64,000 bases of DNA from a bacterium (GTDB lineage: Bacteria > Vulcanimicrobiota > Vulcanimicrobiia > Vulcanimicrobiales > Vulcanimicrobiaceae), in assembly GCA_021832345.1 (NCBI GenBank), contig JAKBKY010000003.1, forward strand, positions 62,001-126,000, written 5' to 3'. A program made the position numbers and the translations under genes. The stretch's first letter is position 1. Every line of letters begins with the position of its first letter. Of the stretch, positions 1 through 64,000 are shown one piece after another. The notes beneath the pieces are model-generated. The model saw nothing but the letters and a program-made list of their open reading frames with translations, did not search any database and was not told where the DNA came from.

Positions 1-72
1 CGCAACCAGGTTCAGTTCTTCCAGTTCGCTGTACGGAAGCATCAGAAAATCGCGCAGCTCGGTGGTCATCAT
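1..72 (-). CDS. Partial CDS, N-terminal 24 codons only, function unknown
   Basis: The reading frame enters from the left edge, so only the first 24 residues are visible (MMTTELRDFLMLPYSELEEL and four more). I chose the ATG at 72 because an AGGAG lies at 83-87 on the minus strand, about 10 nt upstream. A closer ATG at 79 is in another frame and only 3 nt from the same Shine-Dalgarno. The visible part is acidic and probably helical. Too little is present to name a family. Confidence 0.6.
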   Translation of the reverse strand, partial: MMTTELRDFLMLPYSELEELNLVA

Positions 73-168
73 CGGTCATCTACTCCTTTACCGGACAAGG
101 AACGGGGTTTCCCCGACGCTTACACAAGAGGCCGCCCTCGCCTTTGTCCATCCGCTTAAACCGCAACG

Positions 169-474
169 TTACCACCCGGCAACCTCGGCGGCAAAGGCCG
201 TCTGCGCCGCAGCCGCGCTCGCACCGCCCGCTCTGGCCGCTTCGCTCAGATCCCGTAAGCGCCCGACGGCCTCATCGCTGGGCGATCTGCCCGACAAAGC
301 GAGGCGCAGGGCACAGATGGCGAGATCAGGCGTGCGAGCCCCGAGTACGCGCATGCCCTCAAGGAAAGGGCGCGCCTCCGGTGGAGGCGCCGACCAAGCG
401 AGCAACTCGGCGACGACCTCGACCTTCTCCGGCGAGCCGTGCAGCAGATAGGAGTCGATGGCGGCGAGATTCAT
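169..474 (-). CDS. Small alpha-helical hypothetical protein
   Basis: An open frame of about 101 residues, rich in Ala and Leu with helix-like periodicity and no predicted signal peptide or membrane segment. The frame stays open up to 519, but the ATG at 474 has a GAGG five bases upstream and is the better start. It is transcribed in the same direction as the partial gene at the left edge and divergently from the DUF167 gene. I do not recognise a family. Because the region is GC-rich, long chance frames occur on both strands, so this is only a moderate call. Confidence 0.45.
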   Translation of the reverse strand: MNLAAIDSYLLHGSPEKVEVVAELLAWSAPPPEARPFLEGMRVLGARTPDLAICALRLALSGRSPSDEAVGRLRDLSEAARAGGASAAAAQTAFAAEVAGW

Positions 475-562
475 GCCGGCCTCGTTCGCCACGCAGGCGA
501 CGGCGCTCTGCCGCGCCACCCGCTAGGCGGGGCTCACGCAGAGCGGCTAGAAGAGTCTCGCG

Positions 563-838
563 ATGGCACGGCTCGTGCTCCGCGTCAAGCCCGGTTCCAA
601 ACGACCCGGGTTCGCCCGTGAAGGCGAAGGCTACGTGCTGCGCGTGGCCGAGCGCGCCGTTGACGGCGCCGCCAACGCCGCCTGCATACAGGCCCTGGCC
701 GCGATCTTCCACATCGCCCCGTCGCGCGTGACACTCCTGCACGGTGCCCACTCTCGCACCAAGCAGTTCGCCATCGACGGCTTCGACGCCGCGATGCTGG
801 ATCGGCACGTGCGTAGCGTGAGCGCGCACCGCCCGTGA
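563..838 (+). CDS. DUF167 / YggU family protein
   Basis: A 91-residue protein matching the DUF167 (YggU, UPF0235) pattern. It has a strand containing LRVKPGSKR near residues 5-13, the YVLRVAERAVDGAANAA block near residues 24-40, and a late basic HSRTKQFAIDG segment near residues 63-73. Family members are about 90-110 residues, so this is full length. The biochemical role of the family is not established. The ATG at 563 is preceded by a weak purine-rich AGAAG. It stands alone on the plus strand, with an 84-base gap to the next gene. Confidence 0.85.
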   Translation: MARLVLRVKPGSKRPGFAREGEGYVLRVAERAVDGAANAACIQALAAIFHIAPSRVTLLHGAHSRTKQFAIDGFDAAMLDRHVRSVSAHRP

Positions 839-922
839 GCGCGCACCGCCGACGATGAACGCTCGGTTAAAATCGCCTGAACCACCCCCCGATTGCGCGC
901 GTTCCTCTGCTAGAATCGCCTT

Positions 923-1387
923 ATGAGATATGCGGCGCCGGTTCTCGCAATCTGTGTGTTTGGGTTGAGCCTGGCTGCCTGCAGCTCCGGCCAAGGGTCC
1001 AATCCCTCTTCCGTGCCGTGTAGCGTACCGGCCGGCACGCAAGTGCAGTTGCTCTATCCCATTCCGAGCGCAACGGCGGTGCCCGACTCCCCACAGCAGA
1101 TCGTCATCGGAGCATCATCGGCACTCCCTGTCAACGGCAACTCCGCGTGGGACGTGGTCCTCGATTCAAACACGCAAACGGTCTTCGGGAATGCGTTTGC
1201 CACGATCAGCGCATCGCAGGTGCCGCAGCCAAGCGCCACGCCGTCCTTCCCCAATGCCGTCTACCAAAGCAGCACGTTGCCGGGACCGTTGAGCGCGATG
1301 ACCGCCTACACCGTCTATCTCAACGACTCGAACAGTTTCTGCGTCCCGGCACCGATGCCGGGTGGAAACACCTTCACGACGCAATAA
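923..1387 (+). CDS. Putative secreted lipoprotein, unknown function
   Basis: A 154-residue protein with a type II signal peptide: short basic start, hydrophobic core and lipobox LAAC with the acceptor Cys near residue 20. The mature part is rich in Ser, Pro and Ala, with alternating short beta-like stretches and a repeated VPxPSATPS-like texture. This suggests a beta-sandwich (Ig-like) extracytoplasmic domain, which is an inference. Two further Cys residues (one just after the lipobox region, one near the C-terminus) could form a disulfide. No family is recognised. Confidence 0.75.
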   Translation: MRYAAPVLAICVFGLSLAACSSGQGSNPSSVPCSVPAGTQVQLLYPIPSATAVPDSPQQIVIGASSALPVNGNSAWDVVLDSNTQTVFGNAFATISASQVPQPSATPSFPNAVYQSSTLPGPLSAMTAYTVYLNDSNSFCVPAPMPGGNTFTTQ

Positions 1388-1426
1388 CCGAGCAGGCTCG
1401 TCGGCCCACCGCGCGAAGTTTGCCCC

Positions 1427-1996
1427 ATGCAACGTCGTGTGAGCGCGAGTTTGGTGGCCCTATGGCTCGTATGCATGGCAGCCCTACCAGCCGGCGCGCA
1501 GATGCGTACGCGATCACTTGGCCTCGACCCATGCACGGTGGTCGCGGTAGAGATGCTCGGTAGCGTCGATTCGAAGACGGCACAACCCGGCGACTTCTTT
1601 CGCTTCCAGACGATCAACGCCGTGACCGTGCGCACGCATATTGCGATTCCGGCACGAACGATGGGCTACGGCATCGTCGTCATCGCATCGCCGGCGGCCC
1701 GCGCCGGTCGCCCCGGGACGCTCTTGCTCGAACCGCGCTACCTCGTTCTGCCGAACGGTCGCAAGCTCGGGGTGGTACTCGATCACTCGGCCAGCGGCCT
1801 CTACCGCAGCGGGCCGACCGGCGACGCACCTGGGTACCTCGGCGTTATACCGCTGCCTGCTCTCGACGCGGCCGTCAACATCTTCAACCTGTTCCACAAC
1901 GGGAAGAACATCGATATCCCCCGCGGCACGGTCTTCGCAATCTTTCCCAGCGACGATCCTTCGGTTGAGCGCTGTCAAGCACACCCCGCGTACTAG
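1427..1996 (+). CDS. Secreted protein with signal peptide, unknown function
   Basis: A 189-residue protein with a clear Sec signal peptide (MQRRVSASLVALWLVCMAAL, probable cleavage after AGA near residue 24). The mature part is beta-rich, with two Cys residues (near 36 and 184) that may pair. The segment LLLEPRYLVLPNGRKLGVVLDHSAS resembles a barrel or sandwich strand pair. The gene starts 39 bases after the preceding lipoprotein gene on the same strand, so they may be co-transcribed. I do not recognise the family. Confidence 0.75.
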   Translation: MQRRVSASLVALWLVCMAALPAGAQMRTRSLGLDPCTVVAVEMLGSVDSKTAQPGDFFRFQTINAVTVRTHIAIPARTMGYGIVVIASPAARAGRPGTLLLEPRYLVLPNGRKLGVVLDHSASGLYRSGPTGDAPGYLGVIPLPALDAAVNIFNLFHNGKNIDIPRGTVFAIFPSDDPSVERCQAHPAY

Positions 1997-2002
1997 CAGG
2001 TC

Positions 2003-2050
2003 GCGGGAAAAGGCCCGCACCAGCCTTCTTTCGCAGCCTGTTTAGCAGGC
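2003..2050. terminator. Tandem short hairpins between convergent genes
   Basis: Two short perfect stems lie in the 56-base gap between convergent genes: GCGGG/CCCGC (2003-2018) and GCCTG/CAGGC with loop TTTAG (2036-2050). No long T run follows on either strand, so a bidirectional terminator is only plausible. Confidence 0.35.
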
Positions 2051-2052
2051 AT

Positions 2053-2871
2053 TCAACCAGCCTTGGGAGACTCAATCGTGTTGCGGATGAACGTGGCTGC
2101 GAGGTTGAGGGTTTCAGGGAAGCGATCCAGGTGCGGGGCATGGCCGCAGCGACCGGCGAGGAATCGATCTGCATCCAACGCCGCCGCGATCGCTTCGATC
2201 TGAGCGAGCGTTCCGTATTCGTCGTCGACACCCTGAATGAGAAGTGCCGGCGCCGCGATCGTTGCCGACGATGAAAGAATGTTCCATGAGCGAAACGCAG
2301 CGCTTAACCAGACGTCATTCCATCCGTAGAACGTAGCGTCGACGTCGGCATGATACTTGGCCAGACGCGCACGGAGATCGCCGCTCTCGAATGCGACCTT
2401 GGCCGCGGCGATGCTGCGCACCGAGCGCTCTTCCACAAAGACGTGAGGCGCCTCCAGGATCAGCCCCCGTGGTGAAGCGATCTCTCCTGCGTAAAGGAGC
2501 GCGATCGATGCCCCGTCGCTATGACCCACCAGGATTGCATCGCGCGAAGAGATGCCGTACGCCGCCAACAACTCCGGCAACACGACGCACGCTTCGTGGT
2601 GCATATACTCCACGCTGCGCCCTTGGCCTAACACCTCGGAGAAGCCGTTCCCATACCGCGAATAGACGATGCCGCCGCACCCGGTGGACGCACATAGCGC
2701 ACGGGGGAACCTCTTCCACATCGCAATCGACCCCAATCCTTCGTGGAGAAAGATCAAGGTCGGCATCTGCGGCTCTCCGGCCGCGATGCGCTCGACTTCC
2801 AGCATCCGTCCCGCGATCGTAGCCTGCTCCACGCCGGCTGCTACACAACTTGCCGTATCAGACCGAGCCAT
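2053..2871 (-). CDS. Alpha/beta-fold hydrolase
   Basis: A 272-residue protein with the alpha/beta hydrolase layout: oxyanion-hole segment FLHEGLGS (residues 41-48), nucleophile elbow GHSDG with Ser118, an acid-bearing QGVDDEYG segment near 215-222, and a GHAPHLD catalytic His near 245. The HEGLGS form, instead of HGxG, occurs in a subgroup of small-molecule hydrolases sometimes placed near aromatic-acid genes; the substrate cannot be read from sequence. The ATG at 2871 lies 30 bases inside the end of the upstream glycosyltransferase gene. A GTG at codon 14, just after that stop, is an alternative start. It is probably the last gene of the permease-glycosyltransferase-hydrolase operon. Confidence 0.85.
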   Translation of the reverse strand: MARSDTASCVAAGVEQATIAGRMLEVERIAAGEPQMPTLIFLHEGLGSIAMWKRFPRALCASTGCGGIVYSRYGNGFSEVLGQGRSVEYMHHEACVVLPELLAAYGISSRDAILVGHSDGASIALLYAGEIASPRGLILEAPHVFVEERSVRSIAAAKVAFESGDLRARLAKYHADVDATFYGWNDVWLSAAFRSWNILSSSATIAAPALLIQGVDDEYGTLAQIEAIAAALDADRFLAGRCGHAPHLDRFPETLNLAATFIRNTIESPKAG

Positions 2872-3794
2872 GCTTCACGCTCGCGTTCGGGAGCGACCAG
2901 CGGCTGCAAGCTGCGAACCTGTTCGCGCAAGCGCCGGGCAAAAGACGGTTGAGTAGCATATCGCCTCATCAGAGCGGCCAACCCTCGCGTATCTGCGAGT
3001 TGGAAGTAGCCGGCATACTCCTTGCCCAGAAGCCCCACATTGCCGGAGATACGACTAGCCAGGACCGGCGTCCCGCACGCGATGGCCTCGCAGACGACAT
3101 TTGCCCCACCCTCCATTCGCGAAGAGATGACCAACGCGTCGCTAGAGGCTATCCGCTGGAGCGCCTGCTTCGCCGAGAGCTCCCCGAGAAACTCGTAGCG
3201 GGCATCGGCTGCGGCGATCCGCCGGGCTGCCACCGCGTAGCGCTCGTCGAGTACGCCCCCGATCTGCACCACGCGAACGTCGAGATCTCTTGCAATATGC
3301 CGCAAGGCGTAGGCAGCGCGCAACGGGTCCTTTTCTCGGCGCAGATGTCCCACCACGCAGAACGAGACGGCTTCCGGAGCGTGCCGCGGGCGGCGCGCGT
3401 ACGGCGGCGCTGCCGATTGGACGATCGAGACGCACTTGCTGCGCAGTGCCTTAGGGACGAATCTGATCGCATCGGGTTGCAGACTCACAATGGTGCGCGC
3501 GGATGCCAAAGCGCGCAGAGCGAGAGCGCTCTTTGGAAGATCACGATAGAGATCGGTTCCCGAGAGCACGACGACGAGCGGGCGATCGGGATAGGCACGT
3601 GCGTAGCGCAGCGCGCTGCGGCCGCTTCGACGCGCGTGGATCGCGATGAGCGCATCGTAAGGGCGACCGTCGTACTCGGCCGCGATTTGGACCTGCCAGC
3701 CGGCGGACGCAAAGAAATCTGCGTAACGCCGCGCCGTCACCGCGTTGCCTAACCGCGATCGGCGCGGCGCGGGCGAAATGATGCCGACGTTCAA
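2841..3794 (-). CDS. Glycosyltransferase, GT4-like
   Basis: A 317-residue protein with the C-terminal domain of GT-B retaining glycosyltransferases. It shows FCVVGHLRREKDPLRAAYALR (start of the donor-binding domain), SSRMEGGANVVCEAIACGTPV (the E-x7-E type nucleotide-sugar motif) and a final helix. The N-terminal half is short but contains the usual NVGIISPAPRRSRLGNAVTA start. I place the start at a TTG (3794) whose second and third bases overlap the permease stop (TTGA), because the long in-frame extension upstream has a shadow-like composition inside the permease gene. It is likely translationally coupled to the permease. Donor and acceptor are unknown. Confidence 0.8.
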   Translation of the reverse strand: MNVGIISPAPRRSRLGNAVTARRYADFFASAGWQVQIAAEYDGRPYDALIAIHARRSGRSALRYARAYPDRPLVVVLSGTDLYRDLPKSALALRALASARTIVSLQPDAIRFVPKALRSKCVSIVQSAAPPYARRPRHAPEAVSFCVVGHLRREKDPLRAAYALRHIARDLDVRVVQIGGVLDERYAVAARRIAAADARYEFLGELSAKQALQRIASSDALVISSRMEGGANVVCEAIACGTPVLASRISGNVGLLGKEYAGYFQLADTRGLAALMRRYATQPSFARRLREQVRSLQPLVAPEREREAWLGLIRQVV

Positions 3795-4903
3795 CGCAGC
3801 ACCAGAGCGCTGCCGATGAGCGCAGGATCGGCTAAACCGATGAGCCCGGCGACGATCCCCATGCCGACGACAGCCAACATCACGGCGAGCAGGATGCGTC
3901 CAGGGAACGCACTGCGCACGATCCAGAGGGTAGGCAAGCTGATCGCGGGCAATGTGATGAGGAGCGTGAGAGCCGGCCCGGTCGCTAAGCCATACTTGAG
4001 CAGCGTTTGGATGATGGGAACCTCTCCGGCCGTTGGAATCACAAAGAGCGTTCCGATGACGGCGACGCCGATGATCGTAAGCAGATTGCCGCCGCCAAGG
4101 GTGAGGTTCGGGCTGAAGAGCCAGACGCGTGCCGCACCCAGAAGCAACACGACGAGAATATAGCCTGGCAGAATCGTGTACGTCTCCCACCACAGAACGC
4201 GCAGGAACTCGACGACCAGACCGAGCGGTGAACGTTTCGGGTCTTCAACGGCCGCCGCGCTGGGTGTAAAGCTCATCGGTTCGTCGCTCATGCGATTGGC
4301 AATCCAAGCAAACCCAAAGACGAGGATCGCGCCAAGGATGAGTCGGACGACCGCAAACTGCCATGACAGGACGAACCATATGAAGAGCAGCGTCGCGGGA
4401 TTCAAAACAGGATTTGCCAAGAGGAACGCCATCGCGGCGCCGATCGAAGACTGCTGCTTACGGAGGCCCACTGCCAGTGGACCGGTGCAGCAGGTTCACA
4501 TCATGCCGGCAAGCGCCAGCGTCCCCGCAATCGCCGCTGAACCCATCGTCGGCCTGCCGAGCAGACGCCCTACCCAACGCCTCGGCACAAAAACCTGGAT
4601 CACCGCGCCGAGAAGGAGCGCCAGAACGACGGCCTCCCACACCGCACTGTAGTAGGCCATTGCATACTGCCAAGCGGCCTGCCAACCCGCCGTGGCGGGT
4701 GCGGCTGCGGTACCCGAGACGATCGACGGGCCGATCGAGTGGTGCGCCGCCGCCAGGAATACCTTCGCATAGTACGGCGACCACTTCACGATGAAGAACC
4801 CGACGATCGCCAGGGCAACCAGGGCGAAGCCGATAAGCAGGCGCCACAACCGGAGACGCGGTGGCGGGACGGTCTGTTCGCAGGAAGACGACACGCGCTC
4901 CAT
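3791..4903 (-). CDS. COG0701/DUF318-type permease, candidate selenoprotein (UGA at codon 136)
   Basis: Read through a single in-frame TGA (4496-4498), this is one 370-residue membrane protein, the usual size for DUF318/ArsP-YraQ-like permeases. Residues 1-135 hold a first hydrophobic helix (RLLIGFALVALAIVGFFIV) and the FVPRRWVGRLLGRPTMGSAA block. After the TGA come TCCTGPLAVGLRKQQSSIGA, then LLANPVLNPATL and several more helices. In relatives as I remember them, the junction reads Met-Met-Cys-x-Cys-Cys, so the TGA takes the place of the first Cys of a metal- or thiol-reactive motif. A SECIS-like hairpin follows. Family members export organoarsenicals or related thiophilic compounds; the substrate here is unknown. 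The start may be ATG 4903 or, with better spacing from AAAGGA, GTG 4894. If TGA is not recoded, the gene is split and inactive. Confidence 0.75.
4451..4495 (-). promoter_or_regulatory. Candidate bacterial SECIS element downstream of the in-frame UGA
   Basis: Counting from the base after the TGA, bases 13-20 (GGTCCACT) pair perfectly with bases 24-31 (AGTGGGCC, one U-G wobble), closing a GGC loop at bases 21-23. Below it, bases 3-8 (CTGCTG) pair perfectly with bases 40-45 (CAGCAG). Bacterial SECIS elements need an apical loop with G in the first two positions, roughly 16-37 nt after the UGA, on a stable stem. This hairpin meets those rules while encoding the conserved protein motif. Confidence 0.65.
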
Positions 4904-5082
4904 TCCTTTCGACGGTCGAGCACATCGCTCTCGGTGTTTCGCTTTTCTGCACCCGGTTGTGCGCTCCCCGGTGGGTTTGGCAGCCCCGGCGTCCGCCGCT
5001 ACGCCTCGTGGGAACCGGGACGATCTCGTCGCATGGCAGCGCCCGAGGCCTGAGACGAGATCGTGGGTAAACAACGCAGACC

Positions 5083-6078
5083 ATGCACAACCAACGCATC
5101 GTCCTAGCCCGCCGCCCCGTCGGCGAGCCGACCCCGCAGGACTTCCGCCTCGAAACGGTCGAAACGCCGGCACCGGCGCGCGGCGAGGTGCTCGTCCGCA
5201 CACAGTTCCTCTCGCTTGATCCCTACATGCGCGGCCGCATGAACACGACGAAATCCTATGCGCCGCCGGTCGAGCTCGGCGACATCATGGTGGGCGGCAC
5301 CGTGGGCGAGATCGTGGAGTCAAACGACGGTGGTTTTTCGCCGGGCGATATCGTGCTCGCCAACGGCGGATGGCAGCAGTACACGGTGTGCAACGCTCGC
5401 GAACTGCGCAAGCTCGACCCACGGCGCTTCCCGCCGACGTATGCCCTCGGCGTCCTGGGGATGCCCGGCCAGACCGCCTACTGCGCGTTGCTCGATATCG
5501 GAGCGCCCAAGCGCGGCGAAACGCTGGTGGTCTCGGCTGCATCGGGAGCAGTCGGCTCGGTGGCCGGGCAGATCGGGAAGATCTTCGGCTGCCGGGTGAT
5601 CGGCATTGCCGGCACGGACGACAAATGCACGTACGTCGTGCAGGAACTGGGGTTCGATGCGAGCATCAACCGCCGCACGCAAGATCTCGATGAGGCACTC
5701 GCCGACACCTGTCCCGACGGCATCGACATCTACTACGATAACACCGCCGGCGCAATTCTTGAAGCCGTGCTTCGGCGTATCAACCTTGGGGCTCGCATTC
5801 CGCTCGTCGGACTGATCGAACACTATAACGCGACGCAGGCTCCGCATGGCCCCTTCCTTGCCCCGCTCCTGACGCAGCGCGCAAAGATCGAAGGCTTCCT
5901 CGTGACCGACCACGCGGCCCACGTCGCACGGTTCCTGGGCGACATGCACGATTGGCTGGCCAAAGGCCAGGTACGCTACCGCGAAGATATCGTCGATGGG
6001 CTAGAGAACGCCCCGCGCGCATTCATCGGTCTGCTGCGCGGAGAGAACTTCGGCAAGCTCCTGGTCCGCGTCGGCTGA
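5083..6078 (+). CDS. NADP-dependent oxidoreductase, zinc-free MDR family (CurA/LTB4DH-like)
   Basis: A 331-residue medium-chain dehydrogenase/reductase. The N-terminal catalytic domain has the SLDPYMRGRM motif (near residues 44-53) typical of leukotriene B4 12-hydroxydehydrogenase/CurA/YncB-type enone reductases. The Rossmann domain has SAASGAVGSVAGQIGKIFGC (near 150-170). No catalytic or structural zinc Cys cluster is seen. These enzymes reduce alpha,beta-unsaturated ketones or aldehydes with NADPH. It is monocistronic and divergent from the permease operon, with a 179-base gap that presumably holds both promoters. Confidence 0.9.
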   Translation: MHNQRIVLARRPVGEPTPQDFRLETVETPAPARGEVLVRTQFLSLDPYMRGRMNTTKSYAPPVELGDIMVGGTVGEIVESNDGGFSPGDIVLANGGWQQYTVCNARELRKLDPRRFPPTYALGVLGMPGQTAYCALLDIGAPKRGETLVVSAASGAVGSVAGQIGKIFGCRVIGIAGTDDKCTYVVQELGFDASINRRTQDLDEALADTCPDGIDIYYDNTAGAILEAVLRRINLGARIPLVGLIEHYNATQAPHGPFLAPLLTQRAKIEGFLVTDHAAHVARFLGDMHDWLAKGQVRYREDIVDGLENAPRAFIGLLRGENFGKLLVRVG

Positions 6079-6092
6079 CCCGTGCGATTGCC

Positions 6093-6530
6093 CTACAACG
6101 CGGGCATGACGCGTAAGCCGCTGATCTTGCCGTTGGGCTCAACGACAAAGAGATAGTCCAGCGCCTGACCCGAGCTAAACGTGAGCTTGTAAACGTAGTA
6201 GGTCGAGGTGCCGTGCCTCCCGGATCGAATCTGCCGGAACGTCGTCGGAGCACCGAGCGGCTTGATCTGGGCCGACACCTTTGCAACCAGTGCATGCGTG
6301 AGCCCTGCGTTCATGGGCCCGGTCAGATGAGCGCGGTTGGGCACGTGCCCCTGCTGTAGGGCGAGAAACCAGGCTTTCGCGCGCGCCGCCACTGAAGCGT
6401 CCGGCTGTGCCGAGCTGCGCGCTGCTTGGGTTGCCCCGGTACCGGCTGTCGGTGAGGGGGTCGGCACCGCCGCAACGGCCGTTAGCGTAAAGACCACGCC
6501 GAATATGAGGGCAAGAAAAGTATTCTTCAT
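6093..6530 (-). CDS. Small secreted protein, unknown function
   Basis: A 145-residue protein with a signal peptide (MKNTFLALIFGVVFTLTAVA), a low-complexity Pro/Thr/Ala linker (residues 22-50), and one compact domain of two or three helices followed by strands (STYYVYKLTFSSGQALDYLFVVEPNGKI). The fold order recalls NTF2-like or DUF3887-like extracellular domains, but this is only a resemblance. The frame extends upstream to 6866, but that part is antisense to hyuA and has no signal-peptide logic. It converges with the oxidoreductase gene, 14 bases apart. Confidence 0.7.
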   Translation of the reverse strand: MKNTFLALIFGVVFTLTAVAAVPTPSPTAGTGATQAARSSAQPDASVAARAKAWFLALQQGHVPNRAHLTGPMNAGLTHALVAKVSAQIKPLGAPTTFRQIRSGRHGTSTYYVYKLTFSSGQALDYLFVVEPNGKISGLRVMPAL

Positions 6531-6629
6531 CAGGATGTACAGAGTTCTACGCGCTGGGCGCTCGGCCTTGGAACCGGCATGGACGCTGCCGACAGTCCTT
6601 TTCCACCCGGCGGTGAATCCTGGTGCGTG

Positions 6630-8696
6630 ATGGGCAAAGACTGGCGGATCGGAATCGATATCGGGGGGACGTTCACCGACCTGCTTGCCGTCGACGAGAC
6701 CGGCGTCGTCATCGCGTGTAAGGTCCCAACGAAGTCGCTTGCTCCCCATGCCGGGGCACTGGCGGCCCTCGACGCCTTCGCCGCCCAGAACGGGACGGGT
6801 TCGGCGATCACCTCGCTTGCGCACGCAACCACGATTGCCACCAATGCGCTCCTCGGGCAGCTCCACCTCGAACTGCCGCGGATCGCACTCCTGACGACCG
6901 AAGGTTTTGCCGACATCATCGAGATCGGCAGACAGAACCGTAGCCGCCTCTACGACCTCTTTGTCACGCGCCCACGCCCACTCGTCGCGCGCGAAAATCG
7001 CATCGGCGTCCGCGAACGCATGGGCTATACCGGGACGGCGCTCATCCCGCTCGACGATGCGGAGATTAGCCGCATCGTCACTCTTCTCTCAGGGCGCAAC
7101 GACATCGATGTCGTTGCCGTCTGCCTGCTCCATGCCTATGCCAATGACACGCACGAACGCCGCCTCGCCGACGCCGTCTCGAAGGCTCTCCCGAATATTC
7201 CAGTCGTTCGCTCGTGCGAAGTCGATCCCCAGTACCGTGAATACGAACGCTTTTCAACGACACTCGTCAATGCGGCGCTACTGCCCATCGTGCGACGGTA
7301 TCTGGACGATCTCATCGCAGGCTTGCGTACTCGCGACATTCACGCGCCGCTCTTTGTCATGCGCAGCAATGGCGGAACCAGCACGGCAGAGCAGGCGGCG
7401 CGCCGGCCTGCCGCCTTGATTGAAAGTGGCCCGGCCAGCGGAACGATTGCCGCCGCCGAGCTGGCACGCTCGCGCGGTATCGAGCGGATCATCGCCTTCG
7501 ACATGGGTGGGACGACCGCGAAAGCGGGAACGGTTATCGACGGGCGCGTTGAGATCGCTACCGAGTTCGAAGCAGCCTCCGCCACCAAGAGCGGACGTGC
7601 CGTCAAAGGAAGCGGTTATCCGGTTCGTTTCCCTTTTGTCGATCTCGCTGAGATCAGTGCTGGAGGCGGCACCATCGCCTGGCTGGATGAGGGCGCTCGT
7701 CTACGCGTCGGTCCCGTCTCGGCCGGATCGGATCCGGGCCCGGCATGCTACGGAACCGCCCTTCACGCCACGGTGACCGATGCCGATGTCGTGCTCGGCC
7801 GGCTCAACCGTACGCATCTTCTCGATGGAGCGTTCCCAATCCAGGCCGAGCGCTCGCGTGCGGCAATCGCAACACTCGCCCAACCGCTTGGTCTGGGCGT
7901 TGAAGCTGCCGCTGCAGGAATCATCGCCGTTATCGACGCGCAGATGGCGCAGATCCTGCGCATCGTGACGGTCGAGCGGGGCCTCGACCCACGCGACTTT
8001 ACGCTGGTCGCCTATGGCGGCAACGGCCCGCTGCACGCCTGCGCTCTGGCGCAGGAGCTAGCCATCTCACGCATCCTCGTCCCGGAACGCCCAGGGCTCT
8101 TCGCCGCAGCCGGGCTGCTGATCGCCGATCTGCGAGCGGATGCAACTCGGTCGATCTTGCGAGCCTGCACCCAGATTCCCGCGATTGAGTTGCGTGCCGT
8201 TTATGACGAGCTTGAAACGCTGGTGCGCTCCGATCTGCAAGCACAAGGTACGCACGACCGCGATATCTCCGTGACGTACTCTTGCGACGCGCGCTATCGC
8301 GGTCAGAGTTTCGAACTGGCTCTCTACGACATGACGACGCCGCACGAGATCGCAGAGGCTTTTCACCGCTCGCATGCAACACGCTATGGATATGCGGTCA
8401 GCGGCGAACCCGTCGAAATCGTGACCGCGCGCGCTACGGCGATCGGCAGAGTCGAGAAATCGCCCGCGCGTTCCAGGCAAGCATTCTCTAAGATGACGAG
8501 GCCGCCGCAGATCCGTAACGTCTGGATCGACGAAGGCTACGTCGATGTGCCGGTCTATCGGCGATCGGAGCTGCCGATCGGAACCCAACTGGATGGTCCC
8601 ACGATCATCGAACAGTACGATGCAAGCATCATGGTGCTTCCAAGATGGCGCGTGGGGATCGACGACGATGCGTGCGTGATCGAGGCCCTTGCGTGA
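6630..8696 (+). CDS. hyuA: Hydantoinase/oxoprolinase family protein, subunit A (HyuA-like)
   Basis: A 688-residue protein starting WRIGIDIGGTFTDL, the ATP-binding phosphate-1 motif of the hydantoinase A/oxoprolinase/acetone carboxylase family. Further family blocks are ATTIATNALL near 85, RSNGGTSTAEQAARRPAALI near 255 and the second ATPase motif AFDMGGTTAKAG near 300. With subunit B it hydrolyses cyclic amides such as hydantoins or 5-oxoproline with ATP. Exact substrate cannot be inferred. I prefer the ATG at 6630, next to the family start; an in-frame ATG at 6579 would add 17 residues. The stop overlaps the hyuB GTG start (GTGA). Confidence 0.9.
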   Translation: MGKDWRIGIDIGGTFTDLLAVDETGVVIACKVPTKSLAPHAGALAALDAFAAQNGTGSAITSLAHATTIATNALLGQLHLELPRIALLTTEGFADIIEIGRQNRSRLYDLFVTRPRPLVARENRIGVRERMGYTGTALIPLDDAEISRIVTLLSGRNDIDVVAVCLLHAYANDTHERRLADAVSKALPNIPVVRSCEVDPQYREYERFSTTLVNAALLPIVRRYLDDLIAGLRTRDIHAPLFVMRSNGGTSTAEQAARRPAALIESGPASGTIAAAELARSRGIERIIAFDMGGTTAKAGTVIDGRVEIATEFEAASATKSGRAVKGSGYPVRFPFVDLAEISAGGGTIAWLDEGARLRVGPVSAGSDPGPACYGTALHATVTDADVVLGRLNRTHLLDGAFPIQAERSRAAIATLAQPLGLGVEAAAAGIIAVIDAQMAQILRIVTVERGLDPRDFTLVAYGGNGPLHACALAQELAISRILVPERPGLFAAAGLLIADLRADATRSILRACTQIPAIELRAVYDELETLVRSDLQAQGTHDRDISVTYSCDARYRGQSFELALYDMTTPHEIAEAFHRSHATRYGYAVSGEPVEIVTARATAIGRVEKSPARSRQAFSKMTRPPQIRNVWIDEGYVDVPVYRRSELPIGTQLDGPTIIEQYDASIMVLPRWRVGIDDDACVIEALA

Positions 8697-10396
8697 ACGT
8701 CGATCCGATCGTCACCGCTATCGTCGAAGGCGCCCTCACCTATGCAAGTCACGAGATGGGGATCGCCGTACGCAACGCCGCGTATTCGCCGAACATCAAA
8801 GAGCGCTTAGACCACTCCTGCGCGCTCTTCGATGCGCGCGGGCGCTTGATCGCACAAGCCGAGCATATTCCGGTTCATCTCGGCTCGTTGCCGTGGGGGG
8901 TCGAGCGTACGCTTGCCTTTATCCAACGGGAGTTCGGCGGTGTCGCTCAAGGCGATATGTGGATGGTCAATGATCCCTACGTCTGCGGAACGCACATAAA
9001 CGACGTCACGCTCGTACGCCCGATCTACTTTGAGGGAGCGCTGGCCGGATATGCCGCCAACAAGGCCCACCATGCCGATGTCGGCGGCAGCGTCCCGGGC
9101 TCCATCTCCATTGATGCGGCGGACCTCTTCGCCGAAGGGCTGGTCATCACGCCGATGCACCTGCTCCGGGGCGATGCGCTGCTCGATGAAGCGGTCGCAC
9201 TGCTCTGCGCCAACTCGCGTGAACCCGCGGCACGCGCCGGCGACCTGCGGGCGCAGGTCGCCGGGAATATCGTTGGGGAACGGCGCCTGCTGGCGCTCTT
9301 TGAACGCTATGGCCGAGCGACGCTCGATGCGACCATCGATCACCTGCTCGATGACGCCGAGCGGCGCATGCGTACGGCCCTGCGCGCCTTCGGCGACGGG
9401 GTCTTTCAGGTCACAAGCGCCCTTGAGGACCCGCACGGCGACCCGAGCCTAACGATCGCTCTGCGACTTGAGCTCGCCGATGGAACGGCGACGCTCGACT
9501 ATACCGGAACGCATGCACAGGTCTCCTATCCGCTCAATGCCGTCTTCGGCGTCACGCTCTCCGGCGTCTACTACGCACTACGAGCGGTCGTCGGCCCGAC
9601 GATTCCAGCCAACGCCGGTACCTTTCGCCCGATCATCGTCAGTGCGCCGGAAGGAACGTTGGTCAATCCGACTCGCCCGGCGCCCGTGGGAGGCGGCAAC
9701 GTCGAGACGAGCACCCGCAATGCGGAACTGGTGCTACGGGCCCTGGCCTGCGCCGCCCCCGACCGCGTACCTGCCGAGAGCGGCGGAACGATGAGCAACG
9801 TCATGCTGGGCGGCGTACGCTCCAACGGCCATACCTGGGCGTTCTACGAAACGATCGGCTGCGGCATGGGGGCACGCCCCGGCCTCGACGGCCTCGACGG
9901 CATCCAATGTCATATGACCAACACCCTGAACACGCCCATTGAGGCGATCGAGCGGCAGTACCCTCTGCGCGTTACGCGCTACGAGTTTGCTGCCGGCACG
10001 GGCGGAGCGGGGCGCTACCGAGGAGGCGACGGGCTGCTGCGAACGCTCGAAAGCACCGAAGGGCAGACTCGAGCAACGCTCCTCGCAGACCGCCACCACT
10101 GCGCGCCGGCCGGCGCGCTCGGTGGCGAACCTGGAAGCTGCGGAGCGCATCGGCTCATCCGCGCCGACGGATCGGCAGAACCGCTCGGCGGCAAAGTCAG
10201 CGTGCTGCTTGCCGCCGGGGAGGCAGTCGAAGTGCAGACCCCGGGTGGCGGCGGCTACGGTGAAGCGGCAGGGTTCGGAGCAGACTTAGCGGGCGGCGGC
10301 GCACAGTCATGCACCGCGCTCATCACCGACGTGGCAACGGCATGCTCGTGCTTGGCGGTATACGCCTGCGTCCACTTCAAGGCACTGACGAGATGA
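8693..10396 (+). CDS. hyuB: Hydantoinase B/oxoprolinase family protein (HyuB-like)
   Basis: A 567-residue protein from the GTG at 8693, which overlaps the hyuA stop (GTGA), so translation is coupled. Hallmarks are SHEMGIAVRNAAYSPNIKER near the start, DMWMVNDPYVCGTHINDVTL, NKAHHADVGGSVPG (metal-binding His and Asp), and the glycine-rich end TPGGGGYG. The protein continues about 45 residues past the usual GGGYG end. That tail runs antisense through the 3' end of the next gene (10255-10396) and is probably not conserved. The longer frame from 8645 lies inside hyuA and is not used. Confidence 0.9.
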   Translation: MNVDPIVTAIVEGALTYASHEMGIAVRNAAYSPNIKERLDHSCALFDARGRLIAQAEHIPVHLGSLPWGVERTLAFIQREFGGVAQGDMWMVNDPYVCGTHINDVTLVRPIYFEGALAGYAANKAHHADVGGSVPGSISIDAADLFAEGLVITPMHLLRGDALLDEAVALLCANSREPAARAGDLRAQVAGNIVGERRLLALFERYGRATLDATIDHLLDDAERRMRTALRAFGDGVFQVTSALEDPHGDPSLTIALRLELADGTATLDYTGTHAQVSYPLNAVFGVTLSGVYYALRAVVGPTIPANAGTFRPIIVSAPEGTLVNPTRPAPVGGGNVETSTRNAELVLRALACAAPDRVPAESGGTMSNVMLGGVRSNGHTWAFYETIGCGMGARPGLDGLDGIQCHMTNTLNTPIEAIERQYPLRVTRYEFAAGTGGAGRYRGGDGLLRTLESTEGQTRATLLADRHHCAPAGALGGEPGSCGAHRLIRADGSAEPLGGKVSVLLAAGEAVEVQTPGGGGYGEAAGFGADLAGGGAQSCTALITDVATACSCLAVYACVHFKALTR

Positions 10397-11106
10397 CTAA
10401 TTGGGTTGTAGCCCAGGGTGAGACCCGGGATCGTCGCCGGATCGATGAAGGTTGGACTACCGGGCGTCTGCTGTAGACCGGCTTGCTTGGAGTTCACGTA
10501 GAGCGGGTTGGGGGTGGCCGATGGGAGGCCGCCGTTATTCGTCATCTCGCTTCCGCTAATCGCCTTGATGTAGCCGAAGCCGTTATGCTGCATATCGCCG
10601 AGCTGCTGCGTCGTCACAAAACCGTTGATGATGTCGAGCGAAACCTCTTGACCGGCAATCGCCGCATCAAGCCGCTTCTTTAGCTTCAGCAATCGGGCTT
10701 GATCGGCCGTCGCGGGGTGCAGCGGAAAGATACGCGGGTCTGCCAAGAGTCTCTTGATGGCTAAGAGGCTGTTCGAGAGCGGATCGACGAGATTCTCCGT
10801 GCGCAACAAGACGATCTGACGTCGCCCACTGCCTTGAGCGCCTTCACCAAGCGCCAGATTATACTCTTGCAGCAAGGGCGGACTTGCGGCGATGGCATGA
10901 TCGTTCTGAAGGAGCTTCTCGATGGCCGGCCCGACATTCGTGCGTAACGCGCTGCAGAGCGGACGACTGACGATGCGGACGATGACCGGAATCTTCTTCA
11001 GGTCCAAAGGCGCAGGCGTCGCAGCCGAGGGAACCGTCGGGGCCGCGGTCGCGACGGCACTAACTGCAAACGAGAAGGCAAGCAAGGCAAGCAACGATTG
11101 GCGCAT
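10255..11106 (-). CDS. Secreted protein of unknown function
   Basis: A 283-residue protein with a Sec signal peptide (MRQSLLALLAFSFAVSAVAT, cleavage near AAPT). The mature part is mainly helical: residues about 35-70 contain KKIPVIVRIVSRPLCSALRTNVGPAI, then a basic helix LLKLKKRLDAAIAG near 140-155 and a Pro/Asn-rich C-terminal third. Two Cys residues (near 51 and 270) could pair. The family is not recognised. Its last 47 codons overlap antisense with the end of hyuB; composition supports this strand as genuine. Confidence 0.75.
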   Translation of the reverse strand: MRQSLLALLAFSFAVSAVATAAPTVPSAATPAPLDLKKIPVIVRIVSRPLCSALRTNVGPAIEKLLQNDHAIAASPPLLQEYNLALGEGAQGSGRRQIVLLRTENLVDPLSNSLLAIKRLLADPRIFPLHPATADQARLLKLKKRLDAAIAGQEVSLDIINGFVTTQQLGDMQHNGFGYIKAISGSEMTNNGGLPSATPNPLYVNSKQAGLQQTPGSPTFIDPATIPGLTLGYNPISHLVSALKWTQAYTAKHEHAVATSVMSAVHDCAPPPAKSAPNPAASP

Positions 11107-11146
11107 GGTGCTAGTGTACCACCGACCCCGGTTGGATTCCCCTTCG

Positions 11147-11662
11147 TTATGAAACTGTCGCAGCCAGCGCCCCGGTATCGAGCGTTTCGAGGTCGCTCTT
11201 CTCGTCGCTGGTGATCACCATCGTCAGATCGAGCAGAATGATCAACCGCTCGTTCAGCTTCCCGACCCCTTGGATGTACTCGGTCCCGATGCCGGCGATC
11301 ATCTCCGGCGCCTCTTCAACATTTTCGATCGGCAAGTTCAACACTTCCGAGACGCTATCGACCACGATGCCGACCTTCTTGCTGCCGATCTCCGTCACCA
11401 CGATGCGCGTACTCTTGGTGGCGTCAATACGGCGCATCCCAAAGCGCGTACGCAGGTCGATGATGGGGATGAGCTGTCCGCGCAGATTGATGACCCCTTC
11501 CATGAATCGCGGGGCGCGCGGAACATGTGTGATTTCTACCAGGCGAATGATCTCTTGCACCTGGGCGATGTCGACACCGTACTCCTCGTTCCCCAGCTTG
11601 AAGGAAACGACTTGAATGACTCCGGCTGAAGCCTGATCGTTGTCACCTTTACGTTCGGCCAT
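11147..11662 (-). CDS. cheW: Chemotaxis coupling protein CheW
   Basis: A 171-residue CheW domain protein. It shows VVSFKLGNEEYGVDIAQVQEII, then PRAPRFMEGVINLRGQLIPIIDLR, the classic CheW signature, and VGIVVDSVSEVLNLP. A variable tail of about 20 residues follows the domain. CheW links chemoreceptors to CheA. It is the last gene of the che/flh cluster, 7 bases after cheA. No receptor gene is in the window. Confidence 0.96.
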   Translation of the reverse strand: MAERKGDNDQASAGVIQVVSFKLGNEEYGVDIAQVQEIIRLVEITHVPRAPRFMEGVINLRGQLIPIIDLRTRFGMRRIDATKSTRIVVTEIGSKKVGIVVDSVSEVLNLPIENVEEAPEMIAGIGTEYIQGVGKLNERLIILLDLTMVITSDEKSDLETLDTGALAATVS

Positions 11663-11669
11663 CGTTACA

Positions 11670-13598
11670 TCACACTCCCGAGTATTCAGCGCGAGCGACC
11701 CTGCCGCTAGAGTAGGCGTCGCTCACCAATGAGTGAACATCGATGATGAGCGAAATCGATCCATTCCCTAAAATCGTGGCTCCCGAAATGCCCGGGATAC
11801 GCCCCACCACGTCCGATAACGGTTTGATCACGATCTCTTGCTCACCCTGGAACGAGTCTACCACAAGGCCGACTTGGCGCCCACCCAAGCCCACGATGAC
11901 GATCATCACCTTCTCCGGGTCTCGTTGCCCTCCAAGTTCAAAGAAATCGGCGATGCGCAGCAAAGGCACCACCTGGCCGCGCAAGGTGATGACCTCGCTG
12001 CCATGTACCGTGCGCACGTCAGGCATCTCAACCCGCTGCGATTCGATGACCGAATCGAGAGGAATCGCATACAGCTCGTCGGCCACCCGCACGAGCAGCG
12101 CCTGGATAATCGCCAACGTCAGGGGCAGCTTAATGGTAAACGTGGTTCCACCGCCTGAGATACTGTCGACATCAAAGACGCCTTTCAGGCGCGTGATGTT
12201 CTTCTTGACGACATCCATTCCCACGCCGCGCCCGCTCACATCCGAGATGGTTTCGGCGGTGGAGAAGCCCGGCGTAAAGATCAACTCGATCAGCTCGCGG
12301 TCGTTCAGGCGATCATCCACGGAGATCAGGCCCTGCTTGAGCCCGCGCGCGCGCACCTTTTCAAGATCGATGCCGTTCCCGTCATCGGAAACCTCGATGA
12401 TGATTTGATTGCCTTCATGGTAGGCATTGAGAGAGATCATCCCGGCGCGGGCTTTCCCACGCTGCTCGCGCAGCTCGGGTATCTCGATGCCGTGATCCAC
12501 GCAGTTGCGCAAGAGATGCATCAAGGGCTCGCCGACCTCATCGACGATCGTCTTATCGAGATCGGTGTCTGCGCCCGATACGACGAGTTGCACTTCTTTG
12601 CCGCGAGCCTTGGCAACGTCACGCACGAGTCGTGGGAAGCGGTCGAAAACCTGGCCGATGGGAACCATCCGCACCTTCATGATCGACTCTTGAATCTCGT
12701 TGGTCGTTCGCGCGAGTAAGGCGGCGGAGTCGGCCAAGGCCTTCGTAAGTGGGGCGATCAACGCCGAGGATGAATCCAGCGCCTTATCGGCGATCAGCCG
12801 TTCGAGGGTATTGGCGATATCCGAGATACGCGTGCGATTGATCACCAATTCGCCAACCAGATTCAGCAAAGTATCCAGGCGATCGATATCCACCCGAATC
12901 GTCTGATGCATCGATGCGCGCTTGGGCGTTGATGCCGGGGCGGCAACCGTGCCGGCCGCGGCCTCGGCAGGCTGCGGCGCAGGGATAGCGGCGGGTGCAA
13001 CGTCCACGGGCGTGACGGGCTCCGGCGGATGTTCCCTGCGCTCGGCTTCGGCCTGCGCTAAGAGGCGTGCCACCTCGGCTTCAAACTGCTCGACAACGTC
13101 ACCGGCAATCGTTCTTTCTTCGCTCTCGGAGGTCGCAAGTGCGGCTGCTCCCTCGCCGGCCGTCCCCTCGATGAGGTACGCCGTCTGTTCGTAGACTGCG
13201 ACAAACTGATCCAGCCGAGCGCTATACTCGGGGAGTCCCCGCGGCGGGCCACTGCCGTTGATCGCAGCCGCGACCAGGTCGGTCAAGAGATCGCGACCGG
13301 CAAACAGGATGTCCACGCAGCCTTCGGAGAGCGGAATGCGATCCTTGCGCAACAAGTCGCAGAGGTTTTCAAGCTTGTGGGCAAGTCCTTGGACATCGCT
13401 AAAGCCGAGCATCCCGGAGCTGCCTTTGACCGTGTGGAGCGCCCGGAACAACGAATTGACGATCTCGGGATCCGTATGACTCGCATCGACCAAGTCTTCA
13501 AGCTTAAGCAACTCCGCGTCAATCTGCTGAAGTAGCTCCTCCGCCTCATCGCGGAAGTACGAGATGAACTCGGATCGGTCAAAGAGTTCGTCGGACAT
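11670..13598 (-). CDS. cheA: Chemotaxis histidine kinase CheA
   Basis: A 642-residue CheA. Domains in order: Hpt (P1) with the phosphorylated His55 in LFRALHTVKGSSGML; an Ala/Pro-rich region (about 130-230) where P2 would be, looking short or disordered; dimerisation domain starting TIRVDIDRLDTLLNLVGELVI; HATPase_c with NCVDHGIEIPE (N box), DDGNGID (G1) and GRGVGMDVV (G2); and a C-terminal CheW-like domain ending in VHSLVSDAY. It autophosphorylates and passes phosphate to CheY. It lies between cheC and cheW in one transcription unit. Confidence 0.97.
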   Translation of the reverse strand: MSDELFDRSEFISYFRDEAEELLQQIDAELLKLEDLVDASHTDPEIVNSLFRALHTVKGSSGMLGFSDVQGLAHKLENLCDLLRKDRIPLSEGCVDILFAGRDLLTDLVAAAINGSGPPRGLPEYSARLDQFVAVYEQTAYLIEGTAGEGAAALATSESEERTIAGDVVEQFEAEVARLLAQAEAERREHPPEPVTPVDVAPAAIPAPQPAEAAAGTVAAPASTPKRASMHQTIRVDIDRLDTLLNLVGELVINRTRISDIANTLERLIADKALDSSSALIAPLTKALADSAALLARTTNEIQESIMKVRMVPIGQVFDRFPRLVRDVAKARGKEVQLVVSGADTDLDKTIVDEVGEPLMHLLRNCVDHGIEIPELREQRGKARAGMISLNAYHEGNQIIIEVSDDGNGIDLEKVRARGLKQGLISVDDRLNDRELIELIFTPGFSTAETISDVSGRGVGMDVVKKNITRLKGVFDVDSISGGGTTFTIKLPLTLAIIQALLVRVADELYAIPLDSVIESQRVEMPDVRTVHGSEVITLRGQVVPLLRIADFFELGGQRDPEKVMIVIVGLGGRQVGLVVDSFQGEQEIVIKPLSDVVGRIPGISGATILGNGSISLIIDVHSLVSDAYSSGRVARAEYSGV

Positions 13599-13647
13599 TC
13601 TATCGCATCTTACGCAAGCGGCCGATCACGGCATCGCTCAAGCGCGC

Positions 13648-14259
13648 CTACTCGACTCCGAAAACGGAGAGCAGCGGCGCAATGGAACCGGTCTCGGGAA
13701 TCAAAATGAACTGGCCCGCAATGGCTTTGTCTTTATCCAAAAAGGTGGATTCAATCAGAAAGACATCTTGTTCGGGCAGGATCGACATCAGCGTTCGGAA
13801 TGCCGCCTGAATCGTGCCGTAGGACAAGGTGGGAACCGACGGCAGCAGATTGATGCCGGTCAACTGGATGATGGCCGTCAGGTAGGCACCGGCGATAATG
13901 TTGCCCAGCTCCTTGAGCGTCGAGTCGGCGATCGAATCGAAGATCTGGATGTCGCCGATCACGCGATGGAGGAACTGGCTGACGAAGTCGAGGGCTTGCT
14001 CGCGATCGAAGAGCACGACCATCTGGCCCGGCGCTTCGCCGCGAATATACATATGCAACGCTGCCACCGTACGGCTCTCATGCCCCACCCTCGACGCTAG
14101 ATCGCGAAACTTAATGACGTCGATGCGCGGATCCCTGAGATTGACCTTGGCATTCAATAACTGCGAGAGCGCCGTTGCGGCGTGGCCGGCGCCGATATTG
14201 CCGACTTCCTTCAGCGCGTCCTTCTGAATCTCGCTGAGGCTGATACCCGACGAGCTCAT
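13648..14259 (-). CDS. cheC: CheC-type chemotaxis phosphatase
   Basis: A 203-residue CheC-family protein with both phosphatase signature helices: LKEVGNIGAGHAATALS near residues 15-32 and LKELGNIIAGAYLTAII near 113-130, each with the Glu-x2-Asn pair. CheC dephosphorylates CheY-P and binds CheD in organisms that have it. The ATG at 14259 overlaps the cheY stop (ATGA), so translation is coupled, which fits CheY being its substrate. The open frame extends to 14379 but that part lies within cheY. Confidence 0.93.
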   Translation of the reverse strand: MSSSGISLSEIQKDALKEVGNIGAGHAATALSQLLNAKVNLRDPRIDVIKFRDLASRVGHESRTVAALHMYIRGEAPGQMVVLFDREQALDFVSQFLHRVIGDIQIFDSIADSTLKELGNIIAGAYLTAIIQLTGINLLPSVPTLSYGTIQAAFRTLMSILPEQDVFLIESTFLDKDKAIAGQFILIPETGSIAPLLSVFGVE

Positions 14260-14618
14260 GCCAACACCTTGTTGATCGTTTCGAGAATCTTGGGCGGCTG
14301 GAACGGCTTCGTAATGAACGACTTGGCTCCGGCTTGAATCGCTTCCACGACGAGCGCCTGTTGGCCCATCGAGGTACACATGATGATCTTGGCATTGGGG
14401 TCGACTGCCATGATCTGGCGTACCGCCGTGATGCCGTCCATCTCGGGCATCACCATATCCATCGTCACAAGATCGGGTTGAAGCTGTTTGTACTTGTCGA
14501 CCGCCTCGACGCCGTTCTGAGCCTCGCCGACGACATCGAACCCATTCTTCGCGAGAATGCCCTTGATCATCATTCGCATGACGACCGCGTCATCGACGAT
14601 GAGGATCTTTTTGCTCAT
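14256..14618 (-). CDS. cheY: Chemotaxis response regulator CheY
   Basis: A 120-residue single receiver domain: acidic pair Asp9-Asp10 in ILIVDD, phosphoacceptor Asp54 in DLVTMDMVMPEMDG, the switch residue in MCTSMG, and Lys near 104 in SFITKPF. I start it at 14618, where GGAG lies six bases upstream; an upstream in-frame ATG at 14636 has no such site. Its phosphorylated form binds the FliM/FliN switch. It is the first gene of cheY-cheC-cheA-cheW. Confidence 0.95.
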   Translation of the reverse strand: MSKKILIVDDAVVMRMMIKGILAKNGFDVVGEAQNGVEAVDKYKQLQPDLVTMDMVMPEMDGITAVRQIMAVDPNAKIIMCTSMGQQALVVEAIQAGAKSFITKPFQPPKILETINKVLA

Positions 14619-14733
14619 CCATAGCTCCCAAGACAAAAGTGCAGCGTCGCGCCGAAGCGGTCCAATGAACCTCTGCGCCGTTCTCTAGAACCCATCGGCT
14701 AACCGTGGTGCTTTCTTAACACTCGGCGCACCT

Positions 14734-15405
14734 CTAGACCAGACCCCGGTTTCGCAGCTCGGCTTGCCGACGGTTTATAAACTCCATGATGGCATGATCC
14801 TCCTGCGCGGTGACCGCCTGAAAGCGCAGACCATGAGAGTGCTTGCCGGAGGTCGGAATCGGCTCGGCTCGCATCACCTCCCCAAGCAAGACTAAAGGGG
14901 CACCCGTGCTGCTGAGCTGCAGCTTCACCTCGACGGTCTGCCCAAGCTTGAACTGCCGGTCGGCGATGAGCGAGCAGCCCCCGCGGCTGATGTCCCGCAC
15001 GTTGCCCTTGGCGAACTCCCCTATCCCCTTGCCGTTGGGCGCATAGCGCCAGTATCCGGGAACCAGGGCGTCCAATCGAACGCTGGAGCGCTTCTGGGCA
15101 CCGCTAGCAGCGGCCACCAACTCCACCTGCCTGGGCAGTTCGAAGGTGGTCGTCTGCCCGGAGACCCCTACGATGCGCGTCCCAAAGCGAAAGCGCCCTG
15201 CCGGGGTCGCATAGATGAACCGGGCCACCTCGCCGGCTCGCCCCAACGCCTCACGGGTCACCAGCACCTTGGGACCGACGCTCTCGACGGTCACCGAGCG
15301 CGACGGCCGGCCGCCGACGAAGACGTCCACGAATGAATCCGGAATCGGCAGCTTCGACGCCGGAATCGCGCTGCGCTTCCCGGAGAAAAGTGCCTTGAAG
15401 ATCAC
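14734..15405 (-). CDS. PilZ-domain protein, flagellar brake-like (YcgR type)
   Basis: A 223-residue protein. The N-terminal half resembles the YcgR-N flagellar brake domain (beta strands in SFVDVFVGGRP through TTFELPRQVEL). The C-terminal PilZ domain has a c-di-GMP-binding pattern: basic KRSSVRLDA and NVRDISRGGCSLIA (D-x-S-x-x-G). PilZ brake proteins slow the motor when c-di-GMP is high. Its start overlaps the flhA stop (ATGA), so it is coupled to the export gate gene. The link to motor control is inferred from family and position. Confidence 0.88.
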   Translation of the reverse strand: MIFKALFSGKRSAIPASKLPIPDSFVDVFVGGRPSRSVTVESVGPKVLVTREALGRAGEVARFIYATPAGRFRFGTRIVGVSGQTTTFELPRQVELVAAASGAQKRSSVRLDALVPGYWRYAPNGKGIGEFAKGNVRDISRGGCSLIADRQFKLGQTVEVKLQLSSTGAPLVLLGEVMRAEPIPTSGKHSHGLRFQAVTAQEDHAIMEFINRRQAELRNRGLV

Positions 15406-17522
15406 GTCCTTGTTCCCATGGGTTCGACAGATTCGTCAGTGGTGGAAATCTGTCCCAGGGATTCGACCCGCAATCCCGGCGCAATCTCCGAATACGAGAG
15501 CACCACGAGCTGCGGCGCCGCCCGCTCGGTGAGGCGCTTGAGCGCGAGTCGAATCGAGGCTGAGGTCAGCACGATCGGCTGCAGCCCCGCATTCTGCGCC
15601 ACGGCGATCTGGCGGGTTAACGAGGTGTAAATCTTCGTCACGGTGTTCGGGTCGAGCAGAGCATGAGCATCCTCGCCGCGGCGCACGGCCTCGGAGAGCA
15701 GGGCCTCGAGACGCGGGTCGACGGTGATGACCGAGAGCAGGCCGTCTTCGGCGTACTCCGCCGAGATGTGCCGCGAGAGCGCCGCGCGCACGCGCTCCGT
15801 GAGAAAGTCGATGTCCTTGCTCGTCCGAGCCGAATCAGCCAGCGTTTCGAGGATGAGCACCAGATTGCGGACCGGGATGCGTTCGCGCAAAAGGTTCTGC
15901 AGGACCCGCTGGATCTCGCCGACGGTCAAGAGCTGCGGCACCAACTCCTCGACCACCACCGGATACTGCGTCTTGATGTTGTCGAGCAATGCCGAGGTCT
16001 CTTGGCGACCGAGCAGATCCGGGGCGTGCGCGCGCATGATCTCGGTCAGATGCGTCGCGATAACGCTCGTTGGGTCGATCACCGTGTAGCCGGCCATCTC
16101 CGCCTCCACGCGGCTGGTCTCGGGAATCCAGAGCGCCGGCAGGCCGAAGGCGGGCTCGGTCGTGGCGATGCCGTCGATGGCGACCGTCGCGGTGCCCGGG
16201 TTCATGGCCAACAGGCGACTGACCATCACTTCGGCCCGAGCCACCTCCAGGCCATAGATCTTCACTTGGTAGCTGCTGGGCTTGAGCTGGAGGTTGTCGC
16301 GCACCCGGATCGGCGGGACGACGATGCCGAGGTCACGCGCGGCATGACGCCGGATCAAGGTGATGCGCTCGAGCAGATCGCCGCCTTGATTGGCATCCAC
16401 CAGCGGAATCAGCCCAAAGCCGATCTCCAGCTCCATGGGGTCGTAGGAGAGCAGCGGCACCACGCTCTCCGCCGGTTTCGCCGGCCCGCTCTGGCCGGGC
16501 TTGCTTCCGGCCCCGGCGCCGACACTCGCCGGGCGCACCGCCAGCGCCCGCCGGCGGTTGAAGTAAAAGAAGAACAAACCGGCGGAGGCGGCGAGCATCA
16601 GCGGCCGCGCCAGCCCGAAGAGCCCAAAGACGCCCGACATGATGGCCGCGATGAGAATGGCATTGGGCTGACCGGCGAGCTGCTTGGTCAGGTCGCCGCC
16701 GAAGTCCGACTCCGACGCTGCACGCGTCACGATGATCCCGGTGGCCGTCGAGATGAGGATCGCGGGGACTTGGGTCACGATGCCTTCACCGACGGTCAGC
16801 AGCGTAAAGGTCGCCAGCGACTGCAGGAGGCTCATATGGAGCTGCACGATACCGACGATGAATCCGCCGATGGTGTTGATGACGACGATAATGATCGCGG
16901 CGATGGCATCGCCGCGAACGAACTTACTGGCGCCGTCCATCGCTCCGTAGAAGTCGGCCGAGCGTTGAATGTCGCGACGGCGCTGTCGCGCCTCTGCTTC
17001 AGTGATAAGGCCTGCATTGAGATCGGCATCGATCGCCAACTGCTTGCCGGGCATCGCGTCGAGCGTGAAGCGCGCTGCCACTTCAGCGACGCGACTGGCG
17101 CCGTTGGTGATCACCACGAACTGAACGATGATCAAGATCAGGAAAATAACGAAGCCGACGGCGTAGTTGCCGTGGATGACGATCTGCCCGAAGTAGTTGA
17201 TGACTTGGCCTGCGTATCCGTCGGTGAGAATCAACCGCGTCGCGGTGATGTTTAGGGCCAAGCGGAAGAGCGTGATGATGAGCAGCAAGGTGGGAAAGAC
17301 CGAGAACGAGAGGACGTTCTCGACGTAGAGGCTCGTCCCGATGATGACTAGCGCCGTACAGATATTGAACACGAGCAACATGTCGAGTATCCAATACGGT
17401 ACCGGCACGATCATCAGGAAGACCAGCGTGACCGAAGCACCGGCCACCGCGATCGGTGCGGCACTTCCGATGCGGCTGAGCAGACCTGGGCGAGGCGCGA
17501 GCCCCTGCTGCGCGGCGGCCAT
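15402..17522 (-). CDS. flhA: Flagellar biosynthesis protein FlhA
   Basis: A 706-residue FlhA, the export-gate subunit of the flagellar type III apparatus. About eight membrane helices occupy residues 20-335. The conserved cytoplasmic loop RVAEVAARFTLDAMPGKQLA is at about 144-163, with DADLNAGLI following. A Pro/Gly-rich linker near 345-360 leads to the soluble FlhA-C domain, where export chaperone complexes dock. Its start and the flhB stop share one base (TGATG), so flhB and flhA are coupled. Confidence 0.97.
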   Translation of the reverse strand: MAAAQQGLAPRPGLLSRIGSAAPIAVAGASVTLVFLMIVPVPYWILDMLLVFNICTALVIIGTSLYVENVLSFSVFPTLLLIITLFRLALNITATRLILTDGYAGQVINYFGQIVIHGNYAVGFVIFLILIIVQFVVITNGASRVAEVAARFTLDAMPGKQLAIDADLNAGLITEAEARQRRRDIQRSADFYGAMDGASKFVRGDAIAAIIIVVINTIGGFIVGIVQLHMSLLQSLATFTLLTVGEGIVTQVPAILISTATGIIVTRAASESDFGGDLTKQLAGQPNAILIAAIMSGVFGLFGLARPLMLAASAGLFFFYFNRRRALAVRPASVGAGAGSKPGQSGPAKPAESVVPLLSYDPMELEIGFGLIPLVDANQGGDLLERITLIRRHAARDLGIVVPPIRVRDNLQLKPSSYQVKIYGLEVARAEVMVSRLLAMNPGTATVAIDGIATTEPAFGLPALWIPETSRVEAEMAGYTVIDPTSVIATHLTEIMRAHAPDLLGRQETSALLDNIKTQYPVVVEELVPQLLTVGEIQRVLQNLLRERIPVRNLVLILETLADSARTSKDIDFLTERVRAALSRHISAEYAEDGLLSVITVDPRLEALLSEAVRRGEDAHALLDPNTVTKIYTSLTRQIAVAQNAGLQPIVLTSASIRLALKRLTERAAPQLVVLSYSEIAPGLRVESLGQISTTDESVEPMGTRT

Positions 17523-18586
17523 CAGGCGATGGTTCTCCGCTTGAGGCGGTAGACGAAGGCGATCACCTGGGCCACCGCAGCATAGAGTGTCGGCGGCACG
17601 GGGTGATCGATCTCAACGTTGTCGTAGATCGCCCGAGCCAAAGGCGGATTCTCCATGATCGGAACGCCGTGTTCGACCGCTAAAGCGCGAATGCGCTTGG
17701 CGACCAAATCGGCGCCTTTTGCCGTTACAACCGGAGCGTCCATGGTTACCTCGTCCCACTCTAGCGCGACGGCGAAATGCGTCGGATTGGTCACGACCAC
17801 CGTCGCACGCGGCACCGCCGCCATCATACGTCGACGCGCAAACTCACGCTGGCGCCGTCGTACGGCTCCTTTCGCCTCGGGGCTGCCTTCCGACTGCCGA
17901 AACTCATCTTTCACTTCCTGCTTGGTCATTTTTAGGCTGTTCTCGAGCTGCCGGCGGTTGAACCAATAGTCGAGCAAGCCGACGATCACGAGGAATACCC
18001 CGAACTTCCAGCCGAGGTCGAAGATGATCGACCCGGTCACGCCGACGACGTCTACCGTCGACGATTGACCCGTACGCACCAACTGGTCGAGGTGCGAGGA
18101 GAGCGTCGCGTAGAGCAGGATCGCGACGGCACCGAGTTTGAGGACCTGCTTGAGGAGATTGAAGGCCGTCTGCCGCGAGAAGAGTCGCTGGAATCCCGAG
18201 AATGGATTGACCTTTGAGAAGGACGGAACGAGCGGCTTGAGCGTGAACAGGAAACCGAACTGCAAGAGGTTCGCCATGATGCCGACGATGAAAGCGATGG
18301 CGAGCACCACGACGAGGACGAGCCCCATATGAGCCAGGGCCTCGACGAAGAGCATCCACACGGCGGTTACGTTCCAGGCATCCTGCTGTGCGGCGTTGCC
18401 GATGGCAACATGCATGGCCGTGGCGATTCCGCCCAGCATGGTCGGCGCCATACTGTGCAGAACGATGACGGCGGCGAGGAAAATCACAGCGCCGGCGAGG
18501 TCCGGGCTGCGCGCCACCTGACCGCGCTTGCGAGCCTCGCTGCGGCGTTTAGGGGTCGCTTGTTCGGTCTGTTCCGGCTTAGCCAT
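17522..18586 (-). CDS. flhB: Flagellar biosynthesis protein FlhB
   Basis: A 354-residue FlhB. It has a basic N-terminus (KPEQTEQATPKRRSEARKRG), four membrane helices (about 30-210), then the cytoplasmic domain with the autocleavage motif NPTH at residues 267-270 in ATVVVTNPTHFAVAL. Cleavage between Asn and Pro switches export from rod/hook to filament substrates. It is the first gene of the flhB-flhA-PilZ-che group, which is cut off from fliR by a plus-strand gene, so this group needs its own promoter in 18587-18719. Confidence 0.97.
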   Translation of the reverse strand: MAKPEQTEQATPKRRSEARKRGQVARSPDLAGAVIFLAAVIVLHSMAPTMLGGIATAMHVAIGNAAQQDAWNVTAVWMLFVEALAHMGLVLVVVLAIAFIVGIMANLLQFGFLFTLKPLVPSFSKVNPFSGFQRLFSRQTAFNLLKQVLKLGAVAILLYATLSSHLDQLVRTGQSSTVDVVGVTGSIIFDLGWKFGVFLVIVGLLDYWFNRRQLENSLKMTKQEVKDEFRQSEGSPEAKGAVRRRQREFARRRMMAAVPRATVVVTNPTHFAVALEWDEVTMDAPVVTAKGADLVAKRIRALAVEHGVPIMENPPLARAIYDNVEIDHPVPPTLYAAVAQVIAFVYRLKRRTIA

Positions 18587-18719
18587 CGGCCCACGCCATT
18601 AGTAGCATCATCCCTCTCTCAATGTTTTCGGCTGGGAGCATGCTCTTCATGCGGACCCCAACGATAATGGCATTCCTGCGGGAATACGGCTCCAGCCTGC
18701 CAATAAGGGAAGCCTGATT

Positions 18720-19763
18720 ATGCACCCCACCCCGAGGAGAACAGGATTGCAACGGACTTCTGCGTTTGCGGCCGGAGCCGCGCTCGCCGCACTGCTACTG
18801 GCAGGTTGTGGTGGGCAGGCAACGGTTCCGAGCGGAACGACCCCGCTTCCCACTTCCCCACCAGTGACCCCGAAGGTGAGCGCCGAGTACTCGATCCCCG
18901 CCGCAAGCAGCCAGCCTGCGAGCATCACACCCTTTACCGACGGGTCGCTCTTCTTCACGGAGGCTGCGGCCGGGAACATCGGGCAGCTCCAAACCTCGGG
19001 AACGATCGTCGAGACGGCGCTGCCCAACCCCGCCTCCAAGCCCGCCGATATCACCCTCGGGCCTGACGGCGCGATCTGGTTCACCGAGAACGTCGGCAAC
19101 AACATCGGGCGCTTCGCTCCGGTCACCCGCGTGTTCACCGAGTACGCCGTTCCGACCGCCAATGCGGGACTGCTGGGGATCGTAACGGGCAGCGACGGAC
19201 GTCTCTGGTTCACAGAGCAGAACGCCAATCAGATCGGCGCGATCGCGCCCTCGACCGGAACCGTCACCGAGTACCCGATACCGACGGCCGGCGCCCAGCC
19301 CGACCTCATCGCCGCAGGGAGCGACGGCGCGCTCTGGTTTACGGAGCCGGGAGCCGACGCCATCGGCCGCATAACGACGAGCGGTAGCGTCACGCAGTAT
19401 CCGTTGCCGACGGCCAACGCCGATCCGACCGATATCGTGCCGGGCAGCGACAACGCGCTCTGGTTCTGCGAAAGCGGAGCAGGCAAGATCGGTCGCATCA
19501 CCGTCAACGGCACCATCAGCGAGTTCTCAAGCTCGCCCTCAACGGACCCCTCGGGCCTCGTCCAGGGTGCCGACGGCAACTTCTACTTCACCGACCCGAG
19601 CGCCAATCAGATCGGCCGCTTCCAGCCCACAGGCAACGCGGTCACCATGTACCCGATACCGACGGCCGGCTCCGACCCGACCGGGATCACCCTCGGTTTC
19701 GATCAACGCATCTACTTCGTGGAGACGCAGGGCAACAAGATCGGACAGTTCCAGTACTTCTAG
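18720..19763 (+). CDS. Vgb-like beta-propeller lipoprotein
   Basis: A 347-residue lipoprotein (lipobox LLAGC, Cys near residue 30) with about seven repeats of some 42 residues, each built on xGxDGxLWFTExxxNxIGRI and TEYPIPTAxAxP. This is the repeat of virginiamycin B lyase-type seven-bladed propellers. Whether it is a lyase is doubtful; many such proteins are probably binding or structural propellers. It is on the plus strand inside an otherwise minus-strand flagellar block, and its stop codon lies within a 167-bp inverted-repeat element, suggesting insertion. A paralogue is at 46874-47833. Confidence 0.88.
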   Translation: MHPTPRRTGLQRTSAFAAGAALAALLLAGCGGQATVPSGTTPLPTSPPVTPKVSAEYSIPAASSQPASITPFTDGSLFFTEAAAGNIGQLQTSGTIVETALPNPASKPADITLGPDGAIWFTENVGNNIGRFAPVTRVFTEYAVPTANAGLLGIVTGSDGRLWFTEQNANQIGAIAPSTGTVTEYPIPTAGAQPDLIAAGSDGALWFTEPGADAIGRITTSGSVTQYPLPTANADPTDIVPGSDNALWFCESGAGKIGRITVNGTISEFSSSPSTDPSGLVQGADGNFYFTDPSANQIGRFQPTGNAVTMYPIPTAGSDPTGITLGFDQRIYFVETQGNKIGQFQYF

Positions 19764-19927
19764 GAGGCTGTCGGAGTTGAGCTGTTTTCGGATTTGGTGC
19801 CGAATTTTGTTCGGAGACGAGGCGCGAAGAAGGAGCGAAGCCGTAGCTTCGTGACTGATGAGCAACGAAGTATTCGGGCAAAAGGCGGCCCAAAAACGGA
19901 AGCGTGCTTAACTCCGACAGCCTCCTA
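19761..19927. repeat. 167-bp element with 22-bp terminal inverted repeats (MITE/REP-like)
   Basis: The left end (19761-19782) begins TAGGAGGCTGTCGGAGTT and the right end (19906-19927) is its inverted copy with 21 of 22 matches. The 123-bp interior has no ORF of note but contains a smaller foldback (AAGCCGTAGCTTCGTG). The left repeat supplies the TAG stop of the propeller gene. Transcripts would fold into a long hairpin that could act as a terminator between this gene and convergent fliR. It looks like a non-autonomous mobile repeat. Confidence 0.65.
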
Positions 19928-19947
19928 AGCATTGCGCCCAGGATGAA

Positions 19948-20724
19948 CTAACGCATGCTCCGCATCACGGCGGACATCTGGCGGATGCTCTCCTGGGCGA
20001 CCTCGGGGACGATCGCCCCGATCAACGGGACCGAGAAGCCGAGCATGATCAGGCCGACTCCCACTTGAAGCGGCAACCCGACGACAAACACGTTCATCTG
20101 CGGGGCTACCCGCGCCATGAACGCCAGCACGACGTTGGTGATGAAGAGCGTCACGCCGGCCGGCGCCGCGATGCGCAACACCTCAAGCAAGGCCCGAGAG
20201 AAGAACGCGACGACATCGCTTGCGACGCGAAAATGGAGGTGAACGTAGGGCAGCGGCACCAAATGGAACGAACCGGCGATGCCTTGGATGAGCAGGAGCT
20301 GCGAGTTGGTAATCAGGAAAATCAACGTCGCAAGCGTCAACTCCAGCTCGCCGAGGATGGTGATCTGCTGCTGCGTCTGCGGATTGATCACGTTGGCGAC
20401 CGCAAAGCCGACCTGAAGATCGAGCACCTCGCCGGCAAACTGCACCGCCACGAAGACGAGCTGAGCGAGGAATCCCACGATCACGCCGAGGACCACTTGG
20501 CTGACGACCGCCGCCGCGAGCGCATAGATGCTATCGGAGACGGGCGCCGTGGGCACGACGTGGTAGAGCAGGAACGTGATCACCATCGCCAGGCCCGTGC
20601 GGACCATGACCGGAATCTGCGCAGCGCCGAAGACGGGATAGAGGGCGAGCATCGAGGCCACCCGCACGAAGATCAAGAGGAACGTCTCGAACTGGGCGCC
20701 GGTCAGTCCAAAGACGTCAGGCAT
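19948..20724 (-). CDS. fliR: Flagellar export protein FliR
   Basis: A 258-residue membrane protein with six or so hydrophobic segments and the family pattern: FLLIFVRVASMLALYPVFG at the start, FAGEVLDLQVGFAVANVINP in the middle, and VFVVGLPLQVGVGLIMLGFS toward the end. FliR forms the export gate core with FliP and FliQ. It follows fliQ by 6 bases and is the last gene of the fliF-to-fliR run. Downstream lie the inverted-repeat element and the plus-strand propeller gene. Confidence 0.95.
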   Translation of the reverse strand: MPDVFGLTGAQFETFLLIFVRVASMLALYPVFGAAQIPVMVRTGLAMVITFLLYHVVPTAPVSDSIYALAAAVVSQVVLGVIVGFLAQLVFVAVQFAGEVLDLQVGFAVANVINPQTQQQITILGELELTLATLIFLITNSQLLLIQGIAGSFHLVPLPYVHLHFRVASDVVAFFSRALLEVLRIAAPAGVTLFITNVVLAFMARVAPQMNVFVVGLPLQVGVGLIMLGFSVPLIGAIVPEVAQESIRQMSAVMRSMR

Positions 20725-20730
20725 GGGTGC

Positions 20731-21000
20731 CTAACGAATGGTGGTCATGGCGTGCGTGAACGCGCGGGCCATGAAATCGGTCAAGAGCGCCAGCATGAAC
20801 GGCCCGAAAAAGAGAATGGTTAACGCGGAGGCGATGATCTTGGGGATGAAGGTGAGCGTCGGCTCCTGAATCTGCGTGACTGCTTGGAAGAGCGAGATGG
20901 CGATGCCGATCACCATGCTCACGATCAAGACGGGCGCCGCGACGAGCAAGGCGACGAAGATCGCTTCGCGGCCCAGGCTGATCGCATCGGCAAAATTCAT
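20731..21000 (-). CDS. fliQ: Flagellar export protein FliQ
   Basis: An 89-residue, two-helix membrane protein of standard FliQ size. Signature segments are AISLGREAIFVALLVAAPVL and SLFQAVTQIQEPTLTFIPKI. FliQ packs around the FliP-FliR export channel. Its ATG overlaps the fliP stop (ATGA at 20997-21000). Confidence 0.96.
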   Translation of the reverse strand: MNFADAISLGREAIFVALLVAAPVLIVSMVIGIAISLFQAVTQIQEPTLTFIPKIIASALTILFFGPFMLALLTDFMARAFTHAMTTIR

Positions 21001-21797
21001 CGTTGAAAACTCTGGAAGAGCGCGGAAACCACCAAGCTCCAGCCGTCGACCAGCAAGAAAATCAGGATCTTAAACGGCAGCGAGATGATGACCGGAGGAA
21101 TCATCATCATGCCCATCGAGAGCAAGATGCTGGCGACGACCATATCGATCACCACAAACGGAACATAGATCGCAAACCCGATCTCAAAGGCGGTCTTCAA
21201 CTCCGAGATCACAAATGCCGGGACCAAGATATAGGTCGGCACATCGTGATGGTTCGCCGGACGCGGCTTCTTGGTCATCGCATAGAATATCTGGATGTCC
21301 TTGGGGCGAGTCTGCTTAAACATGAATGCGCGCAGGGGTTTCAGCGCCTGGGTTAGGGCTTGTTGCTGGGTGATCTTATGGTGAACGTAGGGCTGCACCG
21401 CGTTGGTATTGACCGCCCGGATAACCGGGTTCATCACGAAGAAGGTCAAGAGGAGGGCCAGGCCCACCAGCACTTGGTTGGGCGGCGTCTGCGCCGTGCC
21501 CAGCGCCGTGCGGGTGAACGAGAGCACGACGATGATCCGCGTGAACGAGGTCACCATCACGAGCAACGTCGGTGCCAATCCCAGGATGGTCAGCAGTAAG
21601 AGAATCTGCAGCGCGCCCACCACCTGGGTCGGCGTATGCGCTTGCCCGACGCCGAAGTTGATCGACGGGATCGGCACCGTCGGCGCCGCCGGCGCCGTCG
21701 CAGCATAGGCAACCAGCGGCACCAACAGTGCGGCCGCCAAGGCGGCAAAGCTCAACACGAGGCCGTAGCGAGCGCTCCAGCGCCGAATCGGCATCAT
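20997..21797 (-). CDS. fliP: Flagellar export protein FliP
   Basis: A 266-residue FliP with an N-terminal signal-like helix, then LLLLTILGLAPTLLVMVTSFTRIIVVLSFTR, the MNPVIRAVNTNAVQPY periplasmic part, and a C-terminal PFVVIDMVVASILLSMGMMM helix pair. FliP is the main subunit of the export channel. I use the ATG at 21797, which overlaps the fliO stop (ATGA) and has GGAAG five bases upstream; ATG 21809 is possible. Confidence 0.96.
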   Translation of the reverse strand: MMPIRRWSARYGLVLSFAALAAALLVPLVAYAATAPAAPTVPIPSINFGVGQAHTPTQVVGALQILLLLTILGLAPTLLVMVTSFTRIIVVLSFTRTALGTAQTPPNQVLVGLALLLTFFVMNPVIRAVNTNAVQPYVHHKITQQQALTQALKPLRAFMFKQTRPKDIQIFYAMTKKPRPANHHDVPTYILVPAFVISELKTAFEIGFAIYVPFVVIDMVVASILLSMGMMMIPPVIISLPFKILIFLLVDGWSLVVSALFQSFQR

Positions 21798-22150
21798 GGT
21801 TTCTTCCACCAGAGCGACCCGACGGCTTGAACGAACCCTTGAGCCGGTGCCGCCAACGCGCGTCGCTGTGCTTCTAACCAGGGCTCGACCTCGGCTGCGG
21901 GCAGCTCGGCGAGCAGGCTGAGTTTCCCGTTGCCGCCGCCGACCAAGAAGTAACGCCCGGCCACCTTCACCACATGCACCGAGGTCTGCGGCGCCACGAA
22001 CGTCGACTCAACGACGTTGACCAACCGGCGATTGGCGGCCAGCATGATCCGCCCCCGCGCGAGCGAGCGCACGATCACGTACAGGCCAAGCAGCATCAAC
22101 GCGACGACGAGAAGCGCCGAGAGATAGTGGAGCCAAAACCCGAACGACAT
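21794..22150 (-). CDS. fliO: Flagellar export assembly protein FliO
   Basis: A 118-residue protein with one N-terminal membrane helix (LHYLSALLVVALMLLGLYVIV) and a small cytoplasmic beta domain containing VVESTFVAPQTSVHVVKVAGRYFLVGGG. This matches the FliO/FliZ family, which helps assemble FliP. The family is weakly conserved, but size, topology and the position between fliN and fliP support the call. Confidence 0.9.
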   Translation of the reverse strand: MSFGFWLHYLSALLVVALMLLGLYVIVRSLARGRIMLAANRRLVNVVESTFVAPQTSVHVVKVAGRYFLVGGGNGKLSLLAELPAAEVEPWLEAQRRALAAPAQGFVQAVGSLWWKKP

Positions 22151-22162
22151 CGCTAGAGCGAC

Positions 22163-23080
22163 CTACTCGGTCTGCGGATTGAGTTCGCTGATTTTCACCG
22201 CATACTTGTCGTCGACGACGACGACCTCGCCGCGCGCGATGAGGATATTGTTGACGTAGAGATCGATCGGCTCTGCCGCAGCCTTATCCAGTTCGAAGAC
22301 GCTGCCGGACTGCAACGAGACGACCTCGCGTAAGGGCATCGTCGTGCGCCCCAGGACCGCACGAATCTGCAGCGGGACGTCGTGGACCAAATCCAGATTG
22401 GCCTGCCCTGGAGACGCCGTGCGCGGGGCACTCGGCTGCATAGAGGCGTAGGCCACGTTCTGCGCGTTCTGCGGCGGCACCGTCGAGACCGGTGTCGGCG
22501 GTGGTGGCGCCGGCGTCGCCTGTACGGCAGGTTCGGCCGACGGGGGCGCTTCCGCCGGCTGGACGACGCTGCCGGCTGCGGTCAGTCGTGAGAGCGCGAT
22601 CGCCGCGAAATCAACCGCAATCGTGGGCATCAACTCCGCGCCCACCTGCACCTGGCCGTCATAGGACTCAAACGGCGGCGGCGGCAAGCCGGTGGCATCG
22701 ACCCGTAGTTCGGCCTTGACGCCGTCGGGCGATACGCCCAACTCGCGCGCCAGTTGCTCGACCATGGCGACGGCGATCTGCGAGGCGGTCTCCGAGGCAA
22801 TCGAGAGCTGCATCGCTCCCATCTCGCCGACGTCGTCGGCGCCGCCGAGCATCGCTGCGACGATCTTGTGCATATCGGCGCTCGCAAAGCGCACCACGAT
22901 CTCGATCCCGGCAGAGGGCAGCTCCGCCAGCGTCACCAGCTCCGTTCCGTCGGTGCGGATCGAGCCGTCGTGGTCGTGTCGGGTGGCCCCGGTCGCCGCA
23001 GCGGGCTGTTCCACGAGGCGTCCGAGCACGGTTGCCGCCGCACTGAGCATGGAGTCGGCGAGGTGTTGCATATCCGGCAT
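22163..23080 (-). CDS. fliN: Flagellar motor switch protein FliN (FliY-like, with N-terminal extension)
   Basis: A 305-residue protein. The C-terminal 85 residues are a SpoA/FliN domain: DLVHDVPLQIRAVLGRTTMPLREVVSLQSGSVFELDK and the YVNNILIARGEVVVVDDKYAVKI end. About 165 N-terminal residues form an alpha/beta domain comparable to the CheC-like part of FliY (GADDVGEMGAMQLSIASETASQIA), followed by a Pro/Ala linker (about 170-215). FliN forms the bottom of the C-ring with FliM. Classic FliN is 80-140 residues, so this is a FliY-like fusion. I see no intact E-x2-N phosphatase motif, so phosphatase activity is doubtful. Confidence 0.9.
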   Translation of the reverse strand: MPDMQHLADSMLSAAATVLGRLVEQPAAATGATRHDHDGSIRTDGTELVTLAELPSAGIEIVVRFASADMHKIVAAMLGGADDVGEMGAMQLSIASETASQIAVAMVEQLARELGVSPDGVKAELRVDATGLPPPPFESYDGQVQVGAELMPTIAVDFAAIALSRLTAAGSVVQPAEAPPSAEPAVQATPAPPPPTPVSTVPPQNAQNVAYASMQPSAPRTASPGQANLDLVHDVPLQIRAVLGRTTMPLREVVSLQSGSVFELDKAAAEPIDLYVNNILIARGEVVVVDDKYAVKISELNPQTE

Positions 23081-23086
23081 ACGAGG

Positions 23087-24079
23087 CTATTCGTCGTCCG
23101 TATGGATGATCCGTGCTACTTGAGCCGCCAATCGATCCCGGTGAATGCCGGGAAAGACGCGGAACTTCTCCTTATCGTTGACCTCGACGCGCAACGGTTC
23201 GCTGGTCGGGCGGTCGAAGACCACGATATCCCCCTGGCGCAGGCTCACCAGATCCCGCAGAGAGACGCGGGTATGCCCCAACTCCACCAGGAGGTCGACG
23301 TCGGCGCGCTCGACGCTGCGGGTCAACTGCATGACGTCTTCTTCCGTCATCCCGCGCCCGGCAACGACAGTCGGCGACCACTGGAAATCGGTGAGCTGCG
23401 AGCCGATCGACTGGAGCACGAGATAGGGCAGGCAGAAGTTCATGACGCCGGCCATATCGCCGATCTTCAACTCCATCGAGATATAGGCGATGACCTGATC
23501 CAGCGGGATGATGCGCGGGATGAACTGCGGGTTGGAGTCGAGGGCCTCGATCTTGAGCGAGAGCGTCAGCAGGTAGTTCCAGGATTCACGATAGCTGTTC
23601 AGCATGCGCGCCATGAAGCGCTGCATCAGGGTCCGCTCGATATCGGTGAGGTCGCGCAGTTTGCTTGGAAACCATCCCGGGCCGCCCAGCAGGCGATCGA
23701 TGATCGAGAAGACGAGGTTGAGATCGACTTGCACGATGCCGCTGCCGGGCAAGGGGTCCACCGAGAAGATTGCCAGGATCGACGGAATGCCGATCGAGGC
23801 GATAAAGTCTCCATAACTAATCTGCTCGATCGAGACGATCGACGCTTCCACGCGCGTTCGCAGGTAGACGGAGAGCGAGTTGTTCAGCAGCCGGGTAAAG
23901 TTTTCGTGAAGCGTCCGCAGCGTCTGCAACTGGTTGTTGGAAAACTTATCGAGGCGTTTATTGAAACGAAAATCGAACGACTTTATTCGCTTGCTCTCGA
24001 TATGTTCGCGAACCGGCGCTCCCGGGCCGCCGATCTGCGAGATCAGCGCATCAATTTCTTCTTGTGAAAGGCTCGACAT
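23087..24079 (-). CDS. fliM: Flagellar motor switch protein FliM
   Basis: A 330-residue FliM with the CheY-binding N-terminus (LSQEEIDALISQIGG), the middle domain with a CheC-like fold (YGDFIASIGIPSILAIFSVDPLPGSGIVQVD) and a C-terminal SpoA domain (VDLLVELGHTRVSLRDLVSLRQGDIVVFD). FliM receives CheY-P and sets rotation direction. It is 6 bases upstream of fliN in the same unit. Confidence 0.97.
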   Translation of the reverse strand: MSSLSQEEIDALISQIGGPGAPVREHIESKRIKSFDFRFNKRLDKFSNNQLQTLRTLHENFTRLLNNSLSVYLRTRVEASIVSIEQISYGDFIASIGIPSILAIFSVDPLPGSGIVQVDLNLVFSIIDRLLGGPGWFPSKLRDLTDIERTLMQRFMARMLNSYRESWNYLLTLSLKIEALDSNPQFIPRIIPLDQVIAYISMELKIGDMAGVMNFCLPYLVLQSIGSQLTDFQWSPTVVAGRGMTEEDVMQLTRSVERADVDLLVELGHTRVSLRDLVSLRQGDIVVFDRPTSEPLRVEVNDKEKFRVFPGIHRDRLAAQVARIIHTDDE

Positions 24080-24090
24080 AACGCTGCTTT

Positions 24091-24855
24091 CTACGTCCGT
24101 TCGGCGCGTGACGCGTCCGCATTCAAGAGGACGATGTCGACGCGGCGATTCTCTTGACGGTTGGCGGCGGTGGTGTTCGGAACGCGCGGATGATACTTGC
24201 CGTAGCCGGCGGCGGAGAGCCGGACGGGGTTGATGCCGTCATCCTTGACGAGATATTTCACCACATTGACGGCGCGCGCCGTCGAGAGATCCCAGTTGCT
24301 GGGATACTTGACGGTTCGAATGGGGACGTTGTCGGTGTTGCCTTCGACCCGCACCAAGTTATTGTTCTTCCGTAAGAACTTCGAGACTTCGTTGAGGATG
24401 ACTTTGGTCTGCGGGCGCAGCCTGGCGCTGCCGGAGTTGTAGTACGACTTATCGGAAAGCAGCGTGATGACCAGCCCCCGGTGATCGATGTGAACCTGCA
24501 CGCGGCTCTGCAGCTTGTTCTTGATGATGTAGCGCTGGAACTGCTTCTCCACCGCCGGAACGTTGGCGGTGCCGCCGGCGGCCTTCGCGCCGTTGAGGCC
24601 GCCGTTGGGCGGCTGATTGACGGACCAGACGTTATCGAACCCGCCCGAGACGGACCGCGCGAAGTTCTGCACCTTGACGCGGCTGATGGTCGACATCGAG
24701 AAGAGAATGATGAAGAGCGCGAGCATGAGCGTAATCATGTCGGCATAGGTCAGCAGCCAGCGCATCATGCCGGCGGTCTCGATCTTCTGCTCGTCGCCGC
24801 GCTTGCGGAACTTGGATTCGGCGGCGCGGCCGGCGGTCTTGGCGGCTTGCGGCAT
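24091..24855 (-). CDS. motB: Flagellar stator protein MotB
   Basis: A 254-residue MotB. The single membrane helix holds the proton-accepting Asp39 in LLTYADMITLMLALFIILFS. The C-terminal OmpA-like peptidoglycan-binding domain includes VEGNTDNVPIRTVKYPSNWDLSTARA and an N-x2-NRRVDIVLL end. With MotA it forms the stator. It starts 15 bases after motA. No polar residue typical of sodium stators is obvious, so proton drive is likely but inferred. Confidence 0.96.
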   Translation of the reverse strand: MPQAAKTAGRAAESKFRKRGDEQKIETAGMMRWLLTYADMITLMLALFIILFSMSTISRVKVQNFARSVSGGFDNVWSVNQPPNGGLNGAKAAGGTANVPAVEKQFQRYIIKNKLQSRVQVHIDHRGLVITLLSDKSYYNSGSARLRPQTKVILNEVSKFLRKNNNLVRVEGNTDNVPIRTVKYPSNWDLSTARAVNVVKYLVKDDGINPVRLSAAGYGKYHPRVPNTTAANRQENRRVDIVLLNADASRAERT

Positions 24856-24870
24856 GGTGTTTACGCTCCT

Positions 24871-25710
24871 TTAAGCGGACGACGCCGACAAGCCGGCCTC
24901 GGGCACCGCTCCGCCCTCTTCGACTTCCGGCTCGCGATCGCGCGGATCGATGAACGCGAGCAGCTTCTCTTCGAGCAAGCGCGGGTTATCGCCGGCTTGG
25001 ATCGCGAGCACCCCCTCGATCATGATCTCGCGCACGAGCAACAACTGGCCGAAACGTTCTTTGATGCGCGAGGCCAGCGGCAGCCACAGCAAGTTGGCAA
25101 GCATGATGCCGAAGAAGGTCGCGACGAAGGCTTCGGCGGTGGCGACGCCGATCGTCCCCGCGACGTTGGTGGTGTTTCCAAGCGCCGACAGGCCCTTGAG
25201 CATCCCGATCAAGCCCAGCACCGTGCCGATGATCCCCAGCGTCGGCGAGTAGCCGCCAAGCGCGGTAAAGACCATCTCGGCCTTGGTGCCGCGCTCCTGA
25301 ACGTAGCTGACCTCGGTCTCCATGACCTTGCGGATGATCTCCGTGTCGCGACCGTCGATCACGAGTTGAAGGCCCTGGCGCAGAAAGTCGTCGTCGAGCG
25401 CGGTCGCCTCGTTCTCCAGCGCCAACAAGCCTTCGCGACGCGCCTTCTCGGCAAACGATACGAGGGTTGAGACGATCTCGCGCTCGTGGAAGTCCACGTC
25501 GCTGAATGCGGTGCGCAGCCCGAGGATGAACCCGGTGCTGAAGGTTCGCCAGGGAAACGACACGATCGTCGCGCCGAAGGTTCCGCCGACAACGAGAAAG
25601 ATCGCTTCCCATCGACCGAAGATAACGGCGGGGTCGGTTCCGCCGAAGTACGCGGCGACGAAGATGGCGCCAAACCCGAGTACAAGCCCGGCAAGCGTAG
25701 CGAAGTCCAA
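24871..25710 (-). CDS. motA: Flagellar stator protein MotA
   Basis: A 279-residue MotA/PomA protein with four membrane helices: two near the N-terminus (FATLAGLVLGFGAIFVAAYF and VVGGTFGATIVSF), then the large cytoplasmic loop with charged residues, and two helices containing YSPTLGIIGTVLGLIGMLKGL and GVATAEAFVATFFGIMLANLLWLPLA. It conducts ions with MotB and drives FliG. A variable acidic tail ends the protein. Confidence 0.96.
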   Translation of the reverse strand: MDFATLAGLVLGFGAIFVAAYFGGTDPAVIFGRWEAIFLVVGGTFGATIVSFPWRTFSTGFILGLRTAFSDVDFHEREIVSTLVSFAEKARREGLLALENEATALDDDFLRQGLQLVIDGRDTEIIRKVMETEVSYVQERGTKAEMVFTALGGYSPTLGIIGTVLGLIGMLKGLSALGNTTNVAGTIGVATAEAFVATFFGIMLANLLWLPLASRIKERFGQLLLVREIMIEGVLAIQAGDNPRLLEEKLLAFIDPRDREPEVEEGGAVPEAGLSASSA

Positions 25711-25786
25711 CGAACCTACTCTCTCTGTTGACGGGTGGCGGTCTCTCCCCGGGTATCGGCTTGCGGGAAGGGAAGCTTAAGAAGGC

Positions 25787-25987
25787 TCATGCGCCGGGCT
25801 GGGCCGGCCCGTAGATGCGCCGTTTGAAGTCGACGATCTTGGCTTGGATGTCGACCATGTGGTCGCGGACGATCAGCTTGTTGCCCGAGGTGAGCGTCAC
25901 GACCGTATCGGGGGTCTCCTCGAGCGACTCGATGAGGTCGGCGTTGACCATCAGCGATTGTCCGTTCAGGCGCGTGAGAGCGATCAT
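25787..25987 (-). CDS. flbD: Flagellar protein FlbD
   Basis: A 66-residue protein starting MIALTRLNGQSLMVNADLIE, with TPDTVVTLTSGNKLIVRD following. This matches the FlbD family found in flagellar operons between flgE and motA. Its biochemical role is unclear. Position and size (family 60-75 residues) agree. It lies 76 bases downstream of flgE. Confidence 0.93.
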   Translation of the reverse strand: MIALTRLNGQSLMVNADLIESLEETPDTVVTLTSGNKLIVRDHMVDIQAKIVDFKRRIYGPAQPGA

Positions 25988-26063
25988 GGAGTTGCTCTTC
26001 GACGTGCAGGGGCGGCGGCCTCGCGGCCACCGCCCCTTCCTTGCGTGACGTCGCTACGCGAGC

Positions 26064-27626
26064 TTAATTCTCGCTTGCGCGGATGTTGTCGACCGTCTGG
26101 AGATTCTGGTCGGCGGTCTCGATGCTATGGGTGTTGGCTTCGAAGGCTCGCTGCGCGATGATCATGTTGGTGAACTCGTTGGCAAGCGAGACGTTCGATT
26201 GCTCGAGCGCTCCCGAGACGATCGACCCCAGCGAACCGGTCGAGGCCGTACCGACCTGCGGCAACCCCGAGGCGGCACTCTGCTCGAAGCCGTTGCCGCC
26301 GACGCGCTGCAGGCCTTCCTCGTTCTGGAAGGACGCCAGCGCCACTTGGGCGAGGGCCCGTTGCTGGCCGTTGGTGAACGCTCCGGTGATCGTGCCGTCT
26401 TGGCCGACGGTGATGTTGGAGAGCGTTCCGGCCGCGTAGCCGTTCTGCGAGAGGACGTTGGCGCTGTAGGTGCCGGCCAAGCTCGAATCGTTGGAGAAGT
26501 CCAAACCGATCGGCCCGGTCACCGGAGTGCCGGTCCCCGTGGGCGCGGTTGCGTTGTTGGAGCCGGCGGTGCCCCATTGGGTGACATCCAGTTGATTGCC
26601 GTCAGCAAGAGAGGTCGGCTGGCCGGCGACGTGGACGTTCGTGGTGAGCGCGGTGCCCGGCACACCCACGCTACTGGAGGTGTTGATGAACTGCCCGTTC
26701 TGGTCGAAGTAGGCGTAGCCCAGCGTCGCGGGTTTCGCCTGAGTTCCGGTCCCTGTTCCGCTGGACGGAGTAACCAGCGTACCATCGGTAAAGTAGACCT
26801 GGACCTTCCAACGCGTCGCCGGCGTAACGGCCGTGCCGCTAGCATTGCTCACCGTGGAGGGCAGGCCGCTCGTCGGCGTGGGGGGGCCGGTTGCGCCGGT
26901 CGCATCCGGCGTGTAGACGAGCGTCGCCTGGTGAGCGTTGCCCAACGAGTCGTAGATCGTCGTGGAGACGCTGTAGGGTTGCCCCTGTGTGGTGCCCGTA
27001 CCCGCCTCGTACTGCTGCTGGATCTGCCATTGGGTCTGATCCAGATTGCCGCCCAGGCCGACGTCGAAGACGCTGTCGGCGGTGGTCGGGCCGATCTTCA
27101 CGCCGAAGCCCGTTCCGGTGGCCTGTTCGCTGAGACCGATGGGAATCGTGATGTTCCCCGGGTTGCCGGTGGCCGTGATCTGGCCGCTTTGATTGGCCAT
27201 GTAGCCCTGCACCGCGAGGCCGCTGGCCGGATCGTAGAGCAGGCCGTTGGAGTTGAGTGAGAAGGCGCCGTCGCGCGTGTAGATGGGCTGGCTCGTGCCG
27301 TTGGCGTTGCGCATGATGAAGAACCCGTTGCCGTTGAGCGCCAGGTCCGTGTTGACGCCGGTCGTCTGCAAGCCGCCTTGGGCAAAGAGCGTGTCGACCG
27401 TGTTGACCTTCACGCCGAGCCCGAGCTGCTGCGGATTGATGCCGCCGCTGGTCTGGGTCGGGCCGGACGCAAAGCCCTGGTTCTGGTAGAACAGATCGGC
27501 AAACGTCATCCGCTGGCCTTTGAAGCCGACGGTGTCGACGTTGGCGATGTTGTTCGAGATCATATTGATCCAACTGTTGTAGGAGTTCAGCCCGGATATA
27601 CCGGTGAATAAGGAGTCTATGGACAT
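26064..27626 (-). CDS. flgE: Flagellar hook protein FlgE
   Basis: A 520-residue hook subunit. The N-terminal rod signature is MSIDSLFTGISGLNSYNSWINMISNNIANVDTVGFKGQ, followed by the flagellar basal-body region (FYQNQGFASGPTQTSGG), a Gly/Thr-rich variable middle exposed on the hook, and the C-terminal DUF1078 helix (NEFTNMIIAQRAFEANTHSIETADQNLQTV). I place the start at ATG 27626, seven bases after a GAGG site; the frame extends to 27656 without support. At 520 residues it is longer than enteric FlgE (about 400) because of the middle domain. Confidence 0.95.
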   Translation of the reverse strand: MSIDSLFTGISGLNSYNSWINMISNNIANVDTVGFKGQRMTFADLFYQNQGFASGPTQTSGGINPQQLGLGVKVNTVDTLFAQGGLQTTGVNTDLALNGNGFFIMRNANGTSQPIYTRDGAFSLNSNGLLYDPASGLAVQGYMANQSGQITATGNPGNITIPIGLSEQATGTGFGVKIGPTTADSVFDVGLGGNLDQTQWQIQQQYEAGTGTTQGQPYSVSTTIYDSLGNAHQATLVYTPDATGATGPPTPTSGLPSTVSNASGTAVTPATRWKVQVYFTDGTLVTPSSGTGTGTQAKPATLGYAYFDQNGQFINTSSSVGVPGTALTTNVHVAGQPTSLADGNQLDVTQWGTAGSNNATAPTGTGTPVTGPIGLDFSNDSSLAGTYSANVLSQNGYAAGTLSNITVGQDGTITGAFTNGQQRALAQVALASFQNEEGLQRVGGNGFEQSAASGLPQVGTASTGSLGSIVSGALEQSNVSLANEFTNMIIAQRAFEANTHSIETADQNLQTVDNIRASEN

Positions 27627-27730
27627 ATGCAAACCTCGTCTGCGACTGCACGGCACGTCGTTCGCTCGGCGCCGCGCCCGGGGCTCCGCAACGCGGTCCG
27701 CCCCAGAGTGTGAATAAGTTGGAAGATCAC

Positions 27731-28132
27731 TTAGATGATCGCCGCCGAATCGATGTTCGTAAAGACGTTGTCTTTCATCGACTGGTGGTCCATCGCCGTA
27801 ATGACGGTGCGATTCTTGATGCTCACCACCATCGCCACATCGTGCATGATGAAGAGTGAGTTCTTCGCACCTTTGGCGGCGGCTTTGTCGGCCATCGCGT
27901 TGATCCGCGCCATGTCTTCGTTGCTGAGCTTGATGTTGCGCGACTCCAGCCGCGCGAGCGCATGAGCGGAGAACTTGAGCGGTTGGCCGGCAACGCCGCC
28001 TTGGCGCTCGAGCAGATCGCGAAAGCTCGGAGCGTCGGTGGGAGGGATTTGAACGGGCCGCCCGACCGGGCGAGGCCCGGGGCCGGGCAGGATCGCCGGG
28101 GTTTGGATCGCCGCGATCTCCTTGGGATCCAT
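27731..28132 (-). CDS. TIGR02530-family flagellar operon protein
   Basis: A 133-residue protein whose C-terminal two-thirds match the small flagellar operon family TIGR02530: LKFSAHALARLESRNIKL, then INAMADKAAAKGAKNSLFIM and the end VITAMDHQSMKDNVFTNIDSAAII. The N-terminal 45 residues are Pro-rich and probably flexible. Members lie between flgD and flgE, exactly as here (3 bases after flgD). Function is unknown; a role in hook assembly is inferred only from position. Confidence 0.9.
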   Translation of the reverse strand: MDPKEIAAIQTPAILPGPGPRPVGRPVQIPPTDAPSFRDLLERQGGVAGQPLKFSAHALARLESRNIKLSNEDMARINAMADKAAAKGAKNSLFIMHDVAMVVSIKNRTVITAMDHQSMKDNVFTNIDSAAII

Positions 28133-28135
28133 ACG

Positions 28136-28618
28136 TTACTTGCCGATCCCGACGATCTGACTCGCTGAGAAGAGCAGCGGATTTCCGCTACTATCGGTCA
28201 GCGGTTGGCCGTTTGAGCCGTTCATCGTGAAGTACGGCACGCCGTTCTGCACGGAGACCGACGCGACGGTTCCGGTGACCGTCGATGAACCTGCGGTGGT
28301 CGTCTCACAGGTGACCTGCTGACCGATCAGCGAGGCGGTTTGCAAGACGCCGAAGTTCGATTGAAACGCCTGGAACGACGCCGTGAGCTGCTCTTGCGAT
28401 TGCAACGCGGAGAACTGCGCCAGTTGCGCGACCGACTGCGTCGCATCGACGGGTTTGGTCGGATCCTGGTTCTGAAGCTCCGTGGTAAGCATGGTCAAGA
28501 AGTCGGCAGCGTTGAGTTGCGAGTTGGAGCCTGCCGGCGGCAGCGAGGTGCCGCTACCGGGTTGTTGGATCAGCGAACTGATCGGTAATGTCCCCGTGCC
28601 GGGGACTGGACTGGACAT
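28136..28618 (-). CDS. flgD: Flagellar hook capping protein FlgD
   Basis: A 160-residue FlgD. The conserved N-terminal cap signature is QLNAADFLTMLTTELQNQDPTKPVDATQSVAQLAQFSALQS, followed by a short beta domain (TVTGTVASVSVQNGVPYFTMNG). It caps the growing hook during FlgE polymerisation. The ATG at 28618 has a near-perfect GGAGG six bases upstream. The frame to 28795 overlaps fliK and is a shadow. It is somewhat shorter than enteric FlgD (about 230), lacking part of the Ig-like region. Confidence 0.94.
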   Translation of the reverse strand: MSSPVPGTGTLPISSLIQQPGSGTSLPPAGSNSQLNAADFLTMLTTELQNQDPTKPVDATQSVAQLAQFSALQSQEQLTASFQAFQSNFGVLQTASLIGQQVTCETTTAGSSTVTGTVASVSVQNGVPYFTMNGSNGQPLTDSSGNPLLFSASQIVGIGK

Positions 28619-28628
28619 AGGTTTCCTC

Positions 28629-30446
28629 CTAAACCAAGCAGTTGAGCAATCCCGGCGTCGCTCCGGAGAGGAGCGGCGGAGCGAGATCGGTGAGCGACTG
28701 CGAGGCAAGCGCATCACCTGAGAGCTCGTGGATGACGTAGCGCCGGCCCATGCCGCGCCCGCCGTGTTGTTGGTTCGCGTGTTCTTGGTTACCACCCGAA
28801 ACGTTCACCGAGAAGCCGGTCAGCTTCATGCCCGCCGCCGCAAACGCGCGCGCGAGATGGTGCTGCTGGGCGAGCAGTGCGTTACGGACGTCGCCGTTCT
28901 GCGTGACCATGCTGGCGCTCACGTTGCTGCCGTTGAGCGTCAACTTGATCGCCACGTCACCCAAGTGCTCCGGCACGAGCCGCAAGCGCACTTCCTGCGT
29001 CGTCCCGTTGACGGTACGCAGATTCATGCCCTTGATGACTTGCGAGAGGATCTCTTGGGAACCGGGGCCGGCATACGGCAACGGTGCCGGGGCAGTGGCC
29101 GGTAGCGATGTGGCAAGCGCGTTGCTTACCAAGCCGCCGAAGCCCATCGACCCCGCAGAGGACGGCCCGAAGAGCCCCAAGGTCGACGACCCGTTGCCCC
29201 CCAGCGACTCATGGCCGCCGGATGATGTCGAGTTCTGACCTTGCGGATCGGTCCCGTTCTGCGAGAGGGTCATCGCCGCGTGTTCGAAAAGCGCGAGCGA
29301 TGCCAGCATCGCGGAAGACGGCTGCCCGGGCATCGCACCCTGCGGCGTGCCCTGGATGATCCCGGACGCAGCGTCGAGCGAGGCCGCAGCCTCGTTCTGC
29401 GCCGCCGGAGCGGAGGTGCCGTTGACCTGCGCATCGACTTGCGCGGCGCGGCCGAGCATGCGCGCGAGCAGGTCGGGTGCCGTGCGGGTCGAGCCCTGGA
29501 GCGAAGCCGACGCCGAGCCGTAGGTCGAGGCCGGAGCCAGGATCGGCGGATGCGTCGGTGCCATGGGCGGTTCGGCCGACGGGAACGGCGGCAAGATGCC
29601 CCCGTTCGAAGTCGGAGCCAGGATCGGCAAGTGCGTCGGTGCCATGGGCGGTTCGGCCGACGGGAACGGCGGCAAGATGCCCCCGTTCGAAGTCGGAGCC
29701 AGGATCGGCAAGTGCGTCGACGCCATGGGAGGTTCGGCCGACGGGAACGGCGGCAAGCGGTCAACGCCCGAGCCGGCGATGGGCCGGTCCGGAGGCGTCG
29801 GAAGCTTCACCGGTGTTCCGGGCGTGAAGCCGTCAGTAACGGCCTGGAGCAGGGCGTTCACCATACCCGCGACGTCGCCCGAGGGCTTGGCCGTTGGATC
29901 GGTGCTTGGGGCCGGGAGTTCTTTCGCCGTTACGGCGTCCAAGATCTGTCCCGAGATATCGCTCTGCTGCCCCGCCTGGGTCCCCGGTGCGATTGCGGCG
30001 AGGATCGCCGTCAACCGTGCCGCGATGGCCCCGACCTTGCCGACTCCGTCCGAAACGGTGAAGGCGTCGATCGGCGGCCCGTGGCCGGGTGGTCCGTGAC
30101 TTGGCGGCGAGAGCGCTTGTTCGAGTACTCCGAGCAGATTCGCGTTCGACTGCGTCGAGGGCGCGGATGCCGACCCGGGCACATCGCCGTGCGAGGCGAG
30201 ATAGGAGAGCACGCTCTTGGCAACCTGTTGGACCACCGTTTGGATCGGTAGACCGTGATTCACCAAGCCGCCTAAGACGCCGACGACGGTCGCGGAGGGA
30301 GCCTTTGGATCGAGGCTGGCGGCAAGCACCTTGCCGAAGCGCAGCGCGTCACTGCCGAGAGATCCTAAGATGCCCTTGTTTGGTTGGCCCGAAGGCTCCG
30401 CGCCACCGCCGATGGCGTTGAGAATGGAAAGGATAGGAAGATTCAT
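28629..30446 (-). CDS. fliK: Flagellar hook-length control protein FliK
   Basis: A 605-residue, low-complexity Gly/Pro/Ser-rich protein, as expected for the FliK ruler. The C-terminal FliK domain is recognisable at about 490-560: TQEVRLRLVPEHLGDVAIKLTLNGSNVSASMVTQNGDVRNALLAQQ, which interacts with FlhB. Residues 231-310 contain three tandem 27-residue repeats. The start at 30446 has a strong GGGGGTGA site nine bases upstream. It is 10 bases upstream of flgD. The 160 bases before it end at a 38-bp direct repeat that bounds a foreign cassette. Confidence 0.92.
   Translation of the reverse strand: MNLPILSILNAIGGGAEPSGQPNKGILGSLGSDALRFGKVLAASLDPKAPSATVVGVLGGLVNHGLPIQTVVQQVAKSVLSYLASHGDVPGSASAPSTQSNANLLGVLEQALSPPSHGPPGHGPPIDAFTVSDGVGKVGAIAARLTAILAAIAPGTQAGQQSDISGQILDAVTAKELPAPSTDPTAKPSGDVAGMVNALLQAVTDGFTPGTPVKLPTPPDRPIAGSGVDRLPPFPSAEPPMASTHLPILAPTSNGGILPPFPSAEPPMAPTHLPILAPTSNGGILPPFPSAEPPMAPTHPPILAPASTYGSASASLQGSTRTAPDLLARMLGRAAQVDAQVNGTSAPAAQNEAAASLDAASGIIQGTPQGAMPGQPSSAMLASLALFEHAAMTLSQNGTDPQGQNSTSSGGHESLGGNGSSTLGLFGPSSAGSMGFGGLVSNALATSLPATAPAPLPYAGPGSQEILSQVIKGMNLRTVNGTTQEVRLRLVPEHLGDVAIKLTLNGSNVSASMVTQNGDVRNALLAQQHHLARAFAAAGMKLTGFSVNVSGGNQEHANQQHGGRGMGRRYVIHELSGDALASQSLTDLAPPLLSGATPGLLNCLV
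29517..29756. repeat. Three tandem 81-bp repeats inside fliK
   Basis: Three adjacent 81-bp units encode 27-residue copies built on LPPFPSAEPPMAPTHLPILA plus PTSNGGI. The first two differ at one residue; the third diverges at its end. The near identity of units 1 and 2 at DNA level indicates recent duplication. In a ruler protein, copy number would change length directly. Confidence 0.9.
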
Positions 30447-30606
30447 CTGTTTCGTTCACCCCCTTTCTCTGCGAAAGATGGCGCTCGCCGGTCGGCGAAC
30501 GCAGGGCCCAGGGTTGGACCCACGTTTACGTCATCGGCACGCTCGCAGCCGCATCTTAGCCGGCGGCCGGAGGCCTCCAGGCGCCGCTTGGCGCCGGGTA
30601 CGCCGG

Positions 30607-30644
30607 GGCGTCAGGCAATCGGCCGCCACGCTACGGCAGAGCGC
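30607..30644. repeat. 38-bp direct repeat, left copy, bounding the fliK-upstream cassette
   Basis: The copy begins GGCGTCAGGCAATCGGCC and matches 36 of 38 bases of 32646-32683. It lies 160 bases upstream of fliK. The pair encloses the two-gene cassette at 30724-32305. Confidence 0.85.
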
Positions 30645-30723
30645 ACAGAGGCATCGGCCGAACTCGACAGTTCACAGCCAAGGTCGGGACGATTCTTGAA
30701 GATTCGCCGATTGGCTTTGGACC

Positions 30724-31563
30724 TTACTCTCCACCTCGATGGTAGTTGTGTGGATCGACGTTTGCTCTAATGCGGTACGTCTGATATCGTCCCATCTCGT
30801 CCATGACTTTAAGGCCTCGGCCATCAGCATCCGTTACATCGTAGTGAAATCCCGTAGGGATGCGCCACGTGAATTTCCATCGGTTGTTCTCCGGGACGGT
30901 ATGCGTGTGGTATTCCTCGGATTTCGCTACCTTGAAGCAGCGCGATTCAGCGTCCACCCACACGCCGGCGAATGCTCCCCCGCGCCGGTGGTACGCTTTG
31001 TCGAATCCACGTATCTGCCCTACCAGGCTCTCTATGGTTTCACCAGCGCTGGGGCGCGCCCGGTTGCAACGCTGCCAGATTCGGTTGAGAGGCTCGCGAG
31101 CTTCGAAAGCGCGGTTGGGCAATATCAACGCGCTTCGCCGATCCTTGGGTTTGACTGACCGTATCCACTCTTCTTCGAATGCCAACAAGTCGTCCATGCG
31201 GTCTTGGAAGTGTCCTGAGGCGAATATCTGCTGGTCTTCGGGCTGCAACCACACTAGGCGATGCCGAAAGGCCACGCGCTCCGCAAAGCGGTCTAGTTCA
31301 CGCCTCTCGCCGAAGAAAGCGAATATGTGCGCGCCATCCACGGCGCATGCATTCGCTACGTCGACGACACGGTCCCAAATGGCAGAAAGATCGACCTTCT
31401 TCTTTAGGCTGTCGATTGTTTCAAACTGCCATTCGGCTCGCGGATTGGGGCGAAAACGCGCGCGAGACCGAAGCCACTGCGGCGTACCAGCTAGGATGCA
31501 AAGCGACGGCACAAGATCACTCTCGCTCGACCTGGAACCTTCCGCGTCTGACGAGAGACTCAA
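30724..31563 (-). CDS. Unknown protein, second gene of the repeat-flanked cassette
   Basis: A 279-residue soluble protein, no signal or membrane segment. The N-terminal region contains SLCILAGTPQWLRSRARFRP and a charged helix; the middle has IFAFFGERRELDRFAERVAFRHRLVWL, alternating strand and helix, as in a small alpha/beta domain; the C-terminal third (AGVWVDAESRCFKVAKSEEYHTH onward) is beta-rich with many aromatic and charged residues. I recognise no family. Codon use is less GC-biased than the flagellar genes. Its start lies 47 bases inside the upstream cassette gene, so the two are coupled and may work together. Confidence 0.75.
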   Translation of the reverse strand: MSLSSDAEGSRSSESDLVPSLCILAGTPQWLRSRARFRPNPRAEWQFETIDSLKKKVDLSAIWDRVVDVANACAVDGAHIFAFFGERRELDRFAERVAFRHRLVWLQPEDQQIFASGHFQDRMDDLLAFEEEWIRSVKPKDRRSALILPNRAFEAREPLNRIWQRCNRARPSAGETIESLVGQIRGFDKAYHRRGGAFAGVWVDAESRCFKVAKSEEYHTHTVPENNRWKFTWRIPTGFHYDVTDADGRGLKVMDEMGRYQTYRIRANVDPHNYHRGGE

Positions 31564-32305
31564 CCGCCCTTACGCTCACGCGAAGATCTCGAATCTCTTC
31601 GTCGGTCATCTGCTGAATTAGGCCCTGCAACAGAGCGCGGGGCGATACGTCGCTAACCGCCATTTTTTTGAACCAGTGCGACGGCGGATCAATGTTGTTA
31701 TTGCTCGCCCACTGGTTGACGCGTTCGAGTACTCGAAGAGAACGAAAGCGCTGCCAATCCTTTTGAATGCGACTTCCCACGACGATTTTCATGAAGGCCG
31801 ATAAAGGGCTGTCCGCGCTGGCTGCGGTCAGCAGCTTGATTCTTAGCGGTTCTGGTTGTGTTTGTGCGAATGCGACTCTGTCGGCTAGTACCGTGTCCTT
31901 CGTGATGCTGGGGCCGCTGATCAGACCAGCCGTATCCACGGGATCCGCTACGAATTGATCGCGCGTCTTGGCGTAGTAGACACTCTGTCCGAACTTGGAA
32001 AACGCGTCGAAAACATCTTTCCGGAACGCCCGCGGTTGCTCGACTCGCTTTTCTTTCGCGCCTGGGAAGCCAACCAGCATGTCGCTGGCACCCTTGTTCC
32101 GGACTTCGATAGAGGGCTCGAACTGCTTCAAGAAGCGGCCAAGGTTCATACGTTGCGAGCGAAGGTACGACCTTAGGTCGTCGCCCTTGTCGCTCGCGCG
32201 CAGCACGAGCACACTCATAATGCGGCTCCCTGGGACGAAGATCTCATCGCCGCCAAGATCTCGCAAAACATCGAACACCACGGTCCGCCACGCGTCGTTA
32301 TCCAA
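31517..32305 (-). CDS. Unknown protein, possible N-terminal OST-HTH/LOTUS-like domain
   Basis: About 262 residues from a TTG at 32305, which has GGGAGG four bases upstream; the frame reaches a GTG at 32332 that lacks a ribosome site. The N-terminal 75 residues (LRDLGGDEIFVPGSRIMSVLVLR, then a charged helix, then LRSQRMNLGRFLKQFEPSIEV) follow the order of an OST-HTH/LOTUS winged-helix, a fold that binds RNA, often beside NYN nucleases. This is a tentative pattern match. The rest is helical and charged, ending in a basic VRRGRFQVERE. First gene of the cassette; AT-rich leader upstream. Confidence 0.7.
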   Translation of the reverse strand: MDNDAWRTVVFDVLRDLGGDEIFVPGSRIMSVLVLRASDKGDDLRSYLRSQRMNLGRFLKQFEPSIEVRNKGASDMLVGFPGAKEKRVEQPRAFRKDVFDAFSKFGQSVYYAKTRDQFVADPVDTAGLISGPSITKDTVLADRVAFAQTQPEPLRIKLLTAASADSPLSAFMKIVVGSRIQKDWQRFRSLRVLERVNQWASNNNIDPPSHWFKKMAVSDVSPRALLQGLIQQMTDEEIRDLRVSVRAVESLVRRGRFQVERE

Positions 32306-32645
32306 TTCGCCTCCCAAGAACAAAAAGCACACCGATTTTAGGTGCGCTTTTCTATATTATTGCCTAACGATGCTGGAAGTGTTTGCACCTAGGGAGCCCC
32401 AGATTTGGATGGCGACCAAAATCGTCCGCTCCACTTCGGACATCGGAGATTAAGCCGCACGACCACATGCCGCGGAGGCTTAACAACGTCAGCATAGACG
32501 GCGGATAACAGAAAGTCAAGAAGGATTTCGGCAGAAAGGCTGCCTGGAGCCAGGCTACTTCCCTCTCTCAAGGCGCTTCGCCACCTTGGCGAAGGGGCCA
32601 TCGCCACCCCGACGATTCGGCACGGGATCGCCGTAGGCACCGATC
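32306..32645. other. Noncoding or relic stretch right of the cassette, with hairpins
   Basis: No convincing complete gene. Seen: an AT-rich patch at about 32348-32366 (candidate promoter region of the minus-strand cassette); a 6-bp hairpin GCCTGG/CCAGGC (32542-32555) followed on the minus strand by a T-rich stretch, a possible terminator; an 8-bp hairpin CTTCGCCA/TGGCGAAG with 3-base loop (32576-32594); and a GC3-rich minus-strand open stretch of about 40 codons ending at 32555 without an obvious start, perhaps a gene relic. Confidence 0.4.
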
Positions 32646-32683
32646 GGCGTCAGGCAATCGGCCACCACGCTGCGGCAGAGCGC
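32646..32683. repeat. 38-bp direct repeat, right copy
   Basis: Matches 30607-30644 at 36 of 38 bases. It starts five bases beyond the stop codon of the motE-like gene, so the insertion spared that gene. The two copies stand 2039 bp apart. Confidence 0.85.
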
Positions 32684-32688
32684 GCCGG

Positions 32689-33327
32689 TTACGGTTTGAT
32701 CGGCGTTCGCTCTTGCGTCAGCACGGCCGCCGACTTCGGCGGCAGCGCATCGAGAATCGGCCCAACCGCATCCGGCGACATCGCGGCAAAGACCTGTGCC
32801 ACGTAACTGGGCGGCAGACGTTCGATGACCTTCGCCGCCTTCGACGGATCCATCGCCGCCCAGTCGGACGCGATGCGGGAGATCGCGGCGCTCGGTGCGA
32901 CGCCGGCACCGGTCAACGATGCCCCGGCCGCAAACGGATTGCTTGAGGCGGCAGGGGCCGGCATCGCGCCGGCCTTCCGTGTCGTTACCCGTTGCTGCGA
33001 GGCTCGGCCCAGTTGCGTCTGCAGGTGCGCTATCTCGCTCGTTTGCTTGGTGAGCTGCCCCTGCGCCGTCGCCAGTTGCTTTTTCAGCGTCAAGACTTGA
33101 CGATTGCGCGCGGTGATCACGCGATTCTGCGCGGCGAAATGGAAGGGCTTGGCGACCGTTGAGAACGCATTCCCGATCGAAGTCGCCACCGGCTTGAGCG
33201 GCCCCCTGACGATCACCGCACGCGACGGAGGCCACCAGAGCACGGCGATGACCAAGGCCAGTAGAACGGTGGGCACGACGAACGGGCCGATACGCAGCCG
33301 TTTCCGTCGCCGGCGCGTGACGATCAC
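32689..33327 (-). CDS. MotE-like flagellar protein (MgtE N-domain type)
   Basis: A 212-residue protein: basic N-terminus, one membrane helix (FVVPTVLLALVIAVLWW), a coiled coil (about 70-110, LKKQLATAQGQLTKQTSEIAHLQTQL), a linker, and a C-terminal helical repeat AMDPSKAAKVIERLPPSYVAQVFAAMSPDAVGPILDALPP. The last part is the MgtE intracellular N-domain pattern, known from MotE-type proteins beside fliJ in flagellar operons, where MotE acts as a chaperone for stators. Start is a GTG with GGAGG six bases upstream; it overlaps the fliJ stop (GTGA). Confidence 0.85.
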   Translation of the reverse strand: MIVTRRRRKRLRIGPFVVPTVLLALVIAVLWWPPSRAVIVRGPLKPVATSIGNAFSTVAKPFHFAAQNRVITARNRQVLTLKKQLATAQGQLTKQTSEIAHLQTQLGRASQQRVTTRKAGAMPAPAASSNPFAAGASLTGAGVAPSAAISRIASDWAAMDPSKAAKVIERLPPSYVAQVFAAMSPDAVGPILDALPPKSAAVLTQERTPIKP

Positions 33328-33785
33328 AGCGATCCTCCAACATGGTGAAGCGAACGAACATAGCGCCGGGCATCGCCGTCATCGAGATCGCGTTGTTCGA
33401 TACGCAACTCCTCCACGCGAAAGAGCTCTCGGCGATGCTCCTTGAGCTTTTCGACGACTTTGCGGCCTTTACTCGCTTGAACCAGCTCTTGGCGAGCGCA
33501 CTCGGTCAGGACCCGTCGCTCCGAGACGACCCGCATCTGCAGGTCGATCGCACGATCCAAGAATCCCAAATGCGCATAGTGCAACCGCAAGTCGTCGATC
33601 GTCAACGACCGGTGCTCGTGCCGAAGCGTCTGCGCATGGTCGCGAAACTCTCCATCCAAGCGCGTTAACTCCGCTTGAGCCGCTTCGAGTTCTCGGCGCC
33701 GAGCGGCATGCACCTGCTGTTGCTGCTCTTCGACGCGCTTACGTGCCAGAAGCACCGGCTCAAGTCGAAAGACGAACTTGCCCAT
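33324..33785 (-). CDS. fliJ: Flagellar export chaperone FliJ
   Basis: A 153-residue, almost wholly coiled-coil protein starting GKFVFRLEPVLLARKRVEEQ, the FliJ signature, with heptad-like Leu/Arg/Glu repeats throughout. FliJ inserts into the FliI hexamer and activates the export gate. The ATG at 33785 overlaps the fliI stop (TGATG); a GTG one codon earlier is also possible. Position after fliI is canonical. Confidence 0.92.
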   Translation of the reverse strand: MGKFVFRLEPVLLARKRVEEQQQQVHAARRRELEAAQAELTRLDGEFRDHAQTLRHEHRSLTIDDLRLHYAHLGFLDRAIDLQMRVVSERRVLTECARQELVQASKGRKVVEKLKEHRRELFRVEELRIEQRDLDDGDARRYVRSLHHVGGSL

Positions 33786-35110
33786 CACGCCACGCTCATC
33801 AGGGAGGCGAGCGACTCGGGGTAGGACGACGTTTCGTAGATCCCTTGGCGTAGATAGTGGCGGATCGCTTCAATCTTCGAGAGCGCCAGATCCACGCGGG
33901 GATTGCTGCCGGAGACGTAGGCCCCGATGTTGACGAGATCTTCGGCGTCGCGATAGGTCGCCAGGATGTCGCGAACCGCCGAGGCCGCCGAGGCATGGTT
34001 GGCGTCCACCACGTCGGGCATCACGCGGCTGACGCTCTCCAAGATATCGATCGCCGGGTAGTGATTGGCCGAGGCAAGCTTGCGCGAAAGGACGATGTGG
34101 CCGTCGAGGATCGAGCGTACGGCGTCTGAGACCGGCTCGTTCATGTCATCGCCGTCCACCAGCACCGCGAAGAGCCCGGTGATCGTGCCGCGGTCCGAGG
34201 TGCCGGCCCGTTCCAAGAGCTTCGGCAACGTCGCGAAAACCGAGGGCGTATAGCCACGCGTCGTCGTGGGCTCGCCGATCGCCAAGCCGACCTCACGTTG
34301 CGCCATGGCAAAGCGCGTCACGGAATCCATCATGAACATCACATCGAGGCCCTGATCCCGGAAATACTCGGCGACCGTCATCGCCACGAAGGCCGCCTTG
34401 ATCCGTACGAGAGCAGGCTGATCGCTCGTTGAGACGATGACCACGCTGCGGCGTAACCCTTCTTCTCCAAGATCGCGTTCGATAAAGTCGCGCACCTCTT
34501 TGCCTCGCTCACCGACGAGCGCAATGACATTCACATCTGCGGAGGTATTCCGCGCGATCATCCCAAGGATCGTCGACTTGCCCACGCCGCTTCCGGCGAA
34601 GATGCCGGCACGCTGACCCTTGCCGCACGTGAGCAGACCGTCGATCGCCCGGATACCGAGCGCAATCGGCTCCGTGATGCGCCGGCGCGACAACGGCGAG
34701 GGCGGAATCGCCAGCACCGGGCAACGACGCTCCGAGAAGATGCGTCCCTTCCCGTCCATGGGATGACCGACACCATCGAGGATGCGCCCCAACAGTTGGT
34801 CGGTGACGCCGATCTCCAGCGGCACCCCTAACGCGACCACGTCACTGCCGGCACCGATGCCGGCCAGCTCCCCCAGCGGCATGATCAACACTTTATTATC
34901 GCGGAAGCCGACGACTTCGGCCAGAACCGGCTCAACGTTGCGGCGATAGGAGATGCGGCAGGTTTCACCGATCGCCATATTGGGGCCGAGGCTCTCGATG
35001 AGCACCCCGATGACCTGCCGCACTTTGCCGTTCTGGCGCATGAGGTCGGCGGCTCGCAGCGCGTCGATATAGGGTTGCGCTTGAAAGACGGGCAGTTCTT
35101 CGGTGGTCAC
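33785..35110 (-). CDS. fliI: Flagellum-specific ATPase FliI
   Basis: A 441-residue F1-beta-like ATPase: Walker A AGSGVGKST at residues 172-180, the GERGKEVRDF segment near 203-212, Walker B in LDVMFMMDSVTRFA near 255, and the GRGY-type TTRGYTPSVFATLPKLLER stretch. It powers delivery of export substrates. It follows fliH by 5 bases and overlaps fliJ. Confidence 0.97.
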   Translation of the reverse strand: MTTEELPVFQAQPYIDALRAADLMRQNGKVRQVIGVLIESLGPNMAIGETCRISYRRNVEPVLAEVVGFRDNKVLIMPLGELAGIGAGSDVVALGVPLEIGVTDQLLGRILDGVGHPMDGKGRIFSERRCPVLAIPPSPLSRRRITEPIALGIRAIDGLLTCGKGQRAGIFAGSGVGKSTILGMIARNTSADVNVIALVGERGKEVRDFIERDLGEEGLRRSVVIVSTSDQPALVRIKAAFVAMTVAEYFRDQGLDVMFMMDSVTRFAMAQREVGLAIGEPTTTRGYTPSVFATLPKLLERAGTSDRGTITGLFAVLVDGDDMNEPVSDAVRSILDGHIVLSRKLASANHYPAIDILESVSRVMPDVVDANHASAASAVRDILATYRDAEDLVNIGAYVSGSNPRVDLALSKIEAIRHYLRQGIYETSSYPESLASLMSVA

Positions 35111-35115
35111 GGCGT

Positions 35116-35970
35116 CTAACTCGCCTGCGCGGGCGGGCGCAACACGGCCTCCTCGCTCGAAGGCTGGATTGAGATCGCATCATCAACGTGCAAGGCGCGC
35201 CGGGCCTCCCGCAGTTGGGTTGCAATCTTGGCATCGATGGTTCCGGAATCCGTTTCAATCACGACGCCGCCGCGGTCCACCCGTTGATCTTCCACGATAC
35301 GCAAGCGCTCGATATCGTGATCCGCCAGCAATGAGTCGCGGTGCCCTCGCATGGTTTCGAGGTCTGCGGGACTCACGCGCACGGTGACGGCCTCACGCGC
35401 CAACAGGCGCGTAATCGCGCTGCGTACGTTCTCCACCACGATCTCCGGCTCAACGCTGATCTGGCGATGCACCACGCGTTCTGCTACGGCAAGCGCGAGT
35501 TTCACGATCTCCGGCTCAGCACTCTCGACGATCTTGTGGCGCTCCTGACGAGCCATATCGACGAGCCCACGCATCGTAACGATCATCTCGTTCATCTGCG
35601 CGTCGGCAACGGCCAGACCATCGTGTTCGCCCTGAGCGAATCCACGCTCGCGCGCGTCCGCCTCTAGCGCAGAGACCCGTCGCTCGGCATCCGTGAGCAA
35701 CGATAGGGAACGCTCACGCGCGTCATCGATGAGCGCCTGCGCCTGCATTTCAGCCGAATCGATCAGTGCGCGCGCTTGCCGGGCAACCACCTCCGCATCG
35801 AGCGGCGGTTGCACCGGCGGGCGCAAGGTCGGCTCCGCCGTTTGCGCCACGAAAGCGGGATCGTCGTCGAAGCGATCCGGCAACAATCGGACCTCCTCGA
35901 AGAGAAACTCCGGAACTTGAATCTGATAACGTTCCTGCGCAAGCCGGGAAAAGCGAACGATCTTTCCCAT
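35116..35970 (-). CDS. fliH: Flagellar assembly protein FliH
   Basis: A 284-residue FliH. The middle is a long helix with a repetitive ALIDSAEMQAQALIDDARERS pattern; the C-terminal domain contains LALAVAERVVHRQISVEPEIVVENVRSAI and RVSPADLETMRGHRDSLL, the FliH/YscL stalk fold. It regulates FliI and anchors it to the C-ring. The C-terminal 30 residues are variable. It lies between fliG (6 bases) and fliI (5 bases). Confidence 0.93.
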   Translation of the reverse strand: MGKIVRFSRLAQERYQIQVPEFLFEEVRLLPDRFDDDPAFVAQTAEPTLRPPVQPPLDAEVVARQARALIDSAEMQAQALIDDARERSLSLLTDAERRVSALEADARERGFAQGEHDGLAVADAQMNEMIVTMRGLVDMARQERHKIVESAEPEIVKLALAVAERVVHRQISVEPEIVVENVRSAITRLLAREAVTVRVSPADLETMRGHRDSLLADHDIERLRIVEDQRVDRGGVVIETDSGTIDAKIATQLREARRALHVDDAISIQPSSEEAVLRPPAQAS

Positions 35971-35976
35971 GGCGAG

Positions 35977-37059
35977 TTAGACGAGGCGCTCGTCGCGGGC
36001 ACCGCGTGCAATGATGATCTGCCCGTTCTCTTCCAGCGTTCGAATCACGTCGACGATGGCCTGCTGCGCCTTGCCGACCTCACGCATCCGAACCGGCCCG
36101 AGCAACTCGATCTCTTCACGCAGCATCGTCGATGCGCGCGAGGACATGTTCTTATATACGCGGGTGAGGAGTTCTTCGTTGGCAATTTTGAGTGCCAGTG
36201 CGAGGTCCTTGCCGTCGACCTCCTTGAGGATGCGCTGGATCGAACGATCGTCGAGGTTGACGATATCTTCGAAGACGAAGAGCAGATTCTTGACCTCTTG
36301 CGCGAGTTCCGGATCGCGCTTGGCCAGCCCGTCGAGGATGTTCTTCTCCGTTTCGCGATCCACGAAGTTCATGACATTCGCGAGCGACTGCACGCCGCCG
36401 GCCTTGGCAAAATCGGCTCCGCTCACCAGCAACCGGCGCCCAAGCAACTCGTCGAGCTGCTCGAGCACCTCCGGTGCGGTCTTCTGTAAGATAGCGATAC
36501 GCATGGCCACCTCGGCTTGCAACTCCGGCGGTAAAGCTGAGATCACCGCGCCGGCCTGTTCTGCCGCCATGTATACCAAGATCAACGCAATCGTCTGTGG
36601 ATGTTCGTCCTGAATAAACTGCAGAAGTTGGGCGGGTTCGGTCTTCTTAATCAGTTCGAGTGGGTTGCCATGCTTGAGCGCGGCGAACAGCCGGCTCGTC
36701 ATGTCGTCGGCTTGCCCGGCGCCAAACGAGCGTTCAAGAATCTCCTTGGCGTACTCGATACCGCCTTCGTTGATATACTTCAGGGCAATCGCTCGCTGGT
36801 ACGCCTCTTGAATGACCGCGTCGCGCTTGTCGATGGAAACGGTGGTAATCTTTGCAATCTCGAGGACGATGCGTTCGACTTCGTCTTGACGCAGAAATTT
36901 AAAGATCGTCGCCGATAGCTCAAGGCCCAGCGTAATAATGAGAATCGCCGCCTTCTCCGGCCCGGAGACCTCGACGTCCGACGGCTCGTACCCCGTCTCA
37001 AAAGGCGTTGCAATCTCAACGCCCGCGAGGTTGACGATCGGCGACTCCACTAGCGGCAC
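35977..37059 (-). CDS. fliG: Flagellar motor switch protein FliG
   Basis: A 360-residue FliG. It has a variable N-terminal extension of about 28 residues, the FliF-binding domain starting GPEKAAILIITLGLELSATIFKFL, the EHPQTIALILVYMAAEQAGAVISALPPELQAEVAMRIA middle domain, and the C-terminal torque domain with VFEDIVNLDDRSIQRILKEVDGKDLALALK, including the charged residues that contact MotA. It couples stator movement to the rotor. Confidence 0.97.
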   Translation of the reverse strand: MPLVESPIVNLAGVEIATPFETGYEPSDVEVSGPEKAAILIITLGLELSATIFKFLRQDEVERIVLEIAKITTVSIDKRDAVIQEAYQRAIALKYINEGGIEYAKEILERSFGAGQADDMTSRLFAALKHGNPLELIKKTEPAQLLQFIQDEHPQTIALILVYMAAEQAGAVISALPPELQAEVAMRIAILQKTAPEVLEQLDELLGRRLLVSGADFAKAGGVQSLANVMNFVDRETEKNILDGLAKRDPELAQEVKNLLFVFEDIVNLDDRSIQRILKEVDGKDLALALKIANEELLTRVYKNMSSRASTMLREEIELLGPVRMREVGKAQQAIVDVIRTLEENGQIIIARGARDERLV

Positions 37060-37078
37060 CCCGCCGAGCTGCGCACGT

Positions 37079-38737
37079 TCATTCGGCCAACCACAGCTTC
37101 ACCAGCTTGCCGATGCTCTCGGGGTTCTCTTGCGCGACCGTGGTGACGTATTCGATCATCTGCTCGCGCGTGAGGTCCGCTGCAGAACGGATCGGCGCCG
37201 TCAAACCCGGCGCACCGTCGAGCATCGGGTGCTCCTCAAACGGCGGCAACTCGTCGGTGAGCGAAGAATCGAAGGAGGGCAGCTCTGCCGACGGACGCCA
37301 ACGCGACCGCGAGCTGCGCGAAACCAGCAACCCGACGAACGCAAGCCCGGCAACACCCAAGAGTGCCAGCAGCGCCCAGAGCGGAACGCCGAGGACGGTC
37401 GTCGTCGGGGCGACCGCCGCCGGAGCGGAGAGCGCCGGATTGAAGGGGATCGCTTCGACGGAGATCTGGTCTCCCTGCGCGAGATTGAGCCCCGCTGCCG
37501 CAATGACCGCCGCGCGGATCTGCGCGACGTTTACGGGAGTCAGTTGATACGGCACTCCCAGCTTGCCGGCAACCGTAGAGGTCGGCGAAGAGTTGACCAA
37601 GACCGCCACGCTGGTCTGCAAGACCTTGCCCGGTGCGTCGATATGCTTGATCTTGTTGACCGAAATATCGTAGTTGCTCGTGGTCTTCGACTTATTATAC
37701 CGCCCGCGTGTCGGTGCGGCCGCCAGCGCCTGGTAGGTCCCGATATTGCTCGTCGTGCCGGGCACGCCGACGGCGCCCTTTAGCGCAGGCTGCGTGCCGG
37801 TATACGCTTCGCGCTGAGTCTGAGAGGAGAGCACAGTTCCCTGCGGCGCGTAGATCTTGCTGCTCACCGAGTTAGCATCGAAGTTCATCTTCGTTGACAC
37901 ACGCGCAACGGCACGGTGCGGGCCAAGCGTATCGTCGAGCATGGATTGAATGCTCTGCTGCAGGCTCGCTTCGTAACGCTCCTTGGCCAGGAGTTGTTCT
38001 TGCGTGAGATTGAGCGCACTGGTCGACGAGGATCCGGAGTTGCTGATGCTCCCGCCCGAAGGCAGTAAGATATTGCCGTTCTGGTCGATGATCGTGACGT
38101 TGATCGGTTTGAGGCCGGCCACGGCGCCTGCGACCAGCATCGTGATACCGCGCACCTGCCTGCTGCTCAACCGTTGACCGGGCTTGGTGGTGATCGCAAT
38201 CGACGCCGTTGCGGGCTCCTGCGTATTTGAGTATAAGGACTGGCTCGGCGTCGCAATATGCACCCGTGAAGCCTGCACCGGCGAGAGGCCATCGATGGTT
38301 CGCTCGAGTTCGCCTTGGATCGCGCGCGTCTTATCGATGCGCTCTTGGAAGCGCGTCATGCCGAAGTTTGTCTTATCGAAGAGCTCGTAGCCGACGATTC
38401 CGCCGCTCACAACGCCCGAACCCGCGATGGCGACCCGCTCTTGGGCCAACTGCGGCTCCGGCACGAAGATCGTCTTGCCGCTGGCGGAGAGACGAAACGG
38501 GACCTTGTCTTGCTGGAGGTGGGCGATCACCTTCGACGCGTCACTTGAGGTGAGGTTCGAGAAGAGAACGCCGTAGGTGGGGCCACGCCCGAAGTAGAGG
38601 TAGCCGAGCCCAGCCAGTGCGAGGACGAGAACCGACAGACCCGTGCCGGCGATCATTCGCCCTTGACGGGTTTGGCGTTGCCAGAGCATAGTGACGCGAC
38701 CAGCCAGGTCGTTCCAAGTCGATGCGACGCGATCCAT
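37079..38737 (-). CDS. fliF: Flagellar MS-ring protein FliF
   Basis: A 552-residue MS-ring protein with a first membrane helix (GTGLSVLVLALAGLGYLYFG), the YscJ-like domain with VLFSNLTSSDASKVIAHLQQDKVPFRLS, SRVHIATPSQSLY and the ring-building motif domains, a second membrane helix near 460 (VPLWALLALLGVAGLAFVGLLV) and a C-terminal FliG-binding tail (NPESIGKLVKLWLAE). It is the first gene of the minus-strand flagellar run; the 189-base gap upstream should hold the operon promoter. No clear Shine-Dalgarno precedes the ATG. Confidence 0.97.
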   Translation of the reverse strand: MDRVASTWNDLAGRVTMLWQRQTRQGRMIAGTGLSVLVLALAGLGYLYFGRGPTYGVLFSNLTSSDASKVIAHLQQDKVPFRLSASGKTIFVPEPQLAQERVAIAGSGVVSGGIVGYELFDKTNFGMTRFQERIDKTRAIQGELERTIDGLSPVQASRVHIATPSQSLYSNTQEPATASIAITTKPGQRLSSRQVRGITMLVAGAVAGLKPINVTIIDQNGNILLPSGGSISNSGSSSTSALNLTQEQLLAKERYEASLQQSIQSMLDDTLGPHRAVARVSTKMNFDANSVSSKIYAPQGTVLSSQTQREAYTGTQPALKGAVGVPGTTSNIGTYQALAAAPTRGRYNKSKTTSNYDISVNKIKHIDAPGKVLQTSVAVLVNSSPTSTVAGKLGVPYQLTPVNVAQIRAAVIAAAGLNLAQGDQISVEAIPFNPALSAPAAVAPTTTVLGVPLWALLALLGVAGLAFVGLLVSRSSRSRWRPSAELPSFDSSLTDELPPFEEHPMLDGAPGLTAPIRSAADLTREQMIEYVTTVAQENPESIGKLVKLWLAE

Positions 38738-38867
38738 GTACTTTTATTCTAGAACCTCGCTCCACGCCGACCCTGGCCGTAATCCATCGAGCCTCCATGC
38801 GCGACGGTAATAACCTGAACCGATCGGGATGATCCGAGGGGCTCACTATACATCGGTATCGGACGGG

Positions 38868-38876
38868 TTATCCACA
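38868..38876. promoter_or_regulatory. Consensus-like DnaA box in the purA-fliF gap
   Basis: TTATCCACA, the exact classical 9-mer, lies in the 189-base gap between fliF and purA. A single exact copy can occur by chance in 64 kb. The gap also holds TATAGT on the minus strand (38845-38850), a possible -10 element for fliF, but no good -35 partner is seen. Confidence 0.3.
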
Positions 38877-38926
38877 GATATGAGGGCGTTCCTCCCATTG
38901 ACTCCATTCGAGGCGAAACTTGACGC

Positions 38927-40177
38927 TCATCGAGCAATCTGCGAACGTTCGGGGCCCACGGAGACCGCTTCGATCGGAACCCCCATCAAGCTCTCCAAGC
39001 GAGCCACGTAGCGGCGAGCGTTGCTCGGCAAGTCGGCGATCCGGCTGACGCCGCCGATCGATTCGGTCCAGCCCGGCATCTCTTCTACTTCAATGTCGAG
39101 ATCCGGCGAGCCGGCAAGCGAGAACTCGACCGACGCGCCCCCGCGCCGGTAGCCCGTAACGATAGCGAGGCGATCGAATCCGGAGAGCACATCGAGCTTG
39201 GTGAGCACAACGGCACCGAGACCGTTGAGGCGCACGGCGTAGCGCGCAGCCACAGCATCGAACCAGCCGCATCGGCGCGGTCGCCCGGTCACCGTACCGA
39301 ACTCGCCGCCCGCCACCCGCAGACGCTCGCCCCGCGCATCGCCAAGCTCTGAAGGGAACGGCCCCGCGCCCACCCGTGTGCAATAGGCTTTGGCGATTCC
39401 CGTTACCCGTCCGACCGCCGTCGGTCCCACGCCGAGACCGGTGCAGACGCCACCGGCCAGCGTGTGCGAGCTGGTCACGTAAGGATATGTGCCGTAGCCG
39501 ACGTCAAGCAACGTTCCCTGCGCACCCTCGGCGAGTACGCGCTCGCCGCGTTCTAGGCGCTCGTGCAAGTAGCTCACCCCGTCCACCAGATACGGGGCCA
39601 GGCGCTCTCCGGCGGCGCGCAGAGCGGCAAGCGTACTCGCCGCGTCCACATCGACATCCACGCCGCAAGCCCGGCCGAGAGCCACGTTCGCCTCGACTCG
39701 GGCGGCAAGCACCTCGGGATGCAGGAGGTCCCCTGCCGGAATACCGCTGCGCGCTACGCGATCGACGTAGGCCGGGCCGATCCCGCGTCCCGTCGTCCCC
39801 AACGCCTGCTGCCCACGAGCGATCTCAGCGGCGCGGTCGCGCGCAGCGTGCGAAGGCAGGACCAGGTGCGCGCGATCGGAGAGCTTGACCCGGCGAACGT
39901 CCACGCCGACAGCCGAGAGCGCATCGAGTTCGCGCAGCAAGCCATGGGGATCGACGACCGTCCCACCGCCGATGAAGAGCTCGGTCTTGGGGTTGAGCAC
40001 ACCGGACGGGACGATCCGCAAGGCAAGCTTCGTGTCACCGACGACAATCGAGTGCCCGGCATTATCGCCGCCGCCGAAACGCGCCACCACGTCGTAGTCG
40101 ACCGCATACAGATCGACGACGCGACCCTTGCCTTCGTCGCCCCACTGGATACCGACGATAACATCGAGTTTACTCAC
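38927..40177 (-). CDS. purA: Adenylosuccinate synthetase
   Basis: A 416-residue PurA that makes adenylosuccinate from IMP, aspartate and GTP. Signature GIQWGDEGKGRVVD (catalytic Asp14) is followed by FGGGDNAGHS with the catalytic His, GTTGRGIGPAYVDR, AEGAQGTLLDVGYGTYPYVTSS, and a C-terminal GTP site TKLDVLSGFD. Some usual positions are altered (GGGDNAGH rather than QGGNNAGH). Start is a GTG at 40177 with GGAG seven bases upstream, overlapping the upstream gene by 8 bases. The extension to 40231 is a shadow. Confidence 0.94.
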   Translation of the reverse strand: MSKLDVIVGIQWGDEGKGRVVDLYAVDYDVVARFGGGDNAGHSIVVGDTKLALRIVPSGVLNPKTELFIGGGTVVDPHGLLRELDALSAVGVDVRRVKLSDRAHLVLPSHAARDRAAEIARGQQALGTTGRGIGPAYVDRVARSGIPAGDLLHPEVLAARVEANVALGRACGVDVDVDAASTLAALRAAGERLAPYLVDGVSYLHERLERGERVLAEGAQGTLLDVGYGTYPYVTSSHTLAGGVCTGLGVGPTAVGRVTGIAKAYCTRVGAGPFPSELGDARGERLRVAGGEFGTVTGRPRRCGWFDAVAARYAVRLNGLGAVVLTKLDVLSGFDRLAIVTGYRRGGASVEFSLAGSPDLDIEVEEMPGWTESIGGVSRIADLPSNARRYVARLESLMGVPIEAVSVGPERSQIAR

Positions 40178-41501
40178 TGCGAAACTCCAAGCCGTCGGTA
40201 TTACCGAACGGAATCTGCGGGATACCCTCAAACGACGTCATGACAAACTCCGAGAAGAGCGCGTTCGGCCAGCCGAAACTCGGGCGCGTAAACTGCTTAG
40301 GGTCGTTCGGGTTAAAGGATTCGTGCAGCAGGTGATCGCCGGGATCACTTGCCAGAATCTCGGCGAGGACGTTTCGTTTCGCCACATCGCTCCGAGCGGT
40401 CATCCCTTGGATCACGAGTGCCATGGGCCAGATCCAGTGATCCGGAGTATGGTAGCTGCCGATGCCCTGCGCGACTTTGCCGACGTAAAATGACGGGTTA
40501 TCCTGCGAGAGGAGGAACCGGCGCGTGTCCTGATAGTAGGGATCGTTGACGGTCGTGTAGCCAAAATACGGCGCCGCCAGCAGGCTTGGAACGTTGGCAT
40601 CGTCGGTGAGAATGGCGTGTCCCAAACCATCGACTTCGTAGGCGTAGATGTAACCATACTTGGGAACCAGGACCAACCCGTAGGTTTGGATGCCCCGCTG
40701 CACTTCGTTGCGTAGCGCCAGCGCTTCATGCGCAATGATCAGATTGCGATAGACGTTCTTTTCGATGTCGGCCATATCGCCGAGCGCGACGACGGCCATC
40801 ATCTCCGACGGGATCAAGTAGTTGTAGTAGCAGGCGTCATCGGAGGGGCGAAACCCGGTCCAGATCATCCCCGTGTAGCCGACGGGCCGGCCGTGGCCGC
40901 CATCGGGCAGTTCAGGTTCCGTGTAGTGCGAATCCTTATTGTGATTCTGCTCGCGTTGCATGGTCGCGAGGACCTGCTCCATCGCTGCCTCGAAGCTCGG
41001 CGTAAAGATCGAACTATCGCCCGTGGTCTTCCAATAGCTCCAAGCAAACGTCATCGGATATGCCAGCGAATCGAGCTCAAACTTCTGCTCCCACACGCGA
41101 TAATCCAACGTGAATGCGTTGGCATACGGATCGATTTGCAGATACTTCGCCATGCGAGCGATGATCGCGCGTAAGAGTTTACGAACGTCGGGATCCTTCT
41201 TGGCAAAGTAGAGATAGGGGCGCGCCTCGGCGCTTGCGTCGCGCAACCACTCGGCTGGGATATCGCCGGTCTTGACATAGGCCGTTCCGTCGGGCGCATA
41301 TTCGGCAAGCTGGCTCGTATCGAGTAGCGCCGCGCGAAACATCGCTTGCAACTCCGCGTTGTTGCTACGGAAATCTTCGGCCGCACGGGCGACGGACGGC
41401 ACTTGAAGAGCCGGCGCGGCGCTCGGCATCACGCATGCCGCGGCGAGCAGCGCGGCAACGGCGCCGCGAACGAATCTAGACCGGCGAAGCATCGTAAGCA
41501 T
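40170..41501 (-). CDS. Secreted GH125-like glycosidase (DUF1237)
   Basis: About 443 residues. An N-terminal signal sequence (RRSRFVRGAVAALLAAACVM) precedes a domain with the GH125/DUF1237 pattern: DGTAYVKTGDIPAEWLRDASAEARPYL, the FKPD-like KFELDSLAYPMTFAWSYWKTTGD, GMIWTGFRPSDDACYYNYLIPSEMMAVVAL and TPDHWIWPMALVIQGMTA. GH125 enzymes are exo-alpha-1,6-mannosidases, so alpha-mannoside trimming outside the cytoplasm is the likely role. Start is ATG 41501 or 41492, inside the end of the HPRT-like gene. The longer frame to 41708 is a shadow. Confidence 0.85.
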   Translation of the reverse strand: MLTMLRRSRFVRGAVAALLAAACVMPSAAPALQVPSVARAAEDFRSNNAELQAMFRAALLDTSQLAEYAPDGTAYVKTGDIPAEWLRDASAEARPYLYFAKKDPDVRKLLRAIIARMAKYLQIDPYANAFTLDYRVWEQKFELDSLAYPMTFAWSYWKTTGDSSIFTPSFEAAMEQVLATMQREQNHNKDSHYTEPELPDGGHGRPVGYTGMIWTGFRPSDDACYYNYLIPSEMMAVVALGDMADIEKNVYRNLIIAHEALALRNEVQRGIQTYGLVLVPKYGYIYAYEVDGLGHAILTDDANVPSLLAAPYFGYTTVNDPYYQDTRRFLLSQDNPSFYVGKVAQGIGSYHTPDHWIWPMALVIQGMTARSDVAKRNVLAEILASDPGDHLLHESFNPNDPKQFTRPSFGWPNALFSEFVMTSFEGIPQIPFGNTDGLEFRSE

Positions 41502-41982
41502 AGAGGCTAGGCAACTCCCGATAACGTCCGTCCGCATCCAGGCCATAGCCGACGACGCGTTCGTCCGAGATTTCGAAACCGAGATACTCGAAGGGGATGT
41601 CGACGAGGCGAGGCTCTCGACGACCCAGGAGCAGACAGGCGACAAGCGATGCCGGACCGCGCGCGGCCAATGTCTGCATGACATAGCGCAGCGTCCTCCC
41701 CGTAGCATAGGTATTCTCCACGAGGATCACATGGCGCCCTTCGATGGGGATCGCGGTGTCTTTGTCGATGCGCACGCCCGAAGGCCCATCCAGTGGTTTC
41801 ACGGCCATGACATCGAACTCGCAGGGAATGGTCACCGCTCGTGTGAGATCGGCCAAGAAGATCGCCGCGGAGTCCAGCAGACCGATAAAGAGTGGGAGCT
41901 TCCCGGCGTACGCGCGCGAAAGCGCAGCGCCCATGTCGCTCACGCGTGACCGTAGCACCTGCTCATCGATGAGCTGCCTCAA
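41476..41982 (-). CDS. HPRT-like protein with degenerate active site
   Basis: A 168-residue type I phosphoribosyltransferase fold with the length and layout of hypoxanthine-guanine phosphoribosyltransferase: LPLFIGLLDSAAIFLADLTRAV, then VILVENTYATGRTL at residues 85-98. In active enzymes the PRPP loop is (V/I)-E-D-x-x-D-(S/T)-G; here it is E89-N90-T-Y-A93-T-G, so the second acid and the catalytic-base Asp are changed. The usual LKG segment is LDS. It may be inactive, regulatory, or use another substrate. It stands upstream of the GH125-like gene and purA; purA context favours a purine link. Confidence 0.85.
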   Translation of the reverse strand: MRQLIDEQVLRSRVSDMGAALSRAYAGKLPLFIGLLDSAAIFLADLTRAVTIPCEFDVMAVKPLDGPSGVRIDKDTAIPIEGRHVILVENTYATGRTLRYVMQTLAARGPASLVACLLLGRREPRLVDIPFEYLGFEISDERVVGYGLDADGRYRELPSLYAYDASPV

Positions 41983-42030
41983 CGGCAGACTTTCACACGC
42001 GAACTCGCCCTTGTTACCACGAGCGGAGGT

Positions 42031-43131
42031 CTACGACGTCAGGGCTACGCTCTCCGCTCGCAGGGGAAGGTCGACGATGAAGCGAGCGCCACCTAGCGAG
42101 GAGCGATCGACGGCAACCTCACCACCGGCTCGCTCGATAATCGTACGAACGATCGCCAACCCCACACCGCTGCCGGAGCGGCAGGCCGTACTCCCGCGAC
42201 GGCGCGCTGCGAAGATCGTATCGCGCTCAAGTTCGGGCACGCCCGGACCGTCATCCTCGATCCAAAGGCGCGCGTACCGGGGCACGTGCTCGGCGACGAT
42301 GCGAACCTGCCCGCCGGGGCGCCCGTACTTGATGGCGTTATCCAAGAGGTTGAGGAGGATCTGCACACAGGCGTCCGGCGCTAGGCCGACCCGCAGCGGC
42401 TCAACCGGGATGCGCTCGACACGCACCCCGGCGGCACCGAAAGCGCCGGCAAGCGCGTCGCAGGCAACGTCGAGTTGTTCGCCCAGATCGCACGAAGCCA
42501 GAGCAAAGGCATCGGCTGAAAGATCGAGCAGCGAGAAATCGAGCATCCCCTCCACCAAACGCCCTAAGCGCAACGCTTCGCGACGAGCGATCTCCAAGAA
42601 CCGTTGCGCCGTCGAAGGGTCGGTGCGATGCTCCAAGATCGTCTCCAGATAGCCGCGAATCGATGTGAGCGGCGTCCGCAACTCATGCCCCACCACGGCG
42701 AAGAACTCGTAGCGCTCTCGCTCTCGAAGGCCTCGCTCAAGCGCCTCATCGATGATCGCAGCGATACCGCGCATCGCGCCTGCTCGGGCCACCGTCCATC
42801 CCGTCTCTAAAGGAAGGGGGACCTGCGCACAGACTGCGGCCTCAACCCGTTCTAGGACGGTACGGCATTCGTGTGCGCCGGCGAGCCCGCCCTCGCGCGA
42901 CGGGTCGAGCAGCGCCAAGACAAAGAGCGCCGCTTCAGGGTTGTGCCCGAGCAGATCGCCGGCTCGGCAGACGCGGCGGGCGGTAGCCGTCACGACACGC
43001 GCGGCGCGCGCGGCGTGGCGCCGGGCTGTGGAGCGCCCCTGGCGCCAGGCAATCTGCTCGAAGGCCCGTATGCGCAGCGCCAAGATCGGGACGGGGCCGC
43101 CGCCGAGGGCCGCCTGCACCTGCGCCTCCAT
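42031..43131 (-). CDS. Soluble sensor histidine kinase
   Basis: A 366-residue kinase without membrane segments. Residues 1-115 form an alpha/beta domain (VPILALRIRAFEQIAWRQG, then a VCRAGDLLG segment and ALFVLALLDP) whose order recalls a GGDEF-like fold lacking its catalytic motif. HisKA follows with His149 in YEFFAVVGHELRTPLTSIRGYLE. HATPase_c has NLLDNAIKYG, DDGPGVPE and GSGVGLAIVRTII. Its response regulator is directly upstream, so they form a pair. The start at 43131 (or GTG 43134) comes after the regulator stop. Signal unknown. Confidence 0.9.
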   Translation of the reverse strand: MEAQVQAALGGGPVPILALRIRAFEQIAWRQGRSTARRHAARAARVVTATARRVCRAGDLLGHNPEAALFVLALLDPSREGGLAGAHECRTVLERVEAAVCAQVPLPLETGWTVARAGAMRGIAAIIDEALERGLRERERYEFFAVVGHELRTPLTSIRGYLETILEHRTDPSTAQRFLEIARREALRLGRLVEGMLDFSLLDLSADAFALASCDLGEQLDVACDALAGAFGAAGVRVERIPVEPLRVGLAPDACVQILLNLLDNAIKYGRPGGQVRIVAEHVPRYARLWIEDDGPGVPELERDTIFAARRRGSTACRSGSGVGLAIVRTIIERAGGEVAVDRSSLGGARFIVDLPLRAESVALTS

Positions 43132-43153
43132 CACCGAGAACGGTGCGCCGGCG

Positions 43154-43843
43154 CTACCCTCGGATGAACTTATAGCCATAGCTGTGGACGGTCTGCACGA
43201 AGGCGGGAAGCTCCCAGCGCTCCTGGAGCTTCTGCCGCAAGCGGCGGATATGCACGTCGACCGTGCGCTCGTCGCCGGCAAAATCCATCCCCCAGACCCG
43301 ATCGAGCAAACGTTCTCGCGACAAGGCCACCCCGGGGTTGGCGGCAAGCTCCAGCAACAGCGCAAATTCGCGCGGCTTGAGGCCGGCATCGATGCCGTCA
43401 ACGCGTACGGCACGAGCGCACTCGTCGATCTCCATCCGTCCGAGCCGCACGAGCAAGTGCCTGCGCGGCTGATCCTGCTTGCTTCGGCGCAAGATCCCGC
43501 GGACGCGCGCCACCAGTTCGCGTACCGAGAAGGGTTTGGTGACGTAATCGTCCGCTCCCAACTCCAGCCCCACGACGCGGTCCACTTCATCGCCACGTGC
43601 CGTCAGCAGAACGATCGGCAGATCGTGTCCTTCCCGCCGCAAGATCCGCGCGATCTCAAAGCCGTCAAGGCCCGGAAGACCTACGTCGAGGATCGCGAGG
43701 TCCACGTTGCGTCGCGCGGTACGAAGCGCCATATTCCCATCGGCCGCGAGCGCAACCTGAAAGCCCTCGGCTTCGAGATGATGACGCACAAGTTGCGCGA
43801 TCGCGTCGTCATCTTCGGCAACCAATACGCTCGTCTGCGCCAT
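43154..43843 (-). CDS. OmpR/PhoB-family response regulator
   Basis: A 229-residue regulator: receiver with acidic pair in VAEDDD, phosphoacceptor Asp53 in DLAILDVGLPGLDG, and Lys in DDYVTKPFSVRELVAR; then a winged-helix DNA-binding domain with RAVRVDGIDAGLKPREFALLLELAANPG, SRERLLDRVWG, RTVDVHIRRLRQKL and the VHSYGYKFI end. Start at ATG 43843, immediately before the SVLVAEDD strand. First gene of the two-component unit, 22 bases before the kinase start. Confidence 0.94.
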   Translation of the reverse strand: MAQTSVLVAEDDDAIAQLVRHHLEAEGFQVALAADGNMALRTARRNVDLAILDVGLPGLDGFEIARILRREGHDLPIVLLTARGDEVDRVVGLELGADDYVTKPFSVRELVARVRGILRRSKQDQPRRHLLVRLGRMEIDECARAVRVDGIDAGLKPREFALLLELAANPGVALSRERLLDRVWGMDFAGDERTVDVHIRRLRQKLQERWELPAFVQTVHSYGYKFIRG

Positions 43844-43966
43844 GCATGCGAGAGTACCCGCCGCCGGCGTCCGCGGACAAGGCACAGGCCGCACACCCGG
43901 CGCTCCCGGTAAGCGTCATGTAAGACCCGCTCGTTAGGCTACTGCTCAAAGGATGGAGGAGCAGCG

Positions 43967-44425
43967 ATGAACGAGGTGACTTGCCACAAAGCGTTGCTGT
44001 GCGTAGCGATGGCCGCTCTGCTCGGCGCATGCGCCGCTCATCGCAGCGGAGCCCAAGCCGCCGGCAAAGATCCTGCGGCGGTCGCCGGTGCGCACATCAC
44101 CGGCGAGCCCAACGGCGCACCCGCCACCGGCACCAAGCCGCCGCCGCTCTACCCGGAGGCGCGCATCGATACGTCGCAGGGCGAGAACGGGGTCCTCGAC
44201 CAGCCCGCCTTGCAGATGTCGACACACTACTATATAGTCGATGCGTCGTGGAGGACGGTGAGCCACTGGTACCTGACTCACTCTCCGGGTTGGAAGAGCT
44301 TCGTTAAACCCGGCGGAGGCGATCTCACGCTCGGACGACGAGGAGCCTCACCCGGGGCGATCATGGTCTTCGGCGATGCGACCGGCACCGAGATCGTCAT
44401 CGAACGCTTCCACACGAAGAGATGA
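43967..44425 (+). CDS. Putative lipoprotein, unknown function
   Basis: A 152-residue protein with a type II signal (ALLCVAMAALLGACAAH, acceptor Cys in the LGAC lipobox), a Pro/Gly-rich linker (residues 35-65) and a compact domain containing STHYYIVDASWRTVSHWYLTHSPGWKSF and IMVFGDATGTEIVIERF. Strong GGAGG-type site nine bases before the ATG. Its stop overlaps the next gene start (ATGA). Divergent from the two-component system. No family recognised. Confidence 0.8.
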   Translation: MNEVTCHKALLCVAMAALLGACAAHRSGAQAAGKDPAAVAGAHITGEPNGAPATGTKPPPLYPEARIDTSQGENGVLDQPALQMSTHYYIVDASWRTVSHWYLTHSPGWKSFVKPGGGDLTLGRRGASPGAIMVFGDATGTEIVIERFHTKR

Positions 44426-45363
44426 TCTTTGCGGGACTGGCGCTCGCCGCAGCGCCGATCTGTTCGTCGGCGCAGATCCGGGCCGTCATCGCCGGCGTCA
44501 ATCACGGCGCCGGCCGTGCGCAAACGACGATTCTCCTTGCCAATAACTCGGATCAGCGATGTCGCTTGCCCGCATACCCGACCGTGACGTTTCTACGGCA
44601 GGGTCGAACCGTTCACGTGAAGATCGGCAGAGGCCGCGACGGTGCACCGGTGATCGTCCGCCGCAGGAGCGCCGCAGCCCTGACGTTTGGATGGTCTGAC
44701 CTCGGGCCGGCCGGCGGCGATTGCCCGACGGTTGCCGACGCGTTGGTCGGATGGCCCGGTGCAGGCATCCCGCTCTGGGTACCGGTCGCAGTCGATGCCT
44801 GCATGGCCATGCGGCAGTCACCGCTGGCTCCCGCCGCTGCGCCGGCATCGATCGACACCACGGCAGCGACCGGTTTCGATCGCTGGCTCAACGCAGCGCC
44901 GTGTGAAGCGCCCCTGCTGCGCCTCTCGACGATGCGCCGCGCCTGGAGACCGCTCGTGCATGATGCCTTGCGCATCGACTTTGTGAACCGGCATACCGCA
45001 CGGCCGATCTTCTTCGATCCCACCCACGGGATTCTCGCCAAAGCCTTGCACGACAGCGTGCAATCGCTGACCCTCTGCGGCGGGAATCACAGTGTGCCCT
45101 ACGGCATCCCCTACGCCGATCTCGCGCCCGCAAGCACGACGCGCGGCGTTCACCTGGGAATGACGCCGGATGCAGTGGAGCGGATCGAGGGACCCGCGCA
45201 ACCGGTCTCCCTAGGCGGTGGATTCTCCGCGCTGCACTACCGATGGAGCACAGCGCACGGCGCGCCACCGGCGCATGGTGAGCCGGCAACGTTCAACTTA
45301 AGCCTTCTCTTCTATCGTTTGCATCTGATGGCCATCGATTATTCGACCGGACCACTCCGGTGA
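44422..45363 (+). CDS. Secreted protein with N-terminal DUF4232-like domain
   Basis: A 313-residue exported protein. After a short signal-like start (IFAGLALAAAPICSSAQ) comes a beta-rich region, residues about 20-125, resembling DUF4232: GRAQTTILLANNSDQRCRLPAYPTVTFLRQG and CPTVADALVGWPG, with Cys residues that may pair. The C-terminal half is variable, with a VHLGMTPDAVERIEGPAQPV segment similar to short periplasmic modules. Role unknown. Coupled to the upstream lipoprotein by ATGA, so the two may act together at the cell surface. Confidence 0.7.
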   Translation: MIFAGLALAAAPICSSAQIRAVIAGVNHGAGRAQTTILLANNSDQRCRLPAYPTVTFLRQGRTVHVKIGRGRDGAPVIVRRRSAAALTFGWSDLGPAGGDCPTVADALVGWPGAGIPLWVPVAVDACMAMRQSPLAPAAAPASIDTTAATGFDRWLNAAPCEAPLLRLSTMRRAWRPLVHDALRIDFVNRHTARPIFFDPTHGILAKALHDSVQSLTLCGGNHSVPYGIPYADLAPASTTRGVHLGMTPDAVERIEGPAQPVSLGGGFSALHYRWSTAHGAPPAHGEPATFNLSLLFYRLHLMAIDYSTGPLR

Positions 45364-45402
45364 AGCGCAAGCCTGCCCAGCGCCGCGCGCTACTCGCCGC
45401 GG

Positions 45403-46296
45403 TTAGGAACGCAGAGGCGCTTCGGCTTCACACAACGGTCGAGCGTTGCGGTGGTTCAAAACGGCAAGCATCTCCGCCAAGATAGAGCATGCGATCTGCG
45501 CCTCTTGCAGACCGCCCAGATCCAAGCCCACCGGCCCATGAATGCGCGACAATGCGCCGGGTGAGTATCCGAGCCGTACCAATGAGCGCTCCCGAGCACG
45601 ATGCGCTCGACGGCTCCCAAGTACGCCGATATAGCGAATCTCCGACGTGAGCCCACAGGCGAGCGCAGGCAGCTCTATTTTCGCGTCATGCGCGAGCACG
45701 ACGAGCGCGTCGGCTCCCGAGAGCATCTCCGGGAGCACATCCTGCGGCCACGCAACGACGATGCGATCTGCTTGCGGATGCCGCGCCTTCGTGGCAAACT
45801 CCGCGCGCGGATCCACAATGGTGGTCAAGAAGTCCGCCGACGACGCGCTGCGTGTGAGTTGAGCCGCCAACTGCGTCGCGCCAACAACGACCAGAGACCG
45901 CTTCGCCTCGATACAACAGGTCGACACGCCGCAGGTGAAGGAGACGGGCTGCTGCCCTTCGACGATCCGATCGGCGATCGCAAGGAACGATGCGTCGGGT
46001 ATCCAGAGTTCCACCGTCAGCGACGCCCCGCACGCGGATCCGTCAAAGATTTCATCCTCCAGTGCCGCCGTCATGCGGCGTCGACCGCCGGCCGCCAGCA
46101 TCGCGCGCGCGGCCTCGATCATCTCCGGCTCGTGGCAGCCGGCGCCGATGTTTCCTACGAACGAGCCGTCGGCTCCGACCACCAGCGACGTGCCGATTGG
46201 GGCCGGCCTCGCGTGGCGCGCCTCAACGAGCGTCGCAACCACGCATCGTTCGTCCGCACGAAGGCGGCGCGCGATCTCGCGATACATCTCACGCAT
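45403..46296 (-). CDS. xdhC: XdhC/CoxI family molybdoenzyme maturation protein
   Basis: A 297-residue XdhC-family protein. The N-terminal XdhC_CoxI domain has RCVVATLVEARHARPAPIGTSLVV and FVGNIGAGCHEPEMIEAARAML, ending in ACGASLTVELWI. The C-terminal Rossmann domain starts SLVVVGATQLAAQLTRSA and includes IRYIGVLGSRRAHRAR and GLDLGG. XdhC loads and sulfurates the molybdenum cofactor of xanthine-dehydrogenase-type enzymes. Start ATG 46296 lies just inside the MocA-like gene. Likely partner enzymes include the HcrA/HcrB genes at the right edge, 15 kb away. The extension to 46515 is a shadow. Confidence 0.88.
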   Translation of the reverse strand: MREMYREIARRLRADERCVVATLVEARHARPAPIGTSLVVGADGSFVGNIGAGCHEPEMIEAARAMLAAGGRRRMTAALEDEIFDGSACGASLTVELWIPDASFLAIADRIVEGQQPVSFTCGVSTCCIEAKRSLVVVGATQLAAQLTRSASSADFLTTIVDPRAEFATKARHPQADRIVVAWPQDVLPEMLSGADALVVLAHDAKIELPALACGLTSEIRYIGVLGSRRAHRARERSLVRLGYSPGALSRIHGPVGLDLGGLQEAQIACSILAEMLAVLNHRNARPLCEAEAPLRS

Positions 46297-46864
46297 CGGC
46301 AAAGGCCTTCCACGCGACGGGATCGTCGATATCCAGAAACGCGGAGGTATCGGGGCAGATCCACGTAGCACGTTTGCAGTTGCTATCGCGCGCCATGCGT
46401 AGCGTATCGCCGTCGGGCAACTCCTCCACCACGCGACGCATCCCCGGTGAAAACAGGACCGGGTGGCCCGCAACCCCGTTGCCGTCCAGCGGATAGGCAA
46501 CGTCGATGCCGTCATGCAGTAGCGCTTCCGTCCGAGCGAGCGTTGTCTGCGTCATTCCAACCAGATCCGCCGGCACGACCCCAAAGTGCGCGTCTTGGCC
46601 GATAAGCTCCAAGGCCAGCCGCAACGAATGCGACATGCCGCGCTCAGGTTCGTCATTGACGACTATCCGGGCGTTGGGAGCAATGCGTACAGCTCTATGC
46701 ACCAAGCGCGTCGGAACAACCAGAATGACGTTACGTGTGCCGAGCGCAGCAACGACGCGCTCTAGCGGAGATCGTCCGGCGAGCGGCTGGATCACTTTGT
46801 CGAATCCCATGCGCGCCGAGCGACCAGCCGCCAGCACGACATAGGTCAGGCTATACAGTTCCAT
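46289..46864 (-). CDS. MocA/MobA-like nucleotidyltransferase
   Basis: A 191-residue protein with the molybdopterin nucleotidyltransferase signature VVLAAGRSARMGFDK (residues 9-23), then VVNDEPERGMSHSLRLALE and FGVVPADLVGM. MocA joins CMP to the molybdenum cofactor; the family also includes GMP- and other sugar-nucleotide transferases. Fused coupling with xdhC supports a Mo-cofactor role for hydroxylase maturation. The gene precedes xdhC, overlapping by 8 bases. Confidence 0.88.
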   Translation of the reverse strand: MELYSLTYVVLAAGRSARMGFDKVIQPLAGRSPLERVVAALGTRNVILVVPTRLVHRAVRIAPNARIVVNDEPERGMSHSLRLALELIGQDAHFGVVPADLVGMTQTTLARTEALLHDGIDVAYPLDGNGVAGHPVLFSPGMRRVVEELPDGDTLRMARDSNCKRATWICPDTSAFLDIDDPVAWKAFADA

Positions 46865-46873
46865 TGCGCGAAC

Positions 46874-47833
46874 CTATGGCACGATCTTGCCAATCTTGTT
46901 GCGCCCGCTTGAGGTGAACCAGAGGTTATGGTCCGGTCCTGCCGTGATGGCGTTTGGCTCCTTGCCGGCCGTTGGCACCGGGTACTCGGTGATCACGCCG
47001 CTCGGGGTGATCTTGCCGATCTTGTTACCGTCCTCTTCGGTGAACCAGAGGTTGCCGTCCGGTCCTGCCGTGATGCCCTCCGGCCCCGCGTTGGCCGTTG
47101 GCAGCGGATACTCGGTGATGCTGCCGCCGGTGGTGATCTTGCCGATCTTGTTGCCGTCCTGTTCGGTGAACCAGAGGTTATGGTCCGGGCCCGCTGCGAT
47201 GCCCTCCGGTCCAGCGTAGGCCGTTGGCACCGGATACTCGGTGATGATGCCGCCGGTGGTGATCTTGCCGATCTTGTTGCCGTTGTATTCGGTGAACCAG
47301 AGGTTGCCGCCCGGCCCTGCCGTGATACCCCCCGGCAACGCGCCGGCCGTTGGCAGCGGATACTGGGTGATCACGCCGCTCGGGGTGATCTTGCCGATCT
47401 CGTTGCTCGTAGACTCGGTAAACCAGAGATTATGGTCCGGTCCTGCCGTGATGCCCCCCGGCCCAGCGTTGGCCGTTGGCAGCGGATACTCGGTGATCAC
47501 GCCGCCGGTGGTGATCCTGCCGATCTTGTTGCCGGTGGACTCGGTGAACCAGAGGTTATGTGGGCCCGCCGTGATACCGTCCGGCCCGGCGTTGGCCGTT
47601 GGCACCGGGTACTGGGTGATGATGCCGTTCGGGGTGATCCTGCCGATCTTGTTGCCGTTGTATTCGGTAAACCAGAGGTTATGGTCCGGGCCCGCCGTGA
47701 TGCTGACCGGATTCCCGTTAGCCGAGTACTCGGTGATCGTGCCGGGCGCTGCGCCACAAGCTACAAGTGCCAGCGCAAGAACTGCGCTCCCAAGCAAGAC
47801 GGCGGAGCGAACGCCGGACGACCGATTCTTCAT
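46874..47833 (-). CDS. Vgb-like beta-propeller lipoprotein, paralogue
   Basis: A 319-residue lipoprotein (lipobox LVAC, Cys near residue 26) followed by seven 42-residue blades with core NLWFTExxxNKIGKITxxG and ITEYPxPTAxAGPxGI. It belongs to the virginiamycin B lyase-like propeller group, like 18720-19763, but its repeats are far more alike. ATG 47833 follows GGAG four bases earlier. The frame to 48145 is a shadow. One blade lacks two residues in GPDHNLWF. It is divergent from the AraC regulator. Confidence 0.88.
   Translation of the reverse strand: MKNRSSGVRSAVLLGSAVLALALVACGAAPGTITEYSANGNPVSITAGPDHNLWFTEYNGNKIGRITPNGIITQYPVPTANAGPDGITAGPHNLWFTESTGNKIGRITTGGVITEYPLPTANAGPGGITAGPDHNLWFTESTSNEIGKITPSGVITQYPLPTAGALPGGITAGPGGNLWFTEYNGNKIGKITTGGIITEYPVPTAYAGPEGIAAGPDHNLWFTEQDGNKIGKITTGGSITEYPLPTANAGPEGITAGPDGNLWFTEEDGNKIGKITPSGVITEYPVPTAGKEPNAITAGPDHNLWFTSSGRNKIGKIVP
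46895..47735. repeat. Seven tandem 126-bp propeller-encoding repeats
   Basis: The string GTGAACCAGAGGTT recurs roughly every 126 bases (near 46913, 47040, 47166, 47292, 47418 and, after a 6-base deletion, 47537 and 47662). The high DNA identity between repeats suggests recent expansion or gene conversion. Confidence 0.85.
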
Positions 47834-48040
47834 GGTGCTCCCTTGGGTACGGCCAGACCGGTCCCCTTCGTATGGCACCCCCAGGCCGGCCCGGCGCCTG
47901 CGTGAAGCGGGAGATTCTCCCAAGCACGCTCGAGCCATAGCCGGCGCGAACGGTGACGCCGTTGGCTGCGCCGCCGGGCCTCCCCCACCGCATGCGCCAG
48001 GTTCTGCGCGGGGCGCCGCGAAATCGCCGCTCGCCCCAAA

Positions 48041-48811
48041 ATGCGGAACTTCAGCAGGGCCACGACGGCTTTGCGCACCACCGAGTGCGCAACGATTTTC
48101 GAGACCTCGCACGGCGGCGCGGGCTTCATGCGCGCGCACCGGCACGATCTTGCCTACGTCTCGGTTGTTCTAGACGGTGAATACACCGAACTATGCGACG
48201 ATATTCCCGAGCGCCGCCCGTCTGGTACCGTCGTCGTTCATCGAGCCGGTGAAGAGCATGCCGACTACTTCGAACGAGACACGCGTTGCCTAAACTTCGC
48301 ATTGCACGATGGCGCAATCACAACAGCGGTTGTGCCGATGCTCCAACCTCATGACGAAATCTTGCGCCGCATGATCGTCCGCATCGTGCATATCCTCCGT
48401 CGCGCTGACGCTCGCGTAGAAGCACTCGATAGCGCGGTTCGTGCATTTCTGAACCAACTCGTTCCGAACGCGACTAGAGCTACGGGTGAGCACGATCCCG
48501 AGTGGCTACGAGTTGCGATCGAGCGCTTCAACTGGGTCGATCCGATACCGATCGAGCGCGCGGCCTCACTGAGCGGCGTGCACCCCACCCATTTCAGCCG
48601 AGCGTTCCGACGCCACGTTGGGATCACACCGAACGCCTACCGCCGACGCGCCCGCGTCCGACTCGCGTCGCAGTTGCTGCTAGGTTCGACGCAAGGGCTC
48701 AGCCGAATCGCGCAGCGATGCGGGTTTTCCGACCAGAGCCACTTTACGCACGTCTTCTCTCAAGGCACGGGCGTCACGCCTGCGCAATACCGACGTATCT
48801 TCACGACGTAA
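48041..48811 (+). CDS. AraC-family transcriptional regulator
   Basis: A 256-residue regulator. The N-terminal cupin-like region has HDLAYVSVVLDGEYTEL and TVVVHRAGEEHAD. The C-terminal AraC domain holds two helix-turn-helix units: PIERAASLSGVHPTHFSRAFRRHVG and LSRIAQRCGFSDQSHFTHVFSQGTG, ending GVTPAQYRR. Plus strand; divergent from the propeller gene, which it may control. A strong hairpin follows its stop. Confidence 0.93.
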   Translation: MRNFSRATTALRTTECATIFETSHGGAGFMRAHRHDLAYVSVVLDGEYTELCDDIPERRPSGTVVVHRAGEEHADYFERDTRCLNFALHDGAITTAVVPMLQPHDEILRRMIVRIVHILRRADARVEALDSAVRAFLNQLVPNATRATGEHDPEWLRVAIERFNWVDPIPIERAASLSGVHPTHFSRAFRRHVGITPNAYRRRARVRLASQLLLGSTQGLSRIAQRCGFSDQSHFTHVFSQGTGVTPAQYRRIFTT

Positions 48812-48824
48812 TCTGCGCTAAGAA

Positions 48825-48857
48825 TATACAAGACGCCCGCTCCGGGCGTCTTGTATA
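48825..48857 (+). terminator. Perfect 15-bp hairpin, terminator or 5' leader structure
   Basis: TATACAAGACGCCCG pairs with its exact complement across a CTC loop. It lies 14 bases after the regulator stop and ends 10 bases before the ATG of the protease gene. The stem end TTGTAT is only moderately T-rich, so intrinsic termination is plausible but not certain. Confidence 0.65.
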
Positions 48858-48866
48858 GTTGAGTGC

Positions 48867-50459
48867 ATGAAACGATACCTATGGCTCGCACCTGCTGTGG
48901 CGCTGTCGCTCGTCATGCGTTCGCCGCTTGCGCATGCCGCGAGTCCGCCCATCCGCCCTGCTTGCGATACCCGTGCAATCCTTCGGGCGGCTCGAACCGC
49001 CGCCGGCGGCGATCGTTGGGATACCGTCGGTGAGCTGAGCGCCGACGGCAGCGTCACCGCATTGGGATTGGACGGAAGGGCGCTCATCCGAGACGACGTG
49101 GTGGATGGTCGCAACCTGCACCGTTTCGACATCGCAGCGATGGGGACGATGGAGCGAGTCTACGATGGAAGGACGATGTGGGTACAGGACATCTCCGGCG
49201 GCGTCCACCCGCTCGACTCGACCTTTGCACGGCAAGATGCCGTCACGGCTGCGTACCTGGCACGCCGTGGATATTTCAAGCCAAGCGATGGGGTGAGGCT
49301 ACGTTGCCTGGGAACGCACCTGCAGAACGGTAGGCGCCTACAAATTGTGCGCGTGACGCCGCCGGGAGGCCGGCCGGCCGATCTGGGCATCGATCCCTCA
49401 ACCCATCTGCTCGTGAGCGTCGCCGAGCGGAGGTCGATCACGACCAGCCTCACGACCTACGCCGATTATCGCCAAGACAAAGGGCTCGTGCTTCCCTTCT
49501 TGATTTCGTCCGGCACGCTCTTCGAACCAGCCGATGGTTTCGTGATGCATGTTCGTACGTATCGCATTTCGGCATCGGTGAAGGCCAACGACTTCGTGAA
49601 GCCGCAGCCAACCGACGTGGTGCGGATGCTCAATGGCGCACACGCAACGACAGTGCCCATCGTCCTGGATAGGCAGCAATTGCTGGTTTGGGCGTCGATC
49701 GACGGCCACGCGCCGATGCCGTTTATTTTGGATACCGGTGGGCACGCGATCCTCACCACCGGCGCAGCCCAAAAACTTGGATTGCGCGGTTACGGAGCCG
49801 GAGTCTCCGGCGGGTCGGGTGCCGGCACGATCGCAACGGCGTACGCTCGGGTTGCGAGCATGCGGATCGGGGATGCAGAACTGCGCAATCAGCACTTTCT
49901 CGTGATTAACTATCCGCCGTCATTCTACGCACGTGGACGCAGAGCGCCGCTGGCAGGCATCCTGGGGTTGGAGATCTTCGAACGCTTCGCCGTACGCATT
50001 GATTACGGCGGCCGCCGACTGACGCTCACGCCGTCAAGCACGTTCCGATACAACGGCAAGGGCGCGCGTGTGCCGCTGACGTTTGAAGGGGATACGCCGC
50101 TCGCAGCGGGCGCGGTCGACGGCCATTCCGGTACGTTTGGAGTCGATACCGGAAACTCGGGTATGCTAATCCTCTACGGCCACTGGCTCGCGCGCACCAG
50201 TCTGCGCGCACGCTATCCGCACGGCATTGCGGCAAAAGGTTTCGGAACCGGGGGAAGCGATAGCGGATATATCAGAAGAATTCGGACGTTTTCGTTCGGT
50301 GGTCGCAAGTTCCACAATGTCGCCGCGATGTTCACCAACATGAAATCGGGCGCGTTCTCGTCGTTCACCGAAGCTGGAGACCTTGGCTACGACGTGCTCT
50401 CGCGTTTTATCCCAACGTTCGACTACGCGAACCAGACGCTCTATCTCGCTCCCCGGTAG
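48867..50459 (+). CDS. Secreted aspartyl protease-like protein with two DTG motifs
   Basis: A 530-residue exported protein (signal MKRYLWLAPAVALSLV, cleavage near AHA). Residues 30-250 form a LolA/outer-membrane-carrier-like beta domain (GDRWDTVGELSADGSV, VYDGRTMWVQDISGG). Residues 260-530 hold two retropepsin-like halves: MPFILDTGGHAIL with Asp289 and TFGVDTGNSGMLIL with Asp427, each followed by hydrophobic-Gly flaps (GILGLEIFERF and LGYDVLSRF). Two DTG halves in one chain look like a pepsin-type protease. Activity is inferred. Confidence 0.85.
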   Translation: MKRYLWLAPAVALSLVMRSPLAHAASPPIRPACDTRAILRAARTAAGGDRWDTVGELSADGSVTALGLDGRALIRDDVVDGRNLHRFDIAAMGTMERVYDGRTMWVQDISGGVHPLDSTFARQDAVTAAYLARRGYFKPSDGVRLRCLGTHLQNGRRLQIVRVTPPGGRPADLGIDPSTHLLVSVAERRSITTSLTTYADYRQDKGLVLPFLISSGTLFEPADGFVMHVRTYRISASVKANDFVKPQPTDVVRMLNGAHATTVPIVLDRQQLLVWASIDGHAPMPFILDTGGHAILTTGAAQKLGLRGYGAGVSGGSGAGTIATAYARVASMRIGDAELRNQHFLVINYPPSFYARGRRAPLAGILGLEIFERFAVRIDYGGRRLTLTPSSTFRYNGKGARVPLTFEGDTPLAAGAVDGHSGTFGVDTGNSGMLILYGHWLARTSLRARYPHGIAAKGFGTGGSDSGYIRRIRTFSFGGRKFHNVAAMFTNMKSGAFSSFTEAGDLGYDVLSRFIPTFDYANQTLYLAPR

Positions 50460-50508
50460 CAATCCGCCTGCAATGCCAATGAATCGGCATCGTGATGCCT
50501 CTGCCTGG

Positions 50509-50752
50509 TGTGGAACATCAAAGCTCTGCGCTCAGGAGCGTGACGGGTGCGCAGATGTAGCCGGAAACTCCGCAGGCTGTCATGGGCGACATTCGTCGCG
50601 ATGAAAGAGCATATTGTCTTGCCGAAGCCACGTATTGTGCATTCTTGGTAGGTGCCAAGACAACGCGATGCTATGACCCTGGGAGGAGCCGGGTGCGGGA
50701 AAGCCGCACGCCCACATCTGTGAGGGCGAAACCGAATGGCTTAGCTACTCGA
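50509..50752 (+). ncRNA. Decayed group II intron, 3' part with domain V-like hairpin
   Basis: Bases 50686-50718 (GAGCCGGGTGCGGGAAAG and on) match a group II intron domain V: AGC triad, GAAA loop, CCGCACG return with its two-base bulge. The basal return strand reads CCCACATC where CCCGGTTC is expected, breaking three pairs. It is followed by TCTGTGAGGG and, at 50744-50752, CTACTCGAC, a typical domain VI end. GTGTGG at about 50509 may be the 5' end. No reverse transcriptase ORF remains. The 5' boundary is a guess. Confidence 0.5.
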
Positions 50753-50816
50753 CCGCAATCCACTATACGTACCGTAACGATTTACTTGATCGAGAAAGAT
50801 GAGCATGGAGGAAGAC

Positions 50817-51263
50817 ATGCCCCCGAAGTCCGCAGATGACCCTAACTGCACGATCGCTGAGCTGTCAAGAGACGATGCTCAATTCCTGAATGACAGAATA
50901 GTCGAATTCAACTCGTCAAAAGTTCCGTTTACTCAATCGGAGCCCTTCATCAACATCGCCTATGGACTCAGAGATGGGAACGGAATATTACTGGGAGGAA
51001 TTGCCGCGGTTCTTTATTGTTGGCGATGTCTGTGTATTGATGTCCTGTGGGTTAGCGAAGCCCATCAGGGTAAAGGATACGGGTCGAGGCTTTTGAGAGC
51101 AGTTGAAGATGAAGCAAAACGAATGGGTTGCGTATTGGCTCATCTTGACACTTTTGATTTTCAAGCGAGAGAGTTCTATATGAAGCATGGATACGAAAGC
51201 TTTGGAGAATTGGACGACTGTCCACCAGGGCACAAGAGATTTTACCTCAGAAAATCGATCTGA
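50817..51263 (+). CDS. GNAT-family N-acetyltransferase
   Basis: A 148-residue GNAT protein with the acetyl-CoA site VLWVSEAHQGKGYGSRLLRAVEDEAKRMGC (R/Q-x-x-G-x-G/A) and a C-terminal FDFQAREFYMKHGYESFGEL. The ATG at 50817 has a perfect GGAGGA seven bases upstream. Its AT content is much higher than its neighbours and its codon use is different, and it lies 64 bases after the intron remnant. Recent acquisition is likely. Substrate unknown; small-molecule or drug acetylation is possible. Confidence 0.88.
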   Translation: MPPKSADDPNCTIAELSRDDAQFLNDRIVEFNSSKVPFTQSEPFINIAYGLRDGNGILLGGIAAVLYCWRCLCIDVLWVSEAHQGKGYGSRLLRAVEDEAKRMGCVLAHLDTFDFQAREFYMKHGYESFGELDDCPPGHKRFYLRKSI

Positions 51264-51346
51264 CGCGGACAGCGGGCAGACTGCGCGGACCTGCCCCACG
51301 ATACTCGCCCATTGGCCCGGTCCACGATGGCGCAGAGGTGCGCCGA

Positions 51347-51787
51347 TCAGCTCGCTACGCTGGATCGGCAGTGTTCGTAAAGCGCGTCGTACATGGGAAA
51401 CTCGGCTTCCATCAGTGCGTGGTCATCGGCAAAGACGCGCGGCGAGAGCGCATGGAAACCAGTCGCGATTGCGAGCAGGCCGGCGGATTGCGGCGTCAGT
51501 TCTGTATCAGCAGTATCCGCGCCGCGTACGATCTTGGCAAGTTCGAGCAGCGCCGGATCGTCCACCCCATACTTTTTCATGACGGCATCGAAGGAGCAAT
51601 GCGGTCCGTCGTGTCCGAGTTCGACGCCCTCCACGTCGAAGGGAACCGCGCCTTCGCGCTGGGCAACGGCGAGCACGTCGTTAGCCGGGACGAAATAGAA
51701 CTCGGCGTTCGCATCTATGAATCGCCGGATCAGCCACGGACAAGCGATGCGGTCGACCTTTGCGCGCTCTCGCGTCACGAACTTCAT
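51347..51787 (-). CDS. ChrB-domain chromate-resistance-like protein
   Basis: A 146-residue protein matching the C-terminal ChrB domain: MKFVTRERAKVDRIACPWLIRRFIDANAEFYFVP, then FDVEGVELGHDGPHCSFDAVMKKYG and a final helical region. ChrB proteins accompany chromate transporters as sensors or accessory factors; no ChrA is here. The ATG follows a strong AGGAGAGG. The single Cys in ACPWLIRR and the HDGPHCSF motif could bind metal (inference). Last of three minus-strand genes. Confidence 0.85.
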   Translation of the reverse strand: MKFVTRERAKVDRIACPWLIRRFIDANAEFYFVPANDVLAVAQREGAVPFDVEGVELGHDGPHCSFDAVMKKYGVDDPALLELAKIVRGADTADTELTPQSAGLLAIATGFHALSPRVFADDHALMEAEFPMYDALYEHCRSSVAS

Positions 51788-51840
51788 CTTCCTCTCCTTT
51801 TCTCGCTCCGTAGGCGGTCACGCCGGCGAAAACATCCCGC

Positions 51841-52158
51841 TTAAACGACATCCCGGTAGGGATCCTTGCGGCCGTCGCGTGCGTCTAGTACCTCGTATTG
51901 CGCCTTGAAGATGCGGCCGGCCCCATGCGGCCACCCGAAATACTGGCAGAAGGCGTTGAAAGCCGGTGAATCAGGGACCGGGAACTGATCGAAAATCGTT
52001 CGCCATCCCGCGAAGAGTGTGAAGACGTCTCGGTCTGGAACGATGCCGAAGTCCCATGCGGCGCAGATGCGAGCTAGGTAATCTGCCTTCTCTTCGTCGG
52101 TTTGTAATTCGTGCGGCGGCTCTTCCAAGTCTGGGTAGACGCTACCATCCAATTTCAT
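51841..52158 (-). CDS. Small unknown protein, partner of the nucleotidyltransferase
   Basis: A 105-residue acidic soluble protein (MKLDGSVYPDLEEPPHEL) with an aromatic central part, IVPDRDVFTLFAGWRTIFDQFP, and a C-terminal QYFGWPHGAGRIFKAQYEV. I start it at ATG 52158, 10 bases after the upstream stop; the frame to 52212 lies in the upstream gene. No family recognised. The tight spacing with an AbiEii-like gene makes a cognate partner or antitoxin plausible, though AbiE antitoxins usually come first and have a DNA-binding domain, which is not visible here. Confidence 0.7.
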   Translation of the reverse strand: MKLDGSVYPDLEEPPHELQTDEEKADYLARICAAWDFGIVPDRDVFTLFAGWRTIFDQFPVPDSPAFNAFCQYFGWPHGAGRIFKAQYEVLDARDGRKDPYRDVV

Positions 52159-52168
52159 AGTTTGTCTT

Positions 52169-52852
52169 TCACACGAACTCGTTCTTGAAGAACTCCCGTC
52201 TTCCGAAGGCACGTTCGCGCTCGTTGTCGCTCATGTGCTCGAGGGGCTTGCGCGCCTCGATCTGGAAGATTTTGTGTAGGACCTTGTGTTTTGCCTCTGT
52301 GACGTCAGACTCTGGGTTCTTGCGCTGCCAAAGGTTCCAGCACTCCTCGATGCTGCAAATGCTGCGCGAAACAATTTCGTGAATATCGAGGAAGTCCCGC
52401 GGGGCGCCTCGATCGACAAGGGCGTTCATTTTTGATGCTACATTGTCGGTTAGGGTTTCGAGCAAAAGCGGACTCCAGATAGTTTCCCTGGCTGGTTCCA
52501 ACTGTATGTCTCGTGTCGAGATTTGGAAGGAAAAAACTTTCCCGTTCTTCTCTGGATGAATGATTTCGTAGGACAGGGTCTCGCCCCACGAACGCTCACG
52601 GAATCGGTATCCGTTACGTTCGGCGGTACCTTTGACCGCATCCTCGACCGCCTGCTTGGCATCGGTCGTGGGAGCGCTGGCCCACCACGCATCGATGTCG
52701 TGGGTGGGCCTGAAGTTCACGTAGTGCTGGAGCGCGAATCCGCCGCCGAGGATGATCTCTCCGACGGCTGGGTTTCGATGCAGGCGCAGGAGAATCTCCG
52801 ATGCGAGAGGATCGATTTCCGCCGGCGTTTTCGGTTCGGGATTCTGCAACAT
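52169..52852 (-). CDS. AbiEii-like nucleotidyltransferase
   Basis: A 227-residue protein with a DNA polymerase beta-like nucleotidyltransferase start: LGGGFALQHYVNFRPTHDIDAWW, i.e. GG-x-A-L then T-x-DID, where the two Asp bind metal. This resembles AbiEii/AbiGii-type (PF08843) toxins. Downstream NVASKMNALVDRGAPRDFLDIHEIV fits the family's helical part (K-x-x-A-L-x-x-R-x-x-x-R-D-x-x-D). Such proteins transfer nucleotides to targets, e.g. tRNA, in toxin-antitoxin or phage-exclusion systems. Codon use is less GC-rich than the surroundings. Confidence 0.8.
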   Translation of the reverse strand: MLQNPEPKTPAEIDPLASEILLRLHRNPAVGEIILGGGFALQHYVNFRPTHDIDAWWASAPTTDAKQAVEDAVKGTAERNGYRFRERSWGETLSYEIIHPEKNGKVFSFQISTRDIQLEPARETIWSPLLLETLTDNVASKMNALVDRGAPRDFLDIHEIVSRSICSIEECWNLWQRKNPESDVTEAKHKVLHKIFQIEARKPLEHMSDNERERAFGRREFFKNEFV

Positions 52853-52895
52853 AGAAGATGGTCGGTTCGCTGCAGTGGGGAAGCGTTCCCATGCG

Positions 52896-54041
52896 ATGGA
52901 GAGCGCCTGGTCCAGTCGATCACTTTATGTTGCTAAGGGCACGCGCCTATTTGCCTTCGGGATGGCCTCGGTAGCCCTCCCCGTCCACCTTGCCGCTACC
53001 GGCGTTGCACCGCTCTGGATCGGGGCGATTTTGGCGCTGGCGCTGCTCTCCGGTGCGGCGCAGTTGTTCTTCTCCGGTTTCCTCACACGCCGATTCGGCA
53101 TCAAACCGATCGCATTAGCGGTCGCCGTTGCGATGGGCCTTGGGGGCTTGCTGGCGGCGACGGACACCCTTTGGATCATCGTGCTCGCTGCAGCCCTGGG
53201 AGCGCTCAATGCCACGGCCCACGACAGCGGCCCCTTGTTTCCGCTTGAGCAAGCCAACCTCGCTACGGGCGAACACGGCGTACATCGAATGGCGGTCTAC
53301 AACGCCGTCGGTACGGCATCGCTGGCGCTGGGAACGCTCGCCGGCGGAGCCCTGCAGTTCCGACTTGCGTTCCTGCTGTATGGGCTGTGCGGGGGCGTCA
53401 TCGTTCTCCTCTATGCGTTTGCGCCGCTTCGGCAGACGCTCGTCCGGCCACGCACTTCGCATGTGCGCCGCTTCGGCATAGCCGAGCGGCTCGCAGCGCT
53501 CTTTGCCGTCGATGCGTTCGCAGGAGGATTGATCGTCCAAGGATTCTTGGCGTATTGGCTCGTGTTACGCTATCATGTGCATCCGCAGGCAATCGGCGTT
53601 GTACTGGCGGCGGGGAACGTTCTGAGCGCACTCTCGCTCTTCGCGGCCGCCCGGCTCGCAAAGCGATTCGGTCTGCTCAACACGATGGTGTTCACGCATC
53701 TTCCCTCGAATATTTTGCTTGCTCTGGTTCCGCTTGCGCCATCATTCCCAATTGCAGCCGGGTTGTTGCTTGCGCGGTACTCGCTCTCGCAGATGGACGT
53801 GCCGACACGCCAGGCTTTCGTCGTAGCGAGCGTTCCGGAAGAAGAACGAATCTACGCCGCCGGCATTACGTCGGCCGTTCGCCCTCTTGCAGCGGCGACG
53901 TCACCCTTCTTGGCTGCGGTCGCGATGCAGGCCGCCGCAGTGGGAGCGCCCTTCTTTGCCGCCGCCGGTATCAAGGCCTGTTACGATATTGCTGTCTACA
54001 TTGCATTTCGACGCGTACGTGAAACATCGCCAACGTCGTAG
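52896..54041 (+). CDS. MFS transporter
   Basis: A 381-residue transporter with about 12 hydrophobic segments, FGMASVALPVHLAATGV at the start and RFGIKPIALAVAVAMGLGGLLAATDT as the inter-helix motif A. A loop of basic residues separates the two six-helix halves near residue 185. Substrate unknown. ATG 52896 is preferred; the frame to 52752 overlaps the divergent nucleotidyltransferase. Only 43 bases separate the two divergent starts. Confidence 0.88.
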   Translation: MESAWSSRSLYVAKGTRLFAFGMASVALPVHLAATGVAPLWIGAILALALLSGAAQLFFSGFLTRRFGIKPIALAVAVAMGLGGLLAATDTLWIIVLAAALGALNATAHDSGPLFPLEQANLATGEHGVHRMAVYNAVGTASLALGTLAGGALQFRLAFLLYGLCGGVIVLLYAFAPLRQTLVRPRTSHVRRFGIAERLAALFAVDAFAGGLIVQGFLAYWLVLRYHVHPQAIGVVLAAGNVLSALSLFAAARLAKRFGLLNTMVFTHLPSNILLALVPLAPSFPIAAGLLLARYSLSQMDVPTRQAFVVASVPEEERIYAAGITSAVRPLAAATSPFLAAVAMQAAAVGAPFFAAAGIKACYDIAVYIAFRRVRETSPTS

Positions 54042-54069
54042 AGACACAACAGCGACTTCGATGAGCGCC

Positions 54070-54645
54070 TCAGTAATTCGGCACACGCGTGACTTCAAGT
54101 CCCTTGCCGATCGGGAGCGTGATTGACTCGACATCGCTGCGCCTTCTGACGTGCGCAACATAGTCAAATAGATCATGGGATAGGATATTATCTGCAACAA
54201 TCACGGCTCCGGGAGCGAGGTTGAGCAGATCGAAGAAACGGATGTAATCGTCCTTTTCGCAATCTATGAGCACGAAGTCGAGTTCGCTGCATTTTGGAAT
54301 GACATCTCCGGCATCGCCCAATACGAATTCAACCCACTCCGCCAGGCCCAGCGCAGCGATACTCTCTCTTGCTTCGGACTGGCGAGTGGGTTCGATCTCA
54401 ATGGAGGTCAGTCTTCCACCTGACTGGCGCGCAGCCTCGGCTAGGGCGATAGTTGAGATTCCGCTGGATCCTCCAATCTCTGCCAGTCGTCTTGCGCGAC
54501 AACCGGTAGCCAGGGCGCAGATGAACTCGGCGGAAGCAGGCTCAAGATTACGGTGCCGCTCGGATTTCGGGAGTTTTTGGATGTCCTGGTCCAACTTCCG
54601 CTTCCACAAGCGCGCAATGGCTTCGCGTTTCAGTTCATCCAACAT
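54070..54645 (-). CDS. SAM-dependent O-methyltransferase-like protein
   Basis: A 191-residue class I methyltransferase: motif I ARRLAEIGGSSGISTIALAEAAR, acidic ribose-binding GRLTSIEIEP, EFVLGDAGDVIP, LDFVLIDCEKDDYIRFFDLLNLAPGAVIVADNIL. It matches the O-methyltransferase family 3 layout with a short N-terminal helical part. ATG 54645 comes 43 bases after the kinase operon end, so they may be linked. Substrate unknown. Confidence 0.87.
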   Translation of the reverse strand: MLDELKREAIARLWKRKLDQDIQKLPKSERHRNLEPASAEFICALATGCRARRLAEIGGSSGISTIALAEAARQSGGRLTSIEIEPTRQSEARESIAALGLAEWVEFVLGDAGDVIPKCSELDFVLIDCEKDDYIRFFDLLNLAPGAVIVADNILSHDLFDYVAHVRRRSDVESITLPIGKGLEVTRVPNY

Positions 54646-54688
54646 CGCGGTTTTCTTTCGCCGGCAGATGGTCGTTTCCCCGCACGCT

Positions 54689-56203
54689 TCACTCCGCTGG
54701 ATAGCCCGTGATCTCGCGAATCGCCTCGTATAACGAACGCAGGCGCGGATACATCTTCTTGTACACGCGTTCGTAGAGCGCGTCATAGAGCGCGCGGTGC
54801 GCGTCCTGAGGCTCGAAGGTCGCGGTGACGCGGGTCATGGCCTGCACCGCCGCCGCAAAATCGGGATGGATGCGCAAGCCCACGGCCGCGTCGATTGCCG
54901 CTCCCAGGCCCGAGGCTTCGTCGACGTGTGGGCGTGCGGCGGGCAGGCCGAAGATGTCGGCGGTGAGTTGGAGCGCGGCGTCGCTCTGCGAGCCGCCACC
55001 GCAGACGCGCAGCATCGCGATTCTCTGCCGGCCGCGCCGTTCGATACGCTCCTTGCCCTCCCGCAGCGCATACGCGATGCCTTCGAAAATCGCGCGGTAG
55101 ACGTGCGCGCGGGTGTGCACGTCGCCAAAGCCGATGATCGCGCCCTTCGCCTCGGGCCCCGGCTGCTTTAGCCCCGGGGACCAATATGGTTGCAGCATCA
55201 AGCCCATCGCGCCGGGCGGAATCTCCCGCAACACCTCTTCATCGCACGCCCCGAACTGTTCCTTGAACCAGCTCACCATCCAGAAACCGCGAAAGATCTG
55301 CACCTCCGTGTTATATGCGTTCGGCATTGCGGCGGGGTAAGGCGGAATGAAGGGTGCCGCTTCCAGGTAGCGCGACGAGCTGACGTTGATCGTCGCCGTC
55401 GTGCCGTAGCTCAAGCAGCCGATGCTGGGATCCAGGCAGCCCGCGCCGAGAACTTCGCAGGCTTTGTCCGCCGCTGCGGCGACGAGCGGCGTACCACGCG
55501 GAATGCCCGTTGCATCGGCGGCGGCAGCGGTTATCTCGCCGATCACACTTCCCGGCGGGACGAGATCGGGCAGCAGCTCTCGCTCGATGCGCAGCGCCTG
55601 CCATTTCCAATCGTTGTGCGATGCCCAGCGCAAGTTCTTATAGTCGAACGGAACGTAGCCGACCTGCGATCCGATCGAATCGACGAAGCGCCCGCAGAGT
55701 TTGTAGAGCAAAAACCCCGAGAGCAACAGGTACTTATGCGTCTGCTTCCACACGTCGGGCTGCTCCGTGCGAATCCAGTTCGCTTCGGCCTCGCGTTGAA
55801 AGTAGCGAATCGTGCCGGCGACGCGCGCGACGCCGAACGCCGTACGCCACAGTGCGGACATCGGCGGAATGTCGCGGCTCTTGCGCTGGTCGAGCCACGT
55901 AATCGCGGGCCGCAGCGGGTCCCCACGGGTATCAACATTGATCACCGTTGCGCGCTGCGTCGTCACCGCAACGCCGGCAACACGCGCGCGCAGTTGCGGA
56001 TAGTCGTGCCAGAGCTTGCGGCACGCATCGCAGACGGCCTCCCAAAATCCGTTCGCATCGTGCTCGTGCCAGCCCGGGTTCGGGCACGTGTAGGCGTCGA
56101 GCGGCACACGGCTGCGCGCAACGAGCTCACCCTCTGCTTCGAAGAGCAGCGCGCGAACGCTTTGCGTCCCGTTGTCGATTGCCAGTACGAGATCGCCCTT
56201 CAC
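54689..56203 (-). CDS. FGGY-family carbohydrate kinase
   Basis: A 504-residue FGGY kinase. ATP-binding starts LVLAIDNGTQSVRALLF, followed by GWHEHDANGFWEAV and VAVTTQRATVINVD. The substrate region has ITWLDQRKSRD; the C-terminal domain has SYGTTATINVS and RVCGGGSQSDAALQLTADIFG. Glycerol and pentulose kinases share these. Start is a GTG overlapping the glpD stop (GTGA). Being coupled to glpD and an alkyl-DHAP-synthase-like gene suggests a three-carbon substrate such as glycerol or a derivative. Confidence 0.9.
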   Translation of the reverse strand: MKGDLVLAIDNGTQSVRALLFEAEGELVARSRVPLDAYTCPNPGWHEHDANGFWEAVCDACRKLWHDYPQLRARVAGVAVTTQRATVINVDTRGDPLRPAITWLDQRKSRDIPPMSALWRTAFGVARVAGTIRYFQREAEANWIRTEQPDVWKQTHKYLLLSGFLLYKLCGRFVDSIGSQVGYVPFDYKNLRWASHNDWKWQALRIERELLPDLVPPGSVIGEITAAAADATGIPRGTPLVAAAADKACEVLGAGCLDPSIGCLSYGTTATINVSSSRYLEAAPFIPPYPAAMPNAYNTEVQIFRGFWMVSWFKEQFGACDEEVLREIPPGAMGLMLQPYWSPGLKQPGPEAKGAIIGFGDVHTRAHVYRAIFEGIAYALREGKERIERRGRQRIAMLRVCGGGSQSDAALQLTADIFGLPAARPHVDEASGLGAAIDAAVGLRIHPDFAAAVQAMTRVTATFEPQDAHRALYDALYERVYKKMYPRLRSLYEAIREITGYPAE

Positions 56204-57642
56204 GCCGGGACTCCGTAGTGCGTTTCCCAACGTTTACGATACGCGACGAGCTCTGCGTCCCAGCGTACGTCGCCCCAGCCCAGTTCTTCGGCGCAGATCG
56301 TCTTGATCTGGGCAAAGAGTTCGGTTCCGCCGCCGGGGAGTTGCAATCCCACGCGCGTTCGGCGCAACAGCAAATCGTCCAGGTGCACGACGCACTCGGA
56401 GCCGGCGGCCTGGCGCAGCGCTTCGTCACGCGTGCGCGGCGGTGCGTACGGTGCCTCAAAGATCCGCATATGCCGCAGATCGATGGGGCGATCGAGCCGG
56501 CGCGCTGCGGCGCGCAATGCGGCAAGCGCCATCGGCCGGAACGTCGTCAGCTTGCCGCCCGTAATCGTGACCAGGCCGTGCTCCTCCAGCAACAGATAAT
56601 CGCGGCTCTCCGCCGACGGATCCGCTTTCCCGCTGGAGACGACCGGACGAAGGCCGGCATACGTGGAGACGACATCGCCTGACCCAATGCCGCTATGGGG
56701 AAACTGCACGTTCACGGCTTCGAGTAGATACTCCAGTTCTTCGGGACTGATCTGCGGCTCGTTACGCAACGTCTCGCGATGATCGAGATCCGTCGTCCCC
56801 ACGAGCGTCATCCCGAGCCAGGGATAGGCGAACACCGGTCGCGCGTCGCGCGGGTGCGAAAATGCAATCGCGCGCCCGACCGGCAAACGCGCATGCGCAA
56901 TCAGCAGATGACTGCCGCGCAGCGGGCGCAATTTTGGTCGTTCGCCAAGCTCGCCGCGCAACGCATCGGCCGACACGCCGGTGGCGTTGATCGTCACCTT
57001 TGCCGACACGCTGCACTCACCGCCACCCTCCAGATCGATCGCGACCGCGCCGACGACCGTATCGTCGCGACGCAGCAGATGTATTGCATCCACGTAATTC
57101 ATTGCGATACCGCCGTGGTGCTCCGCTTCTCGAAGCAACTGCAGCACCAGCCGAGCATCGTCGGTGGTTGCATCCAAGAAGAGATGTGCTCCGATGAGGT
57201 CGCGTTCGTTGATGAGCGGCTCGAGTTCGAGCGCTTGTGCCGCACGCAAGGAGCGATGCCGGCGGTGCCCAGCTAGTGCGTCGTAGAACGTCAGCGCCAG
57301 CTCCACGCTTAGGCGCCCAGGTTTTCTGCCGCGATAATGCGGCATGAGAAACGGCATCGGTTCGACCAACTCGGGTGCTTCGCGAAGTAGCGCTTCCCGT
57401 TCGCGCACCGCCTCGCGCGTGAGCGCAAGTTTGCCTTCTTTGAGGTACCGCAGACCGCCGTGCACGAGTTTGGAGGAACGGCTTGAGGCACCCGATGCAA
57501 AGTCGCCGCGTTCGACCAACGCTGCGCGCAAACCGCGTCGCGCCGCTTCCAGCAGAATGGCAGCCCCGGTTACGCCCCCGCCGATGACGAGGATGTCGCA
57601 TGGCTCCTGCAAGCGTTCCCACGCCTCTGCGCGCGCGATCAT
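56200..57642 (-). CDS. glpD: FAD-dependent glycerol-3-phosphate dehydrogenase
   Basis: A 480-residue GlpD-like flavoprotein: dinucleotide fold CDILVIGGGVTGAAILLEAARRGLRAALVERGDFASGASSRSSKLVHGGLRYL, then YVDAIHLLRRDDTVVGAVAID and TDLDHRETLRNEPQIS, and a C-terminal region. It oxidises sn-glycerol 3-phosphate to dihydroxyacetone phosphate, passing electrons to quinone. Start ATG 57642 falls 5 bases after the upstream stop; the frame reaches 57654. Central gene of the three-gene operon. Confidence 0.93.
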   Translation of the reverse strand: MIARAEAWERLQEPCDILVIGGGVTGAAILLEAARRGLRAALVERGDFASGASSRSSKLVHGGLRYLKEGKLALTREAVREREALLREAPELVEPMPFLMPHYRGRKPGRLSVELALTFYDALAGHRRHRSLRAAQALELEPLINERDLIGAHLFLDATTDDARLVLQLLREAEHHGGIAMNYVDAIHLLRRDDTVVGAVAIDLEGGGECSVSAKVTINATGVSADALRGELGERPKLRPLRGSHLLIAHARLPVGRAIAFSHPRDARPVFAYPWLGMTLVGTTDLDHRETLRNEPQISPEELEYLLEAVNVQFPHSGIGSGDVVSTYAGLRPVVSSGKADPSAESRDYLLLEEHGLVTITGGKLTTFRPMALAALRAAARRLDRPIDLRHMRIFEAPYAPPRTRDEALRQAAGSECVVHLDDLLLRRTRVGLQLPGGGTELFAQIKTICAEELGWGDVRWDAELVAYRKRWETHYGVPA

Positions 57643-57647
57643 TGCAG

Positions 57648-59228
57648 TTAGCACAGCTTCCCCGGGTTGAGCAACCCGTCGGGATCGAAGCGCGCGAAGA
57701 GCGCGCGCATCGCTTCCAAGCCGAGTTCGCCCTTTTCAGCCGCGAGATAGGGCCGGTGATCGACGCCGACGCCGTGCTGGTGGCTGATCGTGCCGCCGTT
57801 CGCGACGATCGTTTCGCTGACCGCGCTCTTGAGCGCCCGCCATCGCGCCATGTTCTCCTCGAAGCTCGGCGCGATGGGAAAGATGAACGTTGAATAGACG
57901 CTCGAGCCTTGCGGGTAGACGTGCGAGAGATGCGTATACACATGCGCGCGGTCGCCCAGAGCCGCGCGTCCTGCGGATTCCATCGCGCGCATCATCGCGT
58001 TCACGCGCGGCCAGTCAACGGCGGTTTCAATCGTATCCACCGCATAGCCGTACTCCCATAGCGTGTTGCGCAGGTAGACACCACGGAAGCGGTTCGCCTG
58101 CCATTTGTCTCCGAGGCGCCGCCCGAAGTACACGCCCGCGTGCCGTTTGCAGATCGCTCGCACGGCGCGAAGCGCTGCCTTCGAACGTGTCGCATCGCCG
58201 GTTACGCCGGCGATCAGCAAACACTTGTCCACGCCGCAACCGCGCACCGCGAGGAATCGTTCCATGAGCCGCAGGAGCTGCGTATTCCCGGCCATGCGCA
58301 ACGTGGTAAGCGTTTCCGCCTCATTCGCCAGGCGAATCATCGAGAGCGGCGTACCGGCGTACACGAGCGCGCGAACCGTGTTCTCCGCGATCTCCCAATT
58401 CGGAAGGAACCAGCCGTGGAACGACTCGTGTTGCGGCAGCGGGCGCACACGAACGGTCGCCTGTGTGATGATGCCCAGGCGCCCCTCTGAGCCGAGAAAG
58501 AGTTCGCGGATGTCCAGGCCGGTAGCCGACGCGGGGAAGGTGGGGATGACGAGCGTCCCGATCGGCGTTTCGATGCGCCCGCCCGCGAAGAGCGCCTCGA
58601 TGCGGCCATAGCGCAGCGACTGCTGCCCCGAGGATCGCGTTGCGATCCAACCGCCGAGCGTTGAATACTCGAACGACTGCGGGAAATGCCCGAGTGTATA
58701 ACCGCGGGCGCAGAGCTGCGCTTCCAAATCCGGTCCGGTAACGCCCGCACCGAAAGTGGCAAGCCGGCTTCGTTCATCGAGTACCATCAACCCGCGCATG
58801 CGCGCCAGCGACACGGTGAGGATCGGCGCGTCGATCTCCGGCGGATTGACGTGCCCAACGACGCTGGTTCCACCGCCATACGGAATCACGCGCGCCCCCG
58901 ACTGCTTCGCGTAGATCAGCAAATCCGCAACGTCTTCTGAAGACTGCGGAAACGCCACCCCGTCGGGCACGCGCGCAATGCGCCCAAAGCGCAACGCGAA
59001 CCAGTCCGGCAGGCTCTGGCCACATGCGTGCAAGACGCGCGTCTGCGGATTCGTATCAATGTTCGGATGTTCCGGTAACCGGCTTGGCGCAACTCCGGCT
59101 ACCACGGATTGGAGGCTTGCATCCGGGGGCGGCGCGATCGGCCCTAGGCGCTCGCGCAGATACCGGAGCGCGGCATCGGGCAGAGGCACGCGTACCGATT
59201 CGTCGCCCCAACCATTCCAGCGGAGCAT
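57648..59228 (-). CDS. FAD-binding oxidase, alkyl-DHAP-synthase-like
   Basis: A 526-residue VAO-type flavoprotein. It has MLRWNGWGDE at the start (AGPS-like), the FAD-binding PCMH domain with VIPYGGGTSVVGHV and the EYSTLGGWIATRSSGQQSLRYGRIE segment, and the C-terminal SHQHGVGVDHRPYL with the His-rich motif typical of alkyldihydroxyacetonephosphate synthase and D-lactate/glycolate oxidases. AGPS swaps the acyl chain of acyl-DHAP for a fatty alcohol to make ether lipids. The glpD and kinase neighbours fit a DHAP/G3P-based role. Other oxidase activity is possible. Confidence 0.87.
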   Translation of the reverse strand: MLRWNGWGDESVRVPLPDAALRYLRERLGPIAPPPDASLQSVVAGVAPSRLPEHPNIDTNPQTRVLHACGQSLPDWFALRFGRIARVPDGVAFPQSSEDVADLLIYAKQSGARVIPYGGGTSVVGHVNPPEIDAPILTVSLARMRGLMVLDERSRLATFGAGVTGPDLEAQLCARGYTLGHFPQSFEYSTLGGWIATRSSGQQSLRYGRIEALFAGGRIETPIGTLVIPTFPASATGLDIRELFLGSEGRLGIITQATVRVRPLPQHESFHGWFLPNWEIAENTVRALVYAGTPLSMIRLANEAETLTTLRMAGNTQLLRLMERFLAVRGCGVDKCLLIAGVTGDATRSKAALRAVRAICKRHAGVYFGRRLGDKWQANRFRGVYLRNTLWEYGYAVDTIETAVDWPRVNAMMRAMESAGRAALGDRAHVYTHLSHVYPQGSSVYSTFIFPIAPSFEENMARWRALKSAVSETIVANGGTISHQHGVGVDHRPYLAAEKGELGLEAMRALFARFDPDGLLNPGKLC

Positions 59229-59274
59229 ATGGTCGCATGTATCCTGCCCGGCGCCGGCGAATACCTGCGTTATC

Positions 59275-59787
59275 ATGCTCACGCGCCGCCAACTGCTTGG
59301 CGGCGGCCTTGCCGCCGGAGCCGCCCTCGTCATCGCCGGACTCGCCTACGAGTTCTCGCCTGATCGAGCGCTGCGCGATCCGCACTACCGCTTCGTAATC
59401 CTCGACGAAGAAGATCGCGCGATCGTCGCGGCGATTGCGCCGGTGATGCTCGCCGGCGCGCTCCCCGCCGGTGCGGTGGAACAGGTCGTGCGCGGTACCG
59501 ACGTTGCGATTGCGGGCCTTCCGCTCCATGTGCGCGCGCAGATTCGCCAGCTTTTCGGAGTTCTACGCTTTCCTCTGACTCGGATGTTCGTCGCCGGCAT
59601 CTGGCATCCGTGGCACTCCGCAAACGCCGGCGAGATTGCGGCGTTCCTGCAGCACTGGCGCTACAGCCCGGTGGTGCAGTTGCGCAGTGCCTACGACGCG
59701 CTGCACCAGTTGCTCATGGCAGCGTGGTACGGCAACGAACAGGCATGGCCGCCGACCGGCTACCCTGGACCGCCGAAAGTCGGCTGA
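59275..59787 (+). CDS. Tat-exported small subunit, gluconate 2-dehydrogenase subunit 3-like
   Basis: A 170-residue protein with a twin-arginine start (TRRQLLGGGLAAGAALVIAG) and a helical mature part (EEDRAIVAAIAPVMLAG, GTDVAIAGLPLHVRAQIRQLF, then MAAWYGNEQAWPPTGYPGPP). This matches the family of small subunits that partner GMC dehydrogenases such as gluconate 2-dehydrogenase. It is co-exported with its flavoprotein partner. Its stop overlaps the GMC start (TGATG). The longer frame to 58978 is a shadow. Confidence 0.85.
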   Translation: MLTRRQLLGGGLAAGAALVIAGLAYEFSPDRALRDPHYRFVILDEEDRAIVAAIAPVMLAGALPAGAVEQVVRGTDVAIAGLPLHVRAQIRQLFGVLRFPLTRMFVAGIWHPWHSANAGEIAAFLQHWRYSPVVQLRSAYDALHQLLMAAWYGNEQAWPPTGYPGPPKVG

Positions 59788-61409
59788 TGATTCGCGACAT
59801 CATCGCGTACGGCGTGAAGAGCGGCTGGAAGGTGCATGACGCATCGCAGCTCTCCTCCGACATGCATATAGACGCCGATGTCGCCATCGTCGGAACCGGC
59901 GCCGGCGGCGGAACCGCGGCGGAGATTCTCTCGGCAGCCGGTCTGCGCGTGGTGCTCATCGAAGAAGGACCGCTGCGCTCGTCCTCGGATTTTCACATGC
60001 TCGAACGCGAAGCCTATCCGCAGCTCTATCAAGATTCGGCGGCACGCAAAACCAAAGACAAAGGCATTACGATTTTACAAGGTCGCGCCGTCGGCGGGTC
60101 GACCACGGTGAACTGGACGAGCAGCTTTCGAACACCGCCGGAAACGCTTGCGTATTGGCGCGAACAATATGGTCTACCGGGATATACGCCGGAAACGCTA
60201 GCACCATGGTTTGCGATGATGGAGCGCCGCCTCAACATTCATCCATGGGCGAAAGCACCGAACGATAACAACGACGTACTCCGCCGCGGTGCTGCAAAGC
60301 TCGGTATTCTAACCGAGGTGATCCCGCGCAACGTCAAGGGCTGTTGGAACCTGGGCTATTGCGGGATGGGATGCCCGACCAACGCCAAGCAGTCAATGCT
60401 CGTAACGACGATTCCCTCGGCGCTCGAACGCGGTGCGGTCTTACTTACGCGCGCACGGGCGGAGCGTCTGGTTTTTGACGGCGCGAAGATTACCTCACTC
60501 AGGGTTCGCGCGCTCAATGCCGGCGGTATAACCACAAGCCCCTATAGCGTCACCGTACACGCCCGTCACTTCGTGCTCGCGGCGGGGGCGATCGGTAGCC
60601 CCGCGCTCTTACTGCGCAGCGCATTGCCGGACCCATACGAGCGCGTCGGAAAGCGCACGTTTCTGCACCCGGTCGTGCTGTCGTTCGCAACCATGCCCGA
60701 AGCGGTGAACGGCTTTTCCGGCGCTCCGCAGTCCATCTACACGGATCATTTCCTGCACACCCAACCTCTCGACGGCCCCATCGGTTACAAACTCGAAGTC
60801 CCGCCGATTCATCCGGTGTTGGCCGCGACCACACTTATCGGCTTCGGCGAATCGCACACACGGCTGATGAACGAGCTGACACATGGTCAAGTCATCATCG
60901 CCTTGATGCGCGACGGATTCAACGAGCATAGCCAAGGCGGCAGCGTCGGGCTCCACGCGGACGGCTCGCCACTGCTCGACTACCCTATCACCGACTACAT
61001 TTGGGAGGGCGCGCGCCGGGCACTGCTCACCATGGCGCAGATACAGTTCGCCGCCGGAGCGAGATCCGTACTGCCCATGCACGAAGACGCCGTGCCGTAC
61101 CATTCACTGAACGCGGCGAGCAAAGCGATCGAGGCTTTCCCCATGCAAATCTTACGAACGCTCGTCGTCAGCGCACACGTCATGGGTGGGTGCGGCATGG
61201 GCAATGATCCGAAACAATCGGTGGTTGACGGGAACGGTGCGCATTATCACGCCGAGAACCTCTCCGTCTTCGATGGATCGATCTTCCCTACCAGCATCGG
61301 CGCGAATCCCCAGCTCTCGATCTACGGCATCACCGCCCGCAACGCGACTCGCCTAGCCGAGCAGCTCACGGGCCGTCCGGCGCTTCGCCCCCTAGATTCC
61401 GTGTCGTAG
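59787..61409 (+). CDS. GMC-family oxidoreductase
   Basis: A 540-residue flavoprotein: VAIVGTGAGGGTAAEILSAAGLRVVLIEEG (FAD site), RAVGGSTTVNWTSSFRTP, a Cys-containing NLGYCGMGCPTNAKQS segment, and the C-terminal HVMGGCGMGNDPKQSVVDG with the catalytic His followed by SIGANPQLSIYGI. GMC enzymes oxidise alcohols, sugars or sterols. Likely exported by piggyback with the Tat subunit (inference; it has no signal of its own). Its end overlaps HcrB by 18 bases, tail to tail. Confidence 0.92.
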   Translation: MIRDIIAYGVKSGWKVHDASQLSSDMHIDADVAIVGTGAGGGTAAEILSAAGLRVVLIEEGPLRSSSDFHMLEREAYPQLYQDSAARKTKDKGITILQGRAVGGSTTVNWTSSFRTPPETLAYWREQYGLPGYTPETLAPWFAMMERRLNIHPWAKAPNDNNDVLRRGAAKLGILTEVIPRNVKGCWNLGYCGMGCPTNAKQSMLVTTIPSALERGAVLLTRARAERLVFDGAKITSLRVRALNAGGITTSPYSVTVHARHFVLAAGAIGSPALLLRSALPDPYERVGKRTFLHPVVLSFATMPEAVNGFSGAPQSIYTDHFLHTQPLDGPIGYKLEVPPIHPVLAATTLIGFGESHTRLMNELTHGQVIIALMRDGFNEHSQGGSVGLHADGSPLLDYPITDYIWEGARRALLTMAQIQFAAGARSVLPMHEDAVPYHSLNAASKAIEAFPMQILRTLVVSAHVMGGCGMGNDPKQSVVDGNGAHYHAENLSVFDGSIFPTSIGANPQLSIYGITARNATRLAEQLTGRPALRPLDSVS

Positions 61410-62384
61410 ATCTTCGAGCGTCCGCCGCGCGAATACCCGTAGCATGCGCTTGCGATACAGAACGCTCGCACTGGTATTATCCAGGGGTTTGCCGCATTTG
61501 TAAGCGCATTCCGCCGCCGCTGCCAGCGCGTCAGCTTCCAGTCGCGTGCCGACCAAATACCGCACCGCCTCGGTTACTTCTACCGGCTGCGCAGCCACGG
61601 CGTTGAGAATGAGCCGCGCATCGCGGCAAACGCCGTCATCATCGAGCCGAACGACGGCAGCGACGCCGAGCAACGGAAAATCAAAGGAACCGCGTAACCG
61701 CAACTTGCGGTAAGCGCTGCGAGTTTGCGCTTGTGGCGGAGGTATCGTGATCCTCGTGACGACTTCGGTCGGTCCATTGACTCGCGCGTATCGGCCATCG
61801 TCGCGATAAAACTCTACGATCTTTACTGCGCGCTCGCCGGTAGGGCCGGCGAGGTGCAGTGTTGCATCGAAAGACTGCAATACCGGAACGAGGTCGGATG
61901 AATTCACCGCAAGACACTTCGTGCTGCTCACTGCGACGCGGCAGACGTCGCCGTCCTTCTTTAAACAGTATCCCAGCGCTTGCCGCCAGTCTTCCTGTTG
62001 ATTGTAGAAGTTGCAACGGGTATCGAGGCAAACATTTCCGCCGATCGTGCCCATGTTGCGCAGTTGCGGCGTTGAAATCAACGACGCGGCGCGGGCAAGC
62101 GAATGATAACGTGCGTTGACGACCGGATCCTCGGCGATCGTGCGTAGCGTGGTGAGAGCTCCGATGTCTAGGCCCGTTGCATCATCGTACGCGATGAATC
62201 GCATTTCGCTGATCGAACGCAACCCTACGAGCACCTTAGGCGTAAACAGACGCTGCTTCATGTTGGCGTAAAGATCGGTGCCGCCCGAAACCACGAGAGC
62301 ATCCGGGCCGTACTGCGCGAGCAGTCCGACGGCCTGTGCTATCGAGCGTGCGGGTTCATACGTGAACGCAGGGAGACGCAACAT
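61392..62384 (-). CDS. hcrB: 4-hydroxybenzoyl-CoA reductase-type FAD/4Fe-4S subunit (HcrB-like)
   Basis: A 330-residue FAD-binding subunit of the xanthine oxidase family (FAD loop VVSGGTDLYANM, STPQLRNMGTIGGNVCLD). A Cys-rich insertion with Cys124, 140, 148 and 157, spaced x15, x7 and x8, matches the extra [4Fe-4S] cluster loop of the 4-hydroxybenzoyl-CoA reductase beta subunit. Those enzymes remove the para-hydroxyl of 4-hydroxybenzoyl-CoA. It begins directly after hcrA. Confidence 0.9.
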   Translation of the reverse strand: MLRLPAFTYEPARSIAQAVGLLAQYGPDALVVSGGTDLYANMKQRLFTPKVLVGLRSISEMRFIAYDDATGLDIGALTTLRTIAEDPVVNARYHSLARAASLISTPQLRNMGTIGGNVCLDTRCNFYNQQEDWRQALGYCLKKDGDVCRVAVSSTKCLAVNSSDLVPVLQSFDATLHLAGPTGERAVKIVEFYRDDGRYARVNGPTEVVTRITIPPPQAQTRSAYRKLRLRGSFDFPLLGVAAVVRLDDDGVCRDARLILNAVAAQPVEVTEAVRYLVGTRLEADALAAAAECAYKCGKPLDNTSASVLYRKRMLRVFARRTLEDLRHGI

Positions 62385-64000
62385 CTATTGGATCGCCTCA
62401 GCGCGCGCCGGCGAGCCGTGCCGCAAACGCAACGCCCCGGAATCTGCCCCCTCTAGGGCCTTTAATACCTTCTCCGCAGTGATCGGTGTCGAGTAGACGC
62501 GTGCGCCGATCGCATCGGCGAGGGCATTCGCAATCGCCGGAATCACGGGGTTAAGCGGACCCTCACCGGCCTCCTTTGCGCCGAACGGGCCCTCCTTGTC
62601 GTCCGTTTCGATGATAATAGCTTCGATTTCCGGCGTATCGAGAATGGTCGGCGTCTTATAGTCGAGCAAGTTCGGCATCTTGTGCAAACCGCCGCGGAAC
62701 GACGACTCCTCCATGAGCGCTTCGCCCAGGCCCATATAAGCACTGCCCTCGATCTGTCCTTCGACGCTGTCCGGATTCAGGGCGCGGCCGCAATCGTGAG
62801 CGAGAGTGATCTTTTCGACATGCACTTCGCCCGTTTCGAGATCCACCTCCACCTCGGCAATGCACGCACTGAACGAATATGCCGGTGACGGCCCGACTCC
62901 CGAGCCCTTGAAATCACCGTGGAGATTTTCCGGCGGCGTATACGAGCCGACACCGACCAGCGTACCGAATCGCGCCTCGGCGGCCTGCGCGACTTCGAGA
63001 AACGTCGTGTAGTGGTCGGGCTTTGCCACATCGAAGACGCGGCGATTAGCGAAACCGCACTGTTCGGGTGCGATACCGAGCATCTGCGCTGCAGCTTCAG
63101 CCATATCTCTGCGCACAGCCTCTGCGGCGTCGTGCGCCGCGTTGCCGGCCATGAACGTCACGCGGCTCGAATACGAGCCAAGGTCGACCGGTGTGAGATC
63201 AGTATCGCCCGCGCAGACGCGCACGTCCATGACATCGACTCCAAGTGTCTCCGCGACAATGACGGCGAGCATATGTTGGGAGCCCTGGCCGCACTCGCTC
63301 ACACCGCAGTACACCGTGACGCCGCCACCACGATCGACCTTTACCATCGCGCCGGAATGCGGCATAGGATTCCAATAGATCGGCAGCCCGGCGCCGCACA
63401 AGTACGTGCTCGCGGCCAGGCCGATGCCGCGACCGCGCGGCAGTTTGCCGTGCTTTTTCCGGTAATCGGTGCGCTGCACGGCCGCATCGATGCACTCCCG
63501 AAGACCGCAACTCGTGATCCGCAAGTAGTTGACCGTTCGCGAATAAGGATCGACGGCGATGCGCGTGCGGTACTCCGCAGCATCCAAGCCGAGCGCATCC
63601 GCAATCTTATCGAGTTGGCATTCGAAGCCAAAACGCGGCTGCGTGGTTCCATGGCCGCGCTTCGGTCCGCACGGCGGTTTGTTCGTATAGACCCGGCAAC
63701 CGTCGAAGGCATAAGCGGGAATCTTGTAGGTTACCGGCGTCAGGGCCCCACTGTAATAGGTTGTTGCAACACCGTACGAGCCGTAGGCTCCGCCGTCGAG
63801 CCACGTCTGCACGTGGGAGGCGGTGATCGTCCCGTCGTTCTTCACGCCTGTCCTGATCTTCATCTTCATCGGATGACGACCACGATGCGCGTAAAACACC
63901 TCCTCTCTCGTCAACGCGAACTTCACGGGGCGACCGGTCTTACGAGCAAAGTGTGCTGCCGCCAATTCGTGTTGAAACGGCTCAGTCTTGCCGCCGAACC
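62385..64000 (-). CDS. hcrA: 4-hydroxybenzoyl-CoA reductase-like molybdenum subunit (HcrA-like), partial
   Basis: 538 C-terminal residues are visible; the start lies beyond the window. It enters with FGGKTEPFQHELAAAHFARK (the Mo-cofactor GGFGGK-type loop), HRGRHPMKMK, then PPCGPKRGHGTTQPRFGFE, in which RGHG is typical of the HcrA/xanthine dehydrogenase line. The catalytic KEAGEGP segment (with a Glu) is near the end. It binds molybdopterin and reduces or hydroxylates aromatic or aliphatic substrates. With hcrB it forms an HBCR-like enzyme; the small 2Fe-2S subunit is not visible here. Confidence 0.9.
   Translation of the reverse strand, partial: FGGKTEPFQHELAAAHFARKTGRPVKFALTREEVFYAHRGRHPMKMKIRTGVKNDGTITASHVQTWLDGGAYGSYGVATTYYSGALTPVTYKIPAYAFDGCRVYTNKPPCGPKRGHGTTQPRFGFECQLDKIADALGLDAAEYRTRIAVDPYSRTVNYLRITSCGLRECIDAAVQRTDYRKKHGKLPRGRGIGLAASTYLCGAGLPIYWNPMPHSGAMVKVDRGGGVTVYCGVSECGQGSQHMLAVIVAETLGVDVMDVRVCAGDTDLTPVDLGSYSSRVTFMAGNAAHDAAEAVRRDMAEAAAQMLGIAPEQCGFANRRVFDVAKPDHYTTFLEVAQAAEARFGTLVGVGSYTPPENLHGDFKGSGVGPSPAYSFSACIAEVEVDLETGEVHVEKITLAHDCGRALNPDSVEGQIEGSAYMGLGEALMEESSFRGGLHKMPNLLDYKTPTILDTPEIEAIIIETDDKEGPFGAKEAGEGPLNPVIPAIANALADAIGARVYSTPITAEKVLKALEGADSGALRLRHGSPARAEAIQ

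Follow-up and report, generated by a model that had tools for sequence, protein, structure and literature searches.

A predicted selenocysteine-containing permease, candidate selenium transporter, encoded beside senB in a Vulcanimicrobiaceae bacterium

The permease gene and adjoining genes

The analyzed window is a stretch of 64,000 nucleotides from a bacterium of the Vulcanimicrobiaceae (GenBank assembly GCA_021832345.1, contig JAKBKY010000003.1, positions 62,001 to 126,000). The ORF list contains two pieces on the minus strand, 4496-5203 (235 aa) and 3791-4471 (226 aa), which lie in the same frame with a TGA at 4496-4498 between them. The original prediction that both are one frame split by this single codon was borne out by the ORF list and the translation. 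Read through the TGA, the frame at 3791-4903 (minus strand) encodes a permease of the ArsP_1 type with 370 residues; an alternative GTG start is located three codons further in. The read-through sequence around residue 136 is LAGMM-U-TCCTGPLAVGLRKQ. The protein matches the Pfam family ArsP_1 (PF03773) with 101.3 bits (cut-off 32.3), and since the best-matching stretch comprises residues 125 to 355, the homology is continuous across the TGA, as had been proposed.

The motif MMCxCC, which had been expected for this site, proved to be correct: M134, M135, C136, T137, C138 and C139 are invariant in an alignment of 31 sequences, residue 136 being U or C (MM-U/C-T-C-C). The codons of Cys138 and Cys139 are located at 4487-4492 (minus strand). 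A second conserved motif, PTAGEVP (residues 290-296; 4016-4036, minus strand), is near-invariant in the same 31 sequences. More remote PF03773 members in the phylum likewise have Cys at the column of the TGA but carry neither C138 nor C139.

Downstream of the permease, senB, coding for the selenosugar synthase, was identified at 2841-3794 (minus strand; TTG start; TIGR04348 SenB, 346.7 bits, cut-off 300) and confirmed by its translation. The stop codon of the permease and the TTG start of senB overlap by 4 nt, so that both genes probably share a transcript. According to the ORF list, the end of senB is overlapped in turn by an alpha/beta-hydrolase gene (2053-2871, minus strand), whose hydrolase matches are weak and below the cut-offs; it is possibly a third gene of the operon. 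On the plus strand of the window, two genes resembling the alpha and beta subunits of caprolactamase (hydantoinase-type) were observed at 6579-10396, both below the curated cut-offs. A tRNA search of the window found none.

The in-frame TGA and selenocysteine insertion

For the analysis of the TGA column, the aligned codon was determined at 98 homologous loci. It was TGC at 80, TGT at four and TGA at 14 of these and no other codon was found, so that Cys occupies this column at 84 of the 98 loci, in agreement with the expectation for column 136. The 14 TGA loci represent 12 genomes, as two are public copies counted twice (L013/G010 and L014/G032). Within the phylum, the subfamily is present in 23 of 149 genomes, 12 of them with the TGA form. 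In 11 of these 12 genomes the frame downstream of the TGA is intact, with a length of 200 to 235 codons and one frame running to the contig end. The window protein shares 50-59% identity with the other ten intact TGA-form proteins. A sequencing error, which had been considered as an explanation, is excluded because the TGA is found in 12 separate genomes, ten of them with proteins at this identity to the window protein. A reassignment of the TGA codon was ruled out, since TGA also serves as an ordinary stop and terminates 20 of the 44 long ORFs in the window.

Loss of the downstream half in close relatives had been named as an observation that would speak against selenocysteine (Sec). The relatives retain both the TGA and the downstream half, with the exception of one genome of the same family (G020), in which the half was lost through a mobile-element insertion. 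In this genome (L162, about 6912-8865), an insertion of approximately 1.4 kb cuts the Sec-form permease within the hairpin region described below and a C-terminal remnant follows beyond it. The insertion encodes a TnpB-like frame of 437 residues (IS200/IS605 type), named by eye from the sequence.

The genes selA, selB, selC and selD, for which a search had been proposed, are all present in the genome. SelA (C3:740374-741681, 504.7 bits), SelB (C3:741717, 275 bits, cut-off 242), SelD (C11:105264-106187, 358.8 bits) and a tRNA-Sec with the anticodon UCA (C3:753057-753146, 69.5 bits) all scored above the curated cut-offs, and the selD gene carries an in-frame TGA of its own. SelA was found in all 12 TGA genomes and tRNA-Sec in 11 of them; it was undetected in one SelA-positive draft (G006). 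One genome with the Cys form (G124) belongs to a genus in which SelA was found in none of four genomes. Further genomes with the Cys form, including G024, G034 and G047, are SelA-positive, which indicates that loss of the machinery is no requirement for the Cys form. In another genome of the set (G049:C304:1408-2178), a frame containing a single in-frame TGA distantly resembles SelD (AIR synthase-related) and scores below the selD cut-off.

A SECIS-like hairpin was identified at 4465-4483 (minus strand). It begins 12 nt 3′ of the TGA and consists of an 8-bp stem (GGUCCACU / AGUGGGCC) and the loop GGC. An uninterrupted stem of 8 bp or more at the +12 nt position, with G in the first two loop positions, was found in all 11 intact Sec genes but in none of the 85 Cys genes (11 from the same phylum, 74 further ones); the Sec genes are kin to each other, so that these counts are not independent. 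In one relative (G009) the sequence differs (GGGCCGGU-GGUC-AUCGGCCU) and the stem again has 8 bp. The third positions of codons 140 to 149 are more conserved than those elsewhere (0.81 vs 0.53, p=0.0003, permutation). The overall folding energy was no lower than that of synonymous shuffles, and column-wise covariation was not found. Approximately 10% of synonymous shuffles of the Sec genes also yield an 8-bp hairpin and stems of at least 7 bp occur at 13% of other codons of the same genes; the hairpin of one gene alone therefore means little. A putative SECIS element is supported by the form and position of the hairpin, by the conserved third positions and by its absence from the Cys genes.

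Computationally, it is nearly certain that the TGA at 4496-4498 (minus strand) is decoded as selenocysteine, because the column holds only Cys or TGA, the Sec machinery is complete, the hairpin is present and the Cys form occurs in a genus without SelA. This supports the original prediction of a Sec codon where a DUF318/COG0701 permease has a conserved Cys. That the TGA is instead a true stop, leaving a pseudogene or two half-proteins with a restart past it, is very improbable: a GTG is located shortly 3′ of the TGA (at 4471) and the G020 gene is broken just past it by the TnpB-bearing insertion, but the TGA at the exact Cys column of 12 genomes, 11 of which retain a conserved downstream half, is contrary to this explanation, as are the full machinery, the hairpin and the Cys form where SelA is absent, and a restart at 4471 would fall past the invariant C138 and C139.

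At least three changes of the Sec label are required in a maximum likelihood tree built from 41 sequences. Sec and Cys forms are interleaved inside one family of the phylum and the forms in other phyla are all Cys. Sec may have had a single origin followed by loss, or several origins.

Genomic neighborhoods and selenium genes

In the genome of the window, senA (510.4 bits) is located beside the Sec-containing selD on another contig (C11, L144:6265-8452). SenA, SenB and SelD, by which the selenoneine (sen) pathway is recognized, are thus all present, and the separate location of senA and selD means that the sen cluster, which is whole in relatives, is split here. In the relatives of the same phylum, with Sec and Cys forms alike, senB is divergent to senA and the permease and selD adjoin them. 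The arrangements differ in other groups. In the Burkholderiaceae, the permease is mostly found downstream of mnmH (tRNA 2-selenouridine synthase) and selD precedes in about half of the cases. In Hyphomicrobium the order is selA-selB-selD-permease-fdhE, accompanied by additional formate dehydrogenase genes. The permease of Azospirillum is located near selB and selD.

A gene for SelA, SelB, SelD, MnmH, SenA or SenB was found inside the 5-kb flanks at 68 of 80 public loci, while the remaining 12 have no selenium gene nearby; as the 80 loci represent the top hits of a single query and are rich in Burkholderiaceae, the percentages are biased. In 17 genomes the permease has no selD beside it, including the 12 lacking selenium neighbors, and each of these genomes contains selD above the curated cut-off. 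In a survey from 2008, selD was found in 227 of 589 prokaryote genomes (PMC2432076). In this biased sample, the subfamily thus shows the genetic linkage and co-occurrence with selD-dependent pathways by which selenium transporters are judged. Despite the bias, different gene arrangements agree in this respect. The genes sao, ars and mer were not found among the scanned neighbors.

In Clostridium carboxidivorans (L041:100-6014), a Cys-form permease was observed near a TatC-like gene and the A subunit of a reductase of the DMSO/selenate family (TIGR02166, 381 bits, below the cut-off). The SelD of this genome has an in-frame TGA.

Candidate function and relation to known transporters

The AlphaFold2 model of the protein (mean pLDDT 87.9) has a helix at residues 120-133, a break at 134-136 and a helix at 137-149. 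A second break at residues 287-293 holds the beginning of the PTAGEVP motif. From this model we infer that two broken-helix repeats may form the substrate site; its putative ligands are Sec136, Cys138 and Cys139. No solved relatives were found by sequence, and Foldseek against the PDB returned nothing at E≤0.001; its top matches (E 0.24 and above) are sulfate, TRAP and nucleoside carriers, which is only a hint at a carrier of the broken-helix type.

The gene is most likely to encode a selenoprotein membrane permease that moves selenium species for the pathways of selenium use, a candidate function to which we assign a probability of about 0.7. SelB and Sec-tRNA-Sec would insert Sec at residue 136, and Sec136, Cys138 and Cys139 at the break of a predicted membrane helix would bind selenium species in reduced or trivalent form as they are transported. 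A selenium species is suggested as the substrate since selD-dependent selenium metabolism is the common denominator of the genomic contexts, for the Sec forms as well as the Cys forms. Selenium in a common form, inorganic or thiol-bound, would be more likely than selenoneine itself, because selD linkage is paired with any of three uses (tRNA selenouridine, selenoneine and selenoproteins). For the direction we lean slightly towards export of excess selenium, based on the precedent of the family and on the consideration that an importer containing Sec could not be made under selenium scarcity; the latter argument is weak, because SelD itself is a selenoprotein here. The linkage as such specifies neither substrate nor direction, and the co-location could stem from shared regulation. 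Characterized relatives in the PF03773 family move arsenicals or Cu/Zn and not selenium, which counts against the selenium reading. The best reading of the gene is a transporter of selenium species that turned into a selenoprotein in one lineage. We also favor, with some reserve, the wider proposal that the subfamily is a dedicated selenium transporter for the synthesis of selenoproteins, tRNA selenouridine and selenoneine across several phyla, with the Sec of one lineage handling selenium and its own synthesis reporting the selenium supply.

A different explanation accepts the insertion of Sec but has the permease export thiophilic metals or metalloids (organoarsenicals, mercury, copper), with co-regulation as the only reason for the selenium linkage. 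This is unlikely. Membership in PF03773 favors such an export, as does the weak similarity to SaoE and to the SO_0444 Cu/Zn exporter, for which a Sec form has been cataloged (PMC13188914). The protein falls more than 240 bits short of both cut-offs, however, the scanned neighbors include no metal or metalloid genes of the ars, mer or sao type, and the Cys forms, whose own synthesis is free of selenium, are equally linked to selD, mnmH, senA and senB. An exporter of thiophilic compounds, as originally predicted, was therefore not borne out: the neighbors are genes of selenium use, which argues for a selenium compound as the substrate. Membership in an organometal (Sao) system, which had been considered, was not supported either.

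It is also improbable that the permease, with Sec inserted, carries an organic selenium product (a selenosugar, selenoneine or a breakdown product) and not inorganic selenium. The overlap with senB in the window and the sen clusters throughout the phylum fit this explanation, but the loci of Burkholderiaceae, Hyphomicrobium and Azospirillum contain mnmH or selA/selB/selD instead and no senA or senB was found in their flanks.

Compared to known systems, the selenium permease proposed here shares single traits with several of them. The Sec form of the SO_0444 Cu/Zn efflux transporter (NF033936) is listed with the motif UxC in a 2026 review, which also lists Sec forms of other transporters (PMC13188914). 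SO_0444 is a related permease (56.4 bits), its Sec form is already in the GenBank annotation, and in both Sec probably takes the place of the leading Cys in a motif of the C-x-C type. Membership was rejected, as the cut-off of 300 bits is far off, and the protein described here differs by its motif U-T-C-C and its neighbors selD, senA, senB or mnmH. The best NCBIfam match is SaoE (NF040736; 67.8 bits), a permease acting beside selenoproteins; this membership was rejected as well, with the cut-off at 325 bits and no sao genes adjoining. The organoarsenical exporter ArsP belongs to the common Pfam family PF03773. The subfamily differs by its linkage to selenium genes and by the additional invariant C138 and C139, which distant PF03773 proteins in the phylum lack, and ars genes are absent from its scanned neighborhoods.

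SenB is a characterized Se-glycosyltransferase of selenoneine synthesis (PMC10891094, PMC10702425). As in the selenoneine pathway with its genes senA-senB-selD(senC), the genome has SenB beside the permease and SenA beside SelD. In contrast to that pathway, the genes are found at two loci and the permease is an added member, for which no description as a part of the pathway was found. A description of the selD/sen-linked permease subfamily was likewise not found in the papers searched.

The 2026 review notes that a specific, high-affinity system for selenium transport has yet to be identified in prokaryotes (PMC13188914). The subfamily is a concrete candidate for this missing bacterial selenium transporter. 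In addition, it provides an example of a membrane transporter whose Sec is located at a predicted helix break in the membrane and in which Sec and Cys have interchanged within one bacterial family. Since Cys forms occur in named and sequenced species of the Burkholderiaceae, deletion in combination with selenium assays should be feasible.

Genomic context led to the prediction that YedE transports selenium (PMC5322559), and the 2026 review lists a Sec form for the wider YeeE/YedE family (PMC13188914). Both YedE and the permease are membrane proteins for which selenium transport is predicted via the linkage to selD, but they belong to unrelated Pfam families (PF04143 for YedE, PF03773 for the permease).
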